Shown: positions 1-64,000 of the stretch, piece by piece | Layout of the letters: each line of letters begins with the position of its first letter | Numbering within the stretch: the first letter of the stretch is position 1 | Assembly (NCBI RefSeq): GCF_003171675.1 | Contig: NZ_QFZQ01000002.1 | Location: forward strand, 558,001-622,000 | Length of the DNA: 64,000 nt | Reading direction: 5' to 3' | Source of the DNA: Reichenbachiella versicolor | GTDB taxonomy: Bacteria > Bacteroidota > Bacteroidia > Cytophagales > Cyclobacteriaceae | Translations under genes and position numbers: made by a program | The notes under the pieces: generated by a model | Database searches by the model: none | What the model was told of the DNA's origin: nothing | The model's input: the letters and a program-made list of their open reading frames with translations, nothing else

Positions 1-1678
1 TAATGGCATCAATCGTTAATGAACCAGCTCTTACAAGTTCATTTAAATTCTCCCCAGTTATATTTTCTTTTATACTAGATAATGAAAAACCAACAGCAGT
101 TATATCATAAACAAGTCCTGCTTCATCACCTAGATTTTCAATGAGAAATCCTTTTACGATCTTGTACTCTTTATCACTTTGAAAAATACCTTCCTCAATT
201 GCTTCTAATGTTTCGTAGCCACCTGATATTTGATCCAAGCTAAAAGCAAGTCCAGCTAAAGCTACCATGTTCTCCGTGAAAAATGATTTCGCAGATGTAG
301 AGATACTTGCGGCAGAAAATAAAGCGCCTAAACTGCCACCAGCAATTTGAAGAATAGCACCATCCTTACCTTTTCTAGCATCTTGCTTATATTTAAGAAG
401 CTTTTGCTCTTTTTGAAAAGCTATTTTAAAAGCCTCTTCCCTCTGAGCATTTTTTTCTTTTTCCTTTCGGTCTTGGCCATTAAAAAGTAAAGTATCATAC
501 TTTTTAAGAACCTGATTTGCCTCACTTTTTAAATCTTTGAATTGTTCTAGAGCAGCTTGTCTATCAACATTAAAAAGATCGATTAATTCATTATTAGCTC
601 TATGAGAATCAAATCTGTGAATCCCGTCTTTTCCTTTGATTATATAGTTCTCTTTTAGTACTTCGTTGTAGAAGTTCTTGAGTTTACTATTAATAAAATC
701 TGGAGATCTCATTTTCCCATCAAACTTCCTTGGTTCGGTTACAATAAGCGAAGGTATTCCTTTAATATCTCCTTTAGAATCATTGCTAATATCTTCATAA
801 ACCTCCTGTTGAGAATTCCCTTGCTTCAGTTTATCAACATGAATAAACCTATCTAACCTTTCAGCATAGTAATTATCCACGTTCTTATCCGAGGAGCTTG
901 AAGATGATTCAAGAACCAATTTCATTTCTTTGAGTAGATTTTTATCGGCTCTTTTAAGATCAGCATCTGACAACTGCTCCATCAGTGAATCGACTATTTT
1001 AGTACGACCCCTAGGTTCGGATACTTCTAATATCGAGTGTATAAGCTGTGGGTTGTTCGAGATATTTCTTTTTAGAGTATTTGCGAGCCTAGGCAGATCT
1101 GAGTATTTATCTAATATGCTTCGAATAGGTTTCTCCTCTGTAGTATTCGCTTTATCTACACCTTCTGTTAATTTTTCAGATGCTACTTGAGGCTTCAATT
1201 CGTTTTGAGAATCCTTTTGCTCCGTCTGAGGCGATGGTGATAATACCTCTTTCTTTCCATCCTCGTTGGTTTTCTTGACAGACTGGCTAAGGCTATTAGC
1301 ATTATCTGAGGCTTCTTGGTTCACTGGGCTAGCCGCTGCCCAGACACTCTTAAATTTCTTTACAGATCTAGTATTCTTTGAGACTTCTTTGTCTTGTGGA
1401 GTATTGGTTTGATTTAAACCAAACCTAGCTCGTTTGATATTCTCTGGATCTGCTGCTGCTTTAGCATATCCTGGTTGCCTTTGCATTAACATTATATCTT
1501 TCAAAGGATTACCTGCCGAATTAGGTATATTTCTCTGTAAAGCATTTGACTGCTGTGCGATTTGATTTTGCAAATTCAGTTGGTTAGGTGTTGTAGGTTG
1601 ATTTTGTTGGTTTTGGTTTTTGTTCTGTCGATCGATAAACATGCGGTGTCCGTCTCCACTATCTCCTCCGTCTGCCAT
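1..1678 (-). CDS. Large uncharacterised protein, 5' part only (C-terminus outside window)
   Basis: An open reading frame runs without a stop from an ATG at 1678 to the left edge, giving at least 559 residues. The first ~60 residues are Gln/Asn/Pro-rich and low-complexity (MADGGDSGDGHR, then many NQ pairs), followed by a Lys/Ser/Gln-rich linker to about residue 165. A helical charged region with a Ser run near residue 265 comes next, then a Lys/Glu-rich coiled-coil-like stretch around 400-455, and a Gly/Ala-rich hydrophobic patch at about 460-495. There is no signal peptide. This order (disordered N-terminus, helical middle, hydrophobic Gly/Ala patch) resembles cargo or carrier proteins of polymorphic-toxin or extracellular contractile injection systems. 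That is only a resemblance, because the diagnostic C-terminus is missing. It has no same-strand neighbour in the window; the next gene ends at 2198 behind a terminator. Confidence 0.75.
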   Translation of the reverse strand, partial: MADGGDSGDGHRMFIDRQNKNQNQQNQPTTPNQLNLQNQIAQQSNALQRNIPNSAGNPLKDIMLMQRQPGYAKAAADPENIKRARFGLNQTNTPQDKEVSKNTRSVKKFKSVWAAASPVNQEASDNANSLSQSVKKTNEDGKKEVLSPSPQTEQKDSQNELKPQVASEKLTEGVDKANTTEEKPIRSILDKYSDLPRLANTLKRNISNNPQLIHSILEVSEPRGRTKIVDSLMEQLSDADLKRADKNLLKEMKLVLESSSSSSDKNVDNYYAERLDRFIHVDKLKQGNSQQEVYEDISNDSKGDIKGIPSLIVTEPRKFDGKMRSPDFINSKLKNFYNEVLKENYIIKGKDGIHRFDSHRANNELIDLFNVDRQAALEQFKDLKSEANQVLKKYDTLLFNGQDRKEKEKNAQREEAFKIAFQKEQKLLKYKQDARKGKDGAILQIAGGSLGALFSAASISTSAKSFFTENMVALAGLAFSLDQISGGYETLEAIEEGIFQSDKEYKIVKGFLIENLGDEAGLVYDITAVGFSLSSIKENITGENLNELVRAGSLTIDAI

Positions 1679-1869
1679 TATATAAGGTCTTTTTTAGTTA
1701 ATTATTATTTTAAGTAGGGACAATGATACTAAATCATTTCTGAATTACACTTAACTACTTTTAGGTTTAAGTAATAAAGCAAACTCAGTTAAACTTCGCC
1801 TCAAACAGACTCAAACGGCCCTCCGAAACATTCATACACATAATACGAGGCTTTCGGGTCTTCCCGAAA

Positions 1870-2065
1870 GTGTGCTGCAAACAGTGAGAAGCTTTCAGGT
1901 CTTCCCGACGAGCTCTAGCGAGCTGCAGGAAGGTTTCAGGTCTTCCCGACGGGTCCCTGCAAGCTGCAGGAAGGATTCTGGTGGATCTGAAAGTCTCCTG
2001 CAGGCTGCAGGAAGCTTTCGGGTGGTTCTGAAAAGGTGCTGCAAGTTGCAGGGAACTTTCAGATG
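1870..2065. repeat. CTGCAGGAAG word cluster
   Basis: The 1679-2197 spacer contains about four imperfect tandem units of 45-55 bp. Each combines a GAGCTGCAGGAAG-like core with a TTTCAGGTCTTCCCGAC-like arm. Units start near 1870, 1915, 1963 and 2010 and degrade toward 2065. Two short open frames on opposite strands are by-products of the repeat. The rest of the spacer shows no gene. Confidence 0.6.
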
Positions 2066-2103
2066 AAACCTGAGCATCAAACTCAGCGGTGAAAGTGCAA
2101 ATG

Positions 2104-2147
2104 AAAAAAACCTCACAACCAACTTCCCTATGGAAGCTGGTGTGAGG
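2104..2147 (-). terminator. Rho-independent terminator of the giant cytochrome/CBM3 gene
   Basis: On the minus strand a hairpin of about 16 bp (CCTCACACCAGCTTCC paired with GGGAAGTTGGTTGTGAGG, loop ATA) is followed by a run of seven T. It lies about 50 bp past the stop codon at 2198. Confidence 0.85.
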
Positions 2148-2197
2148 TAAACTAAATGAATGAATGAAATAAATGGGCTCTCGCCCTTTGACTAAGA

Positions 2198-5100
2198 CTA
2201 AGTTTTTATAAAGCGAAATAGAAGTACTTGTTCCCCTCTCTTGAGTCTGATGAAGTAGACTCCTGATGACAGCGAGTTTACATTGATCACCTGTCTACCG
2301 TTTTCACTTCGCAGTGCTACATTATACTTGTGACCCGTCGCATCAAATAGCTGGTAAGTGGCATGCTCAAGATCTTCGGCTTCGATGAATAGATGATGAC
2401 TGGTGATCGATGGATAAATCAAGATACTTTCATCCTTCAAAGGTTCGATTTGTACTTGACGGGCATTGCTACTACAAGATGGCGCTGTGGTGCTGTTGGT
2501 GAAGTAGAGGGTAAACCCTCCTGTCTTCGATACCATCACAAAATCACCTCCAACTACATTGACATAGTAAGCTCCATCTAGTCCCACGAACCCTGTGCCT
2601 GACAGTGTGATATCTGGTGAAGAACTTCCAAATGTATGTGTGGCAGAAGCAGCTAAATTGTTCCACCAGCTAGGCTGTCCATTGTTGGTAGACATGGATA
2701 GCTGATGCAGACCATTGTTAGCTTGGTTCCAATTGATCGTAAAGTTGGTCACATTGGACAAGTCAGGACCTCCAGCGCCTAGTACATGTATATGGTTATA
2801 AGCGATGTTTTGTATAGACGGTAGCGCTGTAGATATTGGCGTCCCAAAATTGCAATCACCTGGCGATACATTGTCCTCAGCTGTGATGACCATCGTGATA
2901 GCGTCTGTTCCTCCGTTGCCATCTGATACGTTCAGCACTACAGTGTATGAGCCAAGAGTTGTGAAGGTATGAGACACGGTGACTCCTGTACCTGTGGTAT
3001 TGTCTCCAAAGTCCCAAGCGTAAGTCAAAGCATCTCCGTCTGGATCGCTACTGCTACTAGCATCAAAGGACACGGTCAATGGCACTGTGCCGGCAGTGAC
3101 GGATGGAACAAATGCAGCGATAGGATTGGAATTGATCGGTGTATCGCTTGACTGTATCTGAACTGTCTCGGTGTCCACTCCCCCATTACCGTCGTCTACG
3201 GTCAAGATGACATCGTATATTCCTGCTAGGTCATAAGTATGATTGACCAATGCTCCCGTACCCGAAGTACCGTCTCCAAAGTCCCAAGTATAAGTCAGCG
3301 CGTCTCCGTCTGGATCACTAGAGGCGGATGCGTCAAAGGACACATCTAGTGGTATGATACCAGTAGTAACAGATGTCGTGATTCTAGCCGTTGGCAGGTT
3401 ATTGACCAAGGGATCAGTCGCCGTGACAGTCAGGGTTTTGGTAGTAGTCGCTCCCTGATCGTCAGTGACGGTAAGCACAACTTGATACGAACCGGGTACA
3501 TCGTAGCTATTGGAGGTCTGAGCGGTGCTGGCGGTAGTTCCGTCTCCAAAATCCCATGCATAGCTGGATATAGTGCCGTCTGGATCTGAAGATAGACTTG
3601 CGTCAAATGACACTTGTAGCGGTGCATCTCCTGTCAAAGCGGTGGTAGAAATAACTATCTGAGGCTTCAAGTTGACCGGCGTTGAGTTTCCAGGTTCCAG
3701 CCCCCATACCAACTGCCCTTGATAGTAGAGCGTGGTTTGGATGTGCGGCTTGAATGACGACTTACCTCTATCATATGAAAAGTCGTTGGTCTGATCCTGA
3801 GACTGATATCCAGCATGGTGCAGCCGCATCTGTACGGAGCCTGATTTGCTATTCGCCGAAAGGCTGGCAGAATTAGCGAAAGCAATTTCTATATAATGCT
3901 CGCCATCGGTAGTCACTCCTGATGTACCGGACACGCCTGAGATCGCAGAGTAATCGGCGTTGAATTTTAACCCTCCCGAGTGCTCTGGGGTGTACCAATA
4001 CCGAACTGCGAAATCACTATATGGAATGGCGGCTGATGAATCATTGACTAGTCTAATGACTGGTTTTATCTCTGCACCTAATGGAGAAGAAGAGTTATTA
4101 TAATACTCTACTTTGAATGGCGAATCTGGAAGATTGGCAACTGCCTGATCTACAGTGACGGTAATCGAGGCTTCTGGCCCTGTGAGTGTACCGCTTGCAT
4201 CTGCTAACGCTAGTTTGATCTCATGCTGTCCATCTGCCTGACCTGTCACTGGTATTGGACTGAAGTCAAAGGCACTGGTGAGCAAGACATCGTCTAGATA
4301 GCACTTCACATGTTTTCCTCCGGGCTGAATATCCCAATCAAAGGTTGAAAATTCAATGTCAAAATCTGGCCCAAGGAGACTTCCGTCAAATGGATTTTTG
4401 AACGATACAGTCGGGCCAGTCGGCAATGGATCATCAGTGACGATCACAGTGAGCGTATCGGTCAAATCCATCGGAAAGTGGTTACTTCGCTCCATCTGTA
4501 GTGTCAAGGTATGAATTCCTTCACTCAAACCTGCCCCTGTACTGAACGAACCTTCGGAAGTGATCAGTCCTCGATCTGACCCATCGATTCTGAATCGAAG
4601 CTTGTAGAGACCAGAAAACAAGTCCCAGTTTTCCGTCACAAAACTGACGTCAAATGGCGTATTGACCAATACCCCGTCAGCTGGCGAATCAAAATAGATA
4701 TCTGCGCGTGAAGCGATTGGGGTTTGGGCGTCTCCACCATGAAGTGTCCAAAGTACCGCTGCATCGAAGAGCTTCCAGCCGTCGTCAGTCAACAAATGCA
4801 TGAACTGATCTCGCAGTGGGAAGGCGACTCGTCTGGAGACAGCAGATGAACCGCTTTCATATCCAAAAATGATGGGCTGAGTACCTGCTGAGGCTATCAC
4901 GATGGCATCTTCTTTGGGGGCTCCATACGGCAACTTCTGAACGATGCTGTACAGCTCGGCCGAAGCTCCCAACCCTGCGGCCATTGGGTGAGTGGGTTGG
5001 TTGATGGTTATTGTCTGATAACCTTCGGAAGTAAAACCATTGTCTCCTGTACCTCCTGGTGCTGTCAATCTTACTCTATTGTATATGTAAGGGTCCCAAG

Positions 5101-8100
5101 TCATGATCGGTACTACGGAAGATTCTATGTCACTTCCTAGTACATGTGGGTCTACTGTCACAGAGACCAATACAAGGTCATAGGGGTTAGTTTTGGCTGG
5201 CGAACTGGCATCTTCATCATCCCACACGTGCATGTTGAACCCGTACAATTGTTCCATTCGGCTTTTTACTCGCTGGTCATCTCTGGATAGGTCTTTGTCT
5301 CCTACAATAAACATGACGTCGATGGCTTCTTTGAACTGAACATTGATTTCTGGAGTGACTGAGGCGGTCTTACCATTGTTATAGTACACTTTGGCAGAAA
5401 GGCCGTATTGCTTCCAAATCACTGGCTCCCATGTGGATGTAAATGGAGCTGCAGTAGCTGAAGAGACCAATTCGTTGTCTATGAAGTATTCAATCTTGGT
5501 GACTCCGGTGATACTGGTATTCACTGCCAATTCCACAGGCGCTGATTTTGTCAACTTCGTACCATCGACAGGCGAAGACATTTCTAGCGTAAAATCATTT
5601 GAGACGCTTTGGTCATCTCCATCCAGTTGACTGAGATAGGCCACAAGGTCGTTTAATTGGCTTTGAGTCAGTGATTGTGCGTCGCTATGTCCTTCGGTGG
5701 CGTTACTAGAGGTCAATACTTCTAGTAGTGTCGCTGCGGAACCATCATGCAGATACGGTGGCGTATTCCAGATACTCTTGAGTGTAGGTACATCTAGACC
5801 GGGTAGAGTTTTGCCCATACGAAGACCACTCGTGCTAGTGATCGTACCTACATCGTGTACTCGACCTGTAGGACTATCGGTGAAGGCATCGCCTGAATGA
5901 CAACTGTTGCAGTTCAGCGTCTGAAATAGTGTCTTGCCTGATAGTGCAGCGGCTGTCATGGAGCCATCATTGTTTTTATATGGACTTTTGTCAAAGTCGG
6001 ATAGGGATTCTACATAGGCGGCGAGGGCATCCAGATCCACGGACTTACCAGCCTTGGGGTCTCCTAGCGTCAATGAGGTCGTACCTTCGATAAAGTCGGC
6101 GTTGCTAAGGAATCCTGATCCGTTGAAGTGAAAGCGTATATCGTTTTCAAAATCCTGAATTTCATCAAAATTAGCACTCCAGTGTACGCGACCATGTGCA
6201 GTTCCGGCGCGTCCTCTTAGGCTGATTGTATTTCTCAAGCCTTCTCCTCTATCCGTAAAATCCCAAACTCGACCGTCTTCTGCTCCGTCTAGGTGACAGC
6301 TGGCACAGCTAATGTATCCATCTGTACCCATTCGTTGGTCAGCGGCATTGTAGAAAATTTGTTTTCCTGTGAGTACTTGACTGGTCAAGAGTTCCGAACC
6401 CACAGTGGAAACTGTAGCCAGTTTGGATATACCTACCGTACCCGTCTCTAGCATACTTTGGGCATCGAATATGGTGACCGTTCGATCCATGAAGTTTTTT
6501 ACAAAAATCTTTTGAGTCACAGGGTCAATGATTAGCCCCTGTGGTGCGAGACCTACCTCTTCGGTAAATAGCTCCAATCCTTTCTTGGGATCAATGGCTA
6601 TCAGGTGATTATTACCTTGCATGGTTACAAACAGATAGTTTCCTGTCGGGGTGAACATTGCCGCCGATGGCTGGCCGTGGTTATCAATATCCATTCGCTC
6701 TGTGACCGTTTCAGTGGCTGTATTCAGATCAAGCTTGCTAATCGCTGTTCGCACCGAGTTGTCAAAAGTCATGGCTTGACCGTCCCTTGCCAGTCCTCTG
6801 AGGATGTTGTCCTTTTTACCCACGGTCCACGCAGTATTGTTGTAAGGATGAATAGATACCCCTGTAATGTAGTTGGGAATACCTCGTGCTTGATTGCCAT
6901 TGTCTATGGTGGTATCGTCTATGGGCAAGGTAATGGACGCTTTGAGGGAGAAGTTCGATGTGTTGACTTCCCATACATTTCCTCCACTATCTGGAGATAT
7001 CAGCTGCGTGACCAATAGCTGCGTACCATCTCCGCTAAGTGCTAATGCTCTTGGTCCATTTCCTAGCGTCAGGCTGGAGCCAATCGTATTGGTACTTCCG
7101 TCTAGCTTGGTAACTAACCCTGCACCAAACTCTGACAGGTATCCTTCTACTCCATTGTGATCAAAGACTACACCGTACGGTGATGCTCCACGACTGAGTG
7201 GTATTGACTTGACGAATACGCCTGCGGTACTGAGAATATCGATCTGATCAGCATCTCGACAAGCTACCCATGCTTCGCCCTCTGCGTCTATGGCTACACT
7301 TACTGGGTCTTGCGCTACGGGAATTTCTTTAATCTTCGCATGCGTATCTGCATCCAGCATGGTCACAGAGTTGTTGTCTGGATTGACTACCCATACAATT
7401 CGATTAGCTGCATCTATGGCTATTGGACTGGATTGGGAAGGCTTAGCGACTGGGATCGAATTGACAATGGATACTGATTTGGTGTCTACTGAGAACCCAC
7501 CATTGTTGTCAGATATTTGTACTTGTATTTTAAAATTGCCGTCTTGTAGATAAGTATGATTGACCGAGGCTCCACCCCACGCAGTCTTGGGCGAACCGTC
7601 TCCAAAGTCCCAACGATAGCTCAGTGCGTTGCCGTCTGGATCTGTAGCATTTGCACTAAATGACAACTGATTTCCTACTAGCGCTGGGAACGATGTGGTG
7701 CTGGTAATACCGCTGACGATTGGAGACTGATTACTGCTGTCTCCTCCCGTCGTGAAATAGTAGATGTATTCTTCCATACCATTTCCTACAGCGTCTTTGA
7801 TTCCTCCTTCTACAAACTTCACTTCATAGGTAGTATTGGGTAGTAGAGGTTGTCTAGGTGCGTAGTTTATCACTTGATACGAAGTAGAGCTAACGTCGGC
7901 TTCTATCGGGCTGCCGCCGAGTGGACTGACTTGGATATTGGCATCATTAAGTGTAAGATCGTCTAGCACTTCATTGATCACAAAACCTAGTGTGGTGGTC
8001 ACTGGCTGATTGATATCTCCGGATTTTGGGAAGTGAAATCCTACTGTCGGAGGTTTCAGGTCGAGTCCGTCTTGGTGTGAAAAAATGGAGGTCTTCCCGT

Positions 8101-9142
8101 CTCCACTCGCTACTACTATATTTCCTATTGGCATCCACTGATTGTCCAATAGCTGTAAGGTCTCGTCTGTAGAAGGTGGAAAAAATTCCTGCTCGACGCG
8201 CATCTCTTCGAAATTGTATTTTACGCCTCGGTCAAATCTGCCTGTGAAGCCAAATTCGTCTTGGAATATCATGTACCTCCCTAGCGTAATATCGTCTGAT
8301 GAGATATTGAAGCCGTGGGTGACATTGGACGGATCACTAATATCAAATGCGACTAGATTATCTCCAGCATTGCCACTCATATAAATGAGGTAATTGCGCC
8401 ATAGTTGTATCCCTGTACTATACTGTTCGTGTGGTATATCAGATCCAAATGATCCTAGAAACTTGACATTCATCGGGTCTCCTAGATCGAAGACTGACAG
8501 ATCTCCTGTCTGTGGTACAAAAAACACATAGTTGCCCAATCGAACTACGATATCTGGCTTACCAATAGAAACGGGTATATCACCCAAGGTAGCCCCTGAT
8601 CTCATGTCGTATACGGTACCTGACTCTATGGTATGTGGAAATGTTTCCAGCTTGTCATATCTATAGTTGCCATCCAAGACTGTGTAGAGTACATCTGAAG
8701 AAGTGATGGGCTTGTGATCGAGCATATTGGATAGGTCAAGGTATCGGTAGGGTGTGCCCGAAACTTCTGGAACGGAATACTCTCTCCAAAACAGGTCTCC
8801 TATCTTGTACCACCTGTGTCCGTTATTGGCTTTTTCGCTAAACTTCAACCGAGTAGGATCTGTAGGATTAGAAATATCCCAAATACCTGTTCCTGCTTGT
8901 CCTGAAATCATCAGGTAGTTTCGATGATAGGTATTGATACGGTCTCCTTCGGGAAAATGACTTAAGAAAGTTCCTGCCGGCCATGTTTGCTTTTGCAGCT
9001 CTGGCCCTGCTGTACCATCTGGCACTAGTGCCAAGTGCTTGAACGTCCATCCGGCTAAAAGCGGAATGCATAGCAGTGCAGCCCATCTGACAATGGATCT
9101 GACACCAATCCTGAGTTGTTGATGTAATCTCATAACTTTCAT
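2198..9142 (-). CDS. Giant secreted multidomain protein: beta-propellers, di-haem cytochrome c, CBM3, PKD repeats, T9SS tail
   Basis: The protein has 2314 residues and an N-terminal hydrophobic signal. Rough order: an LVIVD-like propeller (60-350, with DISNPTDP and DISDPSN motifs), an SbsA-type Ig domain (361-466), PKD (470-550) and a YVTN/YncE-like propeller (560-915). A cytochrome region follows with CASCH at 946-950, CNSCH at 1078-1082 and the PPYLHDGS motif near 1130 typical of di-haem peroxidase-like proteins. Then come an Ig domain, a ThuA-like domain (1270-1470), two Ig domains, CBM3 (about 1672-1818), three PKD domains, an unassigned domain (2097-2223) and a T9SS type A sorting domain (2232-2314). 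The domain families imply a surface or secreted redox protein held on cellulose. A role as electron donor or peroxidase in cellulose breakdown is inference. It shares CBM3, PKD, the unassigned domain and the sorting tail with the cellulase at 19.5 kb, so co-function is likely. Confidence 0.9.
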   Translation of the reverse strand: MKVMRLHQQLRIGVRSIVRWAALLCIPLLAGWTFKHLALVPDGTAGPELQKQTWPAGTFLSHFPEGDRINTYHRNYLMISGQAGTGIWDISNPTDPTRLKFSEKANNGHRWYKIGDLFWREYSVPEVSGTPYRYLDLSNMLDHKPITSSDVLYTVLDGNYRYDKLETFPHTIESGTVYDMRSGATLGDIPVSIGKPDIVVRLGNYVFFVPQTGDLSVFDLGDPMNVKFLGSFGSDIPHEQYSTGIQLWRNYLIYMSGNAGDNLVAFDISDPSNVTHGFNISSDDITLGRYMIFQDEFGFTGRFDRGVKYNFEEMRVEQEFFPPSTDETLQLLDNQWMPIGNIVVASGDGKTSIFSHQDGLDLKPPTVGFHFPKSGDINQPVTTTLGFVINEVLDDLTLNDANIQVSPLGGSPIEADVSSTSYQVINYAPRQPLLPNTTYEVKFVEGGIKDAVGNGMEEYIYYFTTGGDSSNQSPIVSGITSTTSFPALVGNQLSFSANATDPDGNALSYRWDFGDGSPKTAWGGASVNHTYLQDGNFKIQVQISDNNGGFSVDTKSVSIVNSIPVAKPSQSSPIAIDAANRIVWVVNPDNNSVTMLDADTHAKIKEIPVAQDPVSVAIDAEGEAWVACRDADQIDILSTAGVFVKSIPLSRGASPYGVVFDHNGVEGYLSEFGAGLVTKLDGSTNTIGSSLTLGNGPRALALSGDGTQLLVTQLISPDSGGNVWEVNTSNFSLKASITLPIDDTTIDNGNQARGIPNYITGVSIHPYNNTAWTVGKKDNILRGLARDGQAMTFDNSVRTAISKLDLNTATETVTERMDIDNHGQPSAAMFTPTGNYLFVTMQGNNHLIAIDPKKGLELFTEEVGLAPQGLIIDPVTQKIFVKNFMDRTVTIFDAQSMLETGTVGISKLATVSTVGSELLTSQVLTGKQIFYNAADQRMGTDGYISCASCHLDGAEDGRVWDFTDRGEGLRNTISLRGRAGTAHGRVHWSANFDEIQDFENDIRFHFNGSGFLSNADFIEGTTSLTLGDPKAGKSVDLDALAAYVESLSDFDKSPYKNNDGSMTAAALSGKTLFQTLNCNSCHSGDAFTDSPTGRVHDVGTITSTSGLRMGKTLPGLDVPTLKSIWNTPPYLHDGSAATLLEVLTSSNATEGHSDAQSLTQSQLNDLVAYLSQLDGDDQSVSNDFTLEMSSPVDGTKLTKSAPVELAVNTSITGVTKIEYFIDNELVSSATAAPFTSTWEPVIWKQYGLSAKVYYNNGKTASVTPEINVQFKEAIDVMFIVGDKDLSRDDQRVKSRMEQLYGFNMHVWDDEDASSPAKTNPYDLVLVSVTVDPHVLGSDIESSVVPIMTWDPYIYNRVRLTAPGGTGDNGFTSEGYQTITINQPTHPMAAGLGASAELYSIVQKLPYGAPKEDAIVIASAGTQPIIFGYESGSSAVSRRVAFPLRDQFMHLLTDDGWKLFDAAVLWTLHGGDAQTPIASRADIYFDSPADGVLVNTPFDVSFVTENWDLFSGLYKLRFRIDGSDRGLITSEGSFSTGAGLSEGIHTLTLQMERSNHFPMDLTDTLTVIVTDDPLPTGPTVSFKNPFDGSLLGPDFDIEFSTFDWDIQPGGKHVKCYLDDVLLTSAFDFSPIPVTGQADGQHEIKLALADASGTLTGPEASITVTVDQAVANLPDSPFKVEYYNNSSSPLGAEIKPVIRLVNDSSAAIPYSDFAVRYWYTPEHSGGLKFNADYSAISGVSGTSGVTTDGEHYIEIAFANSASLSANSKSGSVQMRLHHAGYQSQDQTNDFSYDRGKSSFKPHIQTTLYYQGQLVWGLEPGNSTPVNLKPQIVISTTALTGDAPLQVSFDASLSSDPDGTISSYAWDFGDGTTASTAQTSNSYDVPGSYQVVLTVTDDQGATTTKTLTVTATDPLVNNLPTARITTSVTTGIIPLDVSFDASASSDPDGDALTYTWDFGDGTSGTGALVNHTYDLAGIYDVILTVDDGNGGVDTETVQIQSSDTPINSNPIAAFVPSVTAGTVPLTVSFDASSSSDPDGDALTYAWDFGDNTTGTGVTVSHTFTTLGSYTVVLNVSDGNGGTDAITMVITAEDNVSPGDCNFGTPISTALPSIQNIAYNHIHVLGAGGPDLSNVTNFTINWNQANNGLHQLSMSTNNGQPSWWNNLAASATHTFGSSSPDITLSGTGFVGLDGAYYVNVVGGDFVMVSKTGGFTLYFTNSTTAPSCSSNARQVQIEPLKDESILIYPSITSHHLFIEAEDLEHATYQLFDATGHKYNVALRSENGRQVINVNSLSSGVYFIRLKRGEQVLLFRFIKT

Positions 9143-9498
9143 CTTATTTATTCATGGCATCATTGCCCTATAACTCACCATACAAAATCCGCTTCTTATC
9201 AGGTGATTCTCATCTGCTATCGTCGGTCCCTCTGATCGCCTGAATCTGCTTCTTTTTAGCTGAAATGAATTTACCAAGGAGAGCTAATTTTCGCTTGTAC
9301 TATTGTCCCAATGATCATAAAATCTGTGTCAGAGGACTAAAAAAGGGCTAAAGCAGAATAAAAACTACCGATCTTAGTGTGGGTATTCTGTTCTATTAAG
9401 TGCACATTCTATCTGAGATCTGAACGACTCTGTTCGTTTCGAAATGAAGCTTTATTACGAAGAGGAATGACGTTGCACTGTGTCTGTGTAAAATAGGC

Positions 9499-9557
9499 TG
9501 TGAGATCCCAGATAATTTCCCGACCTATCGGTCTTGGTAATTTCTGGGATGACGACC
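9499..9557. repeat. 59-bp palindromic intergenic repeat, copy 1
   Basis: This copy matches 55027-55085 with only two differences over 59 bp. It folds into an imperfect hairpin: TCCCAGATAATT and GACC arms pair with GGTC and AATTTCTGGGA around a TATC loop. It is REP-like in form. It lies in the 9143-9841 spacer downstream of a probable cassette gene; the other copy lies downstream of the second cassette block. Confidence 0.7.
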
Positions 9558-9640
9558 GATCAACCTACAATCAATCAAACCGTCATTCCAAATATCAATT
9601 TTGCGATAGCACGAATTGGTTATTTGGGATCTATCTAACG

Positions 9641-9713
9641 TCATGGGTAGGCAAGGAAGGATCTATCTGAGAATGGCTCAGTCTTTTAGAATGGTACAGG
9701 TTCTTTCCACAGT
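9641..9713. repeat. Degenerate copy of the repeat flanking the CPBP operon
   Basis: The words AAGGAAGGATCTATCTG and AGAATGGTACAGGTTCTTTCC match, in diverged form, the repeats at 12735-12850 and 14737-14876. The rest of the 9143-9841 spacer shows no gene. Confidence 0.45.
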
Positions 9714-9841
9714 TAGTGCGACTTGGGAACTATATTTCATAATCCCAGAAGTTTTTCTCAAATCAGCAGAAAAAGCTATCTATAATTTCATACTTCTAGC
9801 TCGTTTCGAAACAAAACAGAAAGTCTAAACGAAGAGTAAGA

Positions 9842-10753
9842 TCAACAACAAATTCCAAAAGCAAACGCAGCAACTGGCATAAGAATCGTTTCATCATTTG
9901 TTGGCGAACTTAGGTACAGAATATAAGAGCCTCCATACCCTGTATCAAATATAAAATCATCTATACCATCCCCATCTAAATCTCCCTTCCATTGAATACT
10001 TTCTATTTTTCCAACTGGAGTTCTAATTCTCTGTTTAAGTGTTTTCCAAACGATGAGTAATTCACCTTCATCGTTAATTTTATACTCTGATGATAGTAAG
10101 TCTGCATCAGGGTTTTCTTGCTTAGAAAATGAGCCTAAACGAAATGAATCTTTGATTTGAACATTATCCTTTAGGTCTAACTCCGTACCAAACATGAACA
10201 AAGGCTGAATATCGGATTTTACGTATGTTACAAAAGTTGATATTTCACCATCTCCAAAATAGTGCAGTAGTTGTACCTTTTTAATCAAAAACCCGCTATC
10301 CTCTTTATATACGCCAAACCACTTTATTTTTGGATTGGAATTCACATAAACAGAACAAGCGTCACCTGGGAAATACAACCCGAAACTTTCATCAAAATCA
10401 GATTCTCGAATATTTGAATTAAGTGAAATAAATGAACTATAAACATAGCCTATTACTCCTTTGTATAATGCTTTGACCCATTTCCCTTTTAAATATATCG
10501 ATGTTTGATTTCCTTGATAGTCTATGAATCCATGAGCTTTTACAGAGTCTGTATGCTCTGTATATTCAATGACTTTAAATGACTTTAAGAATGGAATTTT
10601 ATATATAACCTTTGAGTTTAATGTAGGAGATGTCCTAAAATTTATTCCAACTGGAGCAATAACCTTAGCAAATTGTTCTTGCTTGTAGGTTTGAGCTTTT
10701 AAATGTTCATTTAAAATCAAGAAGAAAAAGAGACTTGCAAATATTACCCTCAT
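9842..10753 (-). CDS. Secreted SH3-domain protein, probable terminal cassette gene
   Basis: The protein has 303 residues with a cleavable signal peptide (hydrophobic stretch FASLFFFLILN, then cleavage near AQT). A bacterial SH3-like domain follows at about 28-125, carrying the NFRTSPTLNSKVI pattern and a later GVIGYVYSSFI pattern. The C-terminal half contains DLDGDGIDDF, an FG-GAP/EF-hand-like calcium-binding motif, and the chain ends in CC. It probably acts in the envelope or outside the cell; its substrate is unknown. The start codon lies 27 bp after the attC-like R' box at 10780-10786, so the gene may be the last cassette of a small array. No attC-like site was found after its own stop. 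Confidence 0.8.
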   Translation of the reverse strand: MRVIFASLFFFLILNEHLKAQTYKQEQFAKVIAPVGINFRTSPTLNSKVIYKIPFLKSFKVIEYTEHTDSVKAHGFIDYQGNQTSIYLKGKWVKALYKGVIGYVYSSFISLNSNIRESDFDESFGLYFPGDACSVYVNSNPKIKWFGVYKEDSGFLIKKVQLLHYFGDGEISTFVTYVKSDIQPLFMFGTELDLKDNVQIKDSFRLGSFSKQENPDADLLSSEYKINDEGELLIVWKTLKQRIRTPVGKIESIQWKGDLDGDGIDDFIFDTGYGGSYILYLSSPTNDETILMPVAAFAFGICC

Positions 10754-10779
10754 AGATTTAGATTATTTGATATTATTCT

Positions 10780-10957
10780 GATTAACCATGACAGTTGTGG
10801 GCCGTTTGTTATGTAGTTTATTTCTGTACGAATATAGTCTAACCTTCGATTCGACTAATACTTTTTTGATTTACCATGAAGCTTATTTTAGATTCGAAAG
10901 GGATTTAACGTTTCCTTTACTTCTGAAACGCCGTTCAGAAATCATCGATTGTTATTT
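10780..10957 (-). repeat. attC-like recombination site A
   Basis: On the minus strand the site begins with R'' AAATAAC, which overlaps the stop codon of the gene at 10952. Next come the 5-nt spacer AATCG and an L'' region starting ATGAT. A conserved interior (TAAATCAAAAA, GGTTAGACTATATTC) leads to AAACTACATAACAAACGGCC and a final R' GTTAATC. The box-spacer-box layout and the 178-bp length are those of integron attC sites. The interior matches sites B, C and D. The R''/R' pairing with its own cassette start could not be confirmed (best candidate 12273-12279, 5 of 7). Confidence 0.6.
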
Positions 10958-12007
10958 ACTTCTTTTATCAAGAATTTGCTGAGCAGCTTCAATGGCATAC
11001 TCTGCATAATAATCATCTCTTTTGATTATTTCTTCCAGTTTTCCTGTTTCATAGTCTTTGAATTTGTCTAGAAATTCTTGTTTCTTAGATTCCTTCCTAT
11101 TGGCTTTTTCTTTTTTCTGTTTGGAAGTCAGTATTTCGAAAGAAAGTTTAGGGTACAAAACCTGCTCAGTTTGATAGTTGTGTTGAATTAAGCTCACAAG
11201 GTCCATAGGAGAAATTGTTAAATGCGTAATTATATAGTTCCCCTTTCGAGATTTAATCAGGGTGTAAGTATGTTGATCAAATACCCGTTGGTCATCAGGT
11301 GTTTTTATGATTTTAATAGAAGTTATCTCTGATTTATGTATTTGATGAATTATGCCGTTTCTATCAATGATCAATTTCTTTTCCTGTGGTAAGTAGTTTA
11401 TTTTTTGTCTACTATCATTGTTCCAGTATGAAAGGTTCAGTAAAGTACTGGGAAGAATTGCAACTAAACAAAGAAGCGTAAGAACTCCTATCATGGTTAG
11501 ATCATAGTTTTCAGCAAGAGTAAAGATCGTTATTGGAACAAACATGAATAACAGAGGCAAGAACATGTCTCCTTTTTCCCTAGAAAACTCAATTTCAACT
11601 TTCTCAAAATCCTTAACACTCTGGTTAACATCAAATAGCTCAAGAGTTTCATCAATGGAAGAAGAAAAAAATTGCTCAATTAATTCGTTCACCGAAATAC
11701 TTGATCTTACATCGAACGAGTCATTTGATACACTTAGGCTACCACATTTATCATCATTTTTATAGTAAACATAAAAACCGTAACTATTCAAAGAGGAAAT
11801 TGATAAGAAGTGTTCGTCCGATAAGTAAAAATAGATAGTTGGAGAAGTTGAAGATAAATTTTCCTGTCGGCGTCGTTCTACTTTTTCATACTGCTCCTCC
11901 CAAGGGAATTCTGAGTAAAGGGCAATTGCAGTACTATAATTTAAATCGACTTCTCTTTTCTCAATATGTTCAGGATCAAAGTCGGCATTTTGGTATCCAA
12001 AGGTCAT
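10952..12007 (-). CDS. Orphan membrane protein with PH-like domain, cassette cargo
   Basis: About 351 residues if started at the ATG at 12007; the frame can be extended to a TTG at 12022, which is less likely. There is no signal peptide. The first ~145 residues are soluble and mixed alpha/beta. Two transmembrane helices follow at about 148-195 (LPLLFMFVPITIFTL and GVLTLLCLVAILPSTLL). Next is a beta-rich stretch of about 100 residues resembling a PH-like or DUF-type beta-sandwich (ITSIKIIKTPDDQRVFD), and then a Lys/Glu-rich helical tail. The stop codon lies inside attC-like site A, as is usual for integron cassettes. I do not recognise the family and assign no function. Confidence 0.7.
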   Translation of the reverse strand: MTFGYQNADFDPEHIEKREVDLNYSTAIALYSEFPWEEQYEKVERRRQENLSSTSPTIYFYLSDEHFLSISSLNSYGFYVYYKNDDKCGSLSVSNDSFDVRSSISVNELIEQFFSSSIDETLELFDVNQSVKDFEKVEIEFSREKGDMFLPLLFMFVPITIFTLAENYDLTMIGVLTLLCLVAILPSTLLNLSYWNNDSRQKINYLPQEKKLIIDRNGIIHQIHKSEITSIKIIKTPDDQRVFDQHTYTLIKSRKGNYIITHLTISPMDLVSLIQHNYQTEQVLYPKLSFEILTSKQKKEKANRKESKKQEFLDKFKDYETGKLEEIIKRDDYYAEYAIEAAQQILDKRSK

Positions 12008-12344
12008 GTTCAAATAGGTCAATTCGTATTAGTTACAGTATAATACCAGAATTGATGACAATATCACCAATTCACAATGGATTTGTTATTTATAGTATCA
12101 AATTTTTGTCTTATCGTAAAGGCTACCAAGAATTAAGGCAAATTCAAATAGCCACATTAATCGCTTCTTACTTCGAATACATGCTATGAATAGATTAAAT
12201 AGGTTATCTGAAGCCTTCTGAAGAATGACTCGAAATTTAAAGTGAAACCACCTACTATATTCCGTAACGAAACACTAACTGTTAAAACAATTGGTGCAAT
12301 TATAATATGACTTTCATAAAACATGTGTTTCCGAATAGATTCCG

Positions 12345-12662
12345 AAAAAATATGCGTAAAACATTTTTAAAAAAAATTATGCGTGGATGGTGTCAAAAAG
12401 AATATGCGTAAAAAGGTTTTTGAAAAAATTATGCGTGACACGAAAAACGTTTTACGCATAAAAATTTGAAAAATTATTTTTTATGCGTGACCACCTAGTG
12501 CATAAAAATATGCACAACCATCCTACGCATAAAAATATGCACGACCCCTTTACGCATATATGCGTGGTTGTCTTTTGATAATATGCGTAAGTGAAAAAAT
12601 TCAATCACGCATAATTTTTTGCAGACGAAAAAAATATGCGTAACCGAAAAATCTTTTCACGC
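12345..12662. repeat. ATATGCGTG word cluster 1
   Basis: About 13 copies of TATGCGT or its reverse complement ACGCATA, plus three TGCAC/GTGCA variants, occur in about 320 bp. They are separated by A/T-rich spacers of 12-30 bp. Some neighbours are head-to-head (ACGCATATATGCGT). Spacing is irregular, so this is not CRISPR. The 12008-13108 spacer contains no convincing gene. The same word builds the cluster at 60085-60380. Confidence 0.8.
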
Positions 12663-12734
12663 ATAATCTAACCCACGATTGATTTCACTTTTCTATTGAA
12701 TCTGATTAGCAGACTGAAGTTCCGACTACTGAGC

Positions 12735-12850
12735 ATTCGTCATCTTTATTTGATTAAAGATCTATCTCTGGATCGTATAGCCCTTTGGAATGGTACGGAT
12801 TCTTCCTATCGTCAGAATGACTTGACAACCACTTATATCATACGGGCATC
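12735..12850. repeat. Direct repeat upstream of the CPBP operon
   Basis: The 42 bp at 12798-12839 are identical to 14798-14839. The wider ~110 bp (TGGAATGGTAC core, GGATCG, TAGCC) is also similar. The two copies are in direct orientation with an offset of exactly 2000 bp, and they enclose the three-gene operon 13109-14631. Confidence 0.8.
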
Positions 12851-13108
12851 CATTATGTTCTAAGTCTTTTGAAGACTAGCTTTTCACCTTCAATTTTGAG
12901 CATCGTTATACAAGAAATGAAAACAACAAAGTCACCCCTGCTCTATCCGTTTAGCTTCAATTATCTAACCAATATCTGAAACAGATACTCTTTCCAAACA
13001 ACGATCAAAAACAATCGAACTTGATACTTGCTATCAGCTTAATATTTTTAAAAAATTATTGTTTTTCAATAATTATTAATACAATTGTTATCGAATAACG
13101 ATAATAAA

Positions 13109-13945
13109 ATGACAAATAAGTTAGATTCTCCAAAAGTATGGTTCATACTTTTAGCAATAGTAATTCAGTTCATTTTGATGCAAGGATCTCAGATTCTGTT
13201 AATTGAAATAATACAATTAATAAATCCGAATATAGACCGAATGAACCCCACCGTATTCATACCTATTAGAGTCTTTGGTCACATTGTTGGAATGCTCGTT
13301 ATACTTTTGGTTGCCTATCTAATCTCATTAAAAAGAAGAATATCATTAGGTAAACAATTCGGACTTCAGTTCCCCCCTTTACTCAAATGGCAAGTTTTCA
13401 TTCTTGGTATTTCGTCACTGGCCATTGCATCTCTGGCAGGAAGAATCGCTCAAGCGATGTTTGGCTTACCAGAAATTGAACAAAAAACCCTGTCTTTCTT
13501 AGAACAGCTAAGTCCTTTAACAATGGTAGTTCACGTTTTAATCACGGCTCTATTTGCAGGTTTTTTCGAGGAGATTACTTTCAGAGGTTTTATTCAGAGG
13601 CACTTGAGTAAGAGAGTTGGCGTGATTTGGGCTATATTGATTTCGGGCTTGATGTTTGGTTTGGTTCATATTGCTCCATACGGAATCGTATTGTCAACTT
13701 TGATGGGAATATGGTTTGGGATAGTAGTCTGGCGAGTAGGTTCGATATGGCCTACAATATGGGGGCATATTTTTATCAACGGCTTTAACAGTTTCTATAT
13801 GTCAGGCAAGTATGTTTTGGGTTTTCCGGAAACCCCTTCACTAATTTTGCAATGGACATTAGGGGTAATATCATTTTCAGCATTACTTTATTCTATATGG
13901 CTTTTATGGAGAACCAGTCTTCCTCTTTCAGAAAACACTAAATAA
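13109..13945 (+). CDS. CPBP family intramembrane metalloprotease
   Basis: The protein has 278 residues from the ATG at 13109; a TTG eight codons upstream is less likely. It has about seven or eight transmembrane helices. The Abi/CPBP signature is complete: EEITFR in the fourth-fifth helix region, FGLVHI, and HIFINGFNSF near the C-terminus, supplying the Glu, His and Asn ligands of this family. Family members cleave substrates within the membrane or confer bacteriocin self-immunity. The gene is followed 7 bp later by a DUF2975 membrane protein and then a small XRE regulator, all co-oriented. The trio lies between two identical 42-bp direct repeats, suggesting a module gained or duplicated as a unit. 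Confidence 0.9.
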   Translation: MTNKLDSPKVWFILLAIVIQFILMQGSQILLIEIIQLINPNIDRMNPTVFIPIRVFGHIVGMLVILLVAYLISLKRRISLGKQFGLQFPPLLKWQVFILGISSLAIASLAGRIAQAMFGLPEIEQKTLSFLEQLSPLTMVVHVLITALFAGFFEEITFRGFIQRHLSKRVGVIWAILISGLMFGLVHIAPYGIVLSTLMGIWFGIVVWRVGSIWPTIWGHIFINGFNSFYMSGKYVLGFPETPSLILQWTLGVISFSALLYSIWLLWRTSLPLSENTK

Positions 13946-13952
13946 TTAGCAG

Positions 13953-14423
13953 ATGGACAAAATCAAATTCCTCAGTCGTTCACTATTGATTGTAAATATT
14001 TTACTCATAACCGCGTTAGTTGCTCAAATCATCATTTTTGTTATTTCTGGTCTAATAGATCCAGGTGTCGTTGAAGACAAAATGTTTGGTATCTTTCATC
14101 ATTTGATCCAAGCCATACAAGTATTTCTACTACTTATTGGACTGTGGAACGTACAACAAGGGCTGCAACGGATGGTGAGGTCTGGTTTGTACAATATAGA
14201 CACTCAAAAAAAATCAAGAAAGGGAGGTACATTATTAATTTTGTTTGGAATGGTGAGTATAATACTCAATCTAATTCGAATATCAGAAACCAATTTAAGC
14301 GATCTAGTTGGTCATTTGGTTCAAAATGTTTTCACAGGTTTAGTGGGTATAGGTTTGCTAGTATTCTCTGAATTTGTAAAAAACGGAATTGTCCTTAAAG
14401 AAGATGTTGATTTAACAATATAG
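13953..14423 (+). CDS. DUF2975 family membrane protein
   Basis: The protein has 156 residues and four predicted transmembrane segments (about 9-33, 48-68, 88-108, 120-145). That is the usual size and topology of DUF2975 proteins, which commonly pair with a small YozG-type HTH regulator. Here the HTH gene starts 1 bp after this stop, giving tight translational coupling. The biochemical role is unknown. In an operon with an intramembrane protease it may be a membrane sensor, substrate or immunity partner, which is inference. Confidence 0.85.
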   Translation: MDKIKFLSRSLLIVNILLITALVAQIIIFVISGLIDPGVVEDKMFGIFHHLIQAIQVFLLLIGLWNVQQGLQRMVRSGLYNIDTQKKSRKGGTLLILFGMVSIILNLIRISETNLSDLVGHLVQNVFTGLVGIGLLVFSEFVKNGIVLKEDVDLTI

Positions 14424-14424
14424 C

Positions 14425-14631
14425 ATGCCGATAGTCGTCAATCTGGATGCCATGCTATCCAGAAAAAACATAAAGAGTAAAGAGCTAGCAGAAATAATTG
14501 GAATAACCACTGCAAACCTTTCAATTCTAAAATCAGGAAAAGCTAGAGCGATAAGATTCTCAACGCTTGAGGCGATTTGTAAAGCATTAGACTGTCAACC
14601 TGCTGATATCTTAGAGTTCGTTGATGAATGA
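14425..14631 (+). CDS. Small XRE/YozG-type HTH regulator
   Basis: The protein has 68 residues and is almost entirely one Cro/C1 helix-turn-helix (KSKELAEIIGITTANLSIL for helices 2-3, then STLEAICKALDCQPADILEF). This form regularly accompanies DUF2975 genes. It probably autoregulates the operon 13109-14631, of which it is the last gene. Confidence 0.93.
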   Translation: MPIVVNLDAMLSRKNIKSKELAEIIGITTANLSILKSGKARAIRFSTLEAICKALDCQPADILEFVDE

Positions 14632-14736
14632 CAGTTGACAATATCTCTTGTTGTTTTGGAGTCTACTCAGAGGTACTCGATAAGTTATTTAGAAAGCAAT
14701 TAGTTCAAGAGCCGAGGTAACCCAGCTACTATTCAT

Positions 14737-14876
14737 TCATCTTATTGACACACGGAAAGACTTATCTGCGGATCGAATAGCCTTTTGGAATGGCACAGAT
14801 TCTTCCTATCGTCAGAATGACTTGACAACCACTTATATCCTACGGTCATCCTGACGCAAGGAAGGATCTATCAGCA
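14737..14876. repeat. Direct repeat downstream of the CPBP operon
   Basis: This is the second copy of the repeat at 12735-12850, with a perfect 42-bp core at 14798-14839. It continues into CGCAAGGAAGGATCTATC, a phrase also present near 9650. The 14632-15022 spacer otherwise shows no gene. Confidence 0.8.
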
Positions 14877-15022
14877 CATCATAGCAGTGCTTACTCTGAC
14901 AAATTTCCTCCTAGTACCTCCTCACGATAGTTGTTTTTAGTTCCCTATTTACTAGTCAAAATGTAACGATCTTACCGACCTAAAGTCCAATATTTTAAAC
15001 CTAAAGGGTTACAGACCAACGG

Positions 15023-18000
15023 CTACACTACTTCTAGTGATGCTGACTCATTATATTCTGTTGGGCATACATTGAATCGTTTTCGGAAGCAGGATGTAAA
15101 ATAGGCTGGGTCTTTAAACCCTACCATGAAGGACAGTTCTTTTATGGACACCACATTTCTCTTGAGTATATCAGCTGCTCGATCTATTCGGTAGTTTCTA
15201 ATTACCAAACTGACCGAGGTACTTGTACAGCTTTTGACTTGGCGATATAGCACCGAACGACTCAATCCCAATTCTTGAGCCAAAATATCTGGGGACAGTT
15301 CAGGATTGGTTATGTTCTTTTCTATTATTTCATACAGTTCCTTGACAAAGGTTTTGTCCTTCTGTGAGTTGAGTATTTCTTTTGGGATGATGGGAGCCTC
15401 TTCATATTTTACTTTTAAGAGCCTTTGTCGAGCTATCATATTCGACATCCTTGCTTGAAGTATATCGATGTTAAAGGGTTTAGCGACATAGTCATCTGCT
15501 CCATGAGACAATCCATCTAAGATGCTTTGGTTTTCAGTTTTAGCAGTCAACATGACTATCGGAATATGAGCAGTCTCGGCATTCTCTTTAAGAGTTTTAC
15601 ATACCTCATTCCCATTTTTACCGGGCATCATGACATCACAAAGAATCACATCTGGCAAGTGACGCTCTGCCATTAATAAACCCTCATCACCATTTTGAGC
15701 TTGATGAACGTGATAATACTTACTGAGACTCGAATAGATATAACTTCGAATGTCCTCACTATCATCTATGACCAATACACTTGGTCGATCTAGAAGAATA
15801 GAAGTGTCTTTTGGTATCTCAATGGTTCGTAGATTGGTAGGCATTACTGTATCTCCAACGGCAATAGGCTCGCTTTTCAACAGTTCATGTTCGAGATATT
15901 GTTTAGCATCTATCGGTACCCAAACGATAAACTTATTGCCTTGTTCTTGATGACTATCCAGATGAACATACCCTTTATGAATCAATGTTAATTGTAGTAC
16001 CATAGACAGGCCAATTCCTGTACCTGGCTCGTCAGTATCTGTATATTTGGATTGATAAAATCTATCAAATACTCGATCCTTCAAATGGTCAGGTATTCCT
16101 TTTCCATTATCCTCTACACTGATACGTAAGTATCGATCCTCTTTATTATCCGAGAGTTCTACCTTCTTAGCTAGAAGAGTGTCTTTTCTAGGTCTGGTAA
16201 GTTCGGCTGAGACGGTAATCTCTCCATTTTCTGGTGTGAACTTGACAGCATTGGAGATCAAATTATAAAGTACTTTTTCAAGTTTATCTCGATCGACAAT
16301 ACCGCTAGTTTCTTTCTTGATGGAGATGTTCAGCAAGTACTGTATGTTTTTTCTTTCTGCTTTGAAGACAAAGCTCTTATAGATATGTTCTACGAAAGTA
16401 CTGAGGTCAGTCTGCGAGGCTCGCAGCTTGGTAAAACCTGCGTCTAATTGATAAAAATCTAGGAGCTGATTGACTAGCCGCAGGAGTCTGTTAGCATTTC
16501 GATCAATGAGATTGAGCATCTCATTCTGTCTTGAGTTATCGATCGCATGGCGCTTCAGCTCTTGCAGTGGCCCCAATATAAGTGTCAAAGGAGTACGTAA
16601 TTCATGGGATACGTTCGCAAAAAAACGAATCTTCATCTCATCTAGCTCCAGTTTATGACTTAGATATATCCTCTGAAGTACTGACCGTCGAATCAATGCT
16701 ACAAGTATGATAAATACTACGACGTATAGGATATAAGCCCATGTCGTCTGCCAAAATGGTGGCAAGATTTTGATACCTAGTCTGGTAATTTCTTTATTCC
16801 ATATCCCATCATTGTTGGAAGCCATCACCTTGAATGTATAACTACCCGGAGGGACATTTGTAAAGTTGGCTTCTCTTTGATTTCCAAAATCAATCCACTC
16901 GTCTCGAAATCCATCGAGCTTAATTCTATAATTGTTTCGAAGGGGATTGATGTAATTAAGTCCTGTGAAGGATATGGAGAAAAAATTCTGATCATGATTC
17001 AAGATTAAATCTGTAGTAGCGGCTAGATGTTTATCTAAAATTCCTAATTCGTCTCCTGGCAATACTTCTTTTCCAAAGAGTTTGAACTGGGAAAGAAAAA
17101 CAGGAGGCTTGAAAGTATTGTCCCTGATCTGAATAGGGAAAAAACTGGTGAGACCATTCTTCCCTCCGAAATGCAACTGCCCATTGAAACTTTTGAAACT
17201 GGCTGTGGGGAAAAACTCGTTGGACTGAAGTCCGTCTTCTTCGTAGTAGTTTTTGAATAGTAGAGAGTCAAATACAAACTTTGACAAACCATTATTCGTC
17301 CCGATCCATAGCGAACCTTCATTGTCTTGCTCTATCGACCTGATTGAATTATTAGGAAGACCGTCTTTGGTGGTGAAAACTTTGAATCCTCTTAAGGAAT
17401 CCAAGTACAGGTTTAGTCCATTGTCCGTTCCTAGCCAGATTCTACCTTTTAGATCTTCAAAGACTACACGGACATTGTTGTGACTCAAGTTGCTGTTTTC
17501 TCTGAAAAAGGAATGGAAATCTTCGGCTTCGGGGTACAATACGCTGATCCCAGTGACAGACGCTGCCCAAATTCGATCGTGGGTATCCACCATTACATCG
17601 TTCACCCAGTTGCTAGACAACGTATGGGCAAGGTCTGGATAGACTGTTTGATACTTCGTGACTTTCTCTCGTTTGTCATAGCAGACAATTCCCTTACCAT
17701 GAATGGCTAGCCAAAGATTCCCTCTGCTATCCTCCGCTATCGCTCTCAGGTCATTGCCTAGTATACCGCCCAGTGCTACAAAACGACCATTGGCTTCATC
17801 ATATCGGTGTAATCCTTTTTCATAAGTCCCAGCCCAAATTGTGCCTTGCTTATCTTCATAAATAGTAAAAACTGATCCATCGTCACCGACTTTTAGTGTG
17901 AGTGCAGGACCATAATGTACTTTATTCTGGTCTTGGATCAAGTCTATTCCCGAAGTGTAATACCCTATCCATAACCTACCTCTAGAATCTTGATGAAGGG

Positions 18001-19294
18001 TTGAAATTCGGTTCTTGGTCAATAATGAATGATCGCTGGACGTGTGCTTATAATGTTCAAAAGGTTGACCATTGATCCGTATGTTCACTCCTCCCTGATA
18101 AGATCCAATCCAAAGATTTCCTTGATTGTCTTCATAGAGTGTACTCACCGTTTCTGAAAGTAGGCCTTTGTCATTGTTGGGTGTAATGGTGTATTGGTTA
18201 AAACTGTTGCTAATCGAATTAAAAAGCCCAAGTCCTTTATCGTTACCTATCCAGAGATTGGATTTTTGATCTTTGAGTATACTCTTGATGTCATTGGATG
18301 CCCAGTGGATTTCATATTTTTTGATGTCATTGTTTTCTAGATTCAATCTATTGAGCCCACCACTTTTGGTACCTATCCAGAGTACTTTATCATCAAACAA
18401 TAGACTTGAAATTTCATTGGAGCTAATTTTTGAATTGGACATATCTAATCTTTGATGAACCTTACCATCGAAGAAATAAAGAAGACCGTCTTGTTCTGTC
18501 CCTATCCATAAACCGCCTCGTTGGTCGGCCTTTAGTACCCGTATGGCTTGTCCAAAATTGCCTACTTCACAGGCACTAATAATCTGATGAAAATCAAAAG
18601 TATCTCTATCTGTTACGTGCTCTTTGAGGTATTGACCAAACCAATGTTCATCAATAAAAACAGTGTCAACCAATTCAGTCAATGCGGCTCTCAATGATTC
18701 TGGCCAATTGATCTGACCGGCATACGCAACGGTCTTTGGTGTGATTTTCAATATCCGCTGATAGAGAAACCGCTCGAATTTTTCTTCTTGACGACAGAAT
18801 TTATTCAATCCCATCATAGTAGCTACCCATAGGTCACCTCTGGAGTCTTCAGTGATCGAAGTGACGTAGTCGAAGTTGATGGAATGGGCATCATAAATGT
18901 CAAAATGGTAATTGTGAAATGTATTTGTTTCTCTTTCGTATCTGCTTAGACCATTGTTTTCGGTTCCTATCCACAATTGTCCAAACCGATCTGTGTATAA
19001 ACAGGTGATGGAATTGTCTGGTAAACTTTTAGGGTTTTCGAACTCATTCCGATAGGTCTGAACTTGATATCCATCGTAGCGATTGAGACCGTCTACGGTT
19101 CCTATCCACAGAAACCCATGACTGTCTTGCATAAAACATGTGACGTCACTGCTTGAAAGACCGTCCGACTGCGTCAAGTGAGAAAACTTTAACTCGGCTG
19201 TCTGGCTCTTAGTTATTCGTGGCAATATGCTTACTGTAGCACATAGTAGAATAGCGCGCACTAACACACTATTGCGTTTAAAAAAGGTTGACAT
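15023..19294 (-). CDS. Hybrid two-component system regulator (Reg_prop / Y_Y_Y / HisKA / REC / AraC)
   Basis: The protein has 1423 residues and an N-terminal hydrophobic signal. A two-bladed set of Reg_prop repeats (many DSRGxLWIGT-type motifs) spans about 35-780 and forms a periplasmic sensor. A Y_Y_Y domain follows at about 785-845, with one transmembrane helix at about 849-870. The kinase has its phosphoacceptor His at 897 in VSHELRTP, and the HATPase motifs DNGKGIP and GTGIGLSM. The receiver has its phosphoacceptor Asp at 1220 (LCDVMMPG), and an AraC-type HTH occupies about 1320-1415. Such HTCS proteins sense oligosaccharides and activate glycan-degradation genes. It lies between the two cellulose-targeted genes and is co-oriented with them, so cellulose or cello-oligosaccharide sensing is a reasonable inference. 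The insert around residues 185-240 of the propeller is unlike the repeats beside it. Confidence 0.96.
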   Translation of the reverse strand: MSTFFKRNSVLVRAILLCATVSILPRITKSQTAELKFSHLTQSDGLSSSDVTCFMQDSHGFLWIGTVDGLNRYDGYQVQTYRNEFENPKSLPDNSITCLYTDRFGQLWIGTENNGLSRYERETNTFHNYHFDIYDAHSINFDYVTSITEDSRGDLWVATMMGLNKFCRQEEKFERFLYQRILKITPKTVAYAGQINWPESLRAALTELVDTVFIDEHWFGQYLKEHVTDRDTFDFHQIISACEVGNFGQAIRVLKADQRGGLWIGTEQDGLLYFFDGKVHQRLDMSNSKISSNEISSLLFDDKVLWIGTKSGGLNRLNLENNDIKKYEIHWASNDIKSILKDQKSNLWIGNDKGLGLFNSISNSFNQYTITPNNDKGLLSETVSTLYEDNQGNLWIGSYQGGVNIRINGQPFEHYKHTSSDHSLLTKNRISTLHQDSRGRLWIGYYTSGIDLIQDQNKVHYGPALTLKVGDDGSVFTIYEDKQGTIWAGTYEKGLHRYDEANGRFVALGGILGNDLRAIAEDSRGNLWLAIHGKGIVCYDKREKVTKYQTVYPDLAHTLSSNWVNDVMVDTHDRIWAASVTGISVLYPEAEDFHSFFRENSNLSHNNVRVVFEDLKGRIWLGTDNGLNLYLDSLRGFKVFTTKDGLPNNSIRSIEQDNEGSLWIGTNNGLSKFVFDSLLFKNYYEEDGLQSNEFFPTASFKSFNGQLHFGGKNGLTSFFPIQIRDNTFKPPVFLSQFKLFGKEVLPGDELGILDKHLAATTDLILNHDQNFFSISFTGLNYINPLRNNYRIKLDGFRDEWIDFGNQREANFTNVPPGSYTFKVMASNNDGIWNKEITRLGIKILPPFWQTTWAYILYVVVFIILVALIRRSVLQRIYLSHKLELDEMKIRFFANVSHELRTPLTLILGPLQELKRHAIDNSRQNEMLNLIDRNANRLLRLVNQLLDFYQLDAGFTKLRASQTDLSTFVEHIYKSFVFKAERKNIQYLLNISIKKETSGIVDRDKLEKVLYNLISNAVKFTPENGEITVSAELTRPRKDTLLAKKVELSDNKEDRYLRISVEDNGKGIPDHLKDRVFDRFYQSKYTDTDEPGTGIGLSMVLQLTLIHKGYVHLDSHQEQGNKFIVWVPIDAKQYLEHELLKSEPIAVGDTVMPTNLRTIEIPKDTSILLDRPSVLVIDDSEDIRSYIYSSLSKYYHVHQAQNGDEGLLMAERHLPDVILCDVMMPGKNGNEVCKTLKENAETAHIPIVMLTAKTENQSILDGLSHGADDYVAKPFNIDILQARMSNMIARQRLLKVKYEEAPIIPKEILNSQKDKTFVKELYEIIEKNITNPELSPDILAQELGLSRSVLYRQVKSCTSTSVSLVIRNYRIDRAADILKRNVVSIKELSFMVGFKDPAYFTSCFRKRFNVCPTEYNESASLEVV

Positions 19295-19455
19295 AATTCA
19301 GCTGGTTTTAGTTGGAGGTGCGTATGCCCCTCTTCCATAGAAGATACTAGATTTTTATCTGCTTCCCCAGCTGTCAAGTGACTATGTCATGTATTGATGT
19401 ATTTACCCTCCTTATTAGTCCTATTACCCCTAGTATTTTTCTTTAGAGTCAAAAC

Positions 19456-19486
19456 AAAAAAAGGCCAGAAGTACTAGCTTCTGACC
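19456..19486 (-). terminator. Terminator of the GH9-GH48 cellulase gene
   Basis: On the minus strand GGTCAGAAG pairs with CTTCTGGCC (one G-T wobble) around a 6-nt loop, followed by seven T. It starts about 28 bp after the stop at 19514. Confidence 0.85.
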
Positions 19487-19513
19487 CTCTTTGAATACAA
19501 AATAAAACTTCAA

Positions 19514-22500
19514 TTATTGTTTCATCAGTTTAAAGTGTTGTTTTTCACCACTTGCTGTAGTTAGCTCTACGATATAGATACCAAAGCTCAAAGCAGAGAT
19601 ATCTATGGATGCGGTGTTAATTGAATTTTCAATCGATACACTTACTCTCTGATTTGAATTCACGTCATATATACGAACCGTTGCTCCTCTGAGTCCATGA
19701 TTGCTCGAAATACTCAAATGTTGAGAAGCTGGGTTTGGAAACAACATTACTTCCAACTTCCCTTTGAAAGCATTAGAATCTGTAGACGCTGTTCTTGCAT
19801 TAGAAGGTGCACAACTTGGCTCAGTAGAAGAATTACTGAAATAAATAGTAAACCCTCCTGTCTGAGAAACCAAGGCAAAATTGCCGCCATCGGTAGTCGC
19901 GTAGTAAGCTCCATCTAGACCGGCAATTCCTGATCCTGAAATAGTAATCGAAGGAGATGCTGATTTAAGCGTATGAGTACTTGCTCCAATCAAGTTAACC
20001 CACCATGATGGCTGTCCATTATTGGTACTCATCGAAAACTGATACAAACCATTATTGGTATTATCCCAGTTGATATTGAATGCTGTCACATTACTTAGGC
20101 TTGGACCACCTGTTCCTAACACATGAATGTTGTTATATCCACTGACCATAGATGGTAGACCTGCTGCCAATGGTGCTCCGAAACTACAATCTGGTAGATT
20201 GCTTGCTTCTATCATCACTGATACCATGTCACTTCCTCCGTTTCCATCACTCACTGTCAATGTCACCATATATGACCCTGCGACTGTATAGTCATGACTA
20301 ACTAAAGCGCCTGCACCTGTCGTGCCATCTCCAAATGACCAGGAGTAGGATAATACATCTCCATCAGCATCTGTAGATGCTGAGGCATCGAAGTTCACTG
20401 TTAATGGTACAGAACCGCCAGTCACATCAGTCACTAGATTGGCTACTGGTGCAGTATTTCCTACAGTGACATCAATAGCGCTTGAAGTACGTGTATCAGA
20501 GCTATTATTGGTCGCTACAGCTGTCAGAGAATAAGCTCCTTGAACTACGCTAGACCATACCATTGAATAAGGACTGGTAGTGTCTACTCCCAAACTAACT
20601 CCATCTACGAAAAACTCCACTTGGGTAATAGAACCTGCACTGTCAGTTGCGTCTGCCGTGATCGTTACATTACTTCCTTCTACAAGCTTAGCACCATTTA
20701 CTGGAGCGGTAATAGCCACATTAATAGTAGATTTTGGTCCAAAGAAATACCCAAATTCAGCATTGGCCAATGCTACTTCAATCTGTGCCCATGTCCTGTG
20801 ATAGTTTTGTGTGTATTCTACTCCAGAGTTGTATGCCGTTTCTAGTGCAGCAAAATCTGGATCATTTTTCAGTCCTGATCTGATGTCTAGGAATTTGATA
20901 CCTGATTTGATGGTATCTCCGTTTGGCATGTATCCTTCATATCCAGACGGTACATATACTTCCTGATCAAAGATTCTAGAGAAGTCTCCACGTGACTCTG
21001 GAGCAGATACTCCTTTATCATCTCTGTAGGTAGTCCACATACGATCCAAAACTTCCTGAGCTAAATCTCTAGCCGCAGTGTTTAAGGTTCCATATTTTTC
21101 TGTAGCCGCTGCGTAATAAGTCAGTGCTTTTGCCATAGAAGCTGCTATACCTAGATCTTTTCCATAGTCTGTCACTGTTACGCTCAACCCTGCATTGGTT
21201 CCTGGGTTCAATGGATCCCAAGTATCTGGCTCTCCTGACCAACTCAATGTAGCTGGAATATTAAAATCATCGGTTCCTATCAGTTGTACTTCGCTGATTA
21301 CCCAGCTAGACCATTTATCCATAAGGCTCTTAGCCATCGGGTCGTTGGTGATGTAGTAGTACTCAGCTATTCTCTCCATCGACCATGCTTGCCAACCAAA
21401 CCAAGTTCCACTTCCTGGATCGTGATATACTGGATCGGTATCGTAGGCCATATCATAGAATGTAGCTTTTCCTACAGGATACGTGCTGTAGTCTCCATTC
21501 CAGCTATTGGTAGCACCTCCAGCGATAGCTCCGTTGGGTGCTTGTAGCCAAGTATAGAACTCCAACTGACGATTCAAGCTTTCCGTCCAGTCTCTCACTC
21601 CATTTTGTGATTGAGGTTTCAATGCATTTACTTGAGTCAGTGCGTAAGCTGCTATTGGGTTTTGATAACCAAAATGACAGTGACTAGAGCTGATTCTAAA
21701 TGCCCATGCTGAGGCTGGATCTGCAGATCCTCCCCATGAAGTATACCATGACATCAAGTAATGTGCACTTTCGTACCCTTGTCCAGCTCCTGAGGTAGCA
21801 CTTTGCACTCCTAGTGGTTTGAAGTATTTGTCAAACATGGATAGTCTTAGGTAGTCTCCCATCTTTGTAGCTTTGTCCAATGGCAAAGTAGCTGGATCTA
21901 GTCCTTGCTCTTGTATGTATTCATATGCCCAATACATCGCCTGAACTGCTCTAGCATCTGCATCTGGTGCTGAAGTATATCGCCACTGCTTAGCATAATT
22001 CGGGTCTTCTACAAAGAGTGGTAAGTATCCGTCGTCTCCTCCCCAGTCAAAGGATTCCCAAGAAGGGTGAGGTATTGTTTCGAATACGGATTCTTGTTCA
22101 CCTCTCTGGAAAGTATTGATGTATGAAGGTGTACTTACACCATCACCTCTATTACCATAGCCATAGAAATTATCATTGTCTAATAACCAGTGCATCAAAT
22201 AAACATCGTCTCCATATTCGGCAGTTAGATCCGCAGACACTGGATCTACTCCTACTGGGGCATTGAATAGAAGAGGAGATGGATAATTACTTGGCAAAGG
22301 AAACTCCGCAGCATATGCAGCTGGGCTTGATGGATTATAAGCTGCGTTAGTAGGTTGATCCGCGTTAGTAGGAATGATCATTCGTTCCATCGCATCCCAC
22401 ACATCACTTACAGGTTGCCAGTCTTCGGTTACCCTACCATACATTACTTCCAACCACAACCAGTATGAATATAGCTCACTGGTGGATTCGTGCCCATGAT

Positions 22501-25500
22501 CTGGTGCTTCTACGATAAGAGACTCAACAGAGTGATGAGGTGATCCATCTGCACTGAAATAGCCATTCGCTGGATCATAAATCTCATCTCTCATTTCAAG
22601 AAAACGATCTACGTAAATGTTATTTGCCGCACCTGTATTGTTTACGCTATTGGAAGGTAAGACTGCTCCAGATGAGTTAATCGATAATGGAGCCGTTCCG
22701 CTAAGTGTCGTTACTAGATCTGTCGATAAAGTAGCTGGACTATTTCCACAATCTGGTGCTACAGGATTATTGCTAAAGTAGATGGTAAATCCGCCTGTCT
22801 TAGATACCATTACAAAATTACCTGCATCTTCAGTTACCCAATAGTCTCCATCCAATCCTGTGAATCCCGTTCCGGCAAGGGTCAAAGCAGGCTGTGGTGA
22901 GTTAAAGTTTTGCGTCGCTGTAGGTATTAAATTATTCCACCAATTTGGCACACCGTTCGTAGTCAAGATAGAAAACTGGTACAATCCATTGTTGGGAACA
23001 TCCCAGTTGATGGTGAAATTATTGAGGTTGCTAAGATCAGGGCCTCCATTGCCCAATACATGAGCGTGAGAGAATGAAACATTACTAAATGTAGGTAAAC
23101 CTGTACTGCTCGGAGTATCAAACCCACAATTGGAGACTTCATTAGCTGTAATGACCTGCGTCGCCGTTCCTGTTTTAACTCCTGATGTCGCTGTCAATGT
23201 GACCGTGTAACTTCCTGCAGTAGCGTAAGTAGATGTACTGTTCACTCCTGTTCCTGAAAGACCATTTCCAAAATCCCAACTATATGAAAGCGTTCCGCCT
23301 TCTGGATCTGAAGACTCTGACGCATCAAAGCTTACTGTCAATGGAATAGTCCCGGTATCAGGTGTCGCAGTGAATGATACGATCAAAGAGCCATCTGTTA
23401 CAGATAATATCTGAACCACAGGGTCACTATCTCTACTACCATCATTGACTATCAATGTGACAGTATAGTTTCCTTCTAAGTTATAAACATGACTTGGCGA
23501 TGCTAAAGTAGATGTGCTACCGTCTCCAAAGTCCCATAAATATGTCAGCGGGTCTCCATTAGGGTCACTTGATCCTGTCCCATCGAAATTGAAAGTAGCT
23601 GGTGCTACTCCAGAAACATTATCTACTGCAATAGCTGCTATCGGTGCATCGTTGCTATCCAGTACTTCAATAGTTTCCGTAGCCGTGTCTGAATTGGCTC
23701 CATCACTGACGGTCAGTACTACTACATTGTCTCCTATATTGGTGTAGGTGTGCGTAACTGTAGCTCCAGAACCCGTAGCACCATCACCAAATACCCAACT
23801 ATATGTCAAAGGATCGCCATTAGGATCTGAGGAATTCGTAGCGTCAAATGTTACTACCAATGGTTCCTTACCGGAAATCGGAGTTGCTGTAAAACTTGCG
23901 CTTGGAGTATCGCCTCCATTAGGTTCATTCCCAAAAACTAAAACGCCATCATCATAAACTGGAATGTTCGTACTTTCAACTTCGGTTCCTCCTCCTAGGC
24001 CATTTGCTGACCAGTCATTGGCTACGTCATAAGGTACTCCGTTAGATACTCTGAAGTTTAACTGTACCTCTCTTCTGAATGCTGGATCTCCTACTGGAGC
24101 TATTGCTTCCCCTACTAAGGATACTTCTGCATAGTATATGTTATTAGTTGCATCCCAAGTACCGACTGTCAAAGTACTAGATCCTTGAACTGAGTTCAGT
24201 TGAGGAGTATAGTCAGATATAGTATAGCCTTGAGCTACACCTTCACTGATATCAAAGAAGTATCTAAATGACAATTTATCAGTCACTCGTGCAGGCCATG
24301 CAGTTCTATTTTGAACCAATATTCGGACTGTACTTCCAGATGCATTGTTACTATTGAACTTTGAAAATGTTCTAACTTCAGCTCTAGTGGGTACCTCAGG
24401 CTGTGGGAAGTTCGTCAGTGGCGTTCCTCCATATTCGGAGTACATTCTAGCCATTACTCCTGTAAACCCTGCGTTGTAATCACAAGCTACTTCATTAGCT
24501 ACATGTTCATTTCGGTCATCTGCGAACTCATCATTATTAGGATTTTTGGGTCCTCCGACTAATGCACCGTACAGGGTATGACTTGGCAATACTGGCTCAC
24601 CATTCACATTATTAGTCCAGTTACCGTGATTACCTCTGTGATGAGGATTATATGCTGGATTGTTTCCATATCCTACCACGAAGCTTCTATTGATCGGGTT
24701 GGTACCTAATGAATAGTCCGCAATGAATTTAGCAAATGTGGTATAACGTTGTTGTTGAGCTGGGTCAGTAGATACCTTGTCACTATAGATCAAACAAAGC
24801 AAAGCCTCATTGTTTGCATACCTAAGTGTCCCCCACTGTCTGATATGTGGCAACCCTCCTGGAGTAGTTGGTACTTGCTCAGATCCTCCTCCAGCGAAAT
24901 AATCAAGGTTCCGCTCAGCATCGGTTTTGTATTTATTCTTACCTGTAAGCTGTGCCAACAGTACATACGCTCCATACGCTTTATCATCCCATGATAGGGC
25001 TTCTTTATATTTAGCGATAGTACCTTGACCTTCACGCTGCATATTGTCATACTCAGCTTCTGCTTTCATTAAGTACTGGTTATCATTAGTCGCTCTGTAC
25101 AACCAGATAGCTCCCCAGACGATTTCATCTTGATAGCTACTAAAAGATCTATAATATCCAGCTGCATCAGTGATAGAGTTAGAGTATTCTCCTCTGTAAT
25201 TGTCCGCAAAGCTGTATAGCTCTTCGGCATGCTGAACCAACAATGCACTATAGGCTGGATCGTCATTGGCAAACAATATACTGGCTGCTGACAGCGCAGC
25301 TGCCGCCTCTGCTGCTAAGTCTGATCCTGGATGAGCGGTATCTATTTTATAGGATGGTCTGTCTGGTAAGTAAACTTCTGGAGATCCCCACCAAGCATGA
25401 TCACGTCCTCCATGTCCTACTTGTCCATAGAACTCATTTGGAGCGGTATGACACTTTAATAGATAATCTGTAACATATCTGATGTTTCTCTTGAGTATAT

Positions 25501-25840
25501 CTAATTGACCCGCATCTCTATACGCGTCTTCATACTCTATAGCTCCCCAACATAATATGGTCACTGAATAAGACATTGGGAAATTAAACTTGACATGATC
25601 TCCAGCATCATACCATCCACCATTTAGGTCTAATCCTACATCAGCACCATCTGTGGTAGTAGCGTCTGCTCGCCAACTTACACGATTCCAATCGGGCAAG
25701 AATCCTGACTGCTGCGCTTCATAAAAGAACAAAGACTTTTGCAGTACCTCTCCATAGTTGTGTTGTGCCATGACATAACTACAATGAAGCAGTAGTATGG
25801 CAACAACCAACGCGGTCATTTTTTGGGATAAATTTCTCAT
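19514..25840 (-). CDS. Bifunctional GH9-CBM3-PKD-GH48 cellulase with T9SS tail
   Basis: The protein has 2108 residues from the ATG at 25840, which begins a clear signal peptide (MRNLSQKM, then a hydrophobic core, ending VMAQ). A TTG nine codons upstream is less likely. The GH9 endoglucanase domain (about 27-475) has DAGDHVKFNFPMS, the His motif near HHRGNHG and the NEVACDYNAG acid motif. Then come CBM3 (485-640), three PKD domains (645-895), an unassigned domain (905-1031), the GH48 reducing-end cellobiohydrolase (about 1070-1700, with APDHGHESTSE), an Ig-like domain, PKD, a second unassigned domain (1885-2010) and a T9SS sorting domain (2026-2108). GH9 and GH48 act synergistically on crystalline cellulose. 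Having both in one chain resembles CelA of Caldicellulosiruptor in concept, but the secretion route and accessory domains are those of Bacteroidota. The HTCS gene lies immediately downstream on the same strand. Confidence 0.96.
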   Translation of the reverse strand: MRNLSQKMTALVVAILLLHCSYVMAQHNYGEVLQKSLFFYEAQQSGFLPDWNRVSWRADATTTDGADVGLDLNGGWYDAGDHVKFNFPMSYSVTILCWGAIEYEDAYRDAGQLDILKRNIRYVTDYLLKCHTAPNEFYGQVGHGGRDHAWWGSPEVYLPDRPSYKIDTAHPGSDLAAEAAAALSAASILFANDDPAYSALLVQHAEELYSFADNYRGEYSNSITDAAGYYRSFSSYQDEIVWGAIWLYRATNDNQYLMKAEAEYDNMQREGQGTIAKYKEALSWDDKAYGAYVLLAQLTGKNKYKTDAERNLDYFAGGGSEQVPTTPGGLPHIRQWGTLRYANNEALLCLIYSDKVSTDPAQQQRYTTFAKFIADYSLGTNPINRSFVVGYGNNPAYNPHHRGNHGNWTNNVNGEPVLPSHTLYGALVGGPKNPNNDEFADDRNEHVANEVACDYNAGFTGVMARMYSEYGGTPLTNFPQPEVPTRAEVRTFSKFNSNNASGSTVRILVQNRTAWPARVTDKLSFRYFFDISEGVAQGYTISDYTPQLNSVQGSSTLTVGTWDATNNIYYAEVSLVGEAIAPVGDPAFRREVQLNFRVSNGVPYDVANDWSANGLGGGTEVESTNIPVYDDGVLVFGNEPNGGDTPSASFTATPISGKEPLVVTFDATNSSDPNGDPLTYSWVFGDGATGSGATVTHTYTNIGDNVVVLTVSDGANSDTATETIEVLDSNDAPIAAIAVDNVSGVAPATFNFDGTGSSDPNGDPLTYLWDFGDGSTSTLASPSHVYNLEGNYTVTLIVNDGSRDSDPVVQILSVTDGSLIVSFTATPDTGTIPLTVSFDASESSDPEGGTLSYSWDFGNGLSGTGVNSTSTYATAGSYTVTLTATSGVKTGTATQVITANEVSNCGFDTPSSTGLPTFSNVSFSHAHVLGNGGPDLSNLNNFTINWDVPNNGLYQFSILTTNGVPNWWNNLIPTATQNFNSPQPALTLAGTGFTGLDGDYWVTEDAGNFVMVSKTGGFTIYFSNNPVAPDCGNSPATLSTDLVTTLSGTAPLSINSSGAVLPSNSVNNTGAANNIYVDRFLEMRDEIYDPANGYFSADGSPHHSVESLIVEAPDHGHESTSELYSYWLWLEVMYGRVTEDWQPVSDVWDAMERMIIPTNADQPTNAAYNPSSPAAYAAEFPLPSNYPSPLLFNAPVGVDPVSADLTAEYGDDVYLMHWLLDNDNFYGYGNRGDGVSTPSYINTFQRGEQESVFETIPHPSWESFDWGGDDGYLPLFVEDPNYAKQWRYTSAPDADARAVQAMYWAYEYIQEQGLDPATLPLDKATKMGDYLRLSMFDKYFKPLGVQSATSGAGQGYESAHYLMSWYTSWGGSADPASAWAFRISSSHCHFGYQNPIAAYALTQVNALKPQSQNGVRDWTESLNRQLEFYTWLQAPNGAIAGGATNSWNGDYSTYPVGKATFYDMAYDTDPVYHDPGSGTWFGWQAWSMERIAEYYYITNDPMAKSLMDKWSSWVISEVQLIGTDDFNIPATLSWSGEPDTWDPLNPGTNAGLSVTVTDYGKDLGIAASMAKALTYYAAATEKYGTLNTAARDLAQEVLDRMWTTYRDDKGVSAPESRGDFSRIFDQEVYVPSGYEGYMPNGDTIKSGIKFLDIRSGLKNDPDFAALETAYNSGVEYTQNYHRTWAQIEVALANAEFGYFFGPKSTINVAITAPVNGAKLVEGSNVTITADATDSAGSITQVEFFVDGVSLGVDTTSPYSMVWSSVVQGAYSLTAVATNNSSDTRTSSAIDVTVGNTAPVANLVTDVTGGSVPLTVNFDASASTDADGDVLSYSWSFGDGTTGAGALVSHDYTVAGSYMVTLTVSDGNGGSDMVSVMIEASNLPDCSFGAPLAAGLPSMVSGYNNIHVLGTGGPSLSNVTAFNINWDNTNNGLYQFSMSTNNGQPSWWVNLIGASTHTLKSASPSITISGSGIAGLDGAYYATTDGGNFALVSQTGGFTIYFSNSSTEPSCAPSNARTASTDSNAFKGKLEVMLFPNPASQHLSISSNHGLRGATVRIYDVNSNQRVSVSIENSINTASIDISALSFGIYIVELTTASGEKQHFKLMKQ

Positions 25841-26174
25841 AGAAATAGTATTTATGTTAATAATCAAACAACTAATACTTAAACCTATGATGGGTAGTCA
25901 AAAGGGACTTTTGCTATAATCCCAAAGACTATAATCCTGAAAAAAGGACTATGATTATTTTGTCAAAACCTATTGTTATTTTCTCATTTGGACTGGATTA
26001 AGGCCTTTCAGTTCCACAGAACCTTGTTTAGTACTGTCTTTGAGAGCTGATTTTGATTTGCCGTTAAGACGATGAATTATATAACAATGGATCTATTGAG
26101 TAAGCAATTGATTAGTGTTTTTATATGCTGTAGAGAATGAAACACTAAGGAATGAGTTCTAGTCTTTTAAATTT
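25841..26174. other. Spacer with no recognised gene
   Basis: This A/T-rich stretch between the cellulase start and the parE remnant shows no open frame with family features. It should contain the cellulase promoter, but I cannot place one with confidence. Confidence 0.5.
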
Positions 26175-26296
26175 TTAACGAAGCTTTCTTATCTCCTCTA
26201 TAAGTTCATCAGGATCTTGCCTATTGTCAGTAATTGTGATTATCTCAATCTCCTGATCTTTGACTCTATAATAGAAGGAGGTTAATTTCTACACAA
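26175..26296 (-). pseudogene. 3' part of split parE-type toxin gene
   Basis: The minus strand encodes KLTSFYYRVKDQEIEIITI followed by TDNRQDPDELIEEIRKLR and a stop. This is the standard C-terminal half of a RelE/ParE-family toxin (YYRV, EIEIIT, DNRQDP). It has no start codon and is preceded in frame by a TAG. The N-terminal half lies at 27403-27598. Joining 196 nt and 122 nt gives 318 nt in a single frame and a normal ParE length of about 105 residues. The TAG probably arose after disruption, for example from TCG. The toxin is therefore inactive as a full-length product. Confidence 0.85.
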
Positions 26297-26480
26297 CGAC
26301 TCTATATGCTTGGGGGCGTTTGTTACGTAGTTTGTTTCTATAAGAATATGGTCTAATCTTTGATTCTATTCATATATTTTTGATTTACAATGTGGCTTAT
26401 CACAGATTTGAAGGGGCTTCTAAGAGCTCTGCAACTTCTTTTACCACTATATCGCCCTGTAGACATATCGATTGTTACCA
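26291..26480 (-). repeat. attC-like recombination site B (3' end of the inserted cassette)
   Basis: On the minus strand it reads R'' TGGTAAC, spacer AATCG, and L'' beginning ATATG and reaching GGGCG. The family interior follows (TGTAAATCAAAAA, GATTAGACCATATTC, CTACGTAACAAACGCC), then L' (GCATAT), spacer AGAGTC, and G^TT. In the circular cassette R' would be GTTGCCA, whose reverse complement TGGCAAC matches R'' at 6 of 7 positions. L' and L'' are also complementary through ATATG and GGGCG. This two-arm complementarity is the diagnostic architecture of attC sites. Confidence 0.75.
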
Positions 26481-27402
26481 GCATTTTTAGAAAAGTGACT
26501 TCATCGACTTCAATAGAAATTTTATTTGATTCTCATGTGTAGTCATAATGTTAGAAATCAGATTACCATTAATACTAGATGGTTTCATTTTTTCAAAAAC
26601 AATGATTCCATGCGGATTGTCGGCATCAATACTGTTGAAACGATATATATAAAATGCACAGCTTCTCATTGTGAGCTTTTTCAACCGTTCGTCAGTAATT
26701 GTGCAATTTTTCTTCATATAGTTTTTATAGGAGCTTCCTCCCTTCTTCCATTCAGGAATATCGTGAATTTCAAAAGTGTCTTGATGCCAACCTTTAGCGA
26801 TAAATCCTTCTTCATCTGAATAAACCTCCTGACCTCTCTTGTTGTAAGTAGGGTTGTTTGCGTATCTTCCTAGTAGTCTAAAATGAGTTCCTTCGTGTTT
26901 GTATAAGCTCACTCTACCATTACCCTCTGTTGTTTTAAAAAACTCACTGAAAATTTCTTGAATTTGATTGCTACAAAGTTTGAAATATTCCTCCTTCAGG
27001 ATTTCAATACGATCAACTAAGCCGTTGTTAATGGTATCTAGTTCATTTAGCTTAAGGTATTTCTTATTACTTATGCTTGATGAAATAATTCCGATGATAC
27101 TTAATAAGACTCCCAAGATAATAAGTGCGAGATTAAGTTCTTTCCAAGTATAACCTAAGAGTAATTTATTGGTGCTATCAGATTTAATATCAGCTAGTAG
27201 AAAGAGATAAGCACCTGACAAGGTAATTAATTGATTTTTATTTGGGTTGAGGATTGTCCGTACAATAGGGAAAGCCCAAGCTATAAGAAGAAGTAAAAGG
27301 TAACCAACTAAATAAAGAATATCTAAGCTCACTGAATAAGTTAAATTAATGAGGGCGCAATTTACTTTTTTAAGATTACAAACTGAAGATAGTTGCTGGC
27401 AA
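26297..27402 (-). mobile_element. Integron-type gene cassette inserted in parE
   Basis: This 1106-bp segment interrupts a parE-type gene exactly at a GTT triplet: the toxin reads AAGAGCG then TT on one side and G then TTGTGTAG on the other. It holds one gene (26487-27332) and a 3' attC-like site. No integrase, terminal inverted repeats or target-site duplication other than the shared GTT is visible, which fits integrase-mediated capture at a secondary site rather than transposition. The insertion is in the same orientation as the toxin. Confidence 0.75.
26487..27332 (-). CDS. Membrane-anchored GAF-like protein, cassette cargo
   Basis: The protein has 281 residues with a GTG start at 27332; no in-frame ATG precedes the first helix. 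Three hydrophobic segments (about 4-25, 38-50, 66-90) are followed by a short coiled coil. A soluble domain of about 150 residues resembles a GAF sensor fold, with motifs GRVSLYKHEG, FRLLGRYANNP and GFIAKGWHQDTF. The fold assignment rests on pattern only. It may be a membrane sensor or a phage-defence component, since cassette cargo often is, but nothing in the sequence proves a function. It is the only gene on the cassette inserted in parE, and its stop lies 7 bp before the R'' box of attC site B. Confidence 0.75.
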   Translation of the reverse strand: MSLDILYLVGYLLLLLIAWAFPIVRTILNPNKNQLITLSGAYLFLLADIKSDSTNKLLLGYTWKELNLALIILGVLLSIIGIISSSISNKKYLKLNELDTINNGLVDRIEILKEEYFKLCSNQIQEIFSEFFKTTEGNGRVSLYKHEGTHFRLLGRYANNPTYNKRGQEVYSDEEGFIAKGWHQDTFEIHDIPEWKKGGSSYKNYMKKNCTITDERLKKLTMRSCAFYIYRFNSIDADNPHGIIVFEKMKPSSINGNLISNIMTTHENQIKFLLKSMKSLF

Positions 27403-27598
27403 CGCTCTTATAAATATCATTAATCGAATCGTACCTTCGGCATGATTCAGGAAAACTCTCAATTTTAGCAACTGCTTGCTTGAGTTCCTTTAAAAATTTT
27501 TGCTTTGATTTTTCACCCCAATTCAAGGTTAGATATTCAATAAGGGATTCTAATTTAAATTCCGCTACAAAAGAAAGGTAAACCTTGTGTTTATTCAT
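27403..27598 (-). pseudogene. 5' part of split parE-type toxin gene
   Basis: The frame from the ATG at 27598 encodes a normal RelE/ParE N-terminus (VYLSFVAEFKLESLIEYL, ELKQAVAKIESFPESC, DIYKSV). After Val66 it runs into cassette sequence and stops at 27362, giving 78 residues instead of the family's ~100. The ATG overlaps the antitoxin stop by 4 bp, as in intact toxin-antitoxin operons. The catalytic C-terminal strand pair lies 1.1 kb away at 26175-26296. Confidence 0.88.
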
Positions 27599-27813
27599 GA
27601 AAACTTAGACATAAAAGAATCAAACGATGTTCTTTTACCTTCATTCAGTTCGGTTAATGCAATTTCAATTTCCTCCTTTTCTGTATCGGTAAGCGTGTTA
27701 GTAAATTCGTCTTGACTATCCACTATCAACGCTTTAATCTCCTCTATAACTCTTGGGTTATCAAGGTTCAGAATCAACTTTGCAAGTTCTATTTTAGAGG
27801 TTTGAATATCCAT
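27595..27813 (-). CDS. Antitoxin of the disrupted RelE/ParE module
   Basis: The protein has 72 residues from the ATG at 27813; a TTG two codons upstream is possible. It is acidic and helical, with an N-terminal segment IELAKLILNLDNPRVIEEI and a C-terminal toxin-binding tail (ELNEGKRTSFDSFMSKFS) typical of Bacteroidota antitoxins next to ParE-type toxins. Overlap with the toxin start (ATGA) indicates coupled translation. The antitoxin appears intact although the toxin is broken. Confidence 0.85.
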   Translation of the reverse strand: MDIQTSKIELAKLILNLDNPRVIEEIKALIVDSQDEFTNTLTDTEKEEIEIALTELNEGKRTSFDSFMSKFS

Positions 27814-27936
27814 ACTCAAAGATAATATACTAAAAACAAACCTCTGATTTGATCTACATCATTTTCAATCTTATTGAATCATTCTCTTAATGATATGTTT
27901 TAGAAGCAATAACAGATTAATTCAGACTTCAACCAT

Positions 27937-28127
27937 CTCCATGTTAGACATGGAACCTTCCCCTCGTAACATGGAGGGGGGAAAGCCTAACATGGAGGAC
28001 AAGCTTACTGGCATGGAGCATGCTAATTGTAACATGAGAAGATAAGATTGTAACATGGGAAGACAACCTTGTAACATGGAGGGGTATAGCACCAACATGG
28101 AGGGTAAGAAAATCACATGGAGAAGTT
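27937..28127. repeat. ACATGGAGG word cluster
   Basis: About ten copies of ACATGGAGG or close variants (ACATGGAAC, GCATGGAGC, ACATGAGAAG, ACATGGGAAG) occur at irregular 18-28 bp intervals. Several are preceded by TTGTA. A 64-residue minus-strand frame through it is Met/Leu/Pro-repetitive and is an artefact. The remainder of the 27814-28415 spacer holds only the terminator at 28266. Confidence 0.75.
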
Positions 28128-28265
28128 GTCTGGTGTTTAAAATCTACCTCATGCTAATTTCAAACTAAAGATGAAATCGTAGTGTCTCATTGATAGTTCA
28201 ATCTGCACAATGCATTCCCAAGTCTAAACAACTTCTTGTTGTTTGATAGTTATAGGGTAGGAAGT

Positions 28266-28299
28266 AAAAAGAGATTGCTTCAAAAAGAAACAATCTCTT
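28266..28299 (-). terminator. Terminator of the 103-residue protein gene
   Basis: On the minus strand AGAGATTG pairs with CAATCTCT around a 13-nt loop, followed by five T. It lies about 120 bp after the stop at 28416. Confidence 0.65.
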
Positions 28300-28415
28300 A
28301 GTAAAATATTCTGTTTTGAGCGCAAAATGGGTTGATTCAACATCTACTTGAGATAGTCAAATTACAATACATCAGCTCTATGTAACTCTGGATATATCTG
28401 AAATTCGGAGAATAA

Positions 28416-28727
28416 TTAGTCTTCTTCAGTCCATTCAACTTCGATCTTAGGTATGCTTGCAGATCTTCCCATCCTTTGGTTCAAAACTAGTAGACCTTGA
28501 GGTCCCACATCATTTATTTCCAAAGTTTTCGAATCGTTTCCTGCTAACTGCCCTTCATAAATTTGTCCCGCAGTAGGAAAAAACACAGTAATACTAGCTT
28601 GTGTATCAGCATCAATATTTTTGATAACTAATTTGTACGAATGATTTGGCTCACCATTTAATAATGCGTAATCGCCTTGACCAACAATCTTAGTTGTTAA
28701 TTCAACATCTGCTTCTAATTCTTTCAT
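28416..28727 (-). CDS. Small beta-rich protein of unknown function
   Basis: The protein has 103 residues, is acidic, and has no signal peptide or membrane segment. Predicted strands alternate with Gly/Asp turns (KIVGQGDYALLNG, YKLVIKNIDADTQASI, TLEINDVGPQGLLVL). This looks like a compact beta-sandwich or beta-barrel with a charged C-terminus (EVEWTEED). I do not recognise the family. It is a single gene with its own terminator. Confidence 0.7.
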   Translation of the reverse strand: MKELEADVELTTKIVGQGDYALLNGEPNHSYKLVIKNIDADTQASITVFFPTAGQIYEGQLAGNDSKTLEINDVGPQGLLVLNQRMGRSASIPKIEVEWTEED

Positions 28728-28876
28728 AACGTTTTATAGGTTGTTTTATTAATAAGTTACAGCTTATAATTATCATTCATGCACCCGAACTACATTATTA
28801 ACACACTGACAACAAATAGATAACAAACCTAAAATCTTACTATCTCAGAAGCTCATCTATTCAAAATAGATAAAAC

Positions 28877-29653
28877 TCATTTAAAGCTAACTGCATTCAG
28901 CATCAACCCACTGGCTGGAGCTACATAAGTCACAGGGTTGTGCTCTTTGGCATCTATAAGCGCTTGCATTTCTTCAAGAGTGATATCTCCCCTACCTAGA
29001 TTGATCAAGCACCCCATCATGATCCGAACTTGATGGCGCATGAAACCTTTTCCTCTGACTTTAAATACATAACTTTTCTCAGGAAAGAAGCTTGCAGTCA
29101 TCATATCATTGGCAACAATCTCTGCTGAATCTATACTACGACGAGTAACAGTGTCTTCTTTGGGTTTGTAGGCAAAATTGATAAAGTCGTGCTCTCCTTC
29201 TAGCAGTTTAGCGCCTTGCTTCATTAGCTCAATGTCCAACTCACCTAGCAAGCAACACATGTATGGTGCCGCGAAAGGGTGATTCTTTTGACCATAAGAA
29301 AATAAGTAGGTGTACTCCTTGGTCTTAGGGTCATTGATGACATTGAACTCCTTCCCTACCTCTTCTATACTTAGAGCACGAATATCGGCAGGTAAGTTTT
29401 CATTGAACTTGACAAGAAAGCTGTCAATCTCAATCGGATCATCAAGGAATAATTCAAAATAGGATTGGTTTGCAGAAACTAGTGCATCTGTACGTCCAGT
29501 GATGAGGACTTTGAACTTAGCCCCATCAAGCACATACCTGAGTGTACGCTCTACCATTCTCTGAACGGTATTTACTTCTGGTTGTATCGCCCAACCATGA
29601 TATCTAAATCCCAAGTACTGGATCTCAACCAGATAGAAGAATTTACTTTTCAC
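28877..29653 (-). CDS. TruA-family tRNA pseudouridine synthase with altered active-site motif
   Basis: The protein has 258 residues, the length of TruA, and the fold motifs are in order: YLGFRYHGWAIQP near the N-terminus, GRTDA with the probable catalytic Asp56, and RGKGFMRHQVRIMMGCLINLG near 205-225. TruA isomerises U38-40 in the tRNA anticodon arm. In the canonical family the Asp is followed by GVHA or GVSA; here it reads GRTDALVSA, so this may be a paralogue with a different target. It is transcribed alone, divergent from the membrane protein at 29759. Confidence 0.85.
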   Translation of the reverse strand: MKSKFFYLVEIQYLGFRYHGWAIQPEVNTVQRMVERTLRYVLDGAKFKVLITGRTDALVSANQSYFELFLDDPIEIDSFLVKFNENLPADIRALSIEEVGKEFNVINDPKTKEYTYLFSYGQKNHPFAAPYMCCLLGELDIELMKQGAKLLEGEHDFINFAYKPKEDTVTRRSIDSAEIVANDMMTASFFPEKSYVFKVRGKGFMRHQVRIMMGCLINLGRGDITLEEMQALIDAKEHNPVTYVAPASGLMLNAVSFK

Positions 29654-29758
29654 TTTGCTATTGACTTATCCAAAAGCGAATTTGAGGTAACTTCATGAAT
29701 CAAGAAGCGATTCTTTGCGTTTTTATTCATTTGGCGTTTTAATTTGATTGTATCCTTT

Positions 29759-30121
29759 ATGAATTGGCTACTACTTCTCAGCGGAATTTTAAGCATCTTA
29801 CTGGTCACTGCTCATAGTATCATCGGCGAATTAAAAATTTTTAGAAGCTCCAAAAACTCACCACAAGGCATGTATAAAGGTATTCTATGGGCTAGTTGGC
29901 ATGCTCTCACATTATTCGGTTACGTCTGTGGAAGTTTGTTGATCTTCATGGCTTGTAATACTTTTGTAATAGCTACTAGATATGGGGCTTTCAGTTTATA
30001 TGCGATTTTAGCAACCTACCTTATATCTGCACTATTAATATTCTCCGCTACCAAAGGCAAACATCCAGCATGGGGTGTTCTTTTAATTATTTCGGTGCTT
30101 TTGACCTCAGTGGTTTATTAA
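29759..30121 (+). CDS. Small four-helix membrane protein
   Basis: The protein has 120 residues from the ATG at 29759; an upstream TTG at 29744 is possible. Four transmembrane segments are evident (LLLLSGILSILLVTAHSI, ILWASWHALTLFGYVCGS, LYAILATYLISALLIF, WGVLLIISVLLTSVVY). His residues lie within the first two helices. The family is not recognised. It lies upstream of the acyl-CoA dehydrogenase but is separated by about 200 bp. Confidence 0.75.
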   Translation: MNWLLLLSGILSILLVTAHSIIGELKIFRSSKNSPQGMYKGILWASWHALTLFGYVCGSLLIFMACNTFVIATRYGAFSLYAILATYLISALLIFSATKGKHPAWGVLLIISVLLTSVVY

Positions 30122-30317
30122 TCAATCCATTCCAAAATTAATTTGAGGCATCAAAGGGGTTCTTTTGATACCGCTGGCTTTCAGCATCATATAACCAATT
30201 CATGACAATAGTCGTTAATTAGATTAATTTATTATGCATGCAGAGTATTTTTTAGTATATTTCAAATACGCTGCAAAACATGCAGATGATTATTGACAAC
30301 TATAAGACCCTTTTATT

Positions 30318-32111
30318 ATGGAAGCTGTACAAGAAAAACGAACGATCAGAGGCGGTGAATACTTAGTCTGGGAGACTGATGCACAAGAAGTATTTATCCC
30401 CGAGGAATTTACTGAGGAACAAAAAATGATGGCAGCTGCCACTCAGGATTTCATTGAAAAAGAAATCGAACCAAACCGAGAAAAGATCGAAAAACAAGAA
30501 GGTACAGTAGTTCCAGACATCATGACTAAAGCTGGCGAACTAGGTCTTCTGGGCATTTCTGTTCCTGAGGAATATGGTGGTATGGGAATGAGTTTCAATA
30601 CTTCCATGCTCATCGCAGATATATTAGGATCTACAGGATCATTTTCAACTACTTATGGCGCACACACTGGTATCGGTACTCTACCGATTCTCTACTATGG
30701 TACTGAAGAACAAAAGCAAACTTACCTTCCCAAAATCGCTACTGGCGAATGGAAAGCTTGCTACTGTCTAACAGAGCCGGATGCTGGTTCAGATGCTAAC
30801 TCTGGAAAGACTAAGGCAACCCTAACAGACGACGGAAAACATTACTTGATTAGTGGTCAAAAGATGTGGATCTCTAATGGTGGCTTTGCCGATCTATTCA
30901 TAGTCTTCGCCAAAATTGATGATGACAAGAAATTAACAGCTTTTATAGTAGAGAAATCATTCGGTGGCATCACAATGAATGATGAGGAAGTAAAACTAGG
31001 AATCAAAGGATCTTCCACCAGACAGGTTTTCTTCAACGACACCAAAGTACCTGTTGAAAATATGCTATCTGAAAGAGAGAATGGATTTAAAATAGCTGTA
31101 AATATTCTAAACATAGGACGTATCAAACTAGGCGCTGGCGTATTGGGTGGCTGTAAAGATGTGGTCAATAAATCAACAAATTATGCCAATGAAAGAAAGC
31201 AGTTTGGCACTTCTATATCTTCTTTCGGCGCTATCAAGCACAAACTTGCCGAAATGGCTATTAAAACTTGGGTGACTGAATCTATTTGCTATCGTGCTGG
31301 TCAGAATATTGATGATAAAATAGAAGATCTTATTAGCAGAGGAACACCTGATCACGAAGCTAAATTGAAAGCATTTGAACAGTTTGCTATAGAGTGTGCT
31401 ATTGCTAAAATTCATGGTTCAGAATCTATCGATTATGTAGTAGATCAAGGTGTGCAGGTGTATGGAGGTATGGGATTCTCTGAAGAAGCTCCTATGGCCA
31501 GAGCTTATAGAGATGCTCGTATTTGTCGTATCTATGAAGGCACTAATGAAATCAATCGAATGCTAATGGTCGGCATGGTACTCAAGCGAGCCATGAAAGG
31601 TGAACTCAATATCATGGAGCCTGCCATGGCAGTAGCTAAAGAATTAACCGCAGTACCTTCTTTTGAGACTCCAGACTTGTCTCAACCTTTCGCTGAGGAA
31701 AAAGAAGTATTAAAGAGACTAAAAAAATCAGTACTTATGGTGGCTGGTAAAGCAGCTCAGACATTTGGCCCAGCTTTTGAACAAGAGCAAGAGATCATGA
31801 TGAATGTAGCGGATATGATGATTGAAATCTATGCTGCGGAGTCTGCGATCTTGAGAGCAGAGAAATTGACAAGCATGCAAGGTAATGCGGCTTCTTTGCA
31901 AGCTAATATGGCTAAAATATACTTGTACGAAGCTTCTGAGAAAATCAATAAGGCTGGCAAAGACGCTATTATTTCATTTACTCAAGGGGATGAACAAAGA
32001 GTGATGCTGATGGGATTGAAAAGATTTACTAAAATGAACCCTGTTAACGTGAAGGAGATAAGAAGGGAGGTAGCAGATCATCTAATTGCAGAAAATAAGT
32101 ATGCAATCTGA
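30318..32111 (+). CDS. Acyl-CoA dehydrogenase (long form)
   Basis: The protein has 597 residues, the length of the Bacteroidota/Bacillus-type extended acyl-CoA dehydrogenase rather than the ~380-residue core enzyme. It shows the FAD/substrate motif CYCLTEPDAGSDANSG (about 152-167), the second motif QVYGGMGFSEEAPMARAYRD and the conserved RICRIYEGTNEINRM loop. An extra C-terminal helical domain of about 180 residues follows. It performs the first step of fatty-acid beta-oxidation, passing electrons to ETF. It is a single gene with a strong terminator 35 bp downstream. Confidence 0.95.
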   Translation: MEAVQEKRTIRGGEYLVWETDAQEVFIPEEFTEEQKMMAAATQDFIEKEIEPNREKIEKQEGTVVPDIMTKAGELGLLGISVPEEYGGMGMSFNTSMLIADILGSTGSFSTTYGAHTGIGTLPILYYGTEEQKQTYLPKIATGEWKACYCLTEPDAGSDANSGKTKATLTDDGKHYLISGQKMWISNGGFADLFIVFAKIDDDKKLTAFIVEKSFGGITMNDEEVKLGIKGSSTRQVFFNDTKVPVENMLSERENGFKIAVNILNIGRIKLGAGVLGGCKDVVNKSTNYANERKQFGTSISSFGAIKHKLAEMAIKTWVTESICYRAGQNIDDKIEDLISRGTPDHEAKLKAFEQFAIECAIAKIHGSESIDYVVDQGVQVYGGMGFSEEAPMARAYRDARICRIYEGTNEINRMLMVGMVLKRAMKGELNIMEPAMAVAKELTAVPSFETPDLSQPFAEEKEVLKRLKKSVLMVAGKAAQTFGPAFEQEQEIMMNVADMMIEIYAAESAILRAEKLTSMQGNAASLQANMAKIYLYEASEKINKAGKDAIISFTQGDEQRVMLMGLKRFTKMNPVNVKEIRREVADHLIAENKYAI

Positions 32112-32146
32112 TGTAAAAGTGACAATTATACTTTTGAGAGAAGTAG

Positions 32147-32175
32147 CCGTTCCGAATTTCGGAACGGTTTTTTTC
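32147..32175 (+). terminator. Terminator of the acyl-CoA dehydrogenase gene
   Basis: CCGTTCCG pairs with CGGAACGG around a 5-nt loop and is followed by a run of seven T. Confidence 0.95.
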
Positions 32176-32320
32176 TGGCCAAGATTCAATACTTCCCCCC
32201 CTGTCGATACTGGATATTTAAGCCATAAACCCCCTTCTTAGAAACGACTTGTCATGAGTGGGCTAAATTTTATTTAATTGTATCAAAGACTCCGTGTAAA
32301 TTGCAAGCAAAAAACTGCCT

Positions 32321-33697
32321 ATGGATACCGAAATCCTCGCGCGCATTCAGTTTGCATTTACAATAGCCTTCCACTACATCTACCCTCCTCTTAGTATCGG
32401 TCTTGGATTGATCATGGTGATTTTCGAGTCACTCTACATTCGTACCAAAAACGAAAAGTATCACACACTCGCTAAGTTTTGGACCAAAATTTTCGCACTG
32501 ACCTTTGGAATCGGAGTGGTCACTGGTATAGTAATGGAGTTTGAGTTTGGGACTAATTGGGCTACTTATTCTAGATATGTTGGAGATGTCTTTGGTAGTG
32601 CATTAGCTGCGGAAGGCATATTTGCCTTTGCTCTTGAAAGTGGCTTTCTTGGAGTTCTACTATTTGGTTGGAATAGAGTCAAGCCTTGGGTTCACTTAGT
32701 TTCGACTATGGGAGTATTCTTCGGATCAATGTTTTCAGCAGTCTGGATTGTAATTGCTAATAGTTGGCAACAAACTCCAGCAGGGTATCACGTCGTTGGT
32801 GAAGGTTTGAATGCCAGAGCCGAAATCACAGACTTTTGGGCGATGGTCTTCAACCCCTCTAGTGTCGATAGACTCAGTCATGTATGGTTAGGGGCGTTTC
32901 TGTCAGGAGCATTTTTGGTATTAAGTGTACATGCTTATTACTTGGTAAAAGGTCGATATGTAGAAATTTCTAAAACTGCTTTTAAAATAGCCTTGGTCGT
33001 AGCTACTATTTTCTCTTTGGGCCAGTTACTTACTGGTCATCACTCAGCCGACGGAGTAGCAATCAATCAACCTGCTAAACTTGCGGCTCTAGAAGGACAC
33101 TTCGAAGCTGAAGCAGCTGCAGATATGTACATATTGGGTTGGGTAAATAAAGAGGAACAATCTGTGACCGGTATCAAAGTACCCGGTGGATTATCCTTTC
33201 TCCTTCATCAAGATTTCGAAACACCAGTGACTGGACTAAATGCTTTTCCTGAAGACGAACGTCCCCCTCAGGTCAATGCCGTATTCCAGTTTTACCACAT
33301 TATGGTTGCGATAGGTATGACTTTGATTGGATTGAGTTTGTTAGGCTGTTTTTATTGGTGGAAAGGAAAACTTTTCGAAACCAAATGGTTGCTCACTGCA
33401 TTTATATTCGCTGCGCTCCTACCGCAAATCGCCAATCAAGCAGGATGGTTTGCAGCCGAAATGGGTAGACAACCTTGGGTGGTATATGGATTGCTTAGAA
33501 CCTCTGAGGCATTTTCGCAAGCTGTGAGTGCCAATCAGATAATGTTCTCTTTAATTCTCTTCTTCTTCGTTTATCTCCTGCTATTCATTTTGTTTGTTTA
33601 CTTACTTGATAAGAAAATCAAACACGGCCCATACGATGAGACACTTGTAGACGATAGACCCAATACTCAAGGCATCATGGATGCTATTAAAGCTTAA
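32321..33697 (+). CDS. cydA: Cytochrome bd ubiquinol oxidase subunit I
   Basis: The protein has 458 residues, nine predicted membrane helices and a short Q-loop. It starts with the family pattern (MDTEILARIQFAFTIAFHYI), including the N-terminal His axial ligand. GRQPWVVYGLLRTSEA near residue 388 is the CydA signature. Subunit I carries haems b558, b595 and d and oxidises quinol while reducing oxygen to water with high affinity. The gene is followed 5 bp later by cydB, forming a two-gene operon. No cydX-like frame was recognised downstream. Confidence 0.97.
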   Translation: MDTEILARIQFAFTIAFHYIYPPLSIGLGLIMVIFESLYIRTKNEKYHTLAKFWTKIFALTFGIGVVTGIVMEFEFGTNWATYSRYVGDVFGSALAAEGIFAFALESGFLGVLLFGWNRVKPWVHLVSTMGVFFGSMFSAVWIVIANSWQQTPAGYHVVGEGLNARAEITDFWAMVFNPSSVDRLSHVWLGAFLSGAFLVLSVHAYYLVKGRYVEISKTAFKIALVVATIFSLGQLLTGHHSADGVAINQPAKLAALEGHFEAEAAADMYILGWVNKEEQSVTGIKVPGGLSFLLHQDFETPVTGLNAFPEDERPPQVNAVFQFYHIMVAIGMTLIGLSLLGCFYWWKGKLFETKWLLTAFIFAALLPQIANQAGWFAAEMGRQPWVVYGLLRTSEAFSQAVSANQIMFSLILFFFVYLLLFILFVYLLDKKIKHGPYDETLVDDRPNTQGIMDAIKA

Positions 33698-33702
33698 TCA
33701 TT

Positions 33703-34740
33703 ATGGAAACTTTATTTGGAATAGATTACCCTACCCTTTGGTTTTTAGTAGTTGGTGGGTTGTTTTCAGGATATGCCATTTTAGATGGTTTTGATTTTGG
33801 GGCTGGCGCTTGGCATTTATTCTTTAAGAAGGAAGAAAACCGTCGAATAGCGCTCAATGCTATTGGCCCTGTATGGGATGGGAATGAGGTATGGTTAGTT
33901 ATTGGTGGAGGAGCACTATTTGCAGGATTCCCAGTCATGTATGCTACATTCTTGTCATCGATGTACGTTCCATTCATGCTCTTTTTAGTGTTCATTATAT
34001 TCAGAGCTATAGCAATAGAATTTCGAGGCAAAGAACCTATGAAATGGTGGAGGCAGACTTGGGACGTATGCTACAGTGTATCTAGTATCACCTTAGCTTT
34101 TCTCCTAGGCGTTGTTCTTGGTAACGTCATCCAAGGAATAGCAATAGGTCCAGAATACTCTTATGAAGAAGCTGGGTTCTTTGAGTTCTTGAATCCTTAT
34201 GCTCTTATCACTGGTGTAACTACGCTATCTCTTTTCATGACTCATGGCGCAATTTATCTACTGTTAAAAACTGAGGGCAGATTATTTGCTAAGATGAAGT
34301 TTCTTCTTAGAGGCGGCATCATATTCTTCATTATCAGTTTTACAGTGATGTCCATTTATACATTGCTTTTCATCCCTCATTTAACAGACGACTTCAAGGA
34401 GACACCTATACTATTCATAGTTCCTATCCTGACGTTTTTAAGTGTAGCTAACGTTCCTAGATTAGCCAACAAAAAGAAGTATGGGCAGGCATTCGCATTC
34501 ACGTCCTTGACTATAAGTCTTCTACTAGTTCAAGTCGCAATTGAAGTCTATCCTAAGCTTCTATTTTCCACTGTAGATCCAATGTATGATTTAGACATCT
34601 ATAACTCCGCAGCTTCTGACAAATCTTTGGGAATGATGTTGATAATGGTGGCTATTGGCACACCTCTAGTTCTTAGCTATACATTTTTTGTTTATAAGAC
34701 CTTTAGTGGAAAAGTACAGCTAGACGAAACAAGTTATTAA
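33703..34740 (+). CDS. cydB: Cytochrome bd ubiquinol oxidase subunit II
   Basis: The protein has 345 residues with eight or nine membrane helices. The N-terminal motif DGFDFGAGAWHLFF and the WDGNEVWLVIGGGALFAGFP segment identify CydB, the structural partner that stabilises the haems of subunit I. It is translated 5 bp after cydA and is followed by a long hairpin. Confidence 0.97.
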   Translation: METLFGIDYPTLWFLVVGGLFSGYAILDGFDFGAGAWHLFFKKEENRRIALNAIGPVWDGNEVWLVIGGGALFAGFPVMYATFLSSMYVPFMLFLVFIIFRAIAIEFRGKEPMKWWRQTWDVCYSVSSITLAFLLGVVLGNVIQGIAIGPEYSYEEAGFFEFLNPYALITGVTTLSLFMTHGAIYLLLKTEGRLFAKMKFLLRGGIIFFIISFTVMSIYTLLFIPHLTDDFKETPILFIVPILTFLSVANVPRLANKKKYGQAFAFTSLTISLLLVQVAIEVYPKLLFSTVDPMYDLDIYNSAASDKSLGMMLIMVAIGTPLVLSYTFFVYKTFSGKVQLDETSY

Positions 34741-34745
34741 ATGTA

Positions 34746-34776
34746 ATCACAGTACAGAATCCAATTCTGTGCTGTG
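34746..34776. terminator. Hairpin after cydAB
   Basis: TCACAGTACAGAAT pairs with ATTCTGTGCTGTGA (14 bp, one G-T wobble) around a 3-nt loop. There is no clear T-run, but the site lies between convergent cydB and ispE, so it may act in both directions. Confidence 0.6.
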
Positions 34777-34804
34777 ACTTATTGTACCCAAGTGGACAAT
34801 GCCG

Positions 34805-35626
34805 TTATATCGATAACTGAGAAATAAATGTAGGCATATCCCCAAAATGTAATTTTAAATCCAGCTCATCAGCTTCAGAAGGAAACAAGCCATACACAGA
34901 AGCTCCACTTCCTGTCATACTCACATAGTCCGCTCCCAGAGTGTATAGTTTATCTTTCAAAGAAAGAATTTCTGGATAAGCATCAAAAACAGAGGGTTCA
35001 AAGTCATTTTTTAATTGGCTTTTCCAATTTGTCACCGGACTGTTTAATATGTCTTTGATTTCTACATTAGGCTTTTGGGGCATCACTTGGCTAAACGCAA
35101 TCTTAGTAGGTACATGAATCATAGGGTTGACTATAACCACTTTGTATCTAGACAAATCCAAATCAATATCATCGAATATCTCACCGATACCTGAAACTAA
35201 TACGGGTTTGTTTTCAATAAAGAAAGGGCAATCTGCACCGAGTTTCTTGGCATAACTCTGCAATTGTTCTATTGTCAAGTTGAGACCAAACTCTTTATCA
35301 AGCATCTTAAGTGCAAAAGCACCATCAGCAGAACCTCCTCCAAGACCTCCCCCCATAGGAATTACTTTGTGAAGATGAATGTGTACGGAACCTATGTCAT
35401 AATCTGTCTTAAGTAATTCGTATGCCTTCACACAAAGGTTTGATTCGGTCTTTCCTGGGATTTCAAGTCCTGAAGATGAGAATTTAAATTCATCTGACGG
35501 CACTATTTCCAAAGCATCCTTCCAGTTTACAGGAATAAAACAAGAGGATATATTATGATAGCCATCTGGACGTTTCGAAACTATATCTAGCCCTAGATTG
35601 ATCTTTGCGTTTGGGAATGTCAGCAT
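34805..35626 (-). CDS. ispE: 4-diphosphocytidyl-2-C-methyl-D-erythritol kinase
   Basis: The protein has 273 residues and the GHMP-kinase ATP motif PMGGGLGGGSADGA at about 94-107. The N-terminus (FPNAKINLGLDIVSKRPDGYH) and the C-terminal SMTGSGASVYGLF motif are typical of IspE. It phosphorylates CDP-methylerythritol in the MEP pathway of isoprenoid synthesis. Its start overlaps the stop of the upstream sulfotransferase gene by 7 bp, so the two are co-transcribed. Confidence 0.97.
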   Translation of the reverse strand: MLTFPNAKINLGLDIVSKRPDGYHNISSCFIPVNWKDALEIVPSDEFKFSSSGLEIPGKTESNLCVKAYELLKTDYDIGSVHIHLHKVIPMGGGLGGGSADGAFALKMLDKEFGLNLTIEQLQSYAKKLGADCPFFIENKPVLVSGIGEIFDDIDLDLSRYKVVIVNPMIHVPTKIAFSQVMPQKPNVEIKDILNSPVTNWKSQLKNDFEPSVFDAYPEILSLKDKLYTLGADYVSMTGSGASVYGLFPSEADELDLKLHFGDMPTFISQLSI

Positions 35627-36393
35627 TTGAATTTGGTATTATTCTTATCGAAAGAGGTTTTTATTTCTTGCCAATTTTCAAGCCACTCTTCAGTTTTTGA
35701 AGGTGTAACTTGTACAAAAGTAGACTTTTTCATTTCCGCAATTGGTAAATCTAAAAATGCTCTAATACTTGAAAGTGTAGTTATCTGATCTTCAAATAAT
35801 GACTCATAGGAAATAGACACAACCTTCTTAAATCTACCTCTTTCGAAAAAAGCCTTTTCTTGACACTCTGATTCAGCAATTTGACTAATTACTTGTTCTG
35901 GGTTTAGTCTTATTTTTCCAACATTTATATCTTTCTTTTTTATGTTATACAAGCCCGTTTTCCTAGCTCTTAAGAAAGAAACTGCATGAATCAATTTATC
36001 TTCTCTATTCAAGTATATCGCTTTACAATTTGAATCAGCTAGACACTTTTCTACTTGTGGATAGGCTTCCAATTGATCTAAACTTATTTTGAAACCTTTC
36101 AAACCTAAATGGCTGCTTTCACCAGGCAACAAATAAGATTGAATTAGATATTTAAGAGGGAAATTAAACCTCGACCTTGAAAAAGATTGCCTATTGAACA
36201 AAAAGGCTATTAGCCTATTCAAAAGATTTGATCTCAAAAAAACATTAAAAGAATTGTTCTCATAAATAGATCGATCGAAGACTTCACCATCCATAGAAAT
36301 GTCTTCATAGTTATCCAGAGTTTCCAATAGATACCATGATCCACTTCGACCAGGAGTGATGATTACAAAATCGTATTTGAGATTATTCCTCAT
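35620..36393 (-). CDS. Sulfotransferase-family protein
   Basis: About 257 residues from the ATG at 36393. The frame extends to a TTG at 36438, but that extension runs through the ychF terminator hairpin, so the inner start is preferred. VIITPGRSGSWYLLETL resembles the 5'-phosphosulfate loop of PAPS-dependent sulfotransferases. The YLNREDKLIHAVSFLRARKTG region resembles the 3'-phosphate loop, with its Arg and Ser positions. The acceptor is unknown; a cell-surface glycan or lipid is plausible. It overlaps ispE. Confidence 0.8.
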   Translation of the reverse strand: MRNNLKYDFVIITPGRSGSWYLLETLDNYEDISMDGEVFDRSIYENNSFNVFLRSNLLNRLIAFLFNRQSFSRSRFNFPLKYLIQSYLLPGESSHLGLKGFKISLDQLEAYPQVEKCLADSNCKAIYLNREDKLIHAVSFLRARKTGLYNIKKKDINVGKIRLNPEQVISQIAESECQEKAFFERGRFKKVVSISYESLFEDQITTLSSIRAFLDLPIAEMKKSTFVQVTPSKTEEWLENWQEIKTSFDKNNTKFKC

Positions 36394-36399
36394 AAAACA

Positions 36400-36432
36400 A
36401 AAAAGCGCTATTCTTTCACAAGAATACCGCTT
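36400..36432 (-). terminator. Terminator of ychF
   Basis: On the minus strand AAGCGGTATTCTT pairs with AAGAATAGCGCTT (one internal mismatch) around a GTGA loop and is followed by TTTT. It begins about 32 bp after the ychF stop. Confidence 0.8.
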
Positions 36433-36463
36433 ATTCAAAATCTTTTATGCTCAGATCAACATA

Positions 36464-37561
36464 TCAAACATTGAATCTAAAATGCATTACATCTCCGTCA
36501 GCCACTATGTATTCTTTACCTTCTACTCTTAGCTTTCCAGCTTCTTTACAGCCAGCTTCCGTTTTATATTCTTGATAATCTGGAATTTTGATTACCTCTG
36601 CCTTGATAAATCCTTTCTCGAAGTCTGTGTGAATCACACCAGCAGCTTGAGGAGCCTTCCAACCTTTCTTTATCGTCCAAGCTCTTACTTCAGTCTTACC
36701 CGCAGTAAAATAGGTGATCAAATCTAGTAACTCATAAGCGGCTCTAATCAGTTTATCCAAACCTGATTCTGTCAATTCATATTCTTCCAAAAACATCTGC
36801 TTATCTTCTGGATCATCCAATTCAGCTATCTGAGATTCGATACTTGCGCTAACTGTAATTACTTGAGCACCTTCATTAGCTACAGCAGCTTTTAAAGCTT
36901 CCACATGTTCATTTCCAGTATGAATAGCTGTCTCTTCTACATTCGCTACATAGATTACTGGTTTGATTGTCAAAAGTTGAAGTGGGCCTACAACTTCTTT
37001 TCTCTCATCCGTTAGTTCAAGTTCACGAGCATTCTTACCTGATTCAAGTAAATCTCTATACTCATATAATACCTCTACAACAGCCTTTAATTTAGCATCA
37101 CCAGATTTAGCAGCTCTTTCATTCTTTTGGATTTGCTTCTCTATTGACTCAAGGTCTTTCAATTGAAGCTCTGTATCTATTACCTCCTTATCCGCTACTG
37201 GATTGACGTGACCATCTACATGGACAATGTTGTCGTCATTGAAGCATCTAGTTACATGGACAATAGCATCAACTTCACGAATATTGGCTAAAAACTTATT
37301 ACCAAGCCCTTCTCCTTTGCTAGCTCCTTTTACCAATCCTGCTATATCTACGAATTCAATCACAGTAGGGAGAACTTTCTCTGGGTCAACTAACCCTTCA
37401 AGAATCTGAAGTCTCTCATCAGGGACAGAAATCACTCCTACATTTGGTTCGATAGTACAGAAAGGAAAATTGGCAGCCTCTGCCTTGTTGCTTGATAGTG
37501 CATTGAACAGTGTTGACTTACCTACATTTGGCAAACCTACAATCCCGCATTGCAATCCCAT
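36464..37561 (-). CDS. ychF: Ribosome-associated ATPase YchF
   Basis: The protein has 365 residues, the standard YchF/OLA1 length. The P-loop reads GLPNVGKST at about 8-16; it is followed by the NFPFCTIEPNVG switch region and DIAGLVKGASKGEGLGNKF. The C-terminal TGS domain ends in DVMHFRFNV. The family prefers ATP over GTP and binds ribosomes, with roles in stress and redox regulation. It lies 6 bp from the AI-2E permease gene on the same strand, and its own terminator follows. Confidence 0.97.
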   Translation of the reverse strand: MGLQCGIVGLPNVGKSTLFNALSSNKAEAANFPFCTIEPNVGVISVPDERLQILEGLVDPEKVLPTVIEFVDIAGLVKGASKGEGLGNKFLANIREVDAIVHVTRCFNDDNIVHVDGHVNPVADKEVIDTELQLKDLESIEKQIQKNERAAKSGDAKLKAVVEVLYEYRDLLESGKNARELELTDERKEVVGPLQLLTIKPVIYVANVEETAIHTGNEHVEALKAAVANEGAQVITVSASIESQIAELDDPEDKQMFLEEYELTESGLDKLIRAAYELLDLITYFTAGKTEVRAWTIKKGWKAPQAAGVIHTDFEKGFIKAEVIKIPDYQEYKTEAGCKEAGKLRVEGKEYIVADGDVMHFRFNV

Positions 37562-37567
37562 GGTATA

Positions 37568-38662
37568 TTATTTTGTTGCTTGAAAAACCTTATAACTCTT
37601 GAATCCAGACCTGATTTCCATAAACGACACCCTCACTATCGTGTAAGCTGGTATCGCCATCACCATACCTGTAATCCCCGCCAATGAAGCGGCGGCAAAG
37701 ATAACAACAAATATTTCTAAGGGATGAGCTTTAACACTTTTAGAAAAGATCAGTGGTTGTAGGACTACATTATCTATGATCTGAACAAAACCAAACACTG
37801 AACCTATCTTAGCGATAAGAATCAAAGTAAAATTATCAAAAGCAAAATGCCCCGTGGTAGATACACCGACCAATATCCCAAACACCGACCCCATTAATGG
37901 TCCCAAATAAGGAATCAAGTTGGCCAAAGCCGCGAAAAGCGCAATAGTAAGTGCATATTTCACACCCAACACGGTTAACCCTACCCCAGCAATAGTAAAA
38001 ATTGATAGCATCTGAAATGTCAACCCTATAAGGTAATTGGATAATAAGTTCTCAATTTTATGAATTGCAGAAATATACAATTCGAAGTATTTGTTAGGTA
38101 TTACGGAGATAACTACTCGACCAAGTAACCCATTTTCGTACAACAAGAAAAAGGTAATGAATGATATGGCCATCATACTTATAAAGAAGCCTCCAGTAAT
38201 GCTTACCAAATTGTTAATTACAGAATTTACTTCAATACTACTAATTATATTAAATGTGCCTTGTCGTATTGTTTCTGTTAGATTATGATCATTAGGATTA
38301 ATCACCTCAGCATGGATTAAAAACTTCTCTAGAGAAACAATTGGCTGCGAAAGATTAGCATACACTTCTTCAAAACTCAGTTCGGAGAGAACATTTATTT
38401 GATCAACAATCAAAGGAATAAATAATAGCATAAATGCTGAAATCACTCCTATCACCACGATAAATGACACAAGAATGGCTAACACTCTTGGCATTTTAAT
38501 ACTGTAGATATAAAGACGATTAATCACATTCGTCAATGGCCTTAGTATAGTTGCTATGACTATTGAGATTACCAGATACAGAAATATATCTGAAAACAAC
38601 CATGCACTAAAGACAAAAGCAGCTGCGATCGCCAGTATTTGAATCAGGGTTTTATTGATCAT
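37568..38662 (-). CDS. AI-2E family transporter / permease
   Basis: The protein has 364 residues and about eight membrane helices, with a cytoplasmic-facing amphipathic central region. ALANLIPYLGPLMGSVFGILV is the conserved PF01594 motif, and the VVLQPLIFSKSVKAHPL segment is typical of the family. Substrates vary (autoinducer export, Na+/H+ antiport), and none can be assigned here. It stands directly upstream of ychF (6-bp gap), likely one transcript. Confidence 0.92.
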   Translation of the reverse strand: MINKTLIQILAIAAAFVFSAWLFSDIFLYLVISIVIATILRPLTNVINRLYIYSIKMPRVLAILVSFIVVIGVISAFMLLFIPLIVDQINVLSELSFEEVYANLSQPIVSLEKFLIHAEVINPNDHNLTETIRQGTFNIISSIEVNSVINNLVSITGGFFISMMAISFITFFLLYENGLLGRVVISVIPNKYFELYISAIHKIENLLSNYLIGLTFQMLSIFTIAGVGLTVLGVKYALTIALFAALANLIPYLGPLMGSVFGILVGVSTTGHFAFDNFTLILIAKIGSVFGFVQIIDNVVLQPLIFSKSVKAHPLEIFVVIFAAASLAGITGMVMAIPAYTIVRVSFMEIRSGFKSYKVFQATK

Positions 38663-38678
38663 GGAGCCAAAATACGAA

Positions 38679-38704
38679 AAAAGCCTCGACTTTCATCGAG
38701 GCTT
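38679..38704 (-). terminator. Terminator of the DUF3276 gene
   Basis: AAGCCTCGA pairs with TCGAGGCTT around an 8-nt loop and is followed by six T on the minus strand. It is about 30 bp after the stop at 38733. Confidence 0.92.
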
Positions 38705-38732
38705 TAATTCTTGTATGTTCAGATAACCTATT

Positions 38733-39083
38733 TTAATCCCATTGCAGCTCTGAAGATTCTCCATTGTCTGCTACTGCTTCTAAAGATTGTTCATGGTCTT
38801 TGTCAAACTCATCAAAATCTACTTCTGGCATCAATTCGTCTTTCACATGATTGACAGTATCATTTAATGCCTGAACGAATTTGTTAAAATCTTCTTTGTA
38901 TAAGAAGATCTTGTGCTTCTCATAAAAGAAATTGTCATCATTGTATTTTCTTTTGCTTTCGGTTATGGTCAGGTAGTAATCATTTGACCGTGTCGCCTTC
39001 ACATCAAAAAAATACGTCCTTTTCCCTGCTCTTACTCTCTCTGAGTAAATTTCAGCTCTGTCGTTTTCTTTGTTCTCTTCCAC
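38733..39083 (-). CDS. DUF3276 / PUR-alpha-like nucleic-acid-binding protein
   Basis: The protein has 116 residues. The YSERVRAGKRTYFFDVKAT, YYLTITESKRK and HKIFLYKEDFNKF segments match the single PUR repeat of DUF3276, a family typical of Bacteroidota that binds single-stranded nucleic acid. The tail is strongly acidic (VDFDEFDKDHEQS). It is a single gene with its own terminator, divergent from the DUF58 gene. Confidence 0.95.
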   Translation of the reverse strand: MEENKENDRAEIYSERVRAGKRTYFFDVKATRSNDYYLTITESKRKYNDDNFFYEKHKIFLYKEDFNKFVQALNDTVNHVKDELMPEVDFDEFDKDHEQSLEAVADNGESSELQWD

Positions 39084-39305
39084 TTTGCGGTTCGTTTAAA
39101 TTTTAAGAGGCTGTAAGTAGTATTACCTAATTCCTTTTCTTAGAATTTAAATATACTTATTTTTCGCGGACAATTACAAGTCTTTGAATGGTAGATCACC
39201 AGATAGCTGTAACTGTTTAAAGCTACATTGGGATTAAGAAGAAATAATCGATATTACCTAACATTTTAATAACATTGTGATAAGAACATTTTTTCTCGGC
39301 ACTGC

Positions 39306-40220
39306 ATGAAACTGAAGCTAGATATCAACGAACTAAAGCAATTTTCTAATATTGAAATGCTAGCGAGACAGCTGGTAGAAGGTTTCATTACCGGACTTCA
39401 CAAATCTCCTTATCATGGATTTTCTGTTGAATTCGCTGAACACCAATTGTACAACTCTGGTGAAAGCACTCGACATATTGATTGGAAAGTATTCGCAAAG
39501 ACGGATAGATTATATACTAAACGATACGAAGAAGAGACCAATTTACGCTGCTACATAGTGCTAGACACTTCTTCATCGATGTACTACCCAAAACCGTCTA
39601 ATGATAAAATCAAGTATTCAATCCTATCTTCGGCAGCTTTAGCATTCTTAATGCAAAAACAAAGAGATGCTGTTGGGCTATTTACATTCTCTGACCACAT
39701 CGACTTTCAATCTGAAATTCGTTCCACTTCTAAACACGTCCATAACCTTCTGTTAAACCTTCAAAGGTTATTTGATGAAGAACAAAAAGAAAGTAAAAGT
39801 AGTGTAGCTCAGACTTTACATGATATCGCTGGGAAAATTCCTCGTCGATCTCTAGTTATATTATTTTCAGACATGTTAGATAGCGATCCTGAAAAGCAAA
39901 ACGAAGTATTTAGAGGTTTGCAAAATCTTAAGCACAACAAACATGAAGTAATCATGTTTCATGTAAATGATAAAAAGACAGAACTGGAATTTGATTTTGA
40001 AGATAGGCCTCACAAGTTCCAAGATGCAGAAACAGGTGAGATCATTAAACTAACTCCTACAGACATCAAAGAGTCGTATTACGAGCAAATGAATACGCAC
40101 TATAAGGAACTCTATTTAAAATGCCATCAACTTAAAATTGACTTTATTGATGCAGATATTTCATTAGGGTTTGAGAATATCTTAGAATCATATTTGATCA
40201 AAAGATCGAAAATGAACTAA
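39306..40220 (+). CDS. DUF58 domain protein (vWA-like)
   Basis: The protein has 304 residues. It has the DUF58 core motif GESTRHIDWKVFAKTDRLY, followed by a vWA-type fold with the MIDAS-like LDTSSSM and a downstream LFSDMLD. Such proteins usually accompany a MoxR ATPase in chaperone-like modules, but no moxR gene lies nearby. The 3' end overlaps the stop of the convergent NTF2-like gene by 4 bp. Confidence 0.92.
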   Translation: MKLKLDINELKQFSNIEMLARQLVEGFITGLHKSPYHGFSVEFAEHQLYNSGESTRHIDWKVFAKTDRLYTKRYEEETNLRCYIVLDTSSSMYYPKPSNDKIKYSILSSAALAFLMQKQRDAVGLFTFSDHIDFQSEIRSTSKHVHNLLLNLQRLFDEEQKESKSSVAQTLHDIAGKIPRRSLVILFSDMLDSDPEKQNEVFRGLQNLKHNKHEVIMFHVNDKKTELEFDFEDRPHKFQDAETGEIIKLTPTDIKESYYEQMNTHYKELYLKCHQLKIDFIDADISLGFENILESYLIKRSKMN

Positions 40221-40687
40221 GTCTTAGACATATAACTGTTTAAGGATTTTTCTGCCATTACCCTTACCTTATTTTGAAACTTTGAGGTCCATCCTAATAT
40301 AAGTCCTAAGAAACCAAAAGCCATTTTACACCAGTTGTATATATCAAACCTATCTACATGATCAATAATCAACTCATCTTCAAATCTTAATGTGGCTTCT
40401 ATCCTATTATGAACTTTTCTTCCCGTTTTTGAAAAGGTATAAATCGCTTCCCAATTTGCTACTACTATATTTCCTTGTTCCTTACAACTGACTAACTCTA
40501 CAGTAAGATCTGTAGCTCTACTGACTAACATAGACCACATCGCTTTAGTCTCATTGTAATCTAGATGCTGAAACACTGGATCTGTAAACCTTACATCCTC
40601 ATGATAACAAGAGTTCATTACCTCGCTATCACGTTCATTGAATGCTGAATAAAATCTTTTAACTGTGTCCAAATAGCTCATAATCAA
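40217..40687 (-). CDS. NTF2-like / SnoaL-type protein
   Basis: The protein has 156 residues. The N-terminal FYSAFNERDSEVMNSCYHED with DVRFTDPVF and the later RIEATLRFEDELIIDHVDRF are the pattern of small NTF2/SnoaL cone-fold proteins. The C-terminus adds a short hydrophobic helix (FGFLGLILG). It starts 4 bp before the stop of the upstream SDR gene (40684), so the two are translationally coupled and may share a substrate. Confidence 0.85.
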   Translation of the reverse strand: MIMSYLDTVKRFYSAFNERDSEVMNSCYHEDVRFTDPVFQHLDYNETKAMWSMLVSRATDLTVELVSCKEQGNIVVANWEAIYTFSKTGRKVHNRIEATLRFEDELIIDHVDRFDIYNWCKMAFGFLGLILGWTSKFQNKVRVMAEKSLNSYMSKT

Positions 40688-41526
40688 ATCATTTTTAACA
40701 CCTTAGCTAACAATCTATCATATTTCCTAGTAGATAGCAGATACTTTGGTAAATAATACCTCACCCACTTACCCGAAGTAAACACATAACTCACTTTAGC
40801 ATTTCTAACTTTGAATGTGTTAAACACAACTCTAGCGAACCTATCTACTCCTACAGCTTGTTTTTCTGACTTTCTTACCAATTTCATCAATCTCTTCAAA
40901 GGAAGTCCATACTCGGAATTCTGAACCTCTGTAGAAAACTCTTCAATCTTTGACCAAATGGGTGTAGCTATCGGTCCAGGATTTAAAGCAACCACATCAA
41001 TACCAAATACCATCAATTCCCTTCTAAGTCCTTCGGTCAAACTATCTACTGCGGCTTTTGATGCAGAATATGGTGTCATAAACGGCATACAATTCTTAGC
41101 AGCAATAGAACTCATATTTATCACTCTAGGATTAAGCCCGTTTTTCTTAGCTAGTTTCAATAAGGGCAAACAAGCCTTTGTGATCTCAATAATGCTGAAA
41201 AAGTTAACCTCAAATTGATCTCTATACTCTTGGACATCTAAAAATTCTACTGGGCCAGTAACTGCATACCCAGCATTATTGATTAAACAAACTACCCCAT
41301 CACTGACCAGAGTTTTTAATCTACCAAATTCCTGAGTAATTTCTTCCTTACTGGTCACATCAAAAACTAATGGGTAATAGTTTTCACCTAATTCAGATTG
41401 AAGTCTTTCCCCATCCTCTTTCTTCCTTACACTACCAAAGACCTTGTAGCCTTCGCCAATAAACATTTGTGCACACGCATACCCAATACCAGTTGATACT
41501 CCTGTAATAATTACATTTTTTGTCAT
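40684..41526 (-). CDS. Short-chain dehydrogenase/reductase
   Basis: The protein has 280 residues. The NAD(P)-binding motif is GVSTGIG at 8-14, then NNAGYAV near 86, catalytic Ser in MSSIAAKN and YSASK near 155. It is a classical SDR with a slightly extended C-terminus; the substrate is unknown. It overlaps the stop of the rRNA methyltransferase gene by 4 bp and the start of the NTF2-like gene by 4 bp, forming a three-gene operon. Confidence 0.93.
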   Translation of the reverse strand: MTKNVIITGVSTGIGYACAQMFIGEGYKVFGSVRKKEDGERLQSELGENYYPLVFDVTSKEEITQEFGRLKTLVSDGVVCLINNAGYAVTGPVEFLDVQEYRDQFEVNFFSIIEITKACLPLLKLAKKNGLNPRVINMSSIAAKNCMPFMTPYSASKAAVDSLTEGLRRELMVFGIDVVALNPGPIATPIWSKIEEFSTEVQNSEYGLPLKRLMKLVRKSEKQAVGVDRFARVVFNTFKVRNAKVSYVFTSGKWVRYYLPKYLLSTRKYDRLLAKVLKMI

Positions 41527-42263
41527 ACAGTAAGACGTTTGAAGTTATCACAAAAAATCGCAGTAGACACTGCCACATTCAAAGACTCTGCTTGACCAAA
41601 GCCTTCTATTTTCACCTTATTTTGAACTAAATCAAGTAAGTCGTCAGCTATTCCATGAGATTCATTACCAAACAAAATGATCGATGGCTCGCTAAACTTG
41701 ACTTTGTGTAAATCTTCACCTCCAAGTGCAGCTCCATAAGTGTTTGTGGTTGTTCTTAATAAGGTCTTCAAATCCTGATAATGAACTTTCACTCTCGTAA
41801 ACGACCCCATGGTTGATGAAATGACCTTAGCGTTATAACAATCTACAGAGTCTATAGAACAAACGATATCTTGAAATCCATACCAATCTGCAATACGAAT
41901 AATAGTACCTAAATTCCCTGGATCCATGACCCTATCAAACGCAAGAATAGACTTATTTATGTTCTTTATGGGTGCTACTTCTGGCATCTTAACCACCGCC
42001 AAAGCAGCATTATTAGATTTAAAAGTACCGACTTTCTCTATTTCAGATTGACTCGCCAAACCCACCTTATCATCAATTGGATTAAGCAACTCTGAATGAA
42101 GGTTAGCAAATTTATCTGTAACAAAAACCCTATCGATATCCAGACCTGAGACTAGCAATTCACACACACTTTTTTCTCCTTCGACGACAAACTTCTTTTC
42201 AAGGGTTCTAAATTTTTTTAATTGGAGTGATTTAATGAATTTTGACTCGCGTTTTGAAATCAT
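41523..42263 (-). CDS. SpoU/TrmH-family RNA 2'-O-methyltransferase
   Basis: The protein has 246 residues. It has an N-terminal substrate-binding domain with KFVVEGEKSV and the SPOUT motifs VMDPGNLGTIIRIADWYG, LFGNESHGI and LNVAVSTAIFC. It transfers methyl from S-adenosylmethionine to a ribose in rRNA or tRNA; the exact nucleotide cannot be told. It is the first gene of the operon with the SDR and NTF2-like genes. Its start overlaps the annotated start of the divergent tamL-like gene. Confidence 0.95.
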   Translation of the reverse strand: MISKRESKFIKSLQLKKFRTLEKKFVVEGEKSVCELLVSGLDIDRVFVTDKFANLHSELLNPIDDKVGLASQSEIEKVGTFKSNNAALAVVKMPEVAPIKNINKSILAFDRVMDPGNLGTIIRIADWYGFQDIVCSIDSVDCYNAKVISSTMGSFTRVKVHYQDLKTLLRTTTNTYGAALGGEDLHKVKFSEPSIILFGNESHGIADDLLDLVQNKVKIEGFGQAESLNVAVSTAIFCDNFKRLTV

Positions 42264-44787
42264 TCTCAGCTGGTTTCAGTTTCAGTACAATGGGATTGAA
42301 TACATTCTTGCCCACAATTTAAAATTCAAACATAAGCGATTAAATCTATTTAGTATTTCTCAGGAGAACTCAAATATTGTAGTATCCAGAGCTTTTCGGT
42401 TTCTAATCGTGGTTCTATCTGTGTCTTATCTGCTATCTGGCTGTATGGGTAGACGCTATTTAGTTGAAGATCAGACCATACTGGTCAATCAGCACCTTAC
42501 AAGTGTTGGAAAACTAAACCTAGACGAACTAGAAGCACAGTACTCCTATGTCCCAAATGATAAAATTCTTTTCTTACCATGGTCTCCTTATGTTGACCTA
42601 TATCAAATGGGAAAAAAGCGCTATGACTCTATAAAATATGTCAACAAAATAGAAGAGATAAGAGTCAAGTATGAGACTAAAATTGCTGAAAAAGAGGGCA
42701 ATAAAGAGAAACAACAAAAACTCAAGGACAAAAAAATCAAAAAAGAGAACAAGCAGTACAAAAACCTGAAAGAAGGCAACCTATTCATGAGAATGGGAGA
42801 ACCTCTTGCTATATATGACACCGCTCAAGAAAATCAAACCGTTGAAAACTTAACCAATTACCTACATTCCAAAGGCTATTTCAACGGTACTGTTGAACAG
42901 TCAACTGATAACGAATTCAAACTGGTTTCTGCTACTTACAAGCTGGTTAAAAATGACCCATATATAATAGACTCCATTTATTATAAAATCCAAGACAGTT
43001 TGGTAAATAAGTTGATCTATCTAGATACTGAAAACTCCCTTTTAAAAACGGGTATTAATTACGATCAACAATTATTATCTAATGAAAGAGACAGAATATT
43101 CAACCTAATGCTAGACAATGGATACTACACTTTCTCAAGAAACTATATCAGTTATAGAGTAGATACCACTACTCTTGGAAATCAAAAAGTAGCGCTTGGT
43201 ATTCGAATAAAAAACCCTGAAAAAGGTAATCATAAAGTATATAGGATTGATTCGATAAATTTCACCACCGATGCAGATATAAAAGACAGTAAGCGAGAAA
43301 GAATTCAAAAAGAGAATTACAATATCACATTTAGGTTTTATGATAGGAAATACATAGAAAGAAATCTATCATGGAGAGTATTTATCAATCAAGATAGTCT
43401 ATTCAGCAAAACGAACACATTTGAAACTCAAAGACAGCTCGGAAATGTTGATATTTTCAAGTTTACAAACATCCAATATGATACCACTGGAGGTAAATTC
43501 ATAGCTAACATCAATACTAGTCCTCTCAAAAAATATCAAACATCTACTGAAGCAGGATTAAAAGTCACACAAGGTTTACCTGGCCCATTCTTCAATGCTT
43601 CTATCAAAAACCGAAATACCTTTAGAGGTTTGGAAATACTACAATTAAGTGGACAATTTGGTTTTGAAGGACTTTCTGGTGCATCCGAGACAGGTAGCCC
43701 CTATTCATCTCTCGATTACGGAGTAAATCTATCTATTACTTTTCCTCAATTCTTAGCTCCTCTTAGAGATAACAGAAGGCAAAAGCTTGGACGACTTAAC
43801 CCCAAAACAAGAATTTCTTCTGGATTAAACTTCATCTTCAGACCGGAATATCAAAGAAATGCGATATCCTCAGCTATCAAATATAGTTGGGTACAATATG
43901 AAAAAAATGTCGTGCACAATTTCGCCCTAACAGAAGTCAATTTTATTAAATCTGACCTTACCGCTGAGTACAATAATTTTCTAGACAGCTTGGCCTCCGA
44001 AGGCAATAACTTAATTCAATCTTTCCAATCTGCCTTTGTGACTAGTATGTGGTATTCCCCGACTTATAATTTCAATGATTATGGGAATGCTACTCATCCT
44101 TCTTCTTATCTAAACTACAAAATTGAGACTGGTGGCAATTCTGAAGCGATCTATAAAGAAGTTGCTACTAACAAGGCGGTAGAAGTATATAAATACGCTA
44201 AAGGTGATTTCGATTTTAGACATGTCCATCCTTTGTTTGCTAGAATCTCATTTGCAGGACGATTTCATACCGGTTTGGCTATTCCATATGGTGAGAATGA
44301 AACTCTGCCGTATGAAAAATTTTACTTCTCTGGAGGTAGTAATGGAATTCGTGCATGGACCCCACGACGTCTTGGCCCTGGTTCTTTTACGCCAGTAGAT
44401 GAAGAGGGAGTGTATAACAACAACTATGAACAACCTGGAGAAATAATTTTAGAAACAAGTGTTGAATTGCGTCACAAGCTTTTTAGCTTTCTATATGGTG
44501 CATTTTTCTTAGACGCTGGGAATACATGGACGATACGAAATGACCCTACTAGACCTGGTGCTCAATTCAAATCAAGCAATTTCTTTAAAGAAATCGCAAT
44601 TGGAGGAGGATACGGAGTAAGGTTAGATTTATCCTTTTTACTATTGCGCTTGGATGCAGCATGGAAGCTCAGAGACCCAGGTACAAGGACTGCTACTGGT
44701 GAACTAGATCGAAATCCATGGGATATACCGGATTATCCTGGTTATTCCAAGTTGATTTGGAATATCGGGATAGGCTATCCATTTTAA
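42235..44787 (+). CDS. TamL-like Omp85 outer-membrane lipoprotein
   Basis: The frame encodes up to 850 residues. A lipoprotein signal (FRFLIVVLSVSYLLSGC, lipid Cys at about residue 71) lies far inside the frame, so the true start is probably downstream of 42235. No ATG lies between, and an AGGAG sits 8 nt before an ATT at about 42376. POTRA-like repeats occupy about 200-430, with a Lys/Glu-rich insertion near 135-185, and a C-terminal Omp85 barrel (about 480-850) ends in an aromatic residue (NIGIGYPF). Lipidated TamA relatives are typical of Bacteroidota and work with TamB in envelope assembly. The next gene, hemF, starts 11 bp later. Confidence 0.9.
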   Translation: MNFDSRFEIILSWFQFQYNGIEYILAHNLKFKHKRLNLFSISQENSNIVVSRAFRFLIVVLSVSYLLSGCMGRRYLVEDQTILVNQHLTSVGKLNLDELEAQYSYVPNDKILFLPWSPYVDLYQMGKKRYDSIKYVNKIEEIRVKYETKIAEKEGNKEKQQKLKDKKIKKENKQYKNLKEGNLFMRMGEPLAIYDTAQENQTVENLTNYLHSKGYFNGTVEQSTDNEFKLVSATYKLVKNDPYIIDSIYYKIQDSLVNKLIYLDTENSLLKTGINYDQQLLSNERDRIFNLMLDNGYYTFSRNYISYRVDTTTLGNQKVALGIRIKNPEKGNHKVYRIDSINFTTDADIKDSKRERIQKENYNITFRFYDRKYIERNLSWRVFINQDSLFSKTNTFETQRQLGNVDIFKFTNIQYDTTGGKFIANINTSPLKKYQTSTEAGLKVTQGLPGPFFNASIKNRNTFRGLEILQLSGQFGFEGLSGASETGSPYSSLDYGVNLSITFPQFLAPLRDNRRQKLGRLNPKTRISSGLNFIFRPEYQRNAISSAIKYSWVQYEKNVVHNFALTEVNFIKSDLTAEYNNFLDSLASEGNNLIQSFQSAFVTSMWYSPTYNFNDYGNATHPSSYLNYKIETGGNSEAIYKEVATNKAVEVYKYAKGDFDFRHVHPLFARISFAGRFHTGLAIPYGENETLPYEKFYFSGGSNGIRAWTPRRLGPGSFTPVDEEGVYNNNYEQPGEIILETSVELRHKLFSFLYGAFFLDAGNTWTIRNDPTRPGAQFKSSNFFKEIAIGGGYGVRLDLSFLLLRLDAAWKLRDPGTRTATGELDRNPWDIPDYPGYSKLIWNIGIGYPF

Positions 44788-44798
44788 CACTATAATCT

Positions 44799-45689
44799 AT
44801 GAATAAAGAAGAAATACAAAACTGGTTCAAATCCCTTCAAGACTCTATTTGCACAGCCCTAGAAGAAACTGACGAAAAAGGGAAATTTGAACAAGATTTA
44901 TGGACTCGCCCAGAAGGTGGGGGTGGACGAACTCGAATTCTTCAAAATGGTAATATCATAGAAAAAGGTGGAGTGAATTTCTCAGCTGTAGAAGGTCCAA
45001 CTCCTAATAAAATTCTTCAAGCGTTAGGTCTTGATAAGGCTGATTTTTTCGCTACTGGTGTATCTATAGTAATGCATCCTATTAGCCCCATGGTTCCAAT
45101 CATTCATATGAATGTTAGATACTTCGAAATGAGTAACGGGATCAACTGGTTTGGAGGGGGAATAGATTTGACTCCACATTATGTAGTTGATGAAGATGCT
45201 AAGTATTTTCATCGAACTATGAAAGATACTTGTGATAGACATCACTCCAGTTACTATACTGACTTTAAGAAATGGGCTGATGACTACTTCTTTATCAAAC
45301 ATAGAAAAGAAACTAGGGGAATTGGAGGTATTTTCTTTGATCGGCTGAATGAAAAAGATGGCATCAGCATGGAAGACCGATGGAAGTTTGTACAAGACGT
45401 TGGAAGCCAATTTGCACCTATCTACACCAGATTCATGACTAAAAATAAAGATTTAGCATATGGAGAAAATGAAAAAGCTTGGCAATATCTAAGAAGGGGA
45501 AGGTATGTTGAATTCAACCTAGTATTAGATAAAGGAACTAAGTTTGGATTGGATACAGATGGACGAACTGAATCTATATTAATGAGTCTTCCTCCTCAGG
45601 CAAATTGGGCATATCAATTCGAACCAAAAACTGGATCAAAAGAAGAAGAGACATTAAACAAATTGAAAAAAGGAATTGATTGGATTTAA
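44799..45689 (+). CDS. hemF: Oxygen-dependent coproporphyrinogen III oxidase
   Basis: The protein has 296 residues. It has the HemF signatures WTRPEGGGGRTRIL, GGGIDLTPHY, the segment around YTDFKKWADDYFFIKHR, and FDRLNEKDGI. It converts coproporphyrinogen III to protoporphyrinogen IX using oxygen. It lies 11 bp after the tamL-like gene and is probably co-transcribed. Haem supply is relevant to the cytochrome and bd-oxidase genes in this window, although there is no direct link. Confidence 0.97.
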   Translation: MNKEEIQNWFKSLQDSICTALEETDEKGKFEQDLWTRPEGGGGRTRILQNGNIIEKGGVNFSAVEGPTPNKILQALGLDKADFFATGVSIVMHPISPMVPIIHMNVRYFEMSNGINWFGGGIDLTPHYVVDEDAKYFHRTMKDTCDRHHSSYYTDFKKWADDYFFIKHRKETRGIGGIFFDRLNEKDGISMEDRWKFVQDVGSQFAPIYTRFMTKNKDLAYGENEKAWQYLRRGRYVEFNLVLDKGTKFGLDTDGRTESILMSLPPQANWAYQFEPKTGSKEEETLNKLKKGIDWI

Positions 45690-45835
45690 TTCCTGCCTTT
45701 TGACTGGGACTTATAAATAGAATAGAAATAGGAATGGCAAGGGCGCCTATGCAAAATTCCCAAAATGCTGCTACCCTCACCTAACTTGAATTCGACCAAG
45801 TTATACCTTTTTTAGTAGGTGACTAATCAGAAATG

Positions 45836-45888
45836 AAAACAAGAACTGTCTCCTCATGCTCCCTCACTGTCGCTGTTCTTGTTTCATT
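45836..45888. other. Long inverted repeat in the hemF-hydrolase spacer
   Basis: ATGAAAACAAGAAC and GTTCTTGTTTCAT are near-perfect inverted arms of about 13 bp around a pyrimidine-rich 28-nt loop. A second inverted pair (AGGAGCC and GGCTCCT) follows at about 45960-46000. These may be terminators of hemF or structured leaders. No T-run supports a classical terminator. Confidence 0.4.
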
Positions 45889-46034
45889 ATATAATAACTA
45901 ACTTTTTTTTGTTACCTGCAGCGTTATTAACTACGAGGCTCTATGAATTTGAAAAAAATCAGGAGCCATCACTTCCCACATCCCTGCTTCTCCGAGGCTC
46001 CTAATTTACTTCCAAAAACCAACTTATATTTTTA

Positions 46035-46160
46035 TTAGAATCTAGTAATGACCTTAAAGAATTCTTTAGAACTGATTCTATTTTCTCTTTCTGTAAAAAC
46101 AGCCTTGTTTACGAACAACATGATTGCAAGTAGTAAAGCTGATGTAATGATTAATCCCAT
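46035..46160 (-). CDS. Putative 41-residue single-pass membrane peptide
   Basis: The minus-strand frame from the ATG at 46160 encodes MGLIITSALLLAIMLFVNKA followed by a charged tail ending in SSKEFFKVITRF. One hydrophobic helix of about 18 residues precedes a basic/acidic cytoplasmic tail. It is the only plausible gene in the 618-bp spacer 45690-46307. A short size and no recognised family make it tentative. Confidence 0.4.
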   Translation of the reverse strand: MGLIITSALLLAIMLFVNKAVFTERENRISSKEFFKVITRF

Positions 46161-46307
46161 AACAGTTGAATTTTAAGTTACTAAGTTATTTTCTGTCTTT
46201 GCTGTATTTGATTACAATACAAAGATGGTACCGATACCAGACGTTTGTAACAGTGAAATAGCCAATTATAAACTTTAGGTGATTTGCTTACTGAATAGAA
46301 AGAAATC

Positions 46308-47045
46308 TTATGACTTAGCCAGAAAACTCATTACACGCTCCCAATAGAGCTTATGATCGTAGAACTTAGTGTATAGGGCTTTAGCACCGTGATTCCCAGG
46401 AGAATCTATTGGGTAGAAGAAAATTTTACTCTCAGAAGATAGTTTAGCGTAAATGAGCTTAACATTTTCTTGTTCATCGTATGAACTCATTATCAGAGAA
46501 GGTACAGTTACTTTCTCAGCTAAAGTCTGTATGTAATCCCTTCCTTTTCCTGCGGATGAAAAATACTCGCCCGGAGAAAACAATATCAAAGCTGATATAG
46601 ACGAATATTCACTGGATAATCTAATTGATAATGAAGCACTATAGGAACTACCTAAAACAATAATCGGAGCTCCATCGCAGTAGGACTTGACAAAATCCAA
46701 AGCAGCTACCATATCTGGATAGGCATCTAAATAGCTTGTCGGTTTCATCAGTCGTTTAGCATCAGCGTTGGTCTGATTTCTGACACCATTAACCAAGTTC
46801 CCTGATCTTAAGTCTACCGCTACGCAGTTATATCCTAGTTGATTGAAAGTTGGCGCTACTTCTAGATATTCACCTCGACTCCAACCAGCTTGGTGAAACA
46901 TGAGAATTACTGGAGTAGATTTAGGGTGACTAAAATGCAAATCGGCCGTGACGCTAACGCCACCGGCCGATTTGAAGGTTACTTTCTCGATCGCTTGAGT
47001 TTCAAGCGAAATCAGAGCAATCATAAAAAGTAGTATGTATTTCAT
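46308..47045 (-). CDS. Secreted alpha/beta hydrolase
   Basis: The protein has 245 residues and a short signal peptide (ILLFMIALISLETQA). It has the alpha/beta-hydrolase strand PVILMFHQAGWSRGEY, the nucleophile elbow GSSYS near residue 128, an acidic residue in the SSYDEQEN segment and His in NHGAK. It is similar in build to dienelactone-hydrolase-like enzymes; the substrate is unknown. It lies 6 bp after dapD on the same strand, so it is probably read with it. Confidence 0.88.
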   Translation of the reverse strand: MKYILLFMIALISLETQAIEKVTFKSAGGVSVTADLHFSHPKSTPVILMFHQAGWSRGEYLEVAPTFNQLGYNCVAVDLRSGNLVNGVRNQTNADAKRLMKPTSYLDAYPDMVAALDFVKSYCDGAPIIVLGSSYSASLSIRLSSEYSSISALILFSPGEYFSSAGKGRDYIQTLAEKVTVPSLIMSSYDEQENVKLIYAKLSSESKIFFYPIDSPGNHGAKALYTKFYDHKLYWERVMSFLAKS

Positions 47046-47051
47046 AAGTGC

Positions 47052-47894
47052 TTAGACAGCTACGTTATTCTCTCTCAAAGCATCATTTAAAGAAGTTTTC
47101 TTATCTGTGCTTTCTTTTCTTTTACCAATGATCATTGCGCAAGGAACGTTGTATTCACCTGCTGGAAATTTCTTAGCATAAGAACCTGGAATTACGACAG
47201 ATCTCTCTGGAACGTATCCTTTATACTCTACAGGTTCATCTCCTGTCACATCGATGACTTTAGAGCTCATGGTCAAGGTTACTCCTGCACCTAATACAGC
47301 TTCTTTCCCTACTCTTACGCCTTCTACTACAATACATCTAGAACCGATGAAAGCATTATCTTCAATGATAACTGGTGCCGCTTGTACAGGCTCCAACACA
47401 CCGCCGATTCCTACTCCACCACTCAAATGAACATTTTTACCGATCTGAGCACAGCTACCAACAGTTGCCCAAGTGTCTACCATCGTTCCTTCGTCCACAT
47501 ATGCACCTATGTTTACGTAAGAAGGCATCAATACCGTACCAGCTGAGATGTAAGCTCCATATCTAGAAACTGCATGAGGAACGACTCTGATTCCTAATTT
47601 ATCATAGTCCTTTTTCAAAGCCATTTTATCATGGAATTCGAATGGTCCTACTTCGATTTTCTCCATTTTTCTGATTGGAAAATAAAGGATTACCGCCTTC
47701 TTTACCCAGTCATTTACTTTCCAACCATCTTCAGTAGGCTCGGCAGTTCTCAATCTACCTTTGTCAAGTTCCTCTATGACGAACTCTATGGCCTTAACTA
47801 CTTCTGGCTGAGAAAGCTTTGATCTATCTTCCCAAGTCTCTTCGACGATTTTTTTGATGTCTTCCATTGTAATCTGAATAACAGTTTGATTCAT
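47052..47894 (-). CDS. dapD: Tetrahydrodipicolinate N-succinyltransferase
   Basis: The protein has 280 residues from the ATG at 47894; the internal ATG at 47867 (MEDIKKIVEE) matches the usual family start better. Left-handed beta-helix hexapeptide repeats run from about 110 to 230 (GAYISAGTVLMPSYVNIGA, GTMVDTWATVGSCAQIG, NVHLSGGVGIGG). It succinylates tetrahydrodipicolinate in the lysine/diaminopimelate pathway. The alpha/beta hydrolase gene follows at 6 bp. Confidence 0.96.
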   Translation of the reverse strand: MNQTVIQITMEDIKKIVEETWEDRSKLSQPEVVKAIEFVIEELDKGRLRTAEPTEDGWKVNDWVKKAVILYFPIRKMEKIEVGPFEFHDKMALKKDYDKLGIRVVPHAVSRYGAYISAGTVLMPSYVNIGAYVDEGTMVDTWATVGSCAQIGKNVHLSGGVGIGGVLEPVQAAPVIIEDNAFIGSRCIVVEGVRVGKEAVLGAGVTLTMSSKVIDVTGDEPVEYKGYVPERSVVIPGSYAKKFPAGEYNVPCAMIIGKRKESTDKKTSLNDALRENNVAV

Positions 47895-48182
47895 TCGGAC
47901 CGTACCGAATCTTAAAATTTCTGCAAATCTAAACGCTGTTTTTGCTTTGACAAACCGAGGCGTTAATTGTTGAGGGTTGTAAAGCGGAAACTGTCAATTC
48001 AGTACCTGAATAAGACTAAAAAATATATGAACTATCTAATTAATATGGATCACCTTAAAAGTTACTGGGAGATGAGGTTTTAGAGTTGACTATTTCATTA
48101 TGAACAATCCTTTGTCTATTTAGGGCTTGCTGAGAAACTTACTCTTGCTCGAAATATATGGAATCCATAAGGTAATTGTACA

Positions 48183-48219
48183 AAATAGCACGTTTGAACA
48201 GCTCAGAAATAGATTTTGA
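48183..48219. repeat. Direct repeat, copy 1 (left of the amine oxidase block)
   Basis: This copy matches 51541-51577 at 34 of 37 positions (core GAACAGCTCAG, ATAGATTTTGA). The two copies are in the same orientation and enclose the genes at 48504-51403. Confidence 0.65.
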
Positions 48220-48227
48220 CAAGTATC

Positions 48228-48480
48228 TCAAACAAACTTTACATAAGGGATTTCTCTACTTTCTTGCTTGACCAAGAAAGTAGCAAAGAAGTCAAGTCTG
48301 TAAATCAGAAAGCTAAATTTTGACTCCATTTCGCTAAAAATTTTAAACTCGTCGTACCTCCTCAAACAGTAAAATTTTTGACCGCTTCTTTCCATCAAAA
48401 TTCTTAACGCATCTGATTTAAGGACCAAGCTTTTTAGTGCAAGCTTTGCGTCGTGTATAACAGACCATTTCCAACATTTT
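48228..48480. repeat. Dispersed intergenic repeat with strong hairpin
   Basis: CTACTTTCTTG and CAAGAAAGTAG form a perfect 11-bp stem near 48258-48285. A 66-residue minus-strand frame across it (…LDFFATFLVKQE…) is the well-known false ORF of this class of Bacteroidota spacer repeat. The rest of the 47895-48503 spacer holds no recognised gene. Confidence 0.55.
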
Positions 48481-48503
48481 TCAAATGTTTTTCTGCTAAC
48501 TCG

Positions 48504-49550
48504 CTAATGTCTGTCCCTCAAAACCCTATCCAAAGTCAAATTTGCAGAGATCACAGCACCTTCCATATACCCTGAATAGGCAGATGATGATTCTGTGGAT
48601 GAGATATACAGCCTTGAATCAAAATAGGGTTCTTGAAATAAGGGAGAACCATTATTTTCATGAGGGTATAGCTGGTTAACACTTTCAGAATAAGTTTTAT
48701 CCTCTTCTAGCCAATTCAATTCTTCATAGTTAATGATATTCTTGGCTTCATCGCCGAAGACACTTACGATTTGGTTTAATACAATCCCCTTACGTTCTTC
48801 GTTACTAAGGTGAGCGTAACTAGGATTCAAAAAGCCACATAGTGCATACTTGCTTAGTTCTGAATTACAATGGTCATAAAATTCTGAAATTGGTCCAGAG
48901 TTACTAAAAAATGTACCTGACTGCCCATTAGTTCTCCAAAATGGATCTTGATAGCTTAGAGCAACTTTTATAGAATGCTCCATCCATGTATGCGTATTCA
49001 AAGCAGTGTTTTTCAAGTCTTGAGGCAAGTCCGGTATTACTTTTATACTGGTTGCCCATAGCTTTGGAGGTAAGGCTAATATAACCTTGGAGGCTCGATA
49101 GATCTTCTTGGAGATGATTTGAATATCGTCAGTGGAGAAATTTATCTCTTTTACATTTTCATTCAATAAGATATGCTCCTCTCCTATGCGCTGGGCTAAC
49201 TCTTGAACAATTGCTGATGTCCCTCCTTTGATTCTATAGCTTGGTGGTTGGCTTGGAATGGGAACTGAACTGGCGGGGGATGTAGAAATTGGCTGAAAAA
49301 ATGCAGTCCCGTTCATGAACTGTTCAAAATACTCAATACCTAGCTCATCTAATAAACTCTTCAGCTCAACATGCTGCTCACCAAACCATGTAGCTCCCAT
49401 CTCAAGAGGTGTCTCTGATGAATCAAGTACTGTATGTATGCGACCACCTATTCGATCTCTGGCTTCAAGTATTTTAAATGGAATATCTTTTTGTTTTAGC
49501 CGATACCCTAATAGCAAACCAGACAACCCTGCACCAATTATTATAACCAT
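48504..49550 (-). CDS. FAD-dependent amine oxidoreductase
   Basis: The protein has 348 residues. The N-terminal dinucleotide-binding motif is VIIGAGLSGLLLGYRL, followed by LEARDRIGGRIHTV and the GATWFG motif near 65. The C-terminus retains ISSTESSSAYSGYMEGAV, the FAD-contacting ending of flavin monoamine oxidases. It is about 100 residues shorter than typical MAO-like enzymes (~450), mostly in the central substrate domain. It lies 75 bp from the SDR gene on the same strand and may form an operon with it. Confidence 0.88.
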   Translation of the reverse strand: MVIIIGAGLSGLLLGYRLKQKDIPFKILEARDRIGGRIHTVLDSSETPLEMGATWFGEQHVELKSLLDELGIEYFEQFMNGTAFFQPISTSPASSVPIPSQPPSYRIKGGTSAIVQELAQRIGEEHILLNENVKEINFSTDDIQIISKKIYRASKVILALPPKLWATSIKVIPDLPQDLKNTALNTHTWMEHSIKVALSYQDPFWRTNGQSGTFFSNSGPISEFYDHCNSELSKYALCGFLNPSYAHLSNEERKGIVLNQIVSVFGDEAKNIINYEELNWLEEDKTYSESVNQLYPHENNGSPLFQEPYFDSRLYISSTESSSAYSGYMEGAVISANLTLDRVLRDRH

Positions 49551-49624
49551 CGTTTCTAAACAATTTATCTACACAAATTATATAAGGGGAAGCATAGAAA
49601 GTTCCCCCTTTTGTAAAATGAAGC

Positions 49625-50380
49625 TTAATTTCTTCCGGCCATTACTCCTCCATCAATATCCCAAATCGCTCCTGTGACCCATGAGCTTTGGTCCGTCAAT
49701 AGGAAATATATGGTTTTAGCAATATCCTCAGGTCTTCCGACTCTACCTATTGGATGAAAGTCATTGAACCCTTGTAAGGTTTCTTCAATCTTGTCCTCTT
49801 CTATAAATGCTCCATATATCGGAGTGACTACTACTGCAGGAGACACTGCATTGACTCTAATATTATACTCTGCTAGTTCCATTGCCAAATGCTGTGTCAA
49901 ACTATGCAATCCTGCTTTGGCCATAGAATAGGCTGACGAAGGAGTCGCTTTGATGGCTTGTTTAGCCCACATTGAACCAACATTTACTATTGCTCCATTG
50001 CCATTTGACTGCATAAGTTTTGACACTGCTTGAGTGATAAAAAAGAATGCCTTATTGAAAGCATGATATGTTTCATAATCCTCCTCTGAGTGTTCCAAAA
50101 AAGATTTTGGGCTAAAGTACCCTGCTGAATTGACTAGATACTTGACATTTGGTGCAATAGCTTCTAGTGAATGGATGAAGTTCTGAACTGACTCTTGGTC
50201 AAAAAGATCCACTCCTACGGCGCTAACTTTCCCAAAAGTTGATAGTTCATTCTTTACATCATCTAGGTTCTTATTAGGGCGACCTATTACAATTACTTCT
50301 ATCCCGTCTTTTAATAATAATTCAGCAGTAGCTTTTCCCATTCCGGTAGTACCGCCTACTATGATTGCCTGTTCCGTCAT
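49625..50380 (-). CDS. Short-chain dehydrogenase/reductase
   Basis: The protein has 251 residues. It has the Rossmann motif GGTTGMG at 9-15, NSAGYFSP near 86, YSMAK near 152 and the classical C-terminal GAIWDIDGGVMAGRN. It is a classical SDR of the FabG type by size; the substrate is unknown. It sits between the amine oxidoreductase and the divergence-free AraC regulator, and all three are on the minus strand. Confidence 0.93.
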   Translation of the reverse strand: MTEQAIIVGGTTGMGKATAELLLKDGIEVIVIGRPNKNLDDVKNELSTFGKVSAVGVDLFDQESVQNFIHSLEAIAPNVKYLVNSAGYFSPKSFLEHSEEDYETYHAFNKAFFFITQAVSKLMQSNGNGAIVNVGSMWAKQAIKATPSSAYSMAKAGLHSLTQHLAMELAEYNIRVNAVSPAVVVTPIYGAFIEEDKIEETLQGFNDFHPIGRVGRPEDIAKTIYFLLTDQSSWVTGAIWDIDGGVMAGRN

Positions 50381-50548
50381 AATATTGGATTTGCATGGAA
50401 TTCAGATGACGATTTCAAAAACCCTGCAACTGGAGGCAGTAGCTTTTATTTTCACCTTTCTTCCTGATTAAACTGTTCTAATTATATGCGACAAAACTAG
50501 AGGGCTGACCTTACCACTAATGGCAATCTGGAGCCTAAGAATGGTAAT

Positions 50549-51403
50549 TTAGAGTAACTGTTCTTGAAACTGTTTGGGTGTGGTAGAGGTTTCCTTTTTA
50601 AAGAACTTGGTGAAATAGGTAGGCTGATCAAAACCCAGACTATAGGCAACTTCTTTTATTGATATATTTTTATTGGATAGTTTGCGCTTAGCTTCTAGCA
50701 CTTTTAGTTCTTTTATCTGATTGGCGGGGGTGAGCGAGGTGTACTGTTTCGTAAGTGAAGTAAGTCTCTTTGCTGAAACCCCTAGCTGTTTTGAATAGTC
50801 TTGAATGCTTAAGTTCTGACTAATGTTTTCAATAATGAGTTGTTTGAACTTTACAATTATTGAGAAGTCTGAATTTGAATCTATCGTGTAGGTTGTTTGT
50901 TTCTTTTTAATCCTTTCAAGCTCGAACAATAAGTTCAAGAACTGATGCATAACTATATTTTCAAAGTTCTCCTCTTGATCATCTAGCTCTGACATGATAG
51001 AGTCAGTAATCGACCCTACTTTTTCTACTTGCCCTTCTGTCAAATGAATGAATGGCTGACCTATTTCACTGAATATAGAAACCGAAAACCTAAACAACAG
51101 GTCCATGGATAGTTTTGATATAAACGAGTCATTGAAATGAAACAAATATCCTTCGTTACTGGACTCTGGGCAGAAATAGTGTACTTGGTTTTGGTTAACC
51201 AAGAATACAGAATTGGCCGGATGATCTATTACTTCATAGTCAATATAGTGCCGCCCTTCTTCCTTGAACCAGAGGATTTGAAAAAAAGTATGTCTGTGAG
51301 GTTTTGATGCTTTGTCTTCGTTGACAAAGAAATATGGCTTGGTTTCCTTTAGCTCAAAATGAAGTTTTGATGAGTCATTTTTGTGTAAGTGATACGTTTT
51401 CAT
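50549..51403 (-). CDS. AraC-family transcriptional regulator
   Basis: The protein has 284 residues. The N-terminal cupin-like sensor domain has RHTFFQILWFKEEGRHYIDYE, and the C-terminus has two helix-turn-helix motifs (LSIQDYSKQLGVSAKRLTSL and ISIKEVAYSLGFDQPTYFTK). It probably controls the adjacent SDR and amine oxidoreductase genes that follow on the same strand. The inducer is unknown. Confidence 0.94.
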   Translation of the reverse strand: MKTYHLHKNDSSKLHFELKETKPYFFVNEDKASKPHRHTFFQILWFKEEGRHYIDYEVIDHPANSVFLVNQNQVHYFCPESSNEGYLFHFNDSFISKLSMDLLFRFSVSIFSEIGQPFIHLTEGQVEKVGSITDSIMSELDDQEENFENIVMHQFLNLLFELERIKKKQTTYTIDSNSDFSIIVKFKQLIIENISQNLSIQDYSKQLGVSAKRLTSLTKQYTSLTPANQIKELKVLEAKRKLSNKNISIKEVAYSLGFDQPTYFTKFFKKETSTTPKQFQEQLL

Positions 51404-51540
51404 TTGTGCTTCAAAGCCGTCCGAGTTGTGAATATGAGTGTTTAAAATTCAAATATAATCCTCTATCCTACTATTGGCTTGAAAATTAAGTCTTGAAGAA
51501 TCAAAAACGATTTATATCGAATTCATAAAATAATTAAAGA

Positions 51541-51577
51541 AAATAGTACGTCTGAACAGCTCAGCAATAGATTTTGA
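51541..51577. repeat. Direct repeat, copy 2 (right of the amine oxidase block)
   Basis: Partner of 48183-48219, with three differences in 37 bp. It lies between the AraC regulator and the end of the TPR protein gene. Confidence 0.65.
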
Positions 51578-51612
51578 TGGTGTTTGAAACGAACTAACTA
51601 TATACAATCAGT

Positions 51613-53007
51613 TCATTCTATAATCAACCTCAATGTATGTGATTCTCCTTGAGCGGCAATTTTCAATAGATACACTCCTCTTGATAGCATGGAAACTTTA
51701 ACGATACCATCTTCAGTCTTTCCTTGTTCCAATAGCTTGTATTGATAGTCATAGATAACGTATTGAAATTTTTGAGGAGCCCAATTGGCGATTTCAACAA
51801 AATTGATGGCTGGATTAGGGAAAATATAGGGTAACGATGCATACGAAGGCAATGGCTCTGGGGCTTCTTGATTACATGTCTTTTCTATGAAATACGCTAA
51901 GTCTTCACGGTCATGAATTTGGGTATACCCGAGCGTACTAGCCTTGGTAAAATATCGGCAGGCCTTCTTATCATTACCTCTATCGAAATAGATCTCCCCC
52001 ATATTTCGATTAGCAAATGAGTTATTGGGGTTAATCTCTAGCGCTTCTTCCAAAGTTTCTATGCCCTCCTTTGTATCTCCTAATTTGTGCTGAACTAGTC
52101 CTTTTATAGTACGCAAATCTCTTTCTGCCCGTCCTGAATTATGCTTGTATATGCTTTCTTCTCTTTCCAAGGCTTGATTCAGAAAGTCCAAGGACTTCTC
52201 ATATTCACCAAGATCTGAATAAATAGCCCCTAGTGTCCAATTGGAGAAATTGTGCTTGGGCCATTTCATCTTGACCTCATCTATATATCTAATGGCTAAG
52301 TGATACGACTTGATTTTATATAAATAGTACGCCATGTTGTATTTAAGACGATTGTCATCTGGCGTTTCTTTCAGGGCTTTGTGACGATAGTGCAGGGCGT
52401 AATTTTCCAACTCTTCTTGACCATACAAAACAGCCAATCGATCGTATACATTGGCTTTCGTTTTGGCAGGGACTCTCTGTCCTCTCTCAGAAGTCATAAA
52501 CCTCCTAAAAGTATTAAAGTCACGAAGTGCCAGATAGTCATTGCCAAGTGTAGCCCTCATCTGAGCTCGCCAATAGATCAGTCTATATTTTTTAGGGTTA
52601 TAATCAGTAGCCTTATTAAGAGAGTCCAACTTGGCATAGGTTCGCTCCATTCTTTCTTGATTCTTGATATTGGTGCGTTGAAAATGGTCTACTCTATTTC
52701 TTAGCTTACCATGTTCAAAGGTCCATGTCACCATCAATTCTCCCTGTAGGTCATGCTGGGTACACGCTCCATTGGGTCTTCCGTTATCATTGAAGTAGAA
52801 GGACTCTTTGAGTTTCCCATTCTTGTAATATGACTTCAGACTATCAAGCTTACCATTATTCCCGTACCAAAACTCTTTGGAAACGATTCCATCTTTATAC
52901 TTTCTAGATTCGTATCTGTCAGACTGTGCTGTGGTTTTGGAAGGCAATGCTATAAGAAGTACTAAAAAGGCACTTAGGAAGGGAGGGGTGAGGAGGATTT
53001 TTATCAT
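51613..53007 (-). CDS. Secreted MORN-like/TPR protein with T9SS tail
   Basis: The protein has 464 residues and a signal peptide (LSAFLVLLIALPSKTTAQ). The N-terminal 30-95 carries YwqK/MORN-like repeats (YGNNGKLDSLKSYYKNGKLKE). TPR repeats span about 130-350 (ALHYRHKALKETPDDNRL and EIYFDRGNDKKACRYF). The last ~75 residues are a T9SS type A sorting domain (PYIFPNPAINFVEIANWA, ending in RGVYLLKIAAQGE). It probably acts as a secreted or surface protein-interaction scaffold. It is a single gene. Confidence 0.88.
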   Translation of the reverse strand: MIKILLTPPFLSAFLVLLIALPSKTTAQSDRYESRKYKDGIVSKEFWYGNNGKLDSLKSYYKNGKLKESFYFNDNGRPNGACTQHDLQGELMVTWTFEHGKLRNRVDHFQRTNIKNQERMERTYAKLDSLNKATDYNPKKYRLIYWRAQMRATLGNDYLALRDFNTFRRFMTSERGQRVPAKTKANVYDRLAVLYGQEELENYALHYRHKALKETPDDNRLKYNMAYYLYKIKSYHLAIRYIDEVKMKWPKHNFSNWTLGAIYSDLGEYEKSLDFLNQALEREESIYKHNSGRAERDLRTIKGLVQHKLGDTKEGIETLEEALEINPNNSFANRNMGEIYFDRGNDKKACRYFTKASTLGYTQIHDREDLAYFIEKTCNQEAPEPLPSYASLPYIFPNPAINFVEIANWAPQKFQYVIYDYQYKLLEQGKTEDGIVKVSMLSRGVYLLKIAAQGESHTLRLIIE

Positions 53008-53183
53008 AGGTTTATCAGTTCATACTTGGTCAAAGTAACAAACTTTTTGTCAACTTGTTAGATTCAAAACTCTAATATTCTGCCACTTAACATTCTCACA
53101 CAACTATTTACTCATGTGAATAGGCAATCCCCTTTACTAGTACTGAATCACTTCAAAAGCCAAGAGTGAAGGGAATAAAAACA

Positions 53184-53765
53184 TTATTTACTTTTCCATT
53201 TATCATAAAAACCCATCTTGGTAAGATCGGGATGATATTCAACTTCTTGATCATCAAAACTAGCTGTTGATTTCTCCTTGGTGTTCATCTTATATACCGA
53301 AATCAGATTTCGAATAAGATCACCTTTAGAGTCAAAATAGAGTCTTTTTTCGATTGTCAAAGGTTCTTCAGCCCTGAATGTATTCATCCGCCAAAAGATA
53401 AAATAAAGTTTATTATTCTGACCAAAATAGTAGTCAGCTACTATAGTCCAATCAGCAGATATTGAGAAATTGTAACAGTTGACGAATGTTCCAAGATTAG
53501 CTTTTTCTATCAAATTTACTTTTTGAAACAGAAATTTATCTTCCGATGTCAGTTCTTCAAGATACCAATCATTATTTTGAAAATTATCTCTCCAAGCATA
53601 ATGAAAAAGTTGAGTTGCTCCATTCAATCCACTCCCTAGAATAGGTTGCCATATTTTATACTTCTTTCTAATTTCAAGAATTGTTGGGTCTTCTTGAGAG
53701 AATACGAATAAACTGTTAAATAGAAAAAATGGTACAAAAACTACCGAAAATAAGAATTGTCTCAT
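53184..53765 (-). CDS. Secreted protein of unknown function
   Basis: The protein has 193 residues with a signal peptide (FSVVFVPFFLFNSLFVFSQ). The mature part is rich in aromatic residues and predicted strands (WRDNFQNNDWYLEEL, FSISADWTIVADYYFG, YFIFWRMNTF). This looks like a beta-rich lipocalin-like or YD-type fold, but no family is recognised. It sits 46 bp from the next minus-strand gene, which is also secreted. Confidence 0.72.
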   Translation of the reverse strand: MRQFLFSVVFVPFFLFNSLFVFSQEDPTILEIRKKYKIWQPILGSGLNGATQLFHYAWRDNFQNNDWYLEELTSEDKFLFQKVNLIEKANLGTFVNCYNFSISADWTIVADYYFGQNNKLYFIFWRMNTFRAEEPLTIEKRLYFDSKGDLIRNLISVYKMNTKEKSTASFDDQEVEYHPDLTKMGFYDKWKSK

Positions 53766-53811
53766 AACCTACCTTAATGGTGAAATAAAACCCAGCATCT
53801 AAACTATGAGG

Positions 53812-54813
53812 TCATTGAATGACCTCACCTTCATAGTTGTAGTTTATCCTTTTAATGTATTCTCCATTTTCATCATATATATACTTCGACTTTGCTCTCA
53901 CCTTCGGATCTTTTGTTTGATTCCCATTCCTGTCGTAGTATACGACTTCGTCCTTAGCCATATTTTCATGATATGTTACGACGCCCATGGCTTTTTCTTT
54001 CGATGGATACCCCGATTCGTCAGTGAAGTAAAAACGTCTGTTTTTCCCATATTTATTAAAATCTCTCATGTCTATTTTGGCATACCCCAAACTGGTGCTA
54101 TTAACCAACTTTGACTTACTGTCAAGAAATTCTTCTCCATAAAACTGTCCATCTTGGTTCATATGAAAAACAACTTTTGCATATCCATATTTACCATTCT
54201 GTAATTCCCCTCTTTGGTCTCTATTTTGGCGAGAGGTGATGAATCCATCTTCATTATAAGTGAAATGGGTAACCTTAAATCCGTTTGGGTCTGGGATAGT
54301 ATCTAGGCTTGAATTAAATCGAATCTCGCTTAACCTTCTGTTTTGGTAATCTCTGTATACTTTCCATACAGCTACTCCATACTGTTCTTTGAGATTACCT
54401 TTCTTACCGTGATTCTCTTTTCTTGTCCAATACCCTTCTTCATTAAGAGAATACTTACATAGCCATATTCCATTTTGATTCGATACTCTTTTATTCTCTG
54501 TGTTTCTGAATGACTCTTCCTTATGATCTGAGAAATATTTCACTTCCATCATGTGCGCTCCATAGCTTGCGTTCGAGCTTTTCTTACCAGAGACAAAATA
54601 TTCCACTCTTTGAAGTCTTCCCTGCTCATCGAAGGTTACTTTATAGCAATTGATTGATTGGGCTTCCTTTTCTGTCAATTTGATAGAAGGCTTTATTGTT
54701 CTCTGTGTATGGTCAGTGTTCCAATCCATATAGTATCCACTATCATGCTGACTAAACAGTTTTGTCGATGTCAGCATTAAAACTCCAATCAGGAAATATT
54801 TTTCAAAGTTCAT
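53812..54813 (-). CDS. Secreted YD/MORN-like repeat protein
   Basis: About 333 residues from the ATG at 54813, which starts a good signal peptide (YFLIGVLMLTSTKLFSQ). A longer frame to 54900 lacks a signal and is less likely. The mature chain is made of repeated units resembling VTFDEQGRLQRVEYF, FTYNEDGFITSRQNRD, VVTYHENMAKDEVVYYDRNG and YIYDENGEYIKRINYN. These are short beta-hairpin repeats like those of YD/MORN-variant proteins. It is likely extracellular or periplasmic; function unknown. Confidence 0.78.
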   Translation of the reverse strand: MNFEKYFLIGVLMLTSTKLFSQHDSGYYMDWNTDHTQRTIKPSIKLTEKEAQSINCYKVTFDEQGRLQRVEYFVSGKKSSNASYGAHMMEVKYFSDHKEESFRNTENKRVSNQNGIWLCKYSLNEEGYWTRKENHGKKGNLKEQYGVAVWKVYRDYQNRRLSEIRFNSSLDTIPDPNGFKVTHFTYNEDGFITSRQNRDQRGELQNGKYGYAKVVFHMNQDGQFYGEEFLDSKSKLVNSTSLGYAKIDMRDFNKYGKNRRFYFTDESGYPSKEKAMGVVTYHENMAKDEVVYYDRNGNQTKDPKVRAKSKYIYDENGEYIKRINYNYEGEVIQ

Positions 54814-55026
54814 TTTATGATGTTGTATAATGTAAATAAGTTCTACTTCATGGTGCTGTGCACCTGTTATCAGATAGAAAACTCTATAAGATCGTCGCAA
54901 GATGAATGAATTTGTACCAATTACCAGAGATTATTAAATCAAAAAAACCGTTCGTCATCTCGGAAGGTTTTCTAGCGACAACAAAGAAAAACTATCCAAG
55001 ATCTCAATGTTCCTGCATATAGCTAC

Positions 55027-55085
55027 TGTGAGATCCCAGATAATTCCCCGACCTATCGGTCTTGGTGATTTCTGGGATGACGACC
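55027..55085. repeat. 59-bp palindromic intergenic repeat, copy 2
   Basis: Partner of 9499-9557 with two substitutions. It lies in the 54814-55287 spacer, just beyond the GCAGGG cluster and the cassette block. Confidence 0.7.
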
Positions 55086-55130
55086 TCTCTATGTACAATC
55101 AATCCACACCTCCCTTCGTGATTTTTTGAT

Positions 55131-55278
55131 CTCCCTGCGGCGCAGGAAAAGTGTCGGATAGCGCAGGGAGCATAATAAAACTCCGCAGGGAACAGTCAAT
55201 TTGGTGCAGGGAAGGTCTTGTAACGTGCAGGGAACCTCTTTCATACCGCAGGAGAGATTAATTTTGGTACAGGGAGGT
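55131..55278. repeat. GCAGGG word cluster
   Basis: About seven copies of GCAGGGA(A) or close variants (GCAGGAAAA, GCAGGAGAG, ACAGGGAGG) occur at irregular 17-28 bp spacing, some preceded by TTGTAACGT. It lies directly after the stop of the gene at 55288. No coding potential is seen. Confidence 0.7.
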
Positions 55279-55287
55279 TGAAATGAT

Positions 55288-56100
55288 CTAGTTAAAGTCT
55301 CTAAAAACCTTTTTAAACTTCTTCTTGGATAAGACCATCGATATTACTCCATTTAATGCTCTCCCTCCACATATTGAAGTGGCTCCCATATCTTCTTTAG
55401 TTAAATATTGGACATCTATTGCTTCAACAAAAAGAAACTCTTTTAACATCTCATAATTTTCAACTATGTGCCCATTAATTATTAATATGGGTTTAAGGTC
55501 TTGCTCTTGTCTATCTCTAATTTTTAAGACTTTAGGTTTCTTAACAGCCGTTCCTAAGTTTGGTTTATATACAGTTGAGTCTAATTCACTAGGTTCGTAT
55601 CCTAGCACATTAAAGAGAATTGAATCAACATAGTTGAACAATTTGTTTTGAGATAATTCATCAAACCTTAAAACAGTAAGTTGTTTTATTTCATAAGGGT
55701 AACGATTTACACTTTGTTCTTTGAATTGTAATATTTTGAACTTGTCAAATATTACTCCCTGTCGACTTAAAACAATTGTTTGACCAAAATCAGTATTCTT
55801 CAGTTTTAGTTTTTCATTGCGTACTGAAGAGTTCAGTCTTCCAGGTTCAGTGCATATGAAAGAATTTACTTTTTTGAATGATTTCTTCCCAATTCTCCAT
55901 TGGACGAGTTTACAAGTGTTGGTTTGAAATTTATGATTTACATCTAAGAAAAGTGTAATTGTGTCATTCTTGTAATAGGTACTGTCTTGATTATTCGCTT
56001 TCCATTCACCAAAGAGTTGTCGTTTGTCAACGTCTTGTCCATGTAACGATAGAAAACTATTAAGAAAAAGAAAGACTATTATTGATTTACACAATCTCAT
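55288..56100 (-). CDS. Secreted protein with a TonB-receptor-plug-like C-terminus
   Basis: The protein has 270 residues from the ATG at 56100, which begins a signal peptide (MRLCKSIIVFLFLNSFLSLHG). A 29-codon upstream extension runs through the attC-like site and is rejected. The central part is lipocalin-like (FGEWKANNQDS, TITLFLDVNHKF). The last ~65 residues (PILIINGHIVENYEML, then TSICGGRALNGVISMV) match the plug-domain pattern of SusC-type receptors, but no barrel follows. The gene starts 3 bp after the R' box GTTAGCC of attC-like site C, so it is probably cassette-borne. No attC was found after its own stop. Confidence 0.75.
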   Translation of the reverse strand: MRLCKSIIVFLFLNSFLSLHGQDVDKRQLFGEWKANNQDSTYYKNDTITLFLDVNHKFQTNTCKLVQWRIGKKSFKKVNSFICTEPGRLNSSVRNEKLKLKNTDFGQTIVLSRQGVIFDKFKILQFKEQSVNRYPYEIKQLTVLRFDELSQNKLFNYVDSILFNVLGYEPSELDSTVYKPNLGTAVKKPKVLKIRDRQEQDLKPILIINGHIVENYEMLKEFLFVEAIDVQYLTKEDMGATSICGGRALNGVISMVLSKKKFKKVFRDFN

Positions 56101-56103
56101 TGT

Positions 56104-56292
56104 GGCTAACCTCAAAATGCTATGATTGTTAATTATACAATTTATTACTATATGAATATAGTCGAATCTGAGATTCGACTCATACATTTTTTGATTTACA
56201 CTAAGTACAGCGCAGAATCAACAGGATTTCTAAAAACACTAAATACTTCTCTTTATCTCTAAACCTTCCCGTATATACCACAATGCTATATA
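56104..56292 (-). repeat. attC-like recombination site C
   Basis: On the minus strand R'' is ATATAGC, overlapping the stop of the gene at 56286. It matches, at 6 of 7 positions, the complement of R' GTTATAT formed from that cassette's 5' end. The interior has TGTAAATCAAAAAATG and GATTCGACTATATTCATA, shared with sites A and B. The final R' is GTTAGCC, 3 bp before the next start codon. The AAC of R'' is degenerate (AGC). Confidence 0.6.
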
Positions 56293-56996
56293 ACTTCCTT
56301 TATAAGCTGTCCTAGAGATTCCGTAGTTAATTCTGTCTTAACCTGTATGGACTGATTTAAACGTAGAAACTGTTGTTGATCTAAATCATCATATAAAGTC
56401 ACAAAGAATTTTTTAGCCGTATTTGTTAGCCCAATAAGATCGTTTTCACTGTTTTTATCAACAAACATTAAAAATTGACTTCTTCCACTATCAGCATATC
56501 CATATACTTCCACATTTTCTACGAATTCAGTTAACCACTGGATCATGAAACTAAATCCGTAAAATTCAATGTTAGGCAGCTCTATAACTGAATATTTTTC
56601 AGTTCGATGAATCTTAAAACCATCTACCGTTACTTCAGGGCAAGTCTCATCTGCTTCCATAAGCTGTTTCTCAAGCTGATCCGGAATGGTGTTTAAGAAA
56701 ATGAATTTTTCAAATATTCTAAAGTTTAGATTTTTTCGACCCTCAGTTTTGTAAGAACGAGTTCTTGATTCTTTGTTTAAGTACTTAGTAAAGAAGTTGG
56801 TACCGAAACTATCTTCAATAAAACTAATCAGTAGATCTATAGGAAATAGAATGAAAAGTATGATATTCCAAATTCGCACGAATGGAAGGAAAAGAATACT
56901 AAGAACTGTTTTTCCTGCATCCCTAGGGTATTTGAAAATGGTTATGATGAGTGCAATGACTCCAAGTATTATTAAGACTTCAACAATATGGTTCAT
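56286..56996 (-). CDS. Orphan membrane protein, cassette cargo
   Basis: The protein has 236 residues. Two or three N-terminal transmembrane helices (IVEVLIILGVIALIITIF and FVRIWNIILFILFPIDLLIS) are followed by a soluble mixed alpha/beta domain of about 160 residues (TEKYSVIELPNIEFYGFSF, YGYADSGRSQFLMFVD). The family is not recognised. It is carried on a cassette of about 911 bp (56110-57020) bounded by attC-like sites D and C, co-oriented with its neighbours. Confidence 0.72.
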   Translation of the reverse strand: MNHIVEVLIILGVIALIITIFKYPRDAGKTVLSILFLPFVRIWNIILFILFPIDLLISFIEDSFGTNFFTKYLNKESRTRSYKTEGRKNLNFRIFEKFIFLNTIPDQLEKQLMEADETCPEVTVDGFKIHRTEKYSVIELPNIEFYGFSFMIQWLTEFVENVEVYGYADSGRSQFLMFVDKNSENDLIGLTNTAKKFFVTLYDDLDQQQFLRLNQSIQVKTELTTESLGQLIKEVI

Positions 56997-57014
56997 GGAT
57001 TATGAAGTATTGTA

Positions 57015-57186
57015 ATATAACTATCATATTTGCTGTGGGACATTTTTTACATAGTTTGCTTTTAGTAGAATCTGGAGTTTGACTCGTGAATTTTCGATTT
57101 ATAATAAGGATCATCAGAGTTTCATAGTATACTATAACCTTACACTTCATTCTGAACTGACCAGCTTATATCATCGATTATTAATA
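57015..57186 (-). repeat. attC-like recombination site D
   Basis: On the minus strand R'' TATTAAT, which overlaps the end of the DUF4145 gene, is followed by spacer AATCG and L'' ATGAT. The interior includes ATAAATCGAAAATT and AAACTATGTAAAAAATG, then R' GTTATAT. The R'' pairs with the cassette's own R' GTTAGTG through G-T wobble only: every difference from CACTAAC is a C-to-T change. This preserves folding although the canonical AAC has become AAT. Confidence 0.62.
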
Positions 57187-57779
57187 TTTTTTCTTCGTTC
57201 TATAAAATCATCAAACTTCTGTTTAAAAGAATAAGAAAAATCAAGAATTGCGATAGTGAAATCCAGTATATCTCTAGCGTCAGTAGAAGTAAATGTTGAA
57301 TCAATATTATGAGCAGCTTCATTACCCAAGAGCCTCAGTTGATTAGCCCATTCAAAAAGCTGTTTATTAATGATACCAGTTTCTTTTAGTTTCTTGATTG
57401 ATTCTGCAAGATTTCCTGACTTCACATCTTTTAAAGAGCAGAAACCTTCTATGGTACGTCTGCACATTATAGCAGTAGCTGTATTTGCCCCTCCTCTATA
57501 ACACTGTATACTTTCCTGAAGTGACTTTCTTAATTGTTCAGGAATGGTTGGGTTCAAATGAAAATCTCCAGTTGGAAACAACAATCGAGGTGTTCCAAGG
57601 TGAATTTGATCAGCGAAAAATTCGGGATTTTGAACTGTAAGAATTGGTTTTTTGCATTTAGGACATTTGAGAAACTTATATATTTCGCCTTCAAGGGGTT
57701 CCAAAGGGTTGTCGACTCGGTAGCTACCGTGTTCAATGGCATCCACATTAATATTACATACGTGACATTCTACGACCAT
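57171..57779 (-). CDS. DUF4145 protein with N-terminal zinc-ribbon, cassette cargo
   Basis: The protein has 202 residues. The N-terminus has CHVCN and, 30 residues later, CPKCKK, forming a four-Cys zinc-ribbon. The helical DUF4145 domain follows (SIQCYRGGANTATAIMCRR, WANQLRLLGNEAAH). DUF4145 is often found in restriction and other defence loci and in nuclease fusions. It lies on a cassette of about 781 bp (57021-57801) with attC-like site D at its 3' end. Confidence 0.87.
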   Translation of the reverse strand: MVVECHVCNINVDAIEHGSYRVDNPLEPLEGEIYKFLKCPKCKKPILTVQNPEFFADQIHLGTPRLLFPTGDFHLNPTIPEQLRKSLQESIQCYRGGANTATAIMCRRTIEGFCSLKDVKSGNLAESIKKLKETGIINKQLFEWANQLRLLGNEAAHNIDSTFTSTDARDILDFTIAILDFSYSFKQKFDDFIERRKNINNR

Positions 57780-57795
57780 GTGCAGTATTTATAGA

Positions 57796-57920
57796 CACTA
57801 ACATCTATACATGAATGCGATTAGAGATATTAGTAATATTATTTTACATAGATAAATCAAACGTAGCACAATTGAAACTACTATTTTCGCAGCATAACTT
57901 TATACAGTCGATTGTATGCT
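57796..57920 (-). repeat. attC-like recombination site E
   Basis: On the minus strand R'' AGCATAC, spacer AATCG and L'' ACTGTAT are followed after about 125 bp by R' GTTAGTG. R'' matches the complement of GTTTGCT, the R' box at the presumed start of the two-gene cassette (59875-59881), at 6 of 7 positions. The interior is shorter and differs from sites A-D, so this call is weaker. Confidence 0.5.
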
Positions 57921-57924
57921 TTTT

Positions 57925-58983
57925 TTAGTTCTCCATTTTTTGTAAAACAACCACTATCTTGTCTTCCAAACCATTATTAATTTCCAATTGTAAGTCATTC
58001 ACTGAACTATTTGATTCACCGTCAATTACTTTTATACTTTCTAGTTCATCAGGATAGCCTATAATTGATAAATCACATGCTAATGGAATAGAAATTCGTT
58101 TAAGTTTTAATTTGTGAGAAAGTAGAGAAACATCCTTAGTAAAGGGCTCAGAATATTTTTCTCGTATTATTTCGTATTCAAATCTCGTTTTCAACCTACC
58201 TTCTAGATAGTTATTAGAAAAATCTCTAGGAGAAATAATTCCTGAGGTTTGCTCTCGATACATCACGTCTAAGGCTTTCAGTAAACCTACTCTGTCGCTT
58301 AAATTGTTGACATTGGATTCAATGAAGAACTTAGAATCATTGTAAAAGTTCTTTGATTTTAGTTTGTCATTGCGGTCTGTAGTGAGCCCAAGAAATTTTC
58401 CATAGAAATATTCTGTTAAGTCTTTCTTTTGCAGATTAAATAAATCATCATACATGTAAGGTCTAAATGTCGAACCTTCTTTGATAAAGAACCCTATTTT
58501 ATAAAAGTCTTTTGCAGGAGAAAGAAATACATCTTCTATAACTTGAAGTTCATGTCCGGAAATACTAAAAACTTCTTGAAGCTCGGCCTTGATTATGAAA
58601 AAAAAGTTTTGATTTTGAGAAGTTCTCCCATCTCCTATAAGGCAGTATCCTCCTGGGATTTTAGCACGATAATGGGCTCCCGCTAATTTGTGAGCAAGTT
58701 CTTGAGAATTTTCCAAAAATTTTTCATCATTAAGGTCATCAAATGACTTTAAAAAGGAAAAAACACTCCTCTCAGATTCGTCTTGAAATTCTAATTTGAA
58801 TGTCTTATTTGTCTTAGACAAAGCTTCATGAAGTCTATTTTTTAGAATACCCTTATCATCATCTCCAATGGTTAATAATTCATTAGAAGTTACAGCAAAC
58901 GCTTCAAGTTCTTTGGTTTTCGGATGTACTTCGTGGGCAATTAGCCTATTAATACTTACAATTTCTAGGTCAGTTAAACTCAT
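57925..58983 (-). CDS. NA37/NdpA-like nucleoid-associated protein, cassette cargo
   Basis: The protein has 352 residues. The N-terminus (IVSINRLIAHEVHPKTKE), the central DLTEYFYGKFLGLTTDRND segment and the following SKNFYNDSKFF resemble the YejK/NdpA (NA37) family, whose members bind the nucleoid. The assignment is from pattern and is moderately sure. Its ATG overlaps the stop of the upstream DUF6602-like gene (ATGA), so the two are coupled. Both sit in one cassette, probably 57802-59880, that ends in attC-like site E. Confidence 0.75.
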   Translation of the reverse strand: MSLTDLEIVSINRLIAHEVHPKTKELEAFAVTSNELLTIGDDDKGILKNRLHEALSKTNKTFKLEFQDESERSVFSFLKSFDDLNDEKFLENSQELAHKLAGAHYRAKIPGGYCLIGDGRTSQNQNFFFIIKAELQEVFSISGHELQVIEDVFLSPAKDFYKIGFFIKEGSTFRPYMYDDLFNLQKKDLTEYFYGKFLGLTTDRNDKLKSKNFYNDSKFFIESNVNNLSDRVGLLKALDVMYREQTSGIISPRDFSNNYLEGRLKTRFEYEIIREKYSEPFTKDVSLLSHKLKLKRISIPLACDLSIIGYPDELESIKVIDGESNSSVNDLQLEINNGLEDKIVVVLQKMEN

Positions 58984-59852
58984 AATTTATGAAAATTGGA
59001 AAATGAAAAATCAAACATATTTTTTGTATATTCTCTATTCTTTACAGGAGAAACAACAGTTGAATTAAGGTGTTCTAGTACTAGCATATATTGGTATGTA
59101 AGGGTATTGTGTTCTCCCTCCATTTGAAATAGAACCCAAATATTATCTTCTGTTTCAAACTCTGGGTAAAGATTGATTTTAACTTTTTCTTCTTCAAATA
59201 GCTGTTTATTCACGTTGAAAACGATTCCGAGATCTAAAAAACAGATGAAATTGGGAAGATTTCTATTATCCTCTTTATTTAGATAGTTTCCTATTTTATG
59301 GGCATCGCATTGAGAAGAATCAACGAACGTCATAAATGTAAATAACGGATTTCGAAATGGAAGTTTTGTTAAAGGTTTCTCAACATAAAAACCCGAACCT
59401 GAGGTTTCAATATAAGCAGGTGAAATATCATCTCTGACAAGTTCATTCTTTGTTCTTGCTATATTATTTGAAAAAGACTCTATTAAATCAGATTTATAGA
59501 AAGAGGATTTAACTTCTGCAAAACAATAGGTAGATTCAAAATATACTAACTCTGATTTATCTGATAGATTGAAGAGAACAGGGTTTTTCTCATTTTCGGA
59601 AATGACAATATCATACTGAGGACTTACCTTTAGGTTTTTATCGACTATATGTCCATCACAAACATGATACTTTGGAAACAGTTTCCTTGCAAAAAAATCT
59701 TTTACTGCTAATTCAACTTCATCTCCACTTGCACGAATATTCTTAAGATCTTTTCGAATAGAGCCTGAAAGCCTATGGGCCATTAATATTTTTTCCAAAT
59801 CATGTCTGAAGTATTCAAAAATAGGAAGGGTATTGAATGGCTTTAACTCCAT
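58980..59852 (-). CDS. DUF6602-like protein with PD-(D/E)XK nuclease features, cassette cargo
   Basis: The protein has 290 residues from the ATG at 59852; the frame extends to a TTG at 59867. The sequence GDEVELAVKDFFARKLFP with YDIVISE and CFAEVKSSF gives a spaced E...D...EVK arrangement, as in the PD-(D/E)XK nuclease superfamily and DUF6602. A putative role is DNA cleavage in a restriction-like or anti-phage unit with the NA37-like gene, which overlaps it by 4 bp. The function is inferred; the active-site residues fit but activity is untested. Confidence 0.75.
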   Translation of the reverse strand: MELKPFNTLPIFEYFRHDLEKILMAHRLSGSIRKDLKNIRASGDEVELAVKDFFARKLFPKYHVCDGHIVDKNLKVSPQYDIVISENEKNPVLFNLSDKSELVYFESTYCFAEVKSSFYKSDLIESFSNNIARTKNELVRDDISPAYIETSGSGFYVEKPLTKLPFRNPLFTFMTFVDSSQCDAHKIGNYLNKEDNRNLPNFICFLDLGIVFNVNKQLFEEEKVKINLYPEFETEDNIWVLFQMEGEHNTLTYQYMLVLEHLNSTVVSPVKNREYTKNMFDFSFSNFHKL

Positions 59853-60084
59853 TGTTTCAAAAATCAATCTTCATAGCAAACTATATATCTAACAAACAAC
59901 AAATGTCATCCATTCAAAATACGCCTGTTTTAAAAAGGTGTCAATTAATCCTCTCTAAAATAGCCTATCCGAAGCTACCAACAAACCAAAATGACGCTTA
60001 ACTGCTTTTTACTTCAAATCACACGTTCCATTGATTTTTTTTTGTAGAGCGACGTAGCGTAATTACTAATAAATTAGACTTCAA

Positions 60085-60380
60085 AAAAATATGCGTGATT
60101 CGAATCTGTAAAAAAATATGCGTGGCCAGAGTAAGTAAAAATATGCGTGATTGATTTTCAAAAAAAAATATGCGTAACTGTGTTTGAAAAAAATATGCGT
60201 GACTCAAAAAAACCATATGCGTGACTTAAATGAACCACGCATATATGCGTGACACCCCTACGCATATATGCTAACTCAAAACAACCACGCATATTTATTT
60301 CGTCTGAAAAAAAATATGCGCGGTTGAGATCTAGAAAAATATGCGTAGTTAAGGTTTTTGAAAAAATATGCGCAGTCAGG
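60085..60380. repeat. ATATGCGTG word cluster 2
   Basis: About 13 copies of ATATGCGTG/ATATGCGCA or the reverse complement occur in about 300 bp, each mostly preceded by an A-run (AAAAAATATGCGTG). Head-to-head pairs (CACGCATATATGCGTG) occur in the middle. Open frames at 60019 and 60249 through it are repetitive and spurious. No gene is seen in 59868-60575. Same word as 12345-12662. Confidence 0.8.
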
Positions 60381-60575
60381 ATTTCAGTTTCTTCCTTAAA
60401 TAAGTTTAAAGAACGAACTTATCGATCTAGGGCAAATTATCATCCACGTAAGTTCACCGAACATCACCCAGTGGTCGAGTAAGTAATCCTATAGAATCAT
60501 CACCTTATTATAGACAAACGTGCGATGACATAAATAAACAGCTCTAGTTAAAAAGCTCTAGCGTAGCTTTGGGGC

Positions 60576-61685
60576 ATGAATCCAAAGAGAATCGCTATTA
60601 TCTCCATCCTCAAGCCTGTGGATGACATCCGTTCTTATGAAAAATTCACCAAGACTCTCGCACAAACTGGTGATTACCTGATTGACTTGATCGGCTATCC
60701 TAGCCAGACAGTACACGAAGATGCTGACCACATTCGCTTTCATTCTCTTTCTGCTTTTAACCCCAAAAGCAAGGAGCGATTCAAACAACGCAAAGTGATC
60801 TGGAACAAATTGAAGGAAATCAAACCTGACCTTATTATCTGTACTACTCACGAATTGTTGGCTACCAGTATCAAAGCCAAGTTCCGATTGGGTTGCAAGA
60901 TCATATATGATATCCAAGAGAACTATTTCTACAATCTCTGGTATCAAAACAACTATTCTACACTTGTCAAAACTGGATTAGCTATAGCTGTTAGACTCAA
61001 AGAAACAGTACTGTGCGGCTATTTCGACCATTTCTTTTTAGCGGAAAAGTCTTACGCTAGAGAGCTACTTTTCACGAGCAAGCGGTCTACTATTCTTGAG
61101 AACAAGGCGTTGAACCATCTACTAGTGGAAGAAAAGTCTTTACACTCTCGCCCTACTTTCGTTTTCACTGGTACTTTGACAGAGAGCAATGGCATATTGA
61201 GATGTCTCAAGTTCATGAAGCAGATCAAGGCTTCGGCGCCTAATTATAGATTTAGGATAGCAGGGCATTGTCCTGACAAGAGCATCTGGAACGAACTGGA
61301 GTCTGAACAATACAGTTTTATTGAGAAAGATATCTCAATAGATCCGATTCCTTATGACAAGATTTTGGAAGTCATTCATTCGGCGGACTTTGGTTTTATC
61401 GCTTATAGACTTAATCCTAGCAATCAATACTGCATGCCTACGAAGGTATTTGAGTACGTCGCTGCTAAGGTCAGCTGCATCTACGAAAGTGGCGCAATGT
61501 GGAGCCAGTCTCTGGAAAAGCATCGTCTAGGCATCAAGATAGACTATGACCATTTTGAAATTGATGATTTCTTAAATACTCAAACTGATTATCAAATAAA
61601 CGAAGACTTTGATCGAAGCCACGTAGTTTGGGATACTGAATCGACTGAAATGATAAAATCTGTGCGTCGAATACTTATTTCTTAG
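60576..61685 (+). CDS. Glycosyltransferase (GT-B, family 4-like)
   Basis: The protein has 369 residues. An N-terminal Rossmann-like half has KPDLIICTTHELLATSI and IIYDIQENYFYNLW. The C-terminal half has FVFTGTLTESNGILRCL, FRIAGHCPDKSIW and a late PTKVFEYVAAKVSCIYE motif, typical of GT4-type nucleotide-sugar binding. It may act in polysaccharide or glycolipid synthesis; the acceptor is unknown. It is not linked to any other glycan-synthesis gene in the window. Confidence 0.85.
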   Translation: MNPKRIAIISILKPVDDIRSYEKFTKTLAQTGDYLIDLIGYPSQTVHEDADHIRFHSLSAFNPKSKERFKQRKVIWNKLKEIKPDLIICTTHELLATSIKAKFRLGCKIIYDIQENYFYNLWYQNNYSTLVKTGLAIAVRLKETVLCGYFDHFFLAEKSYARELLFTSKRSTILENKALNHLLVEEKSLHSRPTFVFTGTLTESNGILRCLKFMKQIKASAPNYRFRIAGHCPDKSIWNELESEQYSFIEKDISIDPIPYDKILEVIHSADFGFIAYRLNPSNQYCMPTKVFEYVAAKVSCIYESGAMWSQSLEKHRLGIKIDYDHFEIDDFLNTQTDYQINEDFDRSHVVWDTESTEMIKSVRRILIS

Positions 61686-61782
61686 GACTAGCGTTAGACA
61701 TACTTAATCCCACCTCTTTCCAAAGACCATTTGGCATTCCCGTGTTCAAATATTGGAAAAACTAAAACTATTCTACTAACAC

Positions 61783-62091
61783 ATGAACTATTTACTAAAA
61801 CCATTCTTAAGTACCATCCTAGTATCATTTGCCTTGACCATTGTATCCTGCGATGAGGAAGAGGAAAAGATAGAGTGGGCCAACAATAATAAGGTTCTCT
61901 TTTCTGCTTCATGCCAAGACGGAGAAAATGGCTTCTCTGGCAATGAAAGAGAATGCGACTGTCTTGCCGACAGGGTTTCTACGATTATTAGTTATGACAA
62001 CCTTATTGACAATAGCTATGAAATGTCATCGGATGAAAAAGAAGCACTCTCTACAGCTATGAGACAGTGCGGTGTTTCACTGGCTTTTTAG
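61783..62091 (+). CDS. Small Cys-rich lipoprotein, paralogue 1
   Basis: The protein has 102 residues with a lipoprotein signal (FLSTILVSFALTIVSC, lipid Cys near 23) and an acidic DEEEE start to the mature part. Further Cys residues occur in SASCQDGENG and ECDCLADRV and near the C-terminus. It resembles the gene at 62425 in signal, acidic start and the CxC-type spacing. Function unknown. A long inverted repeat follows at 62110. Confidence 0.78.
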   Translation: MNYLLKPFLSTILVSFALTIVSCDEEEEKIEWANNNKVLFSASCQDGENGFSGNERECDCLADRVSTIISYDNLIDNSYEMSSDEKEALSTAMRQCGVSLAF

Positions 62092-62109
62092 AAGATAAAA
62101 ACACTCAAA

Positions 62110-62178
62110 ACACCGCTAGCGCAAGCTCAATGTCGTTAAGTTAAGGTCATTGAGCTCGCACCAGCAATGGTGTCTTGT
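62110..62178. other. Long structured inverted repeat between paralogous lipoprotein genes
   Basis: AGCTCAATG and CATTGAGCT are perfect arms around a ~15-nt loop. They are extended by GC and ACACC/GGTGT arms into an imperfect stem of about 26 bp. It may be a terminator of the gene at 61783 or a small structured RNA; there is no T-run. Nothing else is recognised in 62180-62424. Confidence 0.45.
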
Positions 62179-62424
62179 AATAATATAATTAATCCAACTC
62201 AGGCTTACCTCTTGAAGATACCTTCTACAAAACAAACTTACTGCCTCAAATACCTCCTTACTTCTAATCAAAAACGATTCTGAGATATAATAATATCGAT
62301 TGACCTGTCGACTAGTTTGCCATAAGTAAAAAGGGTTTTACGGCTATTCTTTCGACCACAACTTTTCCATCAAACATAATTTACTTATATTCAAATAATT
62401 ACAAACTAAAACAATTAACTAAAC

Positions 62425-62709
62425 ATGAAACATTTATTCAAATCACTACTTTTTGCTTTTATAGCTTCTCTAACTTTTACAATAGTATCATGTGATGACG
62501 ACGAAGACGGTGGATGGTCTTCTGAAGAGCAAGAAGCTGCGATTAAAGAGTGTGTAGAAGATGGAGACACTCAAGCAGTATGTGAATGCGCTATTCCAAA
62601 AATCGCTGATAAAATAGATTACAGCAAATGGCAGGATGACGATTACGAACCTACTGAAGAAGAAACAGCAGTCGTACTAGCAGCATACTTTGCTTGTTTA
62701 GAGGATTAA
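62425..62709 (+). CDS. Small Cys-rich lipoprotein, paralogue 2
   Basis: The protein has 94 residues, with lipoprotein signal KSLLFAFIASLTFTIVSC and an acidic DDDEDGG start. Two Cys pairs occur later (KECVEDGDTQAVCECAI and YFACLED). It is similar to the gene at 61783 and probably arose by duplication. It is likely anchored in the outer membrane; function unknown. A bidirectional hairpin follows its stop. Confidence 0.78.
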   Translation: MKHLFKSLLFAFIASLTFTIVSCDDDEDGGWSSEEQEAAIKECVEDGDTQAVCECAIPKIADKIDYSKWQDDDYEPTEEETAVVLAAYFACLED

Positions 62710-62723
62710 CAATTTCTTGAACG

Positions 62724-62753
62724 TAATAGCTACTTTTGAAAGAGTAGCTATTT
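62724..62753. terminator. Bidirectional terminator between convergent genes
   Basis: AATAGCTACT pairs with AGTAGCTATT around an 8-nt loop. It lies between the stop of the gene at 62709 and the convergent stop at 62752. The T content is moderate on both sides. Confidence 0.65.
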
Positions 62754-63879
62754 ACTTTAAGTACCGCCTCGCCTCTAAGAAACGATTCAAATTAAACTCA
62801 TCGTATAGCGCTGAGCTAGGATCAAAACTACTCAAACGAACTCGCTGAGATGAGTGTATCATCAACTGATCTTCGAGCCACATTCCTACATGAGTTACAC
62901 GACGTTTGGTAGAATCAGTAGCTGGCCTTCCAAAAAACAACAAATCTCCTTTTTGAAGGTTTTCGAACTGGGTTCCAGCCTCCACTTTCACCCCTTGATT
63001 GACTTGTTGAGAAGCATCTCTAGCTAAGGTCATCCCATTCATCGCATAAAGTGTTTTAGTGAATCCACTACAGTCTACCCCTTTGGAAGATGTTCCTCCC
63101 CAGAGATAGGGCAATCCTAAAAATGGTCTAGCATAGTGATCTAAAACTTGGGCAGAAGGTACCAAATCACTTTTCCATTGACTATACTTCTTTGCCACTG
63201 TCTTATAAATAGTTCCTACTCTCCCATCAGGGTATTCTACTACAAATTCATCGTCCTTCTCATCTATCAACTTCAATTGACTTCCCAGTACCAAGTCTGA
63301 AATCTGCTGACCGTATTCCCCAAGTACTTCACCAGTCATTTCAGTTACTATTACTTTTTCAGAAGCATTCCACTCGTCGATTTCTTTTTGCGTCATCAAT
63401 TTCACTCCTCCGTGATCGACCCATGAGATGTATTGATCTGGAGTCTGAACCAAATACCATTCGTCTAAGACCTTCAGTACTTTCACTACCGTTCCCAATA
63501 CTGCCTGAGTAGCAAGTTCACTGCTATGTCTATGATCAGAACGAATGTTGGCTACACTATTATTGACCACGGCATAGGGTGTCTCTTTAGCCTTAGCATC
63601 TGGAAGTTGTTCAATGGATTCTTGCCATTCCAATCCGGACTGCTCCATGTGTTCTATTAACCGAGCATAAGCCTCAGGTTGATCTGTTACACCTGTCAAT
63701 TGAAGTTTCTTATCCTGCCATTTAGCTTTTATATCAAACCAAGCTACCCTTTTATCTGGTGCATACGAAGCCTTGAGGCTATCGATCGTTTCGGTCACTT
63801 TGATCAAGTCCTGGCCGTTTTCTAGTTGACAGGCATAGACTAAAACAGAAACTAGTAGAAGGAAGAATGTGTTTTTCAT
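62752..63879 (-). CDS. NlpC/P60 (C40) lipoprotein with SH3 domains
   Basis: The protein has 375 residues with a lipoprotein signal (FLLLVSVLVYAC). An SH3-like region follows (about 105-245, with NSVANIRSDHRHSSEL and VVKVLKVLDEWYLV). The C40 peptidase domain (about 245-375) has catalytic Cys in GVDCSGFTKTLY, His in VTHVGMW and a third polar residue in MIHSSQ. Such enzymes cleave D-Glu/meso-DAP bonds in peptidoglycan or act on cell-wall fragments. It is a single gene; the 121 bp to the right edge show nothing recognisable. Confidence 0.93.
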   Translation of the reverse strand: MKNTFFLLLVSVLVYACQLENGQDLIKVTETIDSLKASYAPDKRVAWFDIKAKWQDKKLQLTGVTDQPEAYARLIEHMEQSGLEWQESIEQLPDAKAKETPYAVVNNSVANIRSDHRHSSELATQAVLGTVVKVLKVLDEWYLVQTPDQYISWVDHGGVKLMTQKEIDEWNASEKVIVTEMTGEVLGEYGQQISDLVLGSQLKLIDEKDDEFVVEYPDGRVGTIYKTVAKKYSQWKSDLVPSAQVLDHYARPFLGLPYLWGGTSSKGVDCSGFTKTLYAMNGMTLARDASQQVNQGVKVEAGTQFENLQKGDLLFFGRPATDSTKRRVTHVGMWLEDQLMIHSSQRVRLSSFDPSSALYDEFNLNRFLEARRYLK

Positions 63880-64000
63880 ATAGCTAAACTAAAGAATCGA
63901 CTCGTCCGATCGATCGTTAATGCGTATAAAACATTGCGCCAACGAGTTGCGATTCGTAGTTTTGCCAAAATTTTTAGATCGAGTACTGTGCAAAAACCTT

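What the first reader, a model, noticed from the sequence alone, without database searches (positions are those of the whole stretch)
26175..27598. Integron-type cassette captured precisely inside a parE toxin gene
The toxin N-terminal half (27403-27598) and C-terminal half (26175-26296) are separated by 1106 bp. Removing 26297-27402 rejoins 196 + 122 nt into one 318-nt frame of normal ParE length with family motifs on both sides. The insertion point is a GTT triplet, the R' cleavage context of integrase. The inserted segment is one gene plus a 3' site whose R'' (TGGTAAC) complements the R' formed by the two cassette ends (GTTGCCA), with complementary L arms as well. This is unusual direct evidence for cassette capture at a secondary site in a Bacteroidota chromosome, and it would silence a toxin while leaving the antitoxin.
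Basis: partly seen in the sequence, partly recalled or inferred. Interest (0 to 1): 0.9.

Follow-up and report, generated by a model that had tools for sequence, protein, structure and literature searches.

The report
Gene cassette inside a toxin gene
A mobile gene cassette sits exactly inside a bacterial toxin gene, and it appears to come from an integron-like gene-capture system whose enzyme lacks the part thought essential for handling such cassettes.

Summary
A 1,106-bp segment (26297-27402) splits a parE-like toxin gene with no net gain or loss of codons: both parts keep one offset in 4 of 4 homologues where both aligned. The rejoined frame is not open: TAG follows two codons after the junction. 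The segment is an integron-type cassette: start and R'' end pair over 10 nt (one G-T), and its 190-bp site belongs to a subtype whose copies in 3 of 3 congeners end at the same CG^TT. In the window's genome only fragments of the platform recombinase were found, plus 8 attI-like copies whose identity stops at GTT. Congeners hold arrays of up to 16 linked cassettes; hairpins favour the bottom strand at 131 of 152 sites. The recombinase lacks the IntI additional (I2) domain in 16 of 16 aligned, 11 of them from loci with an array; no canonical IntI was found in 8 of 8 genus genomes. Best reading: capture at a secondary site by a non-canonical integron. Secondary-site capture is known; an I2-less platform is the surprise. 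No recombination was shown.

The parts
27595..27819 (-). parD-like antitoxin ORF, 74 aa, intact
   Evidence: 58% identical homologue upstream of the intact toxin in G007; no Pfam match over cut-off and no NCBIfam match
27403..27598 (-). parE toxin gene, 5' part: 65 codons plus the G of the GTT
   Evidence: PF05016 24.8 bits; homologues
26297..27402 (-). inserted gene cassette, 1,106 bp, from TT (27402) to G (26297)
26487..27332 (-). cassette cargo ORF, 281 aa (GTG start), no known family; stop codon 3 nt before the 10-nt R'' end
   Evidence: 0 Pfam families at E<=1 and 0 NCBIfam families at E<=0.01; no homologue in the other 145 of 146 genomes searched; weak PADLOC PycTM match E 0.006
26291..26483 (-). 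attC-type site: extended R'' 26483-26474, L''/L' arms, R' GTTGTGT 26297-26291 (its TT onward belongs to parE)
   Evidence: whole-site fold not better than shuffles
26175..26296 (-). parE toxin gene, 3' part; in-frame TAG at 26291-26289, then 37 codons of ParE C-terminus
   Evidence: letters; 65% identity over 37 aa to the intact toxin of G007; no ParE hit in Pfam on its own
10790..10960 (-). related attC-type remnant 3' of a hypothetical gene; right end does not close at GTT in the alignment
   Evidence: 79% identity over 107 nt; no convincing circle partner
56133..56200 (-). more decayed remnant of the same site subtype between hypothetical genes
   Evidence: 82% identity over about 60 nt

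Best explanation
The segment is a gene cassette captured at a secondary genomic site. An integron-like recombinase of this genus cut a GTT triplet inside parE (G^TT) and joined it to the folded attC-type site of a circular cassette. The cassette came to lie between G27403 and T26296 with no need of a target duplication and no net loss of target codons, in the toxin's orientation. The toxin reading frame is broken (a 78-aa ORF whose last 12 residues are cassette-encoded), and a further TAG in the 3' part shows it is a pseudogene; the antitoxin ORF is intact. The platform behind it is a non-canonical integron: a ~380-400-aa tyrosine recombinase without the IntI additional (I2) domain, a palindromic attI-like site just after it, then an array of cassettes with attC-type sites. 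In this genome only fragments of that recombinase were found, so the insertion is a fossil of past activity or happened in trans. Shown: anatomy, register, site homology, arrays, linkage, absence of the I2 domain. Inferred: that this recombinase does the reaction, that it uses the bottom strand, and the order of events.
For: Register kept in 4 of 4 homologues. R''/start pairing 10 of 10 with one G-T; circle-form arms -20.1 kcal/mol on longer arms. Site subtype in three congeners (G004, G006, G007), all three copies reaching CG|TT at the column of the parE junction and diverging after it. Eight attI-like copies in the own genome, 0 with the reversed pattern; the shared sequence stops at GTT before eight different continuations, two of which resemble each other. 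Cassette chains: best score 198.2 against 18.9 in reversed controls over 20 stretches; in other genera 12 of 26 recombinase loci (11 of 22 genomes) exceed the highest control (28.6) and 0 of 7 XerC/D loci do. Bottom-strand hairpin more stable at 131 of 152 sites, 19 top, 2 tied; control sites lean the other way, 20 bottom and 50 top of 72. I2 region 79 residues in 16 of 16 recombinases of this family (11 from loci with an array above control) against 120-122 in two canonical IntI and 82-86 in Xer proteins. TIGR02249 below cut-off in 3 of 3 full-length proteins scanned (193-203 against 265).
Against: No recombination, circle or junction read was observed. The whole-site DNA fold is no better than shuffles on either strand (z -0.24 and -0.29), as expected of a decayed site but not support. 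The window site shows no bottom-strand preference in circle form (-13.1 bottom, -15.1 top) and almost none integrated (-13.0, -12.6). The end pairing has a second 10-of-10 partner at 28813. 14 of 26 recombinase loci in other genera showed no chain above control; five of these hold under 6 kb of sequence. In 7 of 21 loci no first-cassette GTT was found near the recombinase. No empty allele of this parE at this locus was found, and synteny there is poor. Many relatives of the recombinase core on plasmids (Acinetobacter, rhizobia) were not tested for arrays.
Confidence: 0.78

Rival explanations
1. The cassette was inserted by a canonical IntI (with I2 domain) that this lineage once had or met in trans; the I2-less recombinase beside the arrays is a bystander or does only attI reactions.
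For: Canonical IntI exists in the wider family (2 of 146 genomes over the cut-off), and earlier work reports intI with the additional domain in the Bacteroidetes/Chlorobi group (PMC2426708, passages). PMC7790495 (abstract and passages) holds that acquiring I2 turned the enzyme toward single-strand recombination.
Against: No canonical IntI was found in 8 of 8 genus genomes, yet arrays are there. A first-cassette GTT lies 39-59 nt after the recombinase match in 11 of 21 loci, and the array-recombinase link recurs in 12 of 26 other loci.
Confidence: 0.13
2. An ordinary transposon or IS-like element landed in parE, making a 5-bp duplication (CGTTG occurs at both junctions).
For: CGTTG is present at both ends.
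Against: No transposase found for its 281-aa ORF, no matching inverted ends on reading the letters, a hairpin-type site at one end only, and that end is homologous to sites elsewhere.
Confidence: 0.03
3. parDE was itself a cassette in an old array, and the locus is a decayed cluster of attC sites rather than a true off-array capture.
For: In G007 the homologous parDE lies behind a decayed attC-like site, with ends that nearly pair (GATAGCGA / TCGCTAATC, read by eye). TA genes in integron arrays are well known (recalled).
Against: The insertion is inside the coding sequence, not at an attC boundary. No chain of two or more cassettes above control level was found in the window.
Confidence: 0.15
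4. The two toxin parts are unrelated fragments and the apparent precision is chance.
For: The C part alone gives no ParE hit in Pfam.
Against: Both parts match the same proteins at one offset in 4 of 4 homologues.
Confidence: 0.01

Closest known systems
Integron cassette capture at secondary (attG or off-target) sites: Loot et al. 2024 (known here only from its citation in PMC12444791); aadB cassette in RSF1010, Recchia and Hall 1995 (known here only from the reference list of PMC10127599)
   Same: A cassette inserted at a site outside attI and attC
   Different: As cited, those are E. coli and IncQ-plasmid cases; here it is a chromosomal toxin gene of a presumed Bacteroidota lineage whose platform has an I2-less recombinase
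Sedentary chromosomal integrons (Vibrio-type; features recalled)
   Same: Long arrays of mostly unknown genes, attC-type sites with GTTR cores, pairing cassette ends, hairpin favouring the bottom strand
   Different: Recombinase below the integron-integrase cut-off, no additional domain, about 110 extra N-terminal residues, gene in the same orientation as the array with the attI-like site 3' of it
Integron-like subgroup of simple tyrosine recombinases (PMC8138268, passages read)
   Different: It also calls the insertion essential for integron function; in the passages seen no array is tied to members lacking it
XerA / NF040815 site-specific tyrosine recombinases
   Same: 3 of 3 full-length proteins scanned pass this model (222-233 bits against 220)
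   Different: XerC/D-like loci of the genus show no array (0 of 7)
CTXphi integration by XerCD
   Same: Xer-type enzymes without I2 (as discussed in PMC4792948, passages)
   Different: A phage that uses host enzymes; no encoded recombinase, no array; its site stem has no extrahelical bases according to that paper

Membership tests
Canonical integron | IntI integrase over the family cut-off (TIGR02249) | tested here: not met
   193.4, 195.9, 202.7 bits against 265; none found in 8 of 8 genus genomes
Canonical integron | IntI-specific additional domain (I2) | tested here: not met
   79 residues in the region in 16 of 16, against 120-122 in two IntI, one of them a partial frame
Canonical integron | attI next to the integrase, first cassette joined at G^TT | tested here: met
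   8 attI-like copies in own genome; first-cassette GTT 39-59 nt after the recombinase match in 11 of 21 loci, 22-92 nt in 3, none found in 7; it lies 3' rather than 5' of the gene
Canonical integron | array of cassettes with attC-type hairpin sites | tested here: met
   152 distinct sites from chains scoring 20 or more, GTT followed by A or G in 152 of 152
Canonical integron | attC bottom strand preferred | tested here: met
   by folding energy only: 131 of 152, control 20 of 72; not seen in the window's own site
Canonical integron | extrahelical bases on the L'' side | tested here: inconclusive
   genus: 24 sites L'' side, 3 L' side, 13 both, 19 none of 59; other genera 18, 20, 11, 44 of 93
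Canonical integron | integrase-catalysed excision and insertion | not testable with these tools
   needs an assay or junction reads
Secondary-site (attG-type) insertion | G^TT-type junction at a non-att target, target codons kept | tested here: met
ParE toxin | PF05016 over cut-off | tested here: met
   N part only, 24.8 against 23
Transposon insertion | transposase and terminal inverted repeats | tested here: not met
   ends read by eye

The most novel reading that the evidence does not exclude
Bacteroidota hold a separate class of integron in which a Xer-like recombinase without the I2 helix, encoded next to a divergent small zinc-finger-like gene in half of the loci tested, recombines folded attC-type sites and captures cassettes at a palindromic attI and at GTT triplets elsewhere. 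It would be either an ancestral state of integrons or an independent solution to single-strand recombination.
Probability: 0.5. Interest if true: 0.88.

Novelty: new variant of a known kind. Interest (0 to 1): 0.76.

Why it matters
At least one survey picked integrons by the IntI additional domain (PMC2426708, passages), so I2-less platforms would be missed by it; IntegronFinder 2.0 (PMC9024848, passages) reports one complete integron in Bacteroidetes, in Salinibacter ruber M1. If I2-less platforms with real arrays are common here (47 of 146 relatives, and at least 18 of 395 phylum genomes, carry a recombinase at E <= 1e-70), a large gene-capture reservoir has been overlooked, and the view that I2 was the key step to single-strand recombination becomes directly testable. 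The parE insertion suggests that such cassettes also land inside chromosomal genes and break them.

Tried and rejected
Rfam with a permissive threshold gave one sub-gathering match, not an att site. The whole-site fold was no better than shuffles. The pattern search for GTTGCCA alone is uninformative (220 + 219 hits). The scan for solo sites in the window is not specific enough alone. Window sites at 10.8 kb and 56.2 kb have no convincing circle partner (the second was only read by eye), so they are called remnants. A first tally of arm length pointed to L' being longer at 97 of 152 sites, because it counted the spacer; the bulge count replaces it and is inconclusive outside the genus. The 152 sites come from chains scoring 20 or more, some of them below the highest control (28.6), so a few may be false. 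The tree puts two canonical IntI inside the new group (98/99), but one has a long branch and one is partial, so ancestry is not claimed. The cargo protein gave no usable family. In one search the position used as recombinase end was the match end, not always the stop codon, so the printed distances are from there. One search scored at most 4 candidates per genome, so its count is a lower bound.

Full report
What is at the locus. On the minus strand the order is parD-like antitoxin (27819-27595), 5' part of a parE toxin gene (27598-27403), a 1,106-bp segment (27402-26297), then the 3' part of parE (26296-26175). The N part scores as ParE_toxin PF05016 at 24.8 bits, cut-off 23. The N match to L039 is weak (E 0.08), and the N alignments end at residues 30-53, so what is tested is the net length across the break. 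L040 is itself split between frames, and in L035 (G005) the gene is also damaged; neither was used.

Correction. After the GTT at the junction come GTG and then TAG (26291-26289) before the ParE C-terminus. The toxin gene is a pseudogene with two lesions; which came first cannot be told.

The segment is a cassette. Its first ten letters (GTTGCCAGCA, counting the target's G) pair with TGCTGGTAAC (26483-26474), which lies 3 nt after the cargo's stop codon: 10 of 10 with one G-T. A second GTT, at 28813, also pairs 10 of 10 if G-T counts. The inner arms give -12.6 kcal/mol, reached by 0.12% of 3,455 random pairs. By itself this is not enough in 64 kb: a solo-site scan gives 4 such candidates on the minus strand, 0 on the plus strand and 1 in two reversed controls. 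The stronger evidence is homology. The site has relatives at 10.8 kb and 56.2 kb of the window and in G004, G006 and G007: 4 of 8 genus genomes counting our own. In the alignment of five copies, the three congener copies and ours run to CG|TT, where the parE junction lies, and diverge after it; the 10.8-kb copy does not keep that end, and the G007 row was cut short on the left by the slice I gave.

The system it belongs to. The window's genome carries eight copies of an attI-like sequence, 0 with the reversed pattern. Over the last 30 letters four are identical, three have one change and one has two, and after GTT they continue differently, though two continuations resemble each other. Four of the eight follow C-terminal fragments of a tyrosine recombinase found by tblastn; the other four keep only its last codons, by eye. 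No long match to the full recombinase was found in this genome (E <= 1e-70; fragments of this kind only). On contig C17 such a fragment is followed by an array whose cassette ends pair 9-10 of 10. In G002, G003, G004 and G005, 4 of 7 congeners, a full-length version (381-401 aa in the three translated) lies directly upstream of an array; G006 has one with an array and one without, G001 a shortened frame, G007 fragments. A chain detector that requires pairing cassette ends and pairing site arms gives scores up to 198.2 (162.7 on the recombinase's own strand of that locus) against at most 18.9 in reversed sequences, over 20 stretches including the window, which has no chain above control. In other genera 12 of 26 recombinase loci, from 11 of 22 genomes, exceed the highest control, 28.6, while 0 of 7 XerC/D-like loci do; of the 14 that do not, 5 hold under 6 kb because the contig ends there. 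In 11 of 21 loci a first-cassette GTT lies 39-59 nt after the recombinase match, in 3 at 22-92 nt, in 7 none was found; a palindrome precedes it in many (by eye).

The sites. From 154 chain sites in 20 of 22 stretches, 152 are distinct; GTT is followed by A or G in 152 of 152. The bottom strand folds better at 131, the top at 19, 2 tie. Selection of sites was made on the top strand, and control sites from reversed sequence lean to the top, 50 to 20 of 72, so the bias is not made by the method. The window's site itself shows no clear bias and the fold of the whole site is not significant; it looks decayed. Single-base or two-base bulges favour the L'' side in the genus (24 against 3, 13 both, 19 none) but not elsewhere (18, 20, 11, 44).

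The recombinase. Three full-length proteins pass NF040815 (222.1-233.1 bits, cut-off 220) and fall below TIGR02249 (193.4-202.7 against 265), the latter match being in two stretches; against solved IntI4 (2a3v) the match is also in two stretches, with chain residues 208-242 between them unmatched. In a joint alignment the region is 79 residues in 16 of 16, 82-86 in Xer proteins, 120-122 in two canonical IntI; 11 of the 16 come from loci with an array above control. Canonical IntI over the cut-off occurs in 2 of 146 relatives and was found in none of 8 genus genomes. A divergent gene of about 136 aa with a treble-clef-like start (PF09889, below cut-off) lies beside it in 13 of 26 other-genus loci. 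Recombinases at E <= 1e-70 occur in 47 of 146 relatives and at least 18 of 395 phylum genomes; not all need be array-linked, and plasmid relatives of the core exist in other phyla.

Literature. The listings (at most 20 rows each, of up to 1,594 papers) showed no paper on an I2-less integron in Bacteroidota; only open-licence PMC papers are held. [quoted passage not shown] PMC7790495 (abstract and passages) and PMC4792948 (passages) tie single-strand recombination to I2. [quoted passage not shown] PMC12444791 (passages) and PMC10127599 (passages) mention insertion at secondary sites and cite the primary work, which I did not read.

Verdict. Cassette capture inside parE: very likely. Action of the I2-less recombinase: likely, unproven. 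The single insertion is a new case of a known event; the platform behind it is a new variant of integron and is the reason for the score.

Noticed in passing
G000 contigs C2, C16, C17 (L017, L018, L019, L086, L087): Eight attI-like copies, four with C-terminal recombinase fragments found by tblastn, each followed by different sequence: the platform has been duplicated or broken up in this genome.
   Followed up: partly
L060:175-582, L061:175-600, L064:2716-3132 and 13 of 26 other-genus loci: A conserved, divergently encoded ~136-aa zinc-finger-like protein sits next to the I2-less recombinase; possible accessory factor.
   Followed up: partly
L089 about 4500-5600 (G007 parDE): The intact parDE homologue in G007 looks like a decayed integron cassette itself, behind a damaged attC-like site (by eye).
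   Followed up: partly
L018 6260-6620: Fragment resembling a group II intron maturase C-terminus between two recombinase fragments and their cassettes (by eye).
   Followed up: no
window 57171-59867: Hypothetical genes with weak to moderate matches to defence models: PD-T7-4 (E 2.6e-6), PD_DExK (9.6e-18), NucC-like (6.4e-8).
   Followed up: no
window 27940-28125 and 12300-12650, 60000-60420: Short degenerate repeats (AACATGGAGG-like; ATATGCGT-like) in intergenic DNA.
   Followed up: no
L061:2902-3315 and L017:11312-11857: The same cassette gene (near-identical protein start MNRMIKIYIGITLLLL) in arrays of two species, suggesting exchange.
   Followed up: no
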